A stretch of DNA of 22,864 nucleotides from a virus: IMG/VR virus record IMGVR_UViG_3300007276_000328, positions 1 through 22,864 of that record, one strand, 5' to 3'. The notes below the pieces were generated by a model, which saw nothing but the letters and a program-made list of their open reading frames with translations, was not told the origin of the DNA and made no database searches. Position 1 is the first letter of the stretch; each line of letters begins with the position of its first letter. Of this stretch, positions 1 through 22,864 are shown piece after piece. Made by a program: the position numbers and the translations under genes.

Positions 1-189
1 AGTATCTTGCGCTAATTGAACTCTTTTAATTAAACAATTCCAGGGATGAGATCTAAATACTGCGTCTCGTACTGTCTCATATCTTTCATTGCATAATCTT
101 GCATTTTTAGAATTTTCAGTAAGAGCTGTTATAGAACTAGCTCCTAGTTGATTTAATGCAGAGTTACAAATTTGTATTACTGATGCCAT
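1..189 (-). CDS. Tail tubular protein A-like head-tail adaptor (partial)
   Basis: The minus-strand reading frame starts with ATG at 189 and stays open to the left edge, so only the first 63 residues are present. The start MASVIQICNSALNQLGA and the later stretch RYETVRDAVFRSHPWN are typical of the N-terminus of podoviral tail tubular protein A / gp11-like adaptors. These form a ring under the portal and join head to tail nozzle. The gene follows the capsid and two small basic proteins, the usual place for this adaptor. The family call is from recognised sequence style, not a search. The remainder of the protein and the next tail genes lie beyond the window. Confidence 0.72.
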   Translation of the reverse strand, partial: MASVIQICNSALNQLGASSITALTENSKNARLCNERYETVRDAVFRSHPWNCLIKRVQLAQDT

Positions 190-192
190 TGA

Positions 193-339
193 TTATGCCT
201 TTGCTGTTTTAGCAGCTCGTTTAAAGTTTGCTGCTGTTGGTGCGCCTTTAGTTCCTACTTTACGCATTTTTTCTTTACTACCCGCCTTAATTCTAGCTCT
301 TTTTGCGTGGATGTTCGCATATAATCCAGGTTTAGCCAT
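193..339 (-). CDS. Small basic phage protein, 48 aa
   Basis: A 48-residue ORF that starts MAKPGLYANIHAKRARI and ends in a Lys/Ala-rich tail. It is strongly basic (many Lys and Arg, no long hydrophobic run), so it is soluble and probably binds nucleic acid or packs into the virion. Its ATG overlaps the stop of the upstream gene in a TAATG, and it ends 3 bp before the tail adaptor start, which indicates translational coupling. Similar tiny MAKPGLYANIH-type proteins sit beside the tail adaptor in other marine podoviruses as I recall them. Their function is not known to me. It could be a minor structural or assembly protein. Confidence 0.75.
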   Translation of the reverse strand: MAKPGLYANIHAKRARIKAGSKEKMRKVGTKGAPTAANFKRAAKTAKA

Positions 340-491
340 TATGCTCTACCTTTATTTCTTTTAGCTGCTGTAATAATATCTCCTCTAGTAATTTTATTTT
401 TATTACCAGACATTGCTGCTAAAGTTTTATTTTTAGATTTTGCTGCGGGTCTACCTCTTTTAGATCCGTATGTTCCTTTTCCCATTGGCAT
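339..491 (-). CDS. Small basic phage protein, 50 aa
   Basis: A 50-residue ORF beginning MPMGKGTYGSKRGRP. A second in-frame ATG lies two codons later (position 485), so the protein may be 48 aa. It is rich in Lys, Arg and Gly with no membrane segment. Its stop overlaps the start of the next small basic gene by one base (TAATG), so the two are almost certainly translated together. It lies in the head-to-tail gap between capsid and adaptor. I do not recognise a named domain; a DNA-binding or virion-packed role is only inferred from charge and place. Confidence 0.72.
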   Translation of the reverse strand: MPMGKGTYGSKRGRPAAKSKNKTLAAMSGNKNKITRGDIITAAKRNKGRA

Positions 492-500
492 AGTATTTTC

Positions 501-704
501 CTATTTGTTGGTTATATATTTACGTCTTAAATTTCTTGGTTTAAGCAAAGCAAATATTTCAGCCTCGGTTAATTCTTGCTTTGTATCAAAACCAAAATGG
601 TTTTTATTGTCGTGTTTAAATCGATCAACTAAAACATATCTATAAATATGATTGCCACTCTTAAAGTGTAATATAAGTTTTGGTTTATCGATTTTTTTTG
701 TCAT
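501..704 (-). CDS. Hypothetical protein, 67 aa
   Basis: A 67-residue ORF with a basic N-terminus and C-terminus and a mixed centre; no membrane segment or known motif. It starts at ATG 704, only a few bases after a GC-containing inverted repeat at 709-744. No Shine-Dalgarno sequence is visible before the start, unlike the capsid and decoration genes upstream, so expression may depend on read-through or on the hairpin. It sits 9 bp from the next small gene and is transcribed with the late genes. Function unknown. Confidence 0.6.
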   Translation of the reverse strand: MTKKIDKPKLILHFKSGNHIYRYVLVDRFKHDNKNHFGFDTKQELTEAEIFALLKPRNLRRKYITNK

Positions 705-708
705 ACAC

Positions 709-744
709 TTTAAGCGGGTTCCACTCTCGCTTTCCCCGCTTAAA
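709..744 (-). terminator. Inverted repeat after the decoration-protein gene
   Basis: TTTAAGCGGG (709-718) and CCCGCTTAAA (735-744) form a perfect 10-bp inverted repeat with a 16-base loop. It lies 10 bp past the stop of the 755-1234 gene and 5 bp before the next start. No T-run follows on the minus strand, so it is not a textbook intrinsic terminator. It may be a partial terminator, an RNA-processing site or a 3' stabiliser for the abundant capsid/decoration mRNA. Confidence 0.55.
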
Positions 745-754
745 ATTCTATTTA

Positions 755-1234
755 TTAATTAACTACGTATGAAATGTTCCAAGACATAGTTCCAGCCGTT
801 TGACCATCAGCAGCCATAGTAGCTGCTATATAGTAATGTCCGCCTGGATCTGTAGTATCGCCAGCTAACTCATACATCTTTTTACCAGCTGTATCGATGT
901 TAGCAGCCTCAAAACGAACATCCGCCATACCAGCAGCGTCAGCTACTAGACTTGCGAAAACATCTTCGTCTTTTACTACGCCTTCAGATGTGTAGATACC
1001 AACATTGAAAGTACACGATCCACCTAATGTGTCTGAACCAATAAATAAACTTGGTACAGCAGCATTAGAAGGAATTGGTGCTAACATAACAATATCGTTA
1101 TCGTCACTATCGCCAGATGCAAGTTCTACTGTTCCATGAGCTGTTCTTACAACACCATGAAGTTCAGCAGAATTATTTAGAACCTGGGGAGCAGCCTCAA
1201 AGTTAGCTACTAGATCTGTGTTTTTAGTTCCCAT
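755..1234 (-). CDS. Putative capsid decoration / minor structural protein, 159 aa
   Basis: A 159-residue acidic protein rich in Ala, Gly, Asp and Thr and poor in Lys, with alternating beta-like stretches. It has no signal peptide or membrane segment. It starts at ATG 1234 with a good AGGAG ribosome-binding site and lies 22 bp downstream of the major capsid gene, the usual place for a head decoration or capsid-stabilising protein. Its composition (few charged residues, many small residues) suits a secreted-like beta-sandwich that binds capsid surfaces. The decoration role is inferred from position; a tail component is the main alternative. An inverted repeat follows its stop. Confidence 0.65.
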   Translation of the reverse strand: MGTKNTDLVANFEAAPQVLNNSAELHGVVRTAHGTVELASGDSDDNDIVMLAPIPSNAAVPSLFIGSDTLGGSCTFNVGIYTSEGVVKDEDVFASLVADAAGMADVRFEAANIDTAGKKMYELAGDTTDPGGHYYIAATMAADGQTAGTMSWNISYVVN

Positions 1235-1256
1235 ATTATTCTCCTAATTATTATTA

Positions 1257-2129
1257 TTATTCGTGACAAGGGATTTGAAAAACCTTTTTCTCTTCCATTC
1301 TAACTGCGCCTAAACTCATGGCGTAGTAAACTTGTGTAGAATAAGATTTGTCAGCTCTTTCAGAAATGTTTGCTTTAATATCACTTCCGATACCTAATTT
1401 AATAGCATCTTCTGTGTAAGCAAAAATTAATCTGTCGTCAGTATTAGTTGCGTCAAGTTTTAATCTGTTAGACACAATAAACTCAAATCCCAAGAAAGAT
1501 GAAACATCCCCTTGTGCAAGAGCTTTAACTGTGTTGAAATCAGATGAAGTAACACTTGTTATAGCTAATAGATCTGCGATTTGTTGTGGCGAACAAACAA
1601 TGTATCTCTTTAAAGAAGGATCTACATCGTTTAGATCAAGGTTTTTCTTCGCACTTAAAAGTTTTGCTATAGTTAAACCATCTGATTGGTTTGAAGTTGC
1701 AAACTTTTGAGTTGAAGGTAACGCTACTCCAGTTGCGCCAGAAACACCAGTTTGAGCTGATGCGTTTAAAGCTGCGATGATAACATCGTCAAGACTTCTA
1801 TTCATAGCTGCTGCTGCTGCTTTTGCGTAACTTGAAGTTGGGTCTACCAACATTCTTACTTTATCCACGTCATCCACTAAATCTGCCCACTCGTAATCTG
1901 CCAAGCTCAATCTCCGTCTAGAGTGAGGTGTATCGATTTGTGGAGTGTCTCCGTGTCTGCTAGTTCTTAATTGAGCAGCGGTTACTCCTACTTGGTCAAA
2001 AAATGCGTTCTTGCCAGTTATTGTTTCCACGTCAACAGAACCTCTTAATTTACTTCCCATTTGTTGAGAAAGCATAGTTACATTTGAACTATACTGCTCT
2101 ACAAAAGAAGTAGTGATTTGATTAGACAT
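1257..2129 (-). CDS. Major capsid protein
   Basis: A 290-residue protein beginning MSNQITTSFVEQYSSNV, a start style seen in major capsid proteins of marine and enteric podovirus-like phages. These have the HK97 fold and form the icosahedral shell. Visible features include an Arg-rich strip near residues 68-75 (HSRRRLSL), an acidic YEWADLVDD segment, and an Ala-rich helix around 102-110. A strong AAAGGAG site precedes the ATG at 2129. It follows the scaffold gene and precedes a likely decoration protein, the canonical head order. There is no long N-terminal delta domain, consistent with the separate scaffold gene. The fold is inferred, not modelled. Confidence 0.85.
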   Translation of the reverse strand: MSNQITTSFVEQYSSNVTMLSQQMGSKLRGSVDVETITGKNAFFDQVGVTAAQLRTSRHGDTPQIDTPHSRRRLSLADYEWADLVDDVDKVRMLVDPTSSYAKAAAAAMNRSLDDVIIAALNASAQTGVSGATGVALPSTQKFATSNQSDGLTIAKLLSAKKNLDLNDVDPSLKRYIVCSPQQIADLLAITSVTSSDFNTVKALAQGDVSSFLGFEFIVSNRLKLDATNTDDRLIFAYTEDAIKLGIGSDIKANISERADKSYSTQVYYAMSLGAVRMEEKKVFQIPCHE

Positions 2130-2306
2130 ACTAATCTCCTTTTGGTTATGTTTATGTTTATGTTAAACGGCTGATTATCCTTGCGGGTCGAAACCTGGCT
2201 TTTACATCTTTTAGATGTTAGTCTTTCCTAATGTCTTTTGGGGTCTATCGATTATCCCAATAATTTAGCTATACAGATTTTTTCTTTTCTCGTAAAGCCA
2301 AAATTT
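2130..2306. other. Non-coding gap between scaffold and capsid genes
   Basis: A 177-bp gap, unusual in this otherwise tightly packed late module. It contains the perfect hairpin ACATCT-TTT-AGATGT (2204-2218), a small CGAA-loop hairpin at 2186-2195, and the ribosome-binding site of the capsid gene at its left end. No convincing sigma70 promoter stood out. It may hold a capsid-specific promoter or a processing site that raises capsid mRNA relative to scaffold. Confidence 0.4.
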
Positions 2307-3152
2307 TTAGATACTTTCGTTATTTTTCTTGTGCATTAATATTTTTACTTCTTCTATTGCTGCTTTGTGATTAGGATGATGTTTATCCCAATATGCAGTT
2401 CCAGGCATCATTAATTCTCCAATTTCTTTTTCTAATTGAGCTGGTGTTTGATAAGTTGGCCCAGAGGATTGAGTAATACTATCCTCTCCCATTTTACTAG
2501 CTAACTCTGCAAATGCTTTTATCATAACTGGATGATCTCCAAGTTTAGTTCCATCTGCCATATTAGCATCTAACAATTTATTTGCTCCAACAGATGTTGC
2601 AAGATTTGCAGCTTGTGCTATTTTTTGATCGTATGCTTGACCCCACTCTTTTTTAAGTTCAGTAGTGCTTGCTTCTCTTGCTGCAACGGCTGTGCTTTCA
2701 CTTTGTTGTAAAGATGCAGCTGTCATTTCATTATAAAATTTTACCACACCATTTGCTTGACCAGGAAGTAATCCAAGTTTATGCGCTTGAGTTGAAAAAT
2801 TATTTAATGCTTCAGTATCAAGATTTTGATCTTCTGGTAAATCATATTTATAACCAGTAGCATCTGCGGGTCTGCCAAGTTTTTCGTAAACTGCATCCCA
2901 ATCTTTTTCTGTAGCAAATTTATTGGGTACTGGAATTTTATCAGCTCCAACTAATTTTTGTGCGTGAACATAAGATTTTGCTAAACCTTCTACATCTTTA
3001 ATATTTTCTAAAGATTTATCAGATCTAATTTCATCAGAAAGACTTGCTTTCCAATCTGTTACTACTGTTTCTGGTGTTAATGTTGTTGTTTGTGTTTCCG
3101 CAGACACTTGGCTTGTAGGCTCAACTGCTACCTGGTTTGTTTCGCTGCTCAT
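2307..3152 (-). CDS. Capsid scaffolding protein
   Basis: A 281-residue protein with a disordered Thr/Ser/Glu-rich N-terminus (residues 1-30), then a WKASLSDEIRSDKSLENIKD segment and LAKSYVHAQKLVG. This 'slp-er-lk-f-d-eglaksy' pattern is common in scaffolds of podovirus-type phages. The rest is mostly charged and helical, as expected of a protein that guides procapsid assembly and is then removed. It lies between portal/Bbp19-like and capsid, the standard place. Its ATG overlaps the upstream stop (ATGA). A basic C-terminal HHPNHKAAIEEVKILMHKK segment may be the capsid-binding helix. No protease gene is visible, so exit without cleavage is likely. Confidence 0.8.
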   Translation of the reverse strand: MSSETNQVAVEPTSQVSAETQTTTLTPETVVTDWKASLSDEIRSDKSLENIKDVEGLAKSYVHAQKLVGADKIPVPNKFATEKDWDAVYEKLGRPADATGYKYDLPEDQNLDTEALNNFSTQAHKLGLLPGQANGVVKFYNEMTAASLQQSESTAVAAREASTTELKKEWGQAYDQKIAQAANLATSVGANKLLDANMADGTKLGDHPVMIKAFAELASKMGEDSITQSSGPTYQTPAQLEKEIGELMMPGTAYWDKHHPNHKAAIEEVKILMHKKNNESI

Positions 3153-3370
3153 TTATCCTCCATGGGTTTTTTTGTAAGCATATTATTAATAAACAAGACT
3201 ACTGATCTTGTGCCTTCTAAAAATGCGCTTTCGTGACTATCACCTTTAATATGTGACGTAGAATAAAAGCTGCATCTTTTTTTTAAATCTTCTAAGACTT
3301 GTTTGCCTTCTTCAGAGTTAAAAACTTTTTTATAGTTAAGTTCTAATTGTTTAAGATCTTTACTGTCCAC
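3149..3370 (-). CDS. Bbp19-like phage protein, 73 aa
   Basis: A 73-residue protein starting with GTG at 3370. AAAGG lies six bases upstream, and the start lies inside the end of the portal gene. The pattern VFNSEEGKQVLEDLKKRC...GDSHESAFLEGTRSVVLFI matches the Bbp19-like family, small proteins coded between portal and scaffold in many podoviruses. Their exact role is unsettled; a head-assembly function is usual by place. It overlaps portal by 11 bp and scaffold by 4 bp, so all three are translationally coupled. Confidence 0.75.
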   Translation of the reverse strand: MDSKDLKQLELNYKKVFNSEEGKQVLEDLKKRCSFYSTSHIKGDSHESAFLEGTRSVVLFINNMLTKKPMEDK

Positions 3371-4961
3371 CTAGAACCTTTAAAGCTGGAGCTACTTTGC
3401 CAGCACTTTCTGCGACTTGCTGCGCTTGTTGTAATTGCATTTGTTCCATTTCTTGTTGTTGTTTTTCTTGTTGCTTTTGTTGTACTTCAGCTTTTGATCT
3501 CATAATTTTTGCGGGTAAGCCTAACACTTCTTGAATGTGAGAAACTAAACCATCAATATCAATATAATCAAAAACGGGTGCTATGTTTTGCAATGAACCA
3601 AATATTTCCATTCCACGCATAACCGATGAAAGCTCTTGAGTTTTTTGAGCTTTGGCTAATGGAGATACATATTCAATTTCTACATCTTGATCGCCAAGTT
3701 CTTCTGGGATTGGCGGTAGCTTATTATTTTTTAATAATAAATTAAATGCTCTAGTAATTAGTGGCTGCAATAATTCAGATTGCAATCTACCTAACACGGG
3801 GCCAAGTAATCTCATTTTTTCTTCAGTTCTTTGCATCACTTCTGTGGCTGTCATGTTTTGGCCTTGTGCTGTCATTAACTGATCGACAAAGAAGTTTTCT
3901 CTAATTGCTTTTCTTCTTTGATCTTCCATTGCTAAACCTAAAGGATTGTTTGAGCCTATTTGTAAAGGTTCAATTCTTTCTCTAGTACCAGATCTATAAA
4001 AGTTTAATCCGCCAGGAACAGTTCTAATCGGTAAAATAAAACCATCATCGGGAACCATTAAAGGTGGATCAATTTGTTTTTGAGCAGCTCTAATTGTTGT
4101 CTTAGACATTGTGTTTAACATCTTCGTATCAGGCAACGCATTCATTGCTGGAGATCTGCCATATATTTCGTTTGATGAAGATTTTAGGTAACGAGGAACA
4201 ACGTATGGAAATTCTTTAAATCCACTTTCTCTTAATAATGTTCCAGTTTTTTCGTGAACATGACAAGACACCCAATCCATATTTTTATTATTGCTATACC
4301 CCATAGGAGTATCATTTGGATAAACTGAATGAATAATAACAGCATCTTCATAAGGAGCTTTTTCTATATCTGTTAAAATGGCTCTTGGAAGATCTGCATC
4401 AGCATACATTGAAGGTATGTTTTTATTTTTAAGATGAAATCTTCTAGTTAAACTATCAACCATTCCTTTACTATCTTCAGTAATAAATATTTCTGATATG
4501 TGTAAAGTTTTAAATCTTAAATCATCTTTAACATCATCTGTAATAAACATAGCGGATGTACCAAAGCATAAAAGCTCGTGGTATAATTCAAACACTTCTT
4601 GTTGAAAATTAGATCTAGCAAACACTTGCTGCATAATCTTTGCGCAACTTTCAAGCCATTCGTTAGCTGCATCATTGTCAGCTGCCATTGCGTTTCTAAA
4701 TTTTAAAACAAACCATGGTGAAATTGTATTCGTTAACATTCCATTTAAAGAAGAAGATAATAATTCTAAAGCGTGAGTTGCTGTACCATCAAATACTTGA
4801 TCGTGTCGCTTGTCGCCTGGAGTATGCTTTTCTGTGATGTTTGCTTTTCTTGGTAAAAAATAATCAGCAAGTTCTTGCCAATGATCTTCCCAGGTAACTC
4901 TTTGTGCTTTGAGAGTTTTGTATCTCTCTATTACCATTTTTGCTTTTGGATTGTCTGCCAT
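3360..4961 (-). CDS. Portal (head-tail connector) protein
   Basis: A 533-residue protein of the T7 gp8 / Bbp21 podoviral head-tail connector family. It should form the dodecameric portal vertex through which DNA enters and leaves. Recognisable pieces are the N-terminal RYKTLKAQRVTWEDHWQELA and YFLPRK, the HALELLSSSLNGMLTNTISPWF segment, and a C-terminal Gln/Glu-rich coiled coil (about residues 483-515). Length is typical for the family (500-560). ATG at 4961 follows the upstream stop directly, with GGAG provided by the last codons of that gene. It sits between the three small paralogous proteins and Bbp19-like/scaffold. Confidence 0.88.
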   Translation of the reverse strand: MADNPKAKMVIERYKTLKAQRVTWEDHWQELADYFLPRKANITEKHTPGDKRHDQVFDGTATHALELLSSSLNGMLTNTISPWFVLKFRNAMAADNDAANEWLESCAKIMQQVFARSNFQQEVFELYHELLCFGTSAMFITDDVKDDLRFKTLHISEIFITEDSKGMVDSLTRRFHLKNKNIPSMYADADLPRAILTDIEKAPYEDAVIIHSVYPNDTPMGYSNNKNMDWVSCHVHEKTGTLLRESGFKEFPYVVPRYLKSSSNEIYGRSPAMNALPDTKMLNTMSKTTIRAAQKQIDPPLMVPDDGFILPIRTVPGGLNFYRSGTRERIEPLQIGSNNPLGLAMEDQRRKAIRENFFVDQLMTAQGQNMTATEVMQRTEEKMRLLGPVLGRLQSELLQPLITRAFNLLLKNNKLPPIPEELGDQDVEIEYVSPLAKAQKTQELSSVMRGMEIFGSLQNIAPVFDYIDIDGLVSHIQEVLGLPAKIMRSKAEVQQKQQEKQQQEMEQMQLQQAQQVAESAGKVAPALKVLGGQ

Positions 4962-5483
4962 CTATGCTCCCAATGTTTTTTTAGTTGTGTTTAAATTTGA
5001 ATTTCCTAAACCCGTTGCTCTGGATAAAATTGTAGTTGATCTACCTTTTTTTTTATTTGCTACAGATATTTCTGCATCCGACATCATTGTTGATGTTGCT
5101 TGTGATACTTCAGCTGTAGTTGGAGCTGGTGCAACTATTCCAGTATTTGTAACAATTCCAGATGATGCAACTTGGTTTGTAGCTTCTGTATTAGTTGAAA
5201 GAATAGGATTATCATTACCGCCTCTATCATTGTTACCACCAGTATTAACTGTAGAACTGCTAAAAGTTTTTCCACCTTGATAATCAGACGAACCTAATAA
5301 TGCTTCATTAGTTTTTCTTGTTTTATAATCTTGCTTGATAGCTTTACCAGCTTTAACAACACCTTTAACAATAGTTCCAGTTACTCCACCACCTTTTACA
5401 AATTCTGCTACTGGATTTTTTTTCTGTGGTGGTTCATATCTGTTTGATCCGCCACCACTTGAACTACTACTTGCTCCACCCAT
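4962..5483 (-). CDS. KGR-TIL C-terminal-motif protein, copy 3 (173 aa)
   Basis: A low-complexity protein (Ser, Gly, Thr, Asn, Ala rich) that starts MGG. It ends with the same C-terminal block as its two upstream neighbours: KKGRSTTILSRATGLG followed by TTKKTLGA. It is about twice as long as the other copies; the added middle (about residues 60-140) looks disordered. A Lys-rich KGVVKAGKAIKQ helix lies near residues 42-53. No membrane segment. Its final codons contain the GGAG used by portal, one base away. The C-terminal motif occurs in small proteins near portal/terminase in other podoviruses as I recall. A minor or ejected virion protein is inferred. Confidence 0.7.
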   Translation of the reverse strand: MGGASSSSSGGGSNRYEPPQKKNPVAEFVKGGGVTGTIVKGVVKAGKAIKQDYKTRKTNEALLGSSDYQGGKTFSSSTVNTGGNNDRGGNDNPILSTNTEATNQVASSGIVTNTGIVAPAPTTAEVSQATSTMMSDAEISVANKKKGRSTTILSRATGLGNSNLNTTKKTLGA

Positions 5484-5484
5484 A

Positions 5485-5748
5485 CTATCCTCCTAACATT
5501 GTTTTTTTAGTAGAAGTTTCATCCTCGTCTAAACCACTAGCAGATGTTAATATTGTTTTTCTTCTACCTTTTCTTTTAATCAATAATGCAGCAGCTGCTT
5601 CGTTACCTTCATCAGCGTTTTTAGTAAGAACTTTATCTAATCGTTTAGAAGTTTCTTTTCCTTCTTCTGGAGTTTTAAGTTTTGGCTCTACTTTTTTGAA
5701 AATTCCTTGCTTAACACCTTTATCTATAATTTTCTTAACTCCTCCCAT
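5485..5748 (-). CDS. KGR-TIL C-terminal-motif protein, copy 2 (87 aa)
   Basis: An 87-residue basic protein starting MGGVKKIIDKGVKQ and ending RKGRRKTILTSASGLDEDE then STKKTMLGG. The N-terminal helix and the C-terminal block are shared with the next gene upstream, while the middle differs. This indicates an old tandem duplication with divergence. Its last codons (Leu-Gly-Gly-stop) read as GGAGGA and form the ribosome-binding site of copy 3, with one base between stop and next start. No membrane or enzymatic motif. Likely a virion-associated protein by location; function unknown. Confidence 0.7.
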   Translation of the reverse strand: MGGVKKIIDKGVKQGIFKKVEPKLKTPEEGKETSKRLDKVLTKNADEGNEAAAALLIKRKGRRKTILTSASGLDEDETSTKKTMLGG

Positions 5749-5749
5749 A

Positions 5750-5998
5750 CTAACCTCCTAATAAAGTTTTCTTAGTTGTGGTTTCATCATCTTCTAAACC
5801 ATCAGCTGTTGTTAATATTGTAGAGCCTCTGCCTTTTCTATTTCTTCTAATAGCAGCTCTTTTTTCTGCTACTTCTTCTTCTCTAGCTGTGTCATCGTAC
5901 TTTGGTGCTTCTGGCAATGGTTGTGGTTCTGGTATTGCTGGCATCGCTGGTGCCGATGGCATAAAAGGTTTTATTATTGCTTTTGCTACTCCTCCCAT
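5750..5998 (-). CDS. KGR-TIL C-terminal-motif protein, copy 1 (82 aa)
   Basis: An 82-residue protein starting MGGVAKAIIKPF. It continues with a Pro/Ala-rich linker (residues 13-32), a charged helix (about 36-52), then RKGRGSTILTTADGLEDDE and TTKKTLLGG. It lies 3 bp after the large terminase stop; the terminase's last codons supply AAGGAG. Its own Leu-Gly-Gly-stop codons form AGGAGG for copy 2. The Pro-rich linker and amphipathic ends suggest an adaptor or ejected peptide rather than an enzyme. Gene is clear; function unknown. Confidence 0.72.
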   Translation of the reverse strand: MGGVAKAIIKPFMPSAPAMPAIPEPQPLPEAPKYDDTAREEEVAEKRAAIRRNRKGRGSTILTTADGLEDDETTTKKTLLGG

Positions 5999-6001
5999 AA
6001 T

Positions 6002-7282
6002 CTATTTCTCCTTGTGTATTGAATATTCGCTTTGAGCTGTTTGCTGTTCGGCTAATTTTTGTCTTGGTAATTCCGATAAAGATATAGCCATGTATCTTGC
6101 AGCATCGCAAGCGTGTGAGCTAAAATCCTTAACGGGTTTTTCACTAAAAATTCTCATCTTGTCGTTAAACTTTCGATGATGATGTCTTAATGCAGCTATT
6201 AATGGTTTAGTTGTTTCTGCGTCAAACCAACATTTAGGTAACACCATTTTTAAATTGTGGATCCCATCTTCCAATGGTAATTTTGGCAGTACCCTAAATC
6301 TTATTCCTAATTGATAAGCAACTTCTCGTCTTGTCTTACCATTACTAAATTCTGTTACTTCTATATCGTGTGGCGCATAGTGTTCGCCATAAACATAATC
6401 TTTATCTTTAATCATTTGAACATAATGCGGCAAACCTTCTTTGTTGTTTTCATAAAAATCAATAACCATTATTTGATTACCAACTTGTTGAAAAAATATT
6501 ATTGCCGTATTATCTCCGTAACCTAAATCCCAGGCGGTATGAACTAACAAACTTGGATCATACGCAACTCTGCTTATCTGTTTATTATCTTCTAGTTTTT
6601 GTATTATGTTTCCATAAATACTTCCCGTTACATTTGCTATCCAATCGCATTCAAATTCTTGGAGAAATTTACTCTCCCCCATCTGTGCTTTAGCAGCGTC
6701 TAATTCTTCTTGATCTACTAAATTTGTCTCACTTGCTTTAGCAGTATAGGCTAACCACTTTGGATCACTTAATGCGTATTGGTATAGATCATAAAATATA
6801 TTACTCATCCCAGCTGGTGTCGAAATAAAATATGCAAATCCTTTTCTGTCAGAGATAGCGGGTCTTAAAATTTCGTGCCAAAGTTTTGGGTTCATTTGTG
6901 AAACCTCATCTACGCAAATCCCATCTGCATAAATTCCTCTAATACGATCTGGATCTTCTCCAGACATCAATGTTATTCTTGCGCCATTGGGAAAGTCGCA
7001 TCTTAACTCGGTTTCGTTAAATGTAGTTCCTGGAATACAGCCAGCGTATTGCTTTAGATAATCCCAACAAACCCGTTTTATACTTACGAATGTTGGCCCG
7101 ATCAGATAATACCTTGGGTTTTTCTTATCATTAGTTAACGCCTTTTTTATAAGGTGCATAATTACAAGAATTGTTTTCCCAAATCTCCGATGACAGTTTA
7201 AAACTGCAAACCTATGCTTATCTAATTCCTCATGCAGCTCTGCTTGTAATGGCCGAGGTGTATAAGCTATTTGGATGTGCAT
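6002..7282 (-). CDS. terL: Terminase large subunit
   Basis: A 426-residue packaging motor ATPase/nuclease that pumps DNA through the portal and cuts concatemers. Seen directly: a Walker A variant HRRFGKT (residues 31-37), Walker B ICVDE (122-126), a coupling-motif STPAG (155-159), and an RNase-H-like nuclease domain beginning WDLGYGD (Asp252), with a late Asp393 in SHACDAARY. Length suits podoviral TerL. The ATG overlaps the stop of the upstream 32-residue membrane peptide (TAATG). The small subunit is not adjacent but about 1.3 kb upstream, separated by a structured non-coding region and other genes. Confidence 0.93.
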   Translation of the reverse strand: MHIQIAYTPRPLQAELHEELDKHRFAVLNCHRRFGKTILVIMHLIKKALTNDKKNPRYYLIGPTFVSIKRVCWDYLKQYAGCIPGTTFNETELRCDFPNGARITLMSGEDPDRIRGIYADGICVDEVSQMNPKLWHEILRPAISDRKGFAYFISTPAGMSNIFYDLYQYALSDPKWLAYTAKASETNLVDQEELDAAKAQMGESKFLQEFECDWIANVTGSIYGNIIQKLEDNKQISRVAYDPSLLVHTAWDLGYGDNTAIIFFQQVGNQIMVIDFYENNKEGLPHYVQMIKDKDYVYGEHYAPHDIEVTEFSNGKTRREVAYQLGIRFRVLPKLPLEDGIHNLKMVLPKCWFDAETTKPLIAALRHHHRKFNDKMRIFSEKPVKDFSSHACDAARYMAISLSELPRQKLAEQQTAQSEYSIHKEK

Positions 7283-7380
7283 TAAAAAATTATAGAAATT
7301 ACAACAATAACTATAGCGGCCACTACAGCTGCTTTAATATTTGTACTTCTGCTATTCCAATATTTTATTATTTTATCCAT
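7282..7380 (-). CDS. 32-residue single-pass membrane peptide
   Basis: A very short ORF: start MDKIIKYWNSRSTNIKAA followed by an Ile/Val/Ala-rich stretch (about residues 18-32) that can span a membrane, with the basic N-terminus probably cytoplasmic. A strong AGGAGAAAAC-ATG ribosome-binding site precedes it, and its stop overlaps the terminase start in TAATG. These two facts are the case for a real gene. A small membrane peptide just ahead of terL could be a holin-like or membrane-anchoring factor, or mainly a leader that couples translation to terL. Confidence 0.7.
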   Translation of the reverse strand: MDKIIKYWNSRSTNIKAAVVAAIVIVVISIIF

Positions 7381-7388
7381 GTTTTCTC

Positions 7389-7583
7389 CTAGTGTAGTGT
7401 GGGTAGTTCAGTTAGATCTAAAATTGAGTTGTACTCAATCCCACTTTTTTTCATTAACTTTTTTACAAAATTGTCTGCGTGTCTTTTGTCATCAAAACCA
7501 TTTAAGTGGATAACCATGCCGTTAGTATCTTCGGCCAGGAAAACCATTGCTGTTATCATTTTGTGTTTTAATTTCTTATTCAT
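7389..7583 (-). CDS. Hypothetical protein, 64 aa
   Basis: A 64-residue soluble ORF starting MNKKLKHKMITAMVFL. The pattern 'FDDKRHADNFVKKLMKKSGI' resembles a short alpha/beta domain with a C-terminal helix. It starts at ATG 7583 with no clear Shine-Dalgarno site and stops 8 bp before the membrane-peptide start. Upstream is the 347-bp non-coding stretch, so it would be first gene of any late transcript starting there. I do not recognise the family. It could be a regulator of late expression, but nothing in the sequence proves this. Confidence 0.55.
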   Translation of the reverse strand: MNKKLKHKMITAMVFLAEDTNGMVIHLNGFDDKRHADNFVKKLMKKSGIEYNSILDLTELPTLH

Positions 7584-7678
7584 AATCTGTGTCTGTCTGC
7601 GTGTGTCGAACTCCCAACTTATATATATTTAAAAAATGCGGGTGGATTTCGGGGTATAACCGCCTAAATGTTCTCGCA

Positions 7679-7754
7679 TTGTTCTTTATTTATATGCAAA
7701 TACCTGGCTCGTAGGTTGGAAACCTACCAACTATTGGCGTTGTTCTTTATCTAT
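7679..7754. repeat. Pair of direct 15-mers flanking a hairpin
   Basis: TTGTTCTTTATTTAT (7679-7693) and TTGTTCTTTATCTAT (7740-7754) differ at one base and are 61 bp apart. Between them lies the 7-bp perfect stem GTAGGTT/AACCTAC with a three-base loop (7711-7727). The arrangement suggests two copies of a protein-binding site or promoter element, possibly for terminase or late transcription. Confidence 0.6.
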
Positions 7755-7887
7755 TTAATCAAAGAGACAGTAAAAAGACAGTAGCAGCTCAACTATCTCT
7801 ATATCCGAACTCATACCCGCTGGCGAGGAGCCAGGCGTTAAGTATAAAAGCACGGAGATCCAAGGTAGTCCAAGCTAGATACAACAA

Positions 7888-7918
7888 AGCCAGGCTAGTA
7901 TCTCTACTGAACCTGGCT
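7888..7918 (-). terminator. Rho-independent-like terminator after the 7931-8335 gene
   Basis: On the minus strand AGCCAGG (7918-7912) pairs with CCTGGCT (7894-7888). An inner AGTA/TACT pair closes a GAGA loop, and TTTGTTGTAT follows. It lies 12 bp beyond the stop of the two-gene operon at 7931-8502, the right place to end it and to separate it from the late genes. Confidence 0.65.
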
Positions 7919-7930
7919 AAATTGTTTTAC

Positions 7931-8335
7931 TTAATGTTTGGCTTTAAAGAATTGATCGTTATCCTCTTTTAATCCTTTAACAAAGTCAGCTAACGGATAT
8001 TGTTGCTGCTTTTTAAAATTTGGAGAGCTGATATATTCTCTATCAACAATATCAAAGTTTTGATCGACCCAATAAACTCCGTTGTCAAAATTATCACAAT
8101 CAAGGTTTTTAAGCATATCAACGCCAAGGCTTAAAGTACCGCCTAAACCATTCGCAATTATTTGAGTTAATCTCGCAACGCCATAACTACCAGATCTTAA
8201 TCCATAATCTTTTGCAGTTTGCAAGAAACCTTCAACGCTGTCTCTGCCTCCATTCCAATGAAGATAGATCCCAACGCTATTTTTATCTTGTTCGCCTTTG
8301 TCATTAACAAAAGCAATAACAGCTCTATTTCCCAT
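7931..8335 (-). CDS. Conserved phage protein, 134 aa (function unknown)
   Basis: A 134-residue soluble protein starting MGNRAVIAFVNDKGE. It contains VGIYLHWNGGRDSVEGFLQ near residues 21-39 and an ending of DFVKGLKEDNDQFFKAKH. Proteins with this 'NRAVI-F...GIYLHWNGG-DSVE-FL' signature occur in phages and mobile elements; I know of no assigned activity. It is the second gene of a two-gene operon: its ATG overlaps the upstream TAA in TAATG, and GGTGG precedes it. A terminator-like hairpin follows the stop. The operon has its own promoter overlapped by two copies of the repeated operator motif, so it is probably repressed in the lysogen. Confidence 0.75.
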   Translation of the reverse strand: MGNRAVIAFVNDKGEQDKNSVGIYLHWNGGRDSVEGFLQTAKDYGLRSGSYGVARLTQIIANGLGGTLSLGVDMLKNLDCDNFDNGVYWVDQNFDIVDREYISSPNFKKQQQYPLADFVKGLKEDNDQFFKAKH

Positions 8336-8502
8336 TATTTACCACCTTTCACAGTTAAACCTTTTTTAACAGCCTTTGCTCTAGCGTCTTTTAAGTTTTC
8401 TGCGTACACATGGTTTTTAGTATCTTTATTATCACCGTTATCTTTTGTAACGCTGCCGTTTGATTTAATTAAAAATCGGTCGTAGTCATAAGCATCTGAC
8501 AT
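8335..8502 (-). CDS. Small charged protein, 55 aa
   Basis: A 55-residue ORF beginning MSDAYDYDRFLIKSNGSV. It is Lys/Asp/Asn rich, with ENLKDARAKAVKKGLTV near the end that looks like one amphipathic helix. A good AAAGGAG site lies upstream of ATG 8502, and its stop overlaps the next start (TAATG), so it is a real coupled gene. It is the first gene after a promoter with a perfect TTGACA box. No known family recognised; small size and promoter position suggest an early host-takeover or regulatory factor, which is inference. Confidence 0.68.
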   Translation of the reverse strand: MSDAYDYDRFLIKSNGSVTKDNGDNKDTKNHVYAENLKDARAKAVKKGLTVKGGK

Positions 8503-8548
8503 TATCTTTGCTCCTTTGTTAAGTTAGTTTTATTTTTCATTCAACTAA

Positions 8549-8577
8549 CGAATATCAAAGCATTACCAATGTGTCAA
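8549..8577 (-). promoter_or_regulatory. Promoter for the 8502 two-gene operon
   Basis: On the minus strand a perfect TTGACA (8577-8572) is followed after 17 bases by TATTCG (8554-8549), with a TGN extended -10 (TG at 8557-8556). Predicted start near 8542, giving a leader of about 40 bases that contains the AAAGGAG site of the 8335-8502 gene. The -35 box lies within an operator-like motif. Confidence 0.6.
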
Positions 8578-8599
8578 TACTTATTACCAACTTGGTTAA
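8564..8599. promoter_or_regulatory. Two operator-like sites at the 8502 promoter
   Basis: TACCAATGTGTCAA (8564-8577) and TACCAACTTGGTTA (8585-8598) each match the window's best motif TACCAAATTGGCAA at 11 of 14 positions. They start 21 bp apart, two helical turns. The first overlaps the TTGACA box and the second lies just upstream, as expected for repressor blocking of RNA polymerase. The second also forms the palindrome ACCAA-C-TTGGT. Confidence 0.6.
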
Positions 8600-9031
8600 T
8601 TAATTATTTTGTAAGCTCGGAATAGCTGTTGTTTGTATTTCTTCCACAATTTTTTTAGCATCAACCATTTCATTCGGTTTTCCCCAACTAACAGTTATTG
8701 TTGTGTCTTGTTTTATATCTTGCTGCAGCTTGTCGCCAAATGTTTTAGCAGCTAACTTTGAAGCCATCCATCGAATGTGGCTCCACTTCTCTCTTAAAAA
8801 ATGTGTCTCTTGTGGTGTCTTTGGTATTTCCATATCTTCCGCTATTTTATCTAATAGAGTGAATACTCCAGTTTGCCTGGCGGCCATAATTTTCTTTTGT
8901 AGTTCCTCATCTTCACGACAATATCTATAAACTGTTGAGGCATCGGGTAACTTCTTATCTCTTGTAATTTTTGATAAAGGCTCGCCAAGCTCTAAACGCT
9001 TGATGATTTCTGTAACTTGTTTTGTATCCAT
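8600..9031 (-). CDS. terS: Terminase small subunit (Sf6 gp1-like)
   Basis: A 143-residue protein with an N-terminal HTH (about residues 1-38, IIKRLELGEPLSKITRDKKL then STVYRYC). A helical oligomerisation part (EELQKKIMAARQTGVFTLLD; WSHIRWMASKLAAKTFGDK) follows, then a C-terminal tail. This is the pattern of Sf6-type terminase small subunits that recognise the packaging site and load DNA onto TerL. It overlaps the HGGxSTG gene by 40 bp and is the last gene of the leftward operon; the 8502 promoter lies just past it. Its separation from terL by about 1.3 kb is unusual. No Shine-Dalgarno site is visible, so translation may depend on coupling to the upstream gene. Confidence 0.78.
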   Translation of the reverse strand: MDTKQVTEIIKRLELGEPLSKITRDKKLPDASTVYRYCREDEELQKKIMAARQTGVFTLLDKIAEDMEIPKTPQETHFLREKWSHIRWMASKLAAKTFGDKLQQDIKQDTTITVSWGKPNEMVDAKKIVEEIQTTAIPSLQNN

Positions 9032-9246
9032 ATTAATAATTGTTCATCAGTATAATTTTTAAATTGTTTTAAATTTTTGTAAGCAATTAATTTGCCTTCT
9101 AATGTTATGGCTCCCGTTGAAGCTCCACCATGGAAGCGACACCGATAATAACCCGACTTTTTTAAATATCCCTTTGCTCTACACTGTTTACCAGATGTTC
9201 TTGCGATACTTTCGCATTGGATTTTTTTAAGTGGATGACCAGCCAT
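8992..9246 (-). CDS. HGGxSTG domain-containing protein
   Basis: An 84-residue protein with the HGGASTG motif at residues 39-45 and likely zinc ligands Cys11, Cys22, Cys36 and His39 (CRFHGG). The family is common in phages and mobile elements, usually close to the terminase genes; its biochemical role is not settled. It starts at ATG 9246, right after a small hairpin at 9254-9269, and lacks a clear ribosome-binding site. It overlaps terS by 40 bp, which fits co-translation and a possible packaging or HNH-like accessory function. Confidence 0.75.
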   Translation of the reverse strand: MAGHPLKKIQCESIARTSGKQCRAKGYLKKSGYYRCRFHGGASTGAITLEGKLIAYKNLKQFKNYTDEQLLIWIQNKLQKSSSV

Positions 9247-9253
9247 AATGTTC

Positions 9254-9269
9254 GGATATTTTTATATCC
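9254..9269 (-). repeat. Hairpin in front of the HGGxSTG gene
   Basis: GGATAT (9254-9259) and ATATCC (9264-9269) form a perfect 6-bp stem with a four-base loop, 8 bp before ATG 9246. No ribosome-binding site is visible there. The hairpin could regulate translation of the HGGxSTG-terS pair or mark a processing site. Confidence 0.5.
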
Positions 9270-9288
9270 AACTGTACTCTTTCAATTA

Positions 9289-9672
9289 CTAAATTAGATC
9301 AATCTTGTCTATAAGTGATTTTGATAGTTTACTTTCAAGATTAAAAACTGCGTTGATATATTTTTTCTTAATTGTCACTCGATGGCAGCCAAACATTTTA
9401 CCAAGAGCGACCCAGGAATAACGTTTTGATCTTTGCCACAAGATCTGTCTTTCTTTTAATTCAACCAAGGGTAACAATTCACAGATTGTTAGATCCCAGC
9501 AATTAATTTGTTTGTTATTGGCTCGAAGTTTTAATTTATCTTTATTGGCATGGAAGCCGTGATCTCCAGGATCATAAGAAAACTTTAATATATCAAACAT
9601 TGAGGCAGCTTTTGGAAGTTTAGGCTTTGGCATAAATCGTTCAGCCATGCCAGCTTCGTCTAGTATTTCCAT
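9289..9672 (-). CDS. HTH protein resembling DUF6362, 127 aa
   Basis: From ATG 9672 the protein has 127 residues; a TTG eight codons upstream is less likely, because AAGG lies 11-14 bases before the ATG. The C-terminal half reads WQRSKRYSWVALGKMFGCHRVTIKKKY, a clear helix-turn-helix in the style of DUF6362 proteins ('R---W--I---FGVSR-T--RR---AL'). These are found near phage terminase and replication genes. It lies in the leftward operon between an HTH_36-like protein and HGGxSTG/terS. A DNA-binding regulator of late genes or packaging is plausible; not proven. Confidence 0.7.
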   Translation of the reverse strand: MEILDEAGMAERFMPKPKLPKAASMFDILKFSYDPGDHGFHANKDKLKLRANNKQINCWDLTICELLPLVELKERQILWQRSKRYSWVALGKMFGCHRVTIKKKYINAVFNLESKLSKSLIDKIDLI

Positions 9673-9692
9673 CAATTTTACGCACCTTAACT

Positions 9693-10280
9693 TCAAACAG
9701 CCACCTTCACGATGGCATCAAACTTTTTTATAGGTTCGTCTTTCTTCCACTTATGTTTAGCAATCTTATCCCCGTTCTTATTTCTGTATTCAATGCTATC
9801 TCCATATTCAGCAACATAATTATATTGCTCGCCATTATATTCTATTGATGTTCCACTATGTTTAGCGGTGGGGGGAGAGTATCTTGCTCTTTGATAGCTA
9901 TTATATTTTTTAAATCTATTATAGTTAATATTATTAGTTTTATTAATATCAGTCGAATTTGAAACATCAGATGTTGCAAAAGTGGAACGTATGTTGTTTT
10001 TCCTTATTTCTTGCAGCTTTAATTGTTGTGGCAAATAATATTCATTAGTCGAGGATCTACGCTTAACAGTTACGTAACCCAGCTTGGCAAGGTGGAGAAT
10101 GCACCGATAGATGGCCGTACGAGACATCCCAATAGCCTTCGAGATAGTTGCGTGCCTTGGATAGCAAATTCCAGTTTCCTTGTTCATATAGCTTACCAGG
10201 CACGAATAGACCCTATAATCTTGGTTGCTTACCCTCACGTCTTTTAGCACTGTCAAATCTGATACAAAAAATAAACTCAT
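9693..10280 (-). CDS. HTH_36-type winged-helix protein, 195 aa
   Basis: ATG 10280 is chosen because it overlaps the upstream stop in ATGA; a TTG seven codons earlier is possible. Residues about 10-85 read as a replication-initiator-style winged helix: VSNQDYRVYSCLVSYMN, then TGICYPRHATISKAIGMSRTAIYRCILHLAKLGYV, then a wing. This pattern (Pfam HTH_36) is common in phage replication or regulatory proteins of the lambda O / DnaD-like kind. The C-terminal part is polar with a small beta-rich end (SIEYNGEQYNYVAEYGD). No replicative helicase or loader is seen nearby, so origin binding is possible but transcriptional control equally so. Confidence 0.75.
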   Translation of the reverse strand: MSLFFVSDLTVLKDVRVSNQDYRVYSCLVSYMNKETGICYPRHATISKAIGMSRTAIYRCILHLAKLGYVTVKRRSSTNEYYLPQQLKLQEIRKNNIRSTFATSDVSNSTDINKTNNINYNRFKKYNSYQRARYSPPTAKHSGTSIEYNGEQYNYVAEYGDSIEYRNKNGDKIAKHKWKKDEPIKKFDAIVKVAV

Positions 10281-10672
10281 TGCGTAACTTTCTTTGAACA
10301 ATTGATATTATGTTGATCTTGTAAAAATTCTAATATTTGGAACCAGCCTTCTGGGAGAACTAAAGTCTCTTGGCTTCTTGTTGGGGTTAGCTGCGTAACT
10401 CTCAAGCTCTCAACTATTCTATTCTTATCAACCTTATAAAAAACCAGGAAGGAAGGTAAACCAGCTAATCTTGCTAGAGCTTCAGTTGTCGTTGTCGCTT
10501 TCCACGTCTGGCCCCGATCTAAACACGTCTCGGCCAGATACAACGGATCCTTACAATTCTTGCAAATCCCGCAAGCATCAACATCAATCATGTAAACATT
10601 ATTTTCTCTGCACCACTCCGAATACGGATCGCCAGTATTAAAATAGTTTCCGTGAACAGTTCCTCTGGCCAC
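10277..10672 (-). CDS. Cys-rich protein, possible nuclease-like fold, 131 aa
   Basis: Starts with GTG at 10672, overlapping the stop of the upstream gene by one base; GGGGATC lies before it. It has a C-x2-C-x2-C cluster (Cys34, Cys37, Cys40) plus Cys21 and Cys50, consistent with a zinc site. Around it, YMIDVDA, then YLAET, Lys58 and LARLAGLPSFLVFYKV resemble the core of PD-(D/E)XK-type enzymes (Asp30/32, Glu48, Lys58). The spacing is not canonical, so this is a weak suggestion. Part of the leftward operon after cro. Function unknown. Confidence 0.68.
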   Translation of the reverse strand: MARGTVHGNYFNTGDPYSEWCRENNVYMIDVDACGICKNCKDPLYLAETCLDRGQTWKATTTTEALARLAGLPSFLVFYKVDKNRIVESLRVTQLTPTRSQETLVLPEGWFQILEFLQDQHNINCSKKVTQ

Positions 10673-10929
10673 TATAGATCCCCTTTTTTTCTCAACTCAT
10701 TTAATGGATCTTTAAGATGTTTAATTTCTTCTTGTAGATCTTTAATCTCTATTCTTAAATCCGCATTAATTTTTTGGTGTCCAGCGTTTACTATCTTGTA
10801 ATTGTCAAATTCTTCCTGGATACGATCTATTTCTTTTTTAAGATCCCAAATTTTATCATTAACCTTTTTGTTATCTCGTGGGTAACTATTAATTTTAACT
10901 TCGTTTTCGTATGTTTTATCTTCAGCCAT
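10672..10929 (-). CDS. Coiled-coil protein, 85 aa
   Basis: ATG 10929 is preferred over an upstream GTG because GGGGAG lies eight bases before it and the upstream TAA overlaps it (TAATG). The protein is mostly charged heptad-like sequence: KKVNDKIWDLKKEIDRIQEE and later RIEIKDLQEEIKHLKDPLN, so a long parallel coiled coil is likely. No membrane segment. It may bridge partners or sequester a host factor; nothing more specific can be read. Confidence 0.68.
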   Translation of the reverse strand: MAEDKTYENEVKINSYPRDNKKVNDKIWDLKKEIDRIQEEFDNYKIVNAGHQKINADLRIEIKDLQEEIKHLKDPLNELRKKGDL

Positions 10930-11096
10930 TACACGCACTCCCCAGGATCTAATGCTAACGGGTAACGCTTAACGTAAATCATGTACGCAGCGCAAAACTT
11001 ATCCCATTCATATTTAACTAGATCTATTGTTTGATTTTCAGTTTGTTTCGGAAATAAAATTACAGCTGCAACAAAAACTAAAATTAAATATTTCAT
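10929..11096 (-). CDS. Small exported or membrane-anchored protein, 55 aa
   Basis: Too short for usual gene finders but well supported: start MKYLILVFVAAVILFPKQ is a signal-peptide-like or single membrane helix. A 35-residue tail with KYEWDKFCAAYMIYVKRYP and two cysteines (CV at the end, C35) follows. Its stop overlaps the next ATG (TAATG), and its own ATG overlaps the upstream stop (ATGA). An inner-membrane or periplasmic peptide in the cro operon could act in superinfection exclusion or host envelope change; that is inference. Confidence 0.65.
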   Translation of the reverse strand: MKYLILVFVAAVILFPKQTENQTIDLVKYEWDKFCAAYMIYVKRYPLALDPGECV

Positions 11097-11386
11097 TTTG
11101 TGAATATGATCTCCGTAACTTCTTGCACCCAGGCAGCGGGTATAGTTGTGACGTTGCCTACTGTAAGACTTCCGTCTTCGTCATCGATAATGTAGTCGGT
11201 AAAGAGTGTAATTTTTTCTCTTGTTTGGATAAGTTTATAACCCAACGAACGAGGGATAGCGGGTTTGGCTGCAACTGCTTTGTCGATTGACAACCAGCTA
11301 CTATCACTAACAGCATCAAACCACTTAACTTCAACCAACGGGTAATCATTTATATTTCCACTTAATTTCTGTTTCTTTTTATTCAT
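11093..11386 (-). CDS. Conserved phage protein, 97 aa
   Basis: A 97-residue protein with LVEVKWFDAVSDSSWLSIDKA near residues 17-37, then SLGYKLIQTREKITLFTDY and VTTIPAAWVQEVTEI. This order ('V-W-D---S--W------a.........GyLi-----i-l------------IP--wV--i--l') is familiar from small phage proteins of unknown role. It forms a small beta-rich domain with no membrane segment. It lies directly after the Cro-like gene with 8 bp overlap and is coupled to the 55-residue exported gene (ATGA). Early-lytic expression is likely. Confidence 0.72.
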   Translation of the reverse strand: MNKKKQKLSGNINDYPLVEVKWFDAVSDSSWLSIDKAVAAKPAIPRSLGYKLIQTREKITLFTDYIIDDEDGSLTVGNVTTIPAAWVQEVTEIIFTK

Positions 11387-11576
11387 AAAAACTAGACGGC
11401 ATCACTTTGCCTTTGGTTTTTTCTTTGATAATTTTCATCCAATTTGATCTTGGAACCCGTTGACCCTTGCACCATCTCAAAGTAGTAGCTGCTGGAGAAA
11501 CCCCAGAAACACCAATAAAATCAGCTAGTTTTTTGTATGATAAGCCTTTACTCACTCTAAATTGTTCTAATTGCAT
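11379..11576 (-). CDS. Cro-like HTH regulator, 65 aa
   Basis: A 65-residue single-domain helix-turn-helix protein: MQLEQFRVSKGLSYKKLADFIG then PAATTLRWCKGQRVPRSNWM, the XRE/Cro type. It lies divergent to the larger repressor gene across a 139-bp gap, giving the classic cro/cI layout. It is the first gene of the leftward operon that ends with terS. The promoter for it has a TATACT box and overlaps operator-like sites, so it should be silent in the lysogen and active in lytic growth. No ligand-binding or protease domain. Confidence 0.8.
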   Translation of the reverse strand: MQLEQFRVSKGLSYKKLADFIGVSGVSPAATTLRWCKGQRVPRSNWMKIIKEKTKGKVMPSSFYE

Positions 11577-11597
11577 ACATTGTCTTTAAGGAAACGA

Positions 11598-11634
11598 TAC
11601 CTTATTGGCAAGTATAATTAACCAAAGTTGTTAA
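11598..11634. promoter_or_regulatory. Operator/promoter of the Cro-like leftward operon
   Basis: TACCTTATTGGCAA (11598-11611) matches the motif TACCAAATTGGCAA at 12 of 14. A weaker copy, AACCAAAGTTGTTA (starting 11620), lies 22 bp on. On the minus strand TATACT (11616-11611) is a good -10 box directly between them; the -35 region (near ATCTGT) is poor. The predicted start near 11604 gives a leader of about 28 bases to ATG 11576. The placement would let a repressor block this promoter. Confidence 0.6.
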
Positions 11635-11680
11635 CAGATGACCAGGGTTGTAATTACTTTTTAATAATTGGTAAAATAAA

Positions 11681-11709
11681 TTGACATAATACTAATGTTG
11701 TGTTTCATT
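11681..11709 (+). promoter_or_regulatory. Possible repressor-gene promoter
   Basis: A perfect TTGACA at 11681-11686 is followed after 17 bases by a weak TTCATT (11704-11709), which predicts a start at about 11716, exactly the ATG chosen for the repressor. A half operator TTGGTAA (11668-11674) lies just upstream, as in activator-dependent repressor-maintenance promoters. The poor -10 box keeps confidence low. Confidence 0.4.
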
Positions 11710-11715
11710 GCCGTT

Positions 11716-12444
11716 ATGGTAAAAATAGTTGATATTGGAAAATTAAACGCTATTAACGCTGATATGTTTTTAAAAAAGAAAATGGATGAGGTGGGTATGG
11801 CAGCTTCAGAGCTTGCTCACAAATTAAAAGTTTCTCCCGTTACAGTTCATAGATGGTTAAACACCAGCAGAAAAGTTAGTCCAGAACAAGCTATAGAAAT
11901 TGCTAAAATTATTAACTGTGATCCAACAGAGATATTATTTCCTACAAAAAAATTTGATACTGTTCAGCTTCATTCTTATGCTGAAGATTATATGGTTAAA
12001 AAATTACATAAAAAAAATTACAGAGATGTTATAATACCTAGTGGTTTTTACACACCACAAACAAAAGCTGTTCAATTTTATGCACCAGGCAGAGAAGCTC
12101 ATAACGAAATACATTTATTTGAAAGAGGCGGAACTGCAGATTATGATTATAATGGTTTTAGTGAGGATGCTATTAACAGCACTTGCTATGTTGAGCCAAC
12201 TGAAAAAGCTAGAAAAAAAGGTTTTAGGGATATTATTTGTTTAATTGAAATAGATAAAACACAAACTACTTTTAGATTAAATTTATTACATCCAGAAACT
12301 AAAAAACTAATATCTAAAATAGCAACCAATGTAGATCCTAGAGACATTAAAATTGCAGCTCCAAGAAAAATGACTTTTTTTGAAAGTTATAATAAATATA
12401 AGCCTGGCAGATTGGCTTCTAATAAAACAAATCCCTTTAAATAA
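11716..12444 (+). CDS. CI-like phage repressor with atypical C-terminal domain, 242 aa
   Basis: From ATG 11716 (an upstream ATG at 11695 would add seven residues but lies before the predicted transcript start). Residues about 11-65 form an XRE-type HTH: GMAASELAHKLKVSPVTVHRWLNTSRKVS, then IAKIINCDPTEILF. The C-terminal 160 residues are beta-rich (VIIPSGFYTPQTKAVQFYAPG; FRDIICLIEIDKTQTTFRLNLL). They may be a degenerate S24/LexA-like fold, but no Ala-Gly cleavage site or Ser-Met catalytic motif is visible. It is divergent to the Cro-like gene and is the best candidate for the protein binding the repeated operator. Induction without RecA-type self-cleavage is suggested. Confidence 0.78.
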   Translation: MVKIVDIGKLNAINADMFLKKKMDEVGMAASELAHKLKVSPVTVHRWLNTSRKVSPEQAIEIAKIINCDPTEILFPTKKFDTVQLHSYAEDYMVKKLHKKNYRDVIIPSGFYTPQTKAVQFYAPGREAHNEIHLFERGGTADYDYNGFSEDAINSTCYVEPTEKARKKGFRDIICLIEIDKTQTTFRLNLLHPETKKLISKIATNVDPRDIKIAAPRKMTFFESYNKYKPGRLASNKTNPFK

Positions 12445-12453
12445 TTATCCACA
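12445..12453 (+). promoter_or_regulatory. Consensus DnaA box
   Basis: TTATCCACA, an exact match to the bacterial DnaA-box consensus TTATNCACA, sits directly after the repressor stop and 107 bp before the nuclease gene. It is in non-coding DNA next to operator sites. One box alone does not make an origin, but it may link early transcription or replication to host DnaA. Confidence 0.45.
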
Positions 12454-12473
12454 ACTAATACAACCAGCGATTT

Positions 12474-12531
12474 TACCTAAATGGTAATTTAATTTGCCAA
12501 TAAGGATAATTATGTTTACCAATCGTTCCAA
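12474..12531 (+). promoter_or_regulatory. Operator sites and promoter of the recombination operon
   Basis: TACCTAAATGGTAA (12474-12487; 11 of 14 to the motif and itself TTACC-TAAAT-GGTAA) and TTGCCAATAAGG (12494-12505) lie 20 bp apart. The second is identical over 12 bases to the site in front of cro, read on its other strand. A half-site TACCAA (12517-12522) lies in a TTTACC -35-like box (12515-12520), with TATTTA (12537-12542) 16 bases on. Predicted start is about 3 bases before ATG 12552, so the transcript is nearly leaderless. Confidence 0.55.
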
Positions 12532-12551
12532 TAAAGTATTTAATTTGTATT

Positions 12552-13493
12552 ATGGAACCAGAGTTAAAAGACGATTTTTTAGAAAATATTGTAGAGCTTC
12601 CGCAATGGGTAGAGCTTTATAAAATTAATCATTGGTCGCCTTCTCAATTAAATTCTATGGATTGTATGTGGGGATATAAATATTTGTATCTTACACAAGA
12701 GCAACGAAGAAAACTTCCAATCAATTCTAAAATGTTTACGGGTGTTTGCCTTGGCGACATGGGGATCCTAGTATTTGGCAAATATTTATGGGAAACAAAA
12801 ATTGGTAAAGGTTTAGTTAAAACAGAGATCTTACCTCAAAGAAAAATATTTGATAAAATCTTAGAAAAATTTAATGCGTATGAGCCAGCAGATGATGCAG
12901 ATAAAGCGCAGCATGACGTAGCAAGATTAGGTTTAGCAAAATCATTTTTAACTTTAAAAAATGGAATAAGAGAAATTAATTTAACCTCCCCTATTGAATG
13001 TGAAAGATGCGTAACGCTAACATTGGATGGCTGCGTTCTACCTACAATTGGAAGAATAGATTTTGAAGATGAACATAATTTTGTTGAAATGAAAACAAAA
13101 CATAGAAAGAAAAATAGACCCAGAAAAGATGGTACTTCAAACTATTCACTCCCTAAACTAGATGAAGGTTATATGGGATGGGAAGAACACGTTAGCCAGG
13201 TGGCGTTTTATTACTTTGCTTGTGAAGAAAAAAAGAAACCACACTTGTTCGTAATGAACGAAGAAGATTATAAAATTTTTACCCCAGAAAATTGCGAGGA
13301 TTTAAAACCAGAAAACTTGCGCAAACGTCTTAACAAATTAACCATGACAGCTAAACGTAGAGAAAGAGTTATGGCAAATCATGCTGGCAAGAATACTTGG
13401 CATCAAGATATTAATCCAGACTTTGGCCACTTCTTTTGGAAAAACATGGGAGAGCATTTAGATAATGCAAAAAAATTATGGGGTTTAAATTGA
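12552..13493 (+). CDS. PD-(D/E)XK exonuclease (RecB/Cas4-like), 313 aa
   Basis: Catalytic core seen directly: GRID with Asp170, then VEMKTK giving Glu179 and Lys181 (D-x8-E-x-K), and the QxxxY helix motif QVAFY (Gln216, Tyr220) typical of RecB/Cas4/lambda-exonuclease relatives. An N-terminal WSPSQLNSMDCMWGYKYLYL (about residues 28-47) resembles the 'S-S-l--y--CP--y-y' start of RecB-family nucleases. No four-Cys iron-sulphur cluster is clear. It heads the rightward operon, followed by an annealing-protein candidate and an SSB-like protein, so it probably supplies 3' tails for phage recombination. No ribosome-binding site is present before ATG 12552. Confidence 0.82.
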   Translation: MEPELKDDFLENIVELPQWVELYKINHWSPSQLNSMDCMWGYKYLYLTQEQRRKLPINSKMFTGVCLGDMGILVFGKYLWETKIGKGLVKTEILPQRKIFDKILEKFNAYEPADDADKAQHDVARLGLAKSFLTLKNGIREINLTSPIECERCVTLTLDGCVLPTIGRIDFEDEHNFVEMKTKHRKKNRPRKDGTSNYSLPKLDEGYMGWEEHVSQVAFYYFACEEKKKPHLFVMNEEDYKIFTPENCEDLKPENLRKRLNKLTMTAKRRERVMANHAGKNTWHQDINPDFGHFFWKNMGEHLDNAKKLWGLN

Positions 13494-13765
13494 AAAAATT
13501 AAAAGATGATCCGTTAGTTATGAATTTACAGCCATGGTTGCTGAACCGATATTTAACAAAGAAAAAAAATAGTTATACTAGCAAAGGTTTATGGTGGCCT
13601 ATAAGCCTTGTTATAATTATTTTAGGCTTAGCTCTCTTGGTCGTTAGCTTTGTTAAATATAGCCAGAGTAGTCGTACAGCGATGTATGACAAGGGTTTTA
13701 ATACAGCAGTATTCTTTTCCCTTCATTCAAGCTCTGGCTATTTAAAAAAGGATTATCATGGGTAA
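13478..13765 (+). CDS. Single-pass membrane protein, 95 aa
   Basis: One strong membrane helix, about residues 38-60 (GLWWPISLVIIILGLALLVV), with a basic N-terminal part (Lys-rich, probably cytoplasmic) and a short polar C-terminal tail. It overlaps the nuclease gene by 16 bp. The first ATG (13478) has only a weak ribosome-binding site; ATG 13520 is an alternative that keeps the helix. It sits between the nuclease and annealing candidates, a strange place for a membrane protein, so it may anchor the recombination complex or be an unrelated early gene. Function unknown. Confidence 0.62.
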   Translation: MGFKLKKLKDDPLVMNLQPWLLNRYLTKKKNSYTSKGLWWPISLVIIILGLALLVVSFVKYSQSSRTAMYDKGFNTAVFFSLHSSSGYLKKDYHG

Positions 13766-14342
13766 CGTCATTAATTTAATTTCACTTGATACTTATCTTA
13801 AAAGATTAAAAACCAATGGTGGGATGTGGGAGTTTAAGCCTGGCAAATGGATTATAAAACATTTGGAAGTAGAAGGATTGGCCCAGCATTATAATATAGA
13901 TACAAACATTGAGTTAGTATATTGCAATTTAGATAAAGATGTAGCTGTGGTTAAAGCAACAGCGATTAATAAAACAAAAGCATTCCATTCACTAGGAGAA
14001 GTATCTCCAAAAAATAATGAGTTTGATTACCCAGTAGCCGTTGCAGAAAAAAGAGCTGTTGATAGATCTATTTTAAAAGCACTTGGTATTCACGGCAATG
14101 TTTATTCGGATCAAGAATTACCAAATAAAAAACAAAATAATAATGAAAATTCAGGGATCAAGTTAGATCATGCAGATGTTATTGAAGAAAGAATAAAAAC
14201 TGTAACCCATCAAGCAAATTTAGAGCAGTTAAAAAGTCAAAATAAAGATTTTATAATTAAGCTCTCAAAAGAAAATTTACCAAGGTATGAAAAATTAAAA
14301 AATGCCTTTTTAAATAGAAACCAGCAATTAACCAAAGGATAA
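13758..14342 (+). CDS. Putative ssDNA-annealing protein (Rad52/Erf-like), 194 aa
   Basis: Residues about 60-120 contain VVKATAINKTKAFHSLGEVSP, then DYPVAVAEKRAVDRSILKALG and a VYSDQE end. The A-EKRA-DR-ILKALG-hG--YS--E signature recurs in phage proteins and resembles the Rad52-fold/Erf family core. N-terminal residues 1-60 are beta-rich; the C-terminal 70 residues are charged and helical. A ribosome-binding site AAAGGAT precedes ATG 13758. The neighbours, a RecB-like nuclease before and an SSB-tip protein after, make an exonuclease-annealase-SSB set. The family assignment is moderate, based on motif and context. Confidence 0.65.
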   Translation: MGNVINLISLDTYLKRLKTNGGMWEFKPGKWIIKHLEVEGLAQHYNIDTNIELVYCNLDKDVAVVKATAINKTKAFHSLGEVSPKNNEFDYPVAVAEKRAVDRSILKALGIHGNVYSDQELPNKKQNNNENSGIKLDHADVIEERIKTVTHQANLEQLKSQNKDFIIKLSKENLPRYEKLKNAFLNRNQQLTKG

Positions 14343-14348
14343 ATATAT

Positions 14349-14657
14349 ATGGCTGACTTCAAGAAACCACAAGATCCAAACTGGGTGGCTACATTTAGTT
14401 TGAAAAGAAACGCAGATAAGTTACCTGGAGACGAGGCTACTAAAAATAGACCCGATCTAGTTTTATCAGATAGTGATAAAGTAAACCCAAAGACAATGAA
14501 GCCTTATAGAAAGAACTTCACTATTGATGGTGTTTGGATGGAGGCTTCCGCTTATGTCCAGGAAGATAAATCTGTTAAAATTACTATTAAAAAGACGGGT
14601 ACTGGCAATGCTATGGCAGCAGCTCCAGCAGCCAATAGAGAAGAAATCCCTTTTTAA
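14349..14657 (+). CDS. SSB-tip protein, 102 aa (candidate ssDNA-binding protein)
   Basis: A small protein with a beta-rich centre (KNFTIDGVWMEASAYVQEDKSVKITIKK, about residues 55-82) that could form an OB-like barrel. It has an Ala-rich linker and the terminal sequence EEIPF. That end is like the acidic-Pro-Phe tip (DDIPF) by which bacterial SSBs recruit repair proteins. The N-terminus is rich in Lys/Asp/Asn. AAAGGA in the last codons of the annealing gene precedes it by 9 bases, so the two are coupled. An SSB role is suggested by tip and context; the fold cannot be confirmed by eye. Confidence 0.6.
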   Translation: MADFKKPQDPNWVATFSLKRNADKLPGDEATKNRPDLVLSDSDKVNPKTMKPYRKNFTIDGVWMEASAYVQEDKSVKITIKKTGTGNAMAAAPAANREEIPF

Positions 14658-14664
14658 ATAACTT

Positions 14665-14883
14665 ATGGAACAATATGGTTTAACTGCAAAGCAACTAAAA
14701 CTTTTTAAGTTTATTAAAAACTATATTGGAAAAAATACTGTATCGCCATCTTATGAAGAAATGATGGTGGCGGTACATCTAAAATCTAAAAATTCGATTA
14801 ATAAATATGTTAGCCAATTAGAAGATAGAAAATGGATCAAAAAATTACCAGGAAAAGCAAGAAGCATTCAAATATTAAAGTAA
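14665..14883 (+). CDS. LexA DNA-binding-domain-only protein, 72 aa
   Basis: The whole protein matches the N-terminal winged helix of LexA: LTAKQLKLFKFIKNYIG, then SPSYEEMMVAVHLKSKNSINKYVSQLEDRKWI, then GKARSIQIL. This parallels LexA's LTARQ, PP-RAEI, L-KGVI and ASRGI pieces. The S24 peptidase half is missing, so it cannot self-cleave. A stand-alone LexA-like domain could compete for host SOS boxes, block the SOS response or regulate phage genes. It lies 7 bp after the SSB-tip gene, and its stop overlaps the DUF3310 start (TAATG). No ribosome-binding site is visible. Confidence 0.8.
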   Translation: MEQYGLTAKQLKLFKFIKNYIGKNTVSPSYEEMMVAVHLKSKNSINKYVSQLEDRKWIKKLPGKARSIQILK

Positions 14884-15137
14884 TGACACACCCAGATATT
14901 TTTAAAGAATTTAATTACGAATGCTTAGCTGAACAAATTGGCAGCGATCATTATAAAGATATGAAAGTTGAACCCGCATATTTTATTAGTGAGAATAAAC
15001 TATTGTTTGCTGAAGGAAATGTTGTAAAATATGTATGCAGACATCAAAAAAAAAATAAAGCTGAAGATATAAAAAAAGCTATTCACTATTTAAAAATAAT
15101 ATTAGAACGAGATTATCCCGATGACAAAGAAGATTGA
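14883..15137 (+). CDS. DUF3310 family protein, 84 aa
   Basis: The motif HYKDMKVEPAYFISENKLLF followed by GNVVKYVCRHQKKNKAEDIKKAIHYL is the DUF3310 (SaV-like) signature, a small family frequent in phage early regions; no activity is known. ATG 14883 is preferred because it overlaps the preceding TAA (TAATG) and the conserved part starts just after it; an upstream ATG (14832) would read through the LexA-like gene. No membrane segment. Likely a nucleotide or DNA metabolism accessory by location. Confidence 0.78.
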   Translation: MTHPDIFKEFNYECLAEQIGSDHYKDMKVEPAYFISENKLLFAEGNVVKYVCRHQKKNKAEDIKKAIHYLKIILERDYPDDKED

Positions 15138-15390
15138 AAAATTCTGGAACGGAAGTGCAAACTTTACAGCGAGTGAAGTTTTTAATTCTGTTACTGATGC
15201 TGCAAATCAAATAATACCTAGCGATGCAGCAATATACGAAGTTGATGGTAAAACTGTTAGCTTTGAGTTCGCTAGAATAAAAGAGGTAGAAAATGGCGAT
15301 AAACCATTACCAACATTTGGAACAAAAAATCCAAATGATCGAGAAGGAAAGAAAGTCTCTGAACGCAAAGATCACGAGACTAAAAGTTAA
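15121..15390 (+). CDS. Hypothetical protein, 89 aa
   Basis: Starts MTKKIEKFWNGSANFTASE, with a moderately hydrophobic DAANQIIPSDAAIYEVDGKTVSFEFARI part and a highly charged, probably disordered tail. It overlaps DUF3310 by 17 bp and, out of frame, the next gene by 98 bp. Its ribosome-binding site is weak. Function unknown; the long overlap means its last 33 residues are constrained by the next gene, so either the tail is non-essential or one of the two is not translated. Confidence 0.55.
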   Translation: MTKKIEKFWNGSANFTASEVFNSVTDAANQIIPSDAAIYEVDGKTVSFEFARIKEVENGDKPLPTFGTKNPNDREGKKVSERKDHETKS

Positions 15391-15499
15391 GAACGGGGGA
15401 ATGTATCCTCCAGGGATTGCGGCTATAAGTAAAACAGCTCACTCAAAATTGATTGCTGTTATAGGTTTGCAAGACCAACTAAGCAAAATACAAGCGTAG
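15293..15499 (+). CDS. Hypothetical protein, 68 aa (overlapping gene)
   Basis: A 68-residue ORF with ATG 15293 preceded by AGAGG at good spacing. The first half is a charged helix (HLEQKIQMIEKERKSLNAKI), the second GGMYPPGIAAISKTAHSKLIAVIGLQDQ; no membrane segment. It overlaps the 3' end of the 15121 gene by 98 bp in another frame. The stronger ribosome-binding site favours this ORF being translated. Last gene before the operator/promoter region for the integrase operon. Confidence 0.58.
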   Translation: MAINHYQHLEQKIQMIEKERKSLNAKITRLKVKNGGMYPPGIAAISKTAHSKLIAVIGLQDQLSKIQA

Positions 15500-15564
15500 T
15501 ATTTTAGTTTAGAACCACTATAAACTGATTAAATTCAGACACCTTCCCTACGCCTAAATGAAAA

Positions 15565-15609
15565 TACCAGTTTGGCAACTTAGACTATTGACATATACCA
15601 AATTGGCAA
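15565..15609 (+). promoter_or_regulatory. Two operator sites at the 15623 operon
   Basis: TACCAGTTTGGCAA (15565-15578) and TACCAAATTGGCAA (15596-15609) are the two clearest copies of the repeated motif, 12 of 14 identical to each other. They start 31 bp apart, about three helical turns. The second lies wholly between the -35 and -10 boxes, a strong position for blocking polymerase. Confidence 0.72.
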
Positions 15610-15616
15610 CTATATA
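15588..15616 (+). promoter_or_regulatory. Promoter of the 15623-integrase operon, leaderless
   Basis: A perfect TTGACA (15588-15593), exactly 17 bases, then TATATA (15611-15616). The expected start is about 15623, which is the A of the ATG. No Shine-Dalgarno site precedes that ATG, so a leaderless mRNA is predicted. This is the best-formed promoter in the window. Confidence 0.7.
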
Positions 15617-15622
15617 TTTTAT

Positions 15623-16048
15623 ATGGTTAAAAACTTCAAAAAAATAAAGTTCGCTACCTACTCTAACTTAGAGGAATACTTCACAAAAATAATACTTCCC
15701 CAAAAAAATAAATCATCAAAAGTAATAGGTAAAACTTTGTTGGTTTGGGATAAACAATCTAACCAAGGAGCAGAAACTATGCCTAAGACGTATCAGATTT
15801 TGAGTTATCAAAATTTAAAAAAACTAAACCATAAAGCAAAATGGAAAGATAGAAATCATTACATCCCCGATGATGTGATGGCAGCAATCAAAGGAAAATT
15901 TACTGTTGTGACTTTTCAATTTCCTCACAATGACGTTGAGCAAAGATTAGTTCTTTACGCTGGAGAGAAATACGGAACTTTAACTCTTGATGTTGAATTT
16001 AAGGATCTAAAATTAATCACTCCATTAACTATGAAGGATGCTGCGTAA
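15623..16048 (+). CDS. Hypothetical protein, 141 aa; alternative internal start 15779
   Basis: First gene of the integrase operon. It has 141 residues if the leaderless ATG 15623 is used. A second in-frame ATG at 15779 has a perfect AAGGAG eight bases upstream and would give an 89-residue form (MPKTYQILSYQNLKK...). The N-terminal 52 residues are Lys-rich; the C-terminal half is beta-rich (VVTFQFPHNDVEQRLVLYAGE). Its stop overlaps the next start (TAATG). No family recognised. Two translation products from one gene are possible. Position suggests a role in lysogeny or integration control. Confidence 0.65.
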   Translation: MVKNFKKIKFATYSNLEEYFTKIILPQKNKSSKVIGKTLLVWDKQSNQGAETMPKTYQILSYQNLKKLNHKAKWKDRNHYIPDDVMAAIKGKFTVVTFQFPHNDVEQRLVLYAGEKYGTLTLDVEFKDLKLITPLTMKDAA

Positions 16049-16539
16049 TGTCAAAAGAAATTAAACAAGTAAAAGTAATCCATATGGCGTTTGAGGATAA
16101 AGCAAAACATATAGCAACTTATGTGCCAGAGGATGGATTTCAAAATGTTAAAGATATGTTGGAGGATGTTTTTAAATTTACTCAAAATAGAGACGACAGC
16201 TGGAGTAACCCAGAAGCTAAAGATCCAGAGGGTAACCACTATGATGGATCTGAAAATCTTACAATGATTGCTTCATTAGAAAATAATCCTAAAAACGAAA
16301 ATGGAGTTTACATGGGTCACAGATCTACTTCAGTTGGAGACAGAATGTCTGTGTGTTATGAAAATAATAAAGGTAATGGTTTTTATGAAAAAATCTTTAG
16401 AGTTGACGATGTAGGCTTTAGTTTATGTATGACTAAAAATCATGTTGATGGCAAAAAAAATACTTTAGAAAATGTTTTTGACCAAATAGATCATTTAGAA
16501 AAAAGAATGCTACTTAACGAACAGATGGATGATAGTTAA
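16048..16539 (+). CDS. YodL-like-motif protein, 163 aa
   Basis: A mostly polar 163-residue protein. Residues about 107-140 read MGHRSTSVGDRMSVCYEN, then FYEKIFRVDDVGFSL, similar to the 'RS-SVGD-i-----------v---GF' core of YodL-type domains found in mobile-element proteins. The N-terminus (VKVIHMAFEDKAKHIATYVPE) is probably an alpha/beta extension; the C-terminus is charged. Coupled to the upstream gene by TAATG and 3 bp ahead of the integrase. Activity unknown; the motif similarity is suggestive only. Confidence 0.65.
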   Translation: MSKEIKQVKVIHMAFEDKAKHIATYVPEDGFQNVKDMLEDVFKFTQNRDDSWSNPEAKDPEGNHYDGSENLTMIASLENNPKNENGVYMGHRSTSVGDRMSVCYENNKGNGFYEKIFRVDDVGFSLCMTKNHVDGKKNTLENVFDQIDHLEKRMLLNEQMDDS

Positions 16540-16542
16540 TAT

Positions 16543-17742
16543 ATGAAAGTTTGGATCGTTAATAAGAAAAAAAGAAAAAAATTAGTTGTTAAAGTTGCTT
16601 GGTTTGAGAATGGCAAAGAAAAAACTCAAACTAAAGAAAGTTTTAATTATAACGAAAAAAAGAAAGCTGAAGCTCTAAAAATTACTTTGCAAAATAAAGA
16701 AAAAATTGATGCAGTAGATCAGAAAATTACTTTTAACTTTGCATTTAATGAATACTTTAAAGTTTTAAATAACGATCCAGACACCAGCTCTAAGTATAAA
16801 GATATGCAAGTTTCATACATTACTAATCATGTGGCCCCATATATTAATAAAGAATATTTGTCTGATTATTTACTAGCAGATTTTATTGAAACAACTTTGA
16901 TTGGCATAAAAAATAGCAAAAGATTAGATTGGAGAACCAAAGATGGTAAAGGTTATTATGTCAAAAGAGCTGAAGCCATTGGCAAGGTAACTATTAAAGC
17001 TGTTGTGCTTGAGTTTAAAAAGTTTGTTAATTGGTGCAATAGCCATAAATATAAAATTGATTATTCTATTGCTAACTTTAAATTTCCTAAAAATTACTTT
17101 AGTAACTATACAAAACAAATAGCCTGGATGCCTACTACCCCACAATTATTGGCCATTGTTAATAAAGAACCAGATATTAAATTAAAAACATTTTTCAAAT
17201 GTGCTGCTGAAACTGGCGTTAGATTAAATGAGCTGCTTGGTATTTGTTATGAAAGTGTAGATTTTAACAATGGTGGTATTTACATAGATCACTCTATTGA
17301 TAATGAAAATAAGTTTAGACCCTACAAGGTTAAAACTAGCAGAAGATTTATTGAGATCTCTGATGAATTATTAGAGTTGTTTAGTATATGGATGAAAACC
17401 CAGATCTTTCCAGTAACTCATAGAAATGTAATTTTCACTAATCCTACTAATGGTAAAGTTGAAAAAAGAACTTTTAAAAGAGTGTTCAATATATCTGGCA
17501 GTAGAGCCAATAAAAAAATTAAACAATGTGCAAAATTATTAGGTATTGATTGGCAGAATGGAATGTCTCCTTTTAGAAAGTGGAGCATATCAAGAATGCA
17601 AGAACTTAAAATTTTAACTGAAAAACAAATGGATGATAGATTTGCTAACTCTAAAGAAATTAGACAAAGCAACTACATAAGAGATTTGAATTTGAATGAG
17701 AAACAAAGAAAAACTGCTATTAATCAAATAACTAAAGGATGA
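16543..17742 (+). CDS. int: Tyrosine integrase with substituted catalytic histidines, 399 aa
   Basis: Site-specific recombinase for integration at the tRNA-derived attP 0.5 kb downstream. The N-terminal basic part (1-60) would bind arm sites; a core-binding domain covers about 65-195. The catalytic domain shows AAETGVRLNELLGI with Arg227, a Lys264 region (YKVKTSRR), MSPFRKW with Arg345, and the nucleophile Tyr378 in RQSNYIRDL. The usual HxxR and GH-x8-Y histidines appear as Ser342 and Asn369. So Arg-Lys-Arg-Tyr are kept but both His are replaced, an unusual pentad. Expressed with two upstream genes from an operator-controlled promoter. Length suits the lambda-type family. Confidence 0.85.
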   Translation: MKVWIVNKKKRKKLVVKVAWFENGKEKTQTKESFNYNEKKKAEALKITLQNKEKIDAVDQKITFNFAFNEYFKVLNNDPDTSSKYKDMQVSYITNHVAPYINKEYLSDYLLADFIETTLIGIKNSKRLDWRTKDGKGYYVKRAEAIGKVTIKAVVLEFKKFVNWCNSHKYKIDYSIANFKFPKNYFSNYTKQIAWMPTTPQLLAIVNKEPDIKLKTFFKCAAETGVRLNELLGICYESVDFNNGGIYIDHSIDNENKFRPYKVKTSRRFIEISDELLELFSIWMKTQIFPVTHRNVIFTNPTNGKVEKRTFKRVFNISGSRANKKIKQCAKLLGIDWQNGMSPFRKWSISRMQELKILTEKQMDDRFANSKEIRQSNYIRDLNLNEKQRKTAINQITKG

Positions 17743-17746
17743 TAGT

Positions 17747-18163
17747 ATGTCAGCACTACAAGAGAAGGAACGAATAGCGAAGGTAATGTTCGTGTTAAGA
17801 ACAATATCTGGAAAAACACAAACAAGACTATCTAAAATATTAAAAGTCTCATTTCAACAAATCCAAAAATATGAGAAAGCTCTTAATGGTATTGGATCAG
17901 ACAAATTATTTGTTTTAGCCAAAGAACAAGGTTGGGATATTAATTTGCTATACAATGGAGATCCAGAACAGATGCTCCCTTCTATACCTCTATTTAAGCA
18001 AGATATGGTGGCAAGAAAATTTCGTGAGATAGAAGCTAACATTCGAGAAGAAGCGAAGCTACAAGCTCGCTATCTGCCTCTATTGCCTAAGTTAGAACGG
18101 GAGTTGTCTTATGAAAATACTTTTAAAGATCCCGTTGCAGAACCAATAAAAAAATACGCTTAA
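17747..18163 (+). CDS. XRE-family regulator, 138 aa
   Basis: The N-terminal domain (about residues 6-70) is an XRE HTH of the alphaproteobacterial type: LRTISGKTQTRLSKILKVSFQQIQKYEKAL, then GSDKLFVLAKEQGWDINLLY. The remainder is a helical, charged tail. AAAGGA in the last integrase codons lies nine bases before ATG 17747, so it is co-expressed with integrase. It lies next to attP: it could be an excision-control factor or an extra lysogeny regulator. It is not a typical small excisionase. It ends 17 bp before the attP arm repeats. Confidence 0.78.
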   Translation: MSALQEKERIAKVMFVLRTISGKTQTRLSKILKVSFQQIQKYEKALNGIGSDKLFVLAKEQGWDINLLYNGDPEQMLPSIPLFKQDMVARKFREIEANIREEAKLQARYLPLLPKLERELSYENTFKDPVAEPIKKYA

Positions 18164-18223
18164 ATCTTTTACTGCCGTTCACTGACCCATTCACTGACCC
18201 CTCGCCTAGAAGTGTTGCGAGAG

Positions 18224-18249
18224 TGGTCGGGGCGGCAGGATTTGAACCT
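18224..18249 (-). other. tRNA 3'-end fragment forming the attP core
   Basis: Read on the minus strand: AGG-TTCAAAT-CCTGC (T-arm), then CGCCCCG, then A and CCA, i.e. T-loop, 3' T-stem, 3' acceptor strand, discriminator and CCA. Upstream of AGG the stem is not completed, so this is not a whole tRNA. Integration here would rebuild the host tRNA. The acceptor 5' strand of the host gene should be CGGGGCG; C1-G72 with A73 fits tRNA-Pro best, an inference. Confidence 0.75.
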
Positions 18250-18269
18250 ATCTATTTTTTAGTTGATTT

Positions 18270-18317
18270 GTGTTGATATATAACACTTACAACTACAATT
18301 AGTAAGTTTTTTACTAA
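18270..18317. repeat. Inverted repeats in the right arm of attP
   Basis: GTGTT-GATATAT-AACAC (18270-18286) and TTAGTAA-GTTTT-TTACTAA (18299-18317) are perfect short inverted repeats in AT-rich DNA. The second could also pair differently with ACTTAC (18285-18290). They may be sites for an excision factor or IHF, or a weak bidirectional transcription stop between the converging operons. No T-run supports a strong terminator. Confidence 0.45.
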
Positions 18318-18397
18318 AAAAATCGTTGGTAAATAAAGGTTGTATTTATTGAGTGTTTCGTTTTCTACCGATCACTCACTGACCATTTACTGACCCA

Positions 18398-18706
18398 CTA
18401 TCCACCCAAAGGATTAGATTTTTGTAGCTCTTTTAATTCTTTTATCTGTAAATCTAGTAGTTGTATTTCTTTATTTAAAATTGAAACTTCTTTTTCTAAG
18501 TTAGCTTTATTTTCTGTAATTGCTTGAGCATTATCATTAATGCCAAAACTATTGTTATCGATACCAGATAGATCTGGAGCCGTAGCAGATGATAAGCTAT
18601 CTAATTTTGTCATAACCTCACCATACTTAACAAAGCCTCCACCTATTGCAATAATTGCAGCAATGAGAGCAGCTACTCCCGCTAATTGATCTTTTAATTT
18701 ACCCAT
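18398..18706 (-). CDS. Membrane-anchored coiled-coil protein, 102 aa
   Basis: An N-terminal membrane helix (about residues 9-26, AGVAALIAAIIAIGGGFV) then a polar linker and a C-terminal coiled coil (about 65-95, ENKANLEKEVSILNKEIQLL and onward). Good AAGGGAG site in the last codons of the upstream gene, with 8 bp overlap. It is the last gene of the late arm, 2 bp beyond the attP right repeats. The topology resembles an inner-membrane spanin subunit, but no outer-membrane partner lipoprotein is seen, so this is tentative. Confidence 0.65.
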   Translation of the reverse strand: MGKLKDQLAGVAALIAAIIAIGGGFVKYGEVMTKLDSLSSATAPDLSGIDNNSFGINDNAQAITENKANLEKEVSILNKEIQLLDLQIKELKELQKSNPLGG

Positions 18707-20132
18707 TTTTTAACTCCCTTATTTCTATTTTTAGTCTTTGTTGTTGGTAATAAATATCATTTAAGATACGTTCTTGTTTAATAATCGGATCGTTATCTAT
18801 ATAAGTAGATAAATTAACTTGATTATAAATTTGTCTATCATCTATAAATACTTGATTAGTATAAATATCTGTTGGTATATAAAATGTCGTTTGATTGTAG
18901 CTGTCTAATGACACACTATCATTTTGAATAGCAGCTAATAAAACAATGTTTTTTACTTCTAAATTCTTTGTAATATCTTTAATTTTAACATCTATTTTAT
19001 TAATAGTTTTAGCCAATACTTTAGCTGAATTATCTGTTTTATCTTCTACTTCAGCAATTTTAGTATCTTCTTCTATAACTTCATCTTCAATCAATTCTTC
19101 TTCAATCAATTCTTCTTCAATTAATTCTTCTTTAATTAATTTTTCTTTGGGTTCGGTGCTAGTCTCCTCCAAAATCTGAACTGGGGTTTCTTTCTTAACT
19201 TCTTTACGTTCTTTTTTGGCCTCAACCTTTACTTCTTCAGTAGCTTCTTCTAGCATAGCAACTGCAATAGTCTCTGATTTCTCCTCTATTAATGGAGTTT
19301 CCTCAACTAACTTTGGCATTGTCTTTGGTAATTTTTTATCTTCAATAGCTAAAATAGGTTCTTCAACAATAAATACTGGTAAAGGTTCTATTTTAATTTT
19401 TTCTTTAACTTCTATAATAGGTTGCTCAATTTTAAATTCTTTAGCTACTGCCTCATTAAATATAGGCATTTTAAATTTAGGTAAATCTTCAATTATTTCT
19501 TGTGCATCTTCTACAATTTTATTCTGTGTAGCGATAGCAACGGGTTGATTGTCATAAGTAACTGTTAAACTAGGTTGTTTTAAATCAGCTGCATTATGAT
19601 CTCCAGAATAAGAAGCATTACCCGCAACTGTAGAATTAAATTCAAATCTATTGTTTATTGTATAGTCTGTATTATTATTTAATCCCGAAACATAAATGTT
19701 GTTACCCGTACTTTGCCATCCACAACCATTAAATGTAGTACAATAACCCGTAACTGTTTTAGTTTGGGTTGTAGTATTACCAGCAGTATCAGTAATGATT
19801 TGCTTCATTACTACATTTTGATCGTTGCTATTCCAGAACCAAACTTGTGCAGATTGAGTAGAGCTAAAGCCGTTTTGTATTTGAGCTTCATTCAAACCTA
19901 AATCTTGACTTAAACTTAATGCGTTAGTGTTTTGGATATAACCGCCATCTACTCCAGCAATAATAGCCGTTCCGTGGTTTTCATCAAGTTGACCCTCCCA
20001 ATTATTTTCGGATGTAAAGGTTTGATTAACTAAATTAGATGTTGTTACTTCTTCTGCTTTTAAACCAACTGAACTAGAAAACCAGGAAAGCAAACCCCAA
20101 ATGATAGCCATCAATATAATTAGTATTTTCAT
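18699..20132 (-). CDS. Exported multi-domain protein with acidic repeats, 477 aa
   Basis: An N-terminal signal peptide (MKILIILMAIIWGLLSWF..., probable cut after LKA at about residue 26). A Thr/Asn/Gly-rich beta-sandwich-like domain follows (about 30-200), with GYCTTFNGCGW holding two cysteines. Next comes a long Glu/Lys/Ile/Pro linker (about 205-370) containing four short tandem acidic repeats, then a C-terminal helical part (about 380-477). It begins in a TAATG with the upstream exported gene. Probably a periplasmic or surface protein; a lysis, host-recognition or superinfection-exclusion role is possible. No family recognised. Confidence 0.68.
   Translation of the reverse strand: MKILIILMAIIWGLLSWFSSSVGLKAEEVTTSNLVNQTFTSENNWEGQLDENHGTAIIAGVDGGYIQNTNALSLSQDLGLNEAQIQNGFSSTQSAQVWFWNSNDQNVVMKQIITDTAGNTTTQTKTVTGYCTTFNGCGWQSTGNNIYVSGLNNNTDYTINNRFEFNSTVAGNASYSGDHNAADLKQPSLTVTYDNQPVAIATQNKIVEDAQEIIEDLPKFKMPIFNEAVAKEFKIEQPIIEVKEKIKIEPLPVFIVEEPILAIEDKKLPKTMPKLVEETPLIEEKSETIAVAMLEEATEEVKVEAKKERKEVKKETPVQILEETSTEPKEKLIKEELIEEELIEEELIEDEVIEEDTKIAEVEDKTDNSAKVLAKTINKIDVKIKDITKNLEVKNIVLLAAIQNDSVSLDSYNQTTFYIPTDIYTNQVFIDDRQIYNQVNLSTYIDNDPIIKQERILNDIYYQQQRLKIEIRELKNG
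19085..19144 (-). repeat. Four 15-bp tandem repeats in the exported-protein gene
   Basis: Units CTTCAATCAATTCTT (19085-19099 and 19100-19114), CTTCAATTAATTCTT (19115-19129) and a diverged CTTTAATTAATTTTT (19130-19144). They encode repeats of an EELIE-type pentapeptide. The first two units are identical, so recent slippage is likely and copy number may vary between relatives. Confidence 0.85.
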
Positions 20133-20758
20133 TAGTGAATTTTTAAAGATTTTAATTCTTTTGTTTTAATTTCAGATTTTTCAGCTTTAATTCTTTGTAA
20201 TTCAATTTTTAAATACTGTTCGTAAGTTGGCATCTTGCCATCATATTTTTCAAATAATATTTTAGTAGCTTCGGATCCTATTTTACCAGAAATCGGACAC
20301 GGGGTGTTAGCAGCGTAAGCAGACATAGCTTCAAAAACTTCTTGGTTTTTACATAAGATTGAAATTGCAGCAACCTTCATACCCATTCCGTACAATGCTT
20401 TAGATAAATTAATTGTTTGACATACGGGATCTATATAATGTTTACCCGTTGCAACACCAAGAGAGAAGCTCTGTATAGAACCAGAGATTGCAAGAGAACA
20501 GTTGTTCATAGAATTTAATGATGGAGCATTAGCACTATATGGAGCTGATCGCATATTAGATGTATTAGTAGAATTAGTAGTGGTGTTAGATGAGGATCCA
20601 GTTTGAAACGTAGTGGTAGAGTTCATGGTATCTATTTGTGAGTTAGATCCATTGACGTTATCCTGGTTAACATCATCTGTTAATGCTGCTGTACTTAATA
20701 TTAATACAAGCCAAAGAATGCCTAAAAATGTATATACTGCTCCCTTAATCCACTTCAT
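20132..20758 (-). CDS. Exported four-cysteine phage protein, 208 aa
   Basis: Signal peptide MKWIKGAVYTFLGILWLVLI with likely cleavage before TDDV. A Ser/Thr/Asn-rich disordered linker (30-68) follows, then a compact domain with Cys87, Cys113, Cys136 and Cys154: APSLNSMNNCSLAISGSIQS, later INLSKALYGMGMKVAAISIL and TPCPISGKIG. This 'KLS--LY--GMKVAA---LC---VF-AM---GTPCP--GKIG-EA' domain is familiar from marine podovirus and cyanophage late proteins of unknown role. Disulphides and a signal peptide place it in the periplasm. It lies just after holin and two small genes in the late operon. C-terminal residues 165-208 are charged and helical. Confidence 0.72.
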   Translation of the reverse strand: MKWIKGAVYTFLGILWLVLILSTAALTDDVNQDNVNGSNSQIDTMNSTTTFQTGSSSNTTTNSTNTSNMRSAPYSANAPSLNSMNNCSLAISGSIQSFSLGVATGKHYIDPVCQTINLSKALYGMGMKVAAISILCKNQEVFEAMSAYAANTPCPISGKIGSEATKILFEKYDGKMPTYEQYLKIELQRIKAEKSEIKTKELKSLKIH

Positions 20759-20922
20759 GTTTCTGCTTTCTTACCCTTGTTAATACCTTTTTTAATAATG
20801 TAATTTTGTGTGCCGTTAGCACCCGTCTCAACTTCTTTTTTAAGAAATTTAAACAAGTTCATTTCTTTTAATTTTTTTTCAGTATGCCTGATAAAACTTT
20901 CTAATACTTTATTGTCTCTCAT
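20755..20922 (-). CDS. Small basic protein, 55 aa
   Basis: A 55-residue ORF, MRDNKVLESFIRHTEKKLKE..., Lys-rich with one amphipathic helix and no membrane segment. Its stop overlaps the start of the exported four-cysteine gene (ATGA), and its ATG overlaps the upstream stop (ATGA), so it is a coupled gene in the late operon. Missed by length cut-offs. Function unknown. Confidence 0.65.
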   Translation of the reverse strand: MRDNKVLESFIRHTEKKLKEMNLFKFLKKEVETGANGTQNYIIKKGINKGKKAET

Positions 20923-21053
20923 TTTCCACCGCCTTTGTAACGTGTTTGTTTACGTTGTCTTTTCTCTGATTTGTTTTGAGATTTTTTATGGATCCCACGC
21001 TTGGGTGGTTTATCACGAGGAATAAATGTTCCAGTAAATTTAATTTTAGCCAT
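20919..21053 (-). CDS. Very basic protein, 44 aa
   Basis: A 44-residue ORF starting MAKIKFTGTFIPRDKPPKRG and ending with a run rich in Lys, Arg, Gln and Gly. About one third of residues are basic, so nucleic-acid binding is likely. It is coupled on both sides (ATG overlaps the holin stop in TAATG, stop overlaps the next ATG). Similar tiny basic proteins occur near lysis genes in marine podoviruses as I recall; role unknown. Confidence 0.65.
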   Translation of the reverse strand: MAKIKFTGTFIPRDKPPKRGIHKKSQNKSEKRQRKQTRYKGGGK

Positions 21054-21421
21054 TACTTTTTTTTTCGATCAAGTACAGATTTTGTAACCTTACTTCCAAA
21101 GCTAGCTGTGAATACAATAATAACTAAATACCATACGCTGTCTGGCAGATCATTTATGATTGATACCCACTCTCTAAAGTTCTCTCTTGTACTTGGAAAC
21201 CATCCCGTTGTGAGCATAGAAATTAGCCACACCATTAATATTTCGTCTTTGTAACTTTGATCCTGGCTTTTTATTCTAGCAATATCTGTATCTTTAGCTG
21301 CTTCTATTTCAGCAGCTCTAATAACTTTTACTTTCTCTGCCTTATGTTTGAAGTGATCGCTTGCTTTATTAAATACCATTTTAGTTAATGGATTTTTTAA
21401 TAAACTTAATAGACCAATCAT
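21053..21421 (-). CDS. Holin (3-TM GTA-type-like), 122 aa
   Basis: A short amphipathic N-terminus (MIGLLSLLKNPLTKMVF), a charged helix (about 18-55, AEKVKVIRAAEIEAAKD...), then hydrophobic stretches around 60-75 (EILMVWLISMLTTGWF) and 90-110 (VWYLVIIVFTASFGS), and a Lys-rich end. The charged-helix-then-membrane order resembles the 3-TM holins of gene transfer agents and marine podoviruses. Its ATG overlaps the lysozyme stop (ATGA). Paired with the lysozyme it would release it across the inner membrane. The family call is moderate. Confidence 0.72.
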   Translation of the reverse strand: MIGLLSLLKNPLTKMVFNKASDHFKHKAEKVKVIRAAEIEAAKDTDIARIKSQDQSYKDEILMVWLISMLTTGWFPSTRENFREWVSIINDLPDSVWYLVIIVFTASFGSKVTKSVLDRKKK

Positions 21422-21843
21422 GCGCAGCTTCTCATTAGCTCCGCCAGGCTTTCACACCTAGATGTTGTTTGACTATGCCAGGCACTATCAATCATTTCAT
21501 CTGCTGCTTTATTGTAATCAGCTTCTTCAATAGCTTCCCACATCTTTTTAAATTTCATCACACGAGGTTTCCCAAGTTGGAAAGCCATTTCACAAATGAT
21601 ACCTTTAACTATTTCGGGTACTTCTATTTCTTCCAGTAATTCGTTTGCAGATAACAAAGCAATTTCAAAATCATTATCGAACACAGCTTCAAGCTCATCT
21701 TTAGAATATTCAATACCCTCAACAAAGTGATCGGTAGGTAGAACCAGATGGCCATAACCAACTGTAGCGAAACCCAGGCTATCGGAGTACACAGTATCCC
21801 TAAACCCTTCGTGTTCCTTAATTCGTTGTTTAACTTGTTCCAT
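21418..21843 (-). CDS. T4-type lysozyme (GH24 endolysin), 141 aa
   Basis: The catalytic triad of T4-like lysozymes is visible: Glu12 in KEHEGF, Asp21 in YSDSLG and Thr27 in ATVGYGH. It hydrolyses the glycan strands of peptidoglycan. The length (141) is a little under T4 lysozyme (164), with no signal-arrest N-terminus, so release should depend on the holin coded immediately downstream (4-bp overlap). It follows a PD-(D/E)XK-like nuclease gene by 3 bp. The closing SAWHSQTTSRCESLAELMR is typical of the family's C-terminal helix. Confidence 0.9.
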   Translation of the reverse strand: MEQVKQRIKEHEGFRDTVYSDSLGFATVGYGHLVLPTDHFVEGIEYSKDELEAVFDNDFEIALLSANELLEEIEVPEIVKGIICEMAFQLGKPRVMKFKKMWEAIEEADYNKAADEMIDSAWHSQTTSRCESLAELMRSCA

Positions 21844-21846
21844 GTT

Positions 21847-22140
21847 TCATTTATTTTCTGGATCAAAATTAATAATTTTGACACCTAATCTCTTTTGCTC
21901 GCCAGTTCTAGCTCTAGCGATTTTGTAACCATTCTTTCGGTAGTTTTGTGTTTTGACATCATAAGCCGTGTACTCTCCCGTCTTAATGTTAAGAACTAAT
22001 ATATCTACTGGCCCAGCGCCTATTGGGGTAAACACTATTAAGTTTGGATCCTTTGCAAATTGTGCAGCAGCTAACAGTTCGTTTGATAAACCTTTAGCGT
22101 TAGTTGTTCTATTCCGTAAAGTAGTGGATGATTGAGCCAA
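21847..22140 (-). CDS. PD-(D/E)XK-fold nuclease-like protein, 97 aa
   Basis: Starts with TTG at 22140 (no other Met before the core; AGGCGG lies upstream) and overlaps the XhlA-like gene by 32 bp. Core: KGLSNELLAAAQF with Glu21, GPVDILVL with Asp46, and YDVKTQNYRK with Asp61 and Lys63, i.e. E...PVD...D-x-K, the minimal restriction-endonuclease-like fold of Holliday-junction resolvase type. It lies inside the lysis cassette, not with the recombination genes. It may resolve replication intermediates before packaging or degrade host DNA late. Confidence 0.72.
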   Translation of the reverse strand: MAQSSTTLRNRTTNAKGLSNELLAAAQFAKDPNLIVFTPIGAGPVDILVLNIKTGEYTAYDVKTQNYRKNGYKIARARTGEQKRLGVKIINFDPENK

Positions 22141-22342
22141 TGATACCGCCTATTAATAATAGTATTGCAGCAGCACCTTTACCCTTATTCATATCTGATT
22201 TTAAAGATTTAATATCTTTTCTCATTTCATCGATTGCTTTGAACAAAGTTTTCATTCGTTCAGCGCAAACCTTTTCGTGATAAGATATTCTTATTCCATT
22301 ATGATCTTGAACATTAGAGTGTTGGTTATTCTTTTTTGTCAT
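22109..22342 (-). CDS. XhlA-like membrane protein, 77 aa
   Basis: A coiled-coil N-terminal two-thirds (EKVCAERMKTLFKAIDEMRK, then DIKSLKSDMNKG) followed by one membrane helix at the C-terminus (about 55-73, GAAAILLLIGGIIGSII). This is the haemolysin XhlA / holin-accessory layout. AAAGG lies eight bases before ATG 22342. It is coded ahead of nuclease, lysozyme and holin, so it probably helps membrane lysis. The assignment is by topology and place. Confidence 0.7.
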   Translation of the reverse strand: MTKKNNQHSNVQDHNGIRISYHEKVCAERMKTLFKAIDEMRKDIKSLKSDMNKGKGAAAILLLIGGIIGSIIHYFTE

Positions 22343-22361
22343 TCATATAACCTTTGAAATT

Positions 22362-22733
22362 TTATTTAGGCAGACTTGTCTTTACTGCGGCTACTGCTGC
22401 TTTCCAACTGTCAATTCCATCATCATTGATTTTCTCAAGTTGACTTTCCCAAGTACCATATGCTTTTCTTCTTAAATCTAAAATTACTCTAGCAACAACA
22501 TCATCATTAATTGTTAAACCCCACTCTTGACAATAGGTAAAATCAAATCCAGATGGTACTGTAGTTAATAATTCTAATCCAGTTTGTGCAGTTTGTTCAT
22601 CTTTACATAAAAATAAAAAAGCACTACAATCTGGTTTTTGTGCGATAGTTGTAGTATATGATCTGTCAATAGGATTATCTATTGTACCATAATAATCTTC
22701 ATAATTTTCTGCATTAATTTTATATAGTTTCAT
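22362..22733 (-). CDS. Hypothetical late protein, 123 aa
   Basis: ATG 22733 with AGGAG at ideal distance is preferred to a TTG two codons upstream. Residues: MKLYKINAENYEDYYGTIDN, later DCSAFLFLCKDEQTAQTGLE, and WESQLEKINDDGIDSWKAAV near the end. It is a soluble alpha/beta protein with no membrane segment. It overlaps the gene at the right edge by 14 bp. It could be a tail-fibre accessory or chaperone given its place just before lysis genes; no family recognised. Confidence 0.65.
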   Translation of the reverse strand: MKLYKINAENYEDYYGTIDNPIDRSYTTTIAQKPDCSAFLFLCKDEQTAQTGLELLTTVPSGFDFTYCQEWGLTINDDVVARVILDLRRKAYGTWESQLEKINDDGIDSWKAAVAAVKTSLPK

Positions 22734-22864
22734 GTTCAACTCCTATAAGTTTTATTTTATGACTTGGATTATCATTTCCAACTAAAATTTTTGTGTCTTT
22801 TGGAACTAGACCTACTTCTTTTAATGCGTTCCAAGTATAAGGATTTGACATAGCATTTTTTAAT
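22720..22864 (-). CDS. Partial late protein at right edge (at least 47 aa seen)
   Basis: The frame is open from the right edge to a TAA at 22720. An ATG exists at 22851 (MSNPYTWNALKEVGLVPKDT...), but no ribosome-binding site precedes it and the frame continues to the edge, so it is more likely the C-terminal end of a larger late (tail or fibre) protein. The visible part ends KLIGVEHETI. Confidence 0.5.
   Translation of the reverse strand, partial: LKNAMSNPYTWNALKEVGLVPKDTKILVGNDNPSHKIKLIGVEHETI

Follow-up and report, generated by a model that had tools for sequence, protein, structure and literature searches.

The question raised by this locus is whether a short motif repeated in four intergenic gaps marks the operators of a single phage repressor, as proposed by an earlier sequence-only reading in which the protein encoded at 11716-12444 silences all four adjoining transcription units. 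The window (the whole stretch of DNA analysed) is a 22,864-base fragment from virus record IMGVR_UViG_3300007276_000328. Our comparative analysis indicates that the answer is very probably yes: the sites appear to be operators of one immunity repressor, forming a regulon of the lambda/186 type with autoregulation and with heteroimmune classes among related phages.

The sites listed in the earlier reading exist and were correctly placed: TACCAAATTGGCAA at 15596, with 12/14 agreement at 15565 and 11598 and 11/14 at 8564, 8585 and 12474. The stretch 12494-12505 is indeed the exact reverse complement of 11600-11611, and all the listed sites fall within the four regulatory gaps, which together span 466 bp (2% of the window). 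The motif is best described as a 15-bp inverted repeat, TT(A/G)CC-N5-GG(T/C)AA. TACC-N5-GGYA has five exact matches in the window (11598, 11709, 12474, 15565 and 15596), all in these gaps, compared with a mean of 0.39 in dinucleotide shuffles, none of 300 reaching five. Since this pattern was itself derived from sites of the window, an independent position weight matrix (PWM) was built from 14 integrase-promoter sites, all taken from other phages; and because a looser pattern, [AT][AG]CC-N5-GG[TC][AT], was only weakly enriched by count (6 of 300 shuffles reached seven), we relied on the matrix and on conservation. The matrix scan, which the earlier reading had put forward as a check, placed its seven best matches solely in the four gaps (Table 1), with the best score elsewhere being 9.2 bits at 21569, within the lysozyme gene. 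The latter was rejected as an operator, as similar matches recur in relatives and look like conservation of lysozyme coding sequence. Column-shuffled matrices gave a mean of 0.15 gap matches of at least 8 bits, as against seven for the real matrix. A consensus promoter scan of the window did not pick up the promoters in question, owing to -10 boxes that deviate from TATAAT.

Table 1. Candidate operators and neighbouring genes in the window (PWM scores in bits)
Feature	Positions	Strand	Remarks
Accessory cassette behind 8502 promoter	7931..8502	-	55-aa and 134-aa proteins
Candidate operator, 8502 promoter, weaker	8563..8577		PWM 9.3; overlaps -35 TTGACA (8577-8572, - strand)
Candidate operator, 8502 promoter	8584..8598		PWM 16.4; 21 bp upstream of the 8563 site
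Cro-like HTH protein, 65 aa	11379..11576	-	Divergent from repressor; weak HTH_3
Candidate operator nearest cro (OR1-like)	11597..11611		PWM 15.1; kept in relatives
Weak tandem operator-like site (OR2-like), putative	11619..11633		Over cro -35 region; degenerate
Weak tandem operator-like site (OR3-like), putative	11639..11653		AACCAGAGTTGTAA kept in close relatives
Putative autoregulatory operator	11708..11722		TTGCC-GTT-ATGGTAA over predicted +1 and start codon of repressor; PWM 14.9
Predicted immunity repressor, 242 aa	11716..12444	+	HTH_3 and predicted LexA/CI-fold C-terminal domain
Candidate operator, recombination operon gap	12473..12487		PWM 17.4; kept in relatives
Second, weaker candidate operator, recombination operon gap	12494..12508		PWM 7.3; TTGCCAATAAG kept in class A relatives
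Rightward early (recombination) operon	12552..15499	+	Conserved 313-aa nuclease-like, SSB-like and LexA-DBD-like proteins, others
Candidate upstream operator, integrase operon promoter	15564..15578		PWM 19.5
Candidate operator filling 17-bp spacer, integrase operon promoter	15595..15609		PWM 20.1; spacer from TTGACA (15588-15593) to TATATA (15611-15616)
Integrase operon	15623..18163	+	Gene 15623, gene 16048, tyrosine integrase (16543-17742), HTH protein (17747-18163)

Scans of viral contigs yielded 13 loci with close relatives of the repressor, 70 with relatives of gene 15623 and 12 with relatives of the integrase. The sites are conserved in them. In most of about 65 relatives, gene 15623 is preceded by a TTGAC and an A/T-rich -10 with an operator in the spacer between them, and by a further operator upstream; the gaps flanking the repressor keep their sites in the 13 close relatives, where sites aligned with 11619-11633 lie between the cro hexamers TTGACA and TATTGC. 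The 8502 operators exist only in relatives carrying that accessory cassette, whose two proteins gave no family match (the 134-aa gene is also found after gene 15623 in L031, L053 and L181). Both of its operator positions are kept in L098, L102 and L103; in the class-B phage L104 (classes are defined below) the 8563 position holds the alternative version TTGACACGTTGTCAA and the 8584 site is absent. The helical phasing claimed for the sites does not hold strictly in relatives: spacings of 20-22 and 31 bp in the window are real and near whole turns of DNA, but the integrase operator pair is spaced by 31, 22, 34, 41, 40, 33 or 49/18 bp across relatives. These values show no convincing clustering on whole turns, and phasing as a strict rule was rejected in view of the 33-34 and 49/18 bp cases; it is at present unproven.

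The region between the repressor gene (+) and the Cro-like HTH gene (-) has the arrangement expected of a CI/Cro-type immunity region, namely divergent genes with repeated palindromes between them, strong at 11597 and 11708 and weak at 11619 and 11639. The HTH_3 score of the Cro-like protein (0.0094) is below the family cut-off, while the repressor matches HTH_3, a Cro/C1-type HTH, at 1.6e-8, and this domain is present in 27 of 27 orthologues. The fold of the repressor was assessed from a predicted model only (mean pLDDT 83). In Foldseek the whole model came closest to a lambda-186 hybrid repressor, 186 CI and lambda CI (2e-6 to 1e-4 for the 186 CI hybrid and 186 CI), and the C-terminal domain alone gave no significant match. 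In VIA-align, the C-terminal domain aligned best to 186 CI (2fjr; Z 8.3-8.5 over 108 residues, 3.5 A), followed by lambda CI (Z 8.2), with rows 1-17 all being CI, LexA or UmuD (Z 8.3-4.7) and unrelated folds appearing from 4.5. On the model, this domain thus appears to have a LexA/CI fold resembling that of phage 186 CI. The 27 orthologues share no invariant serine in it, K218 near the C-terminal end being its sole invariant lysine, so that the serine-lysine pair of the S24 self-cleaving repressors (LexA, lambda CI) is lacking; nor did Pfam return a Peptidase_S24 match for them. With the serine missing, no RecA-driven self-cleavage would be expected; induction of a lysogen probably needs an antirepressor or some other route. 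The closest GenBank phage match, HTVC028P gp05 (27% identity over half its length), was considered too distant for transfer of function.

The strong site at 11708-11722 had been overlooked in the earlier reading. All repressor classes have TTGMC-N3-ATGRYAA at the repressor start. It follows a TTGACA-like hexamer at an almost constant distance, and its central three bases are free to vary. With the end of the predicted -10 lying six bases ahead of the ATG, the site appears to be an autoregulatory operator and the transcript leaderless. The integrase operon has the same geometry (Table 1; ATG at 15623), the leaderless starts at both genes being predicted solely from the spacing.

The argument for the 11716-12444 protein as the likely binder comes from the way in which the operators and the repressor change together. 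A subset of relatives carries, at the same promoters, a different (class-B) palindrome, TTGAC...GCAA or TGTCAA, and a repressor only 26-31% identical to that of the window. The recognition helix reads VSPVT..RW or (K/R)N.VT..RW in class A and RDKTT..RW in class B (KDASTINRW in one lineage). Integrase-promoter classes were called at a matrix threshold of 11 bits, one class-B site reaching 10.8 and class-A sites scoring at least 16.8, and the operator class matched the helix class in 35 of the 36 related phages in which both could be read (25 A/A and 10 B/B). When traced on a tree of four neighbouring genes, both traits show four changes each; in four independent pairs a mean of 3.5 change the same way and 0 the opposite way, too small a sample (n=4) for a sign test to reach 0.05. 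With a class-B matrix, most of the equivalent gaps in class-B phages are recovered. The 8502 promoter of L104, in which the -35, the -10 and the ribosome site are all retained, almost matches those of L102 and L103 apart from the operators. Backbone kinship, judging by the phages compared, does not explain this covariation, since L188, which has a class-B repressor, and L177 share similar early genes (89-94% DNA identity for the nuclease-like, 13758, SSB-like, LexA-like and 14883 genes) together with different repressors (40%) and different operators (62% for the integrase operator cassette). The one discordant phage, L048, combines a class-A repressor with integrase operators of class B, the same as those found in L024, and looks like an intermediate in a class switch. 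A further exception, L187, has a class-B repressor and a class-A-like site adjoining cro. The Cro-like protein differs between the two operator classes as well, though less than the repressor does, identity across both being 61-80%.

We tentatively entertain, short of favouring it, a scheme in which specificity switches by separate short cassettes, a repressor-cro block on the one hand and distant operator cassettes of ~45 bp on the other, with incomplete exchanges such as L048 persisting. These operator cassettes lie kilobases from the repressor-cro block and are flanked by conserved sequence. If so, intermediates of the L048 kind, with a new repressor and old integrase operators, would have their integrase uncoupled from immunity.

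The same observations bear on whether another protein, or none, could account for the sites. CI and Cro-like proteins normally use the same operators, and the TTACC half nearest cro is kept in the class-B phages L180, L183 and L187 as though it followed the better-conserved Cro, so the 65-aa protein might be the chief binder, with the long repressor at some sites only; we consider this unlikely, given that the operators switch while Cro stays similar and the repressor diverges, and that the start-codon operator suits autoregulation by the repressor. Binding of Cro to the same sites as the repressor is possible. The pair at 15564 and 15595, lying upstream of the integrase operon, could instead serve the recombination machinery, as arm-type or excisionase sites; excisionase sites such as the Apl sites of phage 186 are helix-spaced repeats, also located at promoters (PMC7498355). 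This is very improbable when the same palindrome stands at cro, at the repressor start, before the recombination operon and at 8502, when L177 and L192 keep class-A sites despite integrases only 51-56% identical, and when the class of the site follows the repressor.

It is more improbable still that the phage borrows host control through a host regulator. Host sites might take the form of short AT-rich palindromes next to TTGACA promoters, but close relatives carry two site classes at the same promoters, in step with the phage repressor, a kind of switching not expected of a host factor. As to chance similarity in AT-rich intergenic DNA, the original sites were chosen by eye; the shuffles (0 of 300), the independent matrix and the conservation in relatives reduce this probability to practically nothing.

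What we infer under the single-repressor reading is binding, dimerization, repression rather than activation, and an effect on lysogeny. The repressor would bind TT(A/G)CC-N5-GG(T/C)AA, presumably with one dimer per palindrome. In a lysogen it would occupy the integrase promoter between -35 and -10, where one operator fills the spacer; the 8502 promoter on and upstream of the -35; and the cro promoter across the tandem sites. It would also cover the gap before the recombination operon, and at its own gene occupancy of +1 and the start codon would limit its synthesis. Four early units would thereby be off, shutting the lytic and integration genes, and would be released together upon infection or induction. 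Silencing is suggested by the sites' overlap with -35 or -10 elements in the promoters of the integrase operon, the 8502 cassette and the repressor gene. At the recombination operon regulation might have either sign: a weak TTTACC-18-TTTAAT just before 12552, taken as the promoter, would put the operators of this gap upstream of it, and they may lie there. Different repressor classes with matching operators would constitute heteroimmune groups.

Most elements of the proposed regulon have precedents. The CI-Cro regions of lambda, 434 and P22 resemble it in the divergent repressor and Cro-like gene, the tandem palindromic operators between them, the CI-type fold and the existence of heteroimmune variants of one layout. 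Placement of the integrase under the common operators, singled out earlier as notable, is ordinary in principle, as lambda int lies behind the CI-repressed pL. Unlike those phages, that of the window has operators at four separate promoters and one on the repressor start codon, and its repressor is without the conserved catalytic serine. Phage 186 CI, which is not cleaved and acts at several promoters, is similar in both respects (cleavage not being expected here) and in the C-terminal domain, at ~10% sequence identity and on a predicted model. The C1 protein of phage P1 is likewise a single autoregulated repressor acting at several dispersed promoters; its operators, unlike those of the window phage, are asymmetric and more numerous. 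In cluster A mycobacteriophages, the motif of the dispersed stoperators diverges in step with the repressor, which produces graded classes of immunity; the stoperators are asymmetric, number 20-30 per genome, lie mostly outside promoters and are bound by monomers (PMC6550527), whereas the sites of the window are palindromes, about 7-10 in number and restricted to promoter gaps. The immunity parts of the lambda/186 type, including heteroimmune variants with the same layout in lambda and 434, and the covariation of a repressor with dispersed sites in cluster A are already known (PMC6550527).

The large terminase (TerL) of the window is homologous to those of HTVC010P-group Pelagibacter phage isolates (57-61% identity over 99% of its length), and given this homology together with the tyrosine integrase and the repressor we take the window phage, by terminase comparison, as a temperate relative of HTVC010P-type pelagiphages. 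A contig search with the 313-aa nuclease-like protein found no prophage in cultured genomes, and no tRNA gene was found in the 22.9-kb window. Phages of the HTVC010P type are among the most abundant marine viruses. The family Ubiqueviridae has been proposed for them (PMC10504331), and in the literature that could be searched we found no description of a lysis-lysogeny circuit for this type. The novelty lies in finding such a system among these marine phages, in the operator code it uses, and in a natural series of switches, complete in L188/L177 and partial in L048. The operator code makes it possible to assign metagenomic contigs to immunity groups by sequence alone and would predict which phages are heteroimmune, and the natural series with its discordant intermediate bears on how a repressor and many dispersed operators may change specificity together.

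The first 45-50 residues of the product of gene 15623, the first gene of the integrase operon, are conserved, and the remainder is replaced in many relatives. Since matches in many of these relatives span only residues 1-45/50, the gene fuses a constant N-terminal start to changing C-termini. It lies directly behind the promoter that is probably repressed. After this gene is also where the gene for a 134-aa protein is located in three related phage contigs (L031, L053 and L181); in the window, L098 and L102-L104 it is found behind the 8502 promoter of the accessory cassette. Neither Pfam nor PHROG gives a match for this protein, and its relatives in viruses number at least 237. A 72-aa protein kept in relatives matches the LexA DNA-binding domain only and is devoid of a C-terminal domain.

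Immediately upstream of the integrase operators, we observed a conserved noncoding block (approximately AACTGATTAAATTCRGAYACCCTTCCTACGCCTAAATAAA), present in both operator classes, which is possibly a recombination anchor or other element. Directly behind the repressor stop codon is a DnaA-box-like sequence, TTATCCACA, and class A relatives have a similar TTATCC(A/C)CA. The repressor most likely starts at 11716 rather than at the upstream ATG at 11695, which is disfavored because relatives have a common start within the operator.

Locations of the features
Feature	Sequence	Position
Gene 15623	window	15623-16048
134-aa protein	window	7931-8335
72-aa protein	window	14665-14883
Conserved block	window	15510-15562
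DnaA-box-like sequence	window	12448-12456
Operator-like site downstream of hth17747	L178	13687
Operator-like site downstream of hth17747	L179	10351
Operator-like site downstream of hth17747	L182	4524
Operator-like site downstream of hth17747	L185	4963
Second operator pair	L186	13750 and 13790

Several relatives have an additional operator-like site downstream of hth17747 (the HTH protein gene that ends the integrase operon), perhaps marking one further controlled promoter; none was found in the window. L186 carries a second pair of strong class-A operators, with a spacing of 40 bp, in the stretch that separates gene 15623 from the integrase, which suggests that another repressed promoter may be present there.
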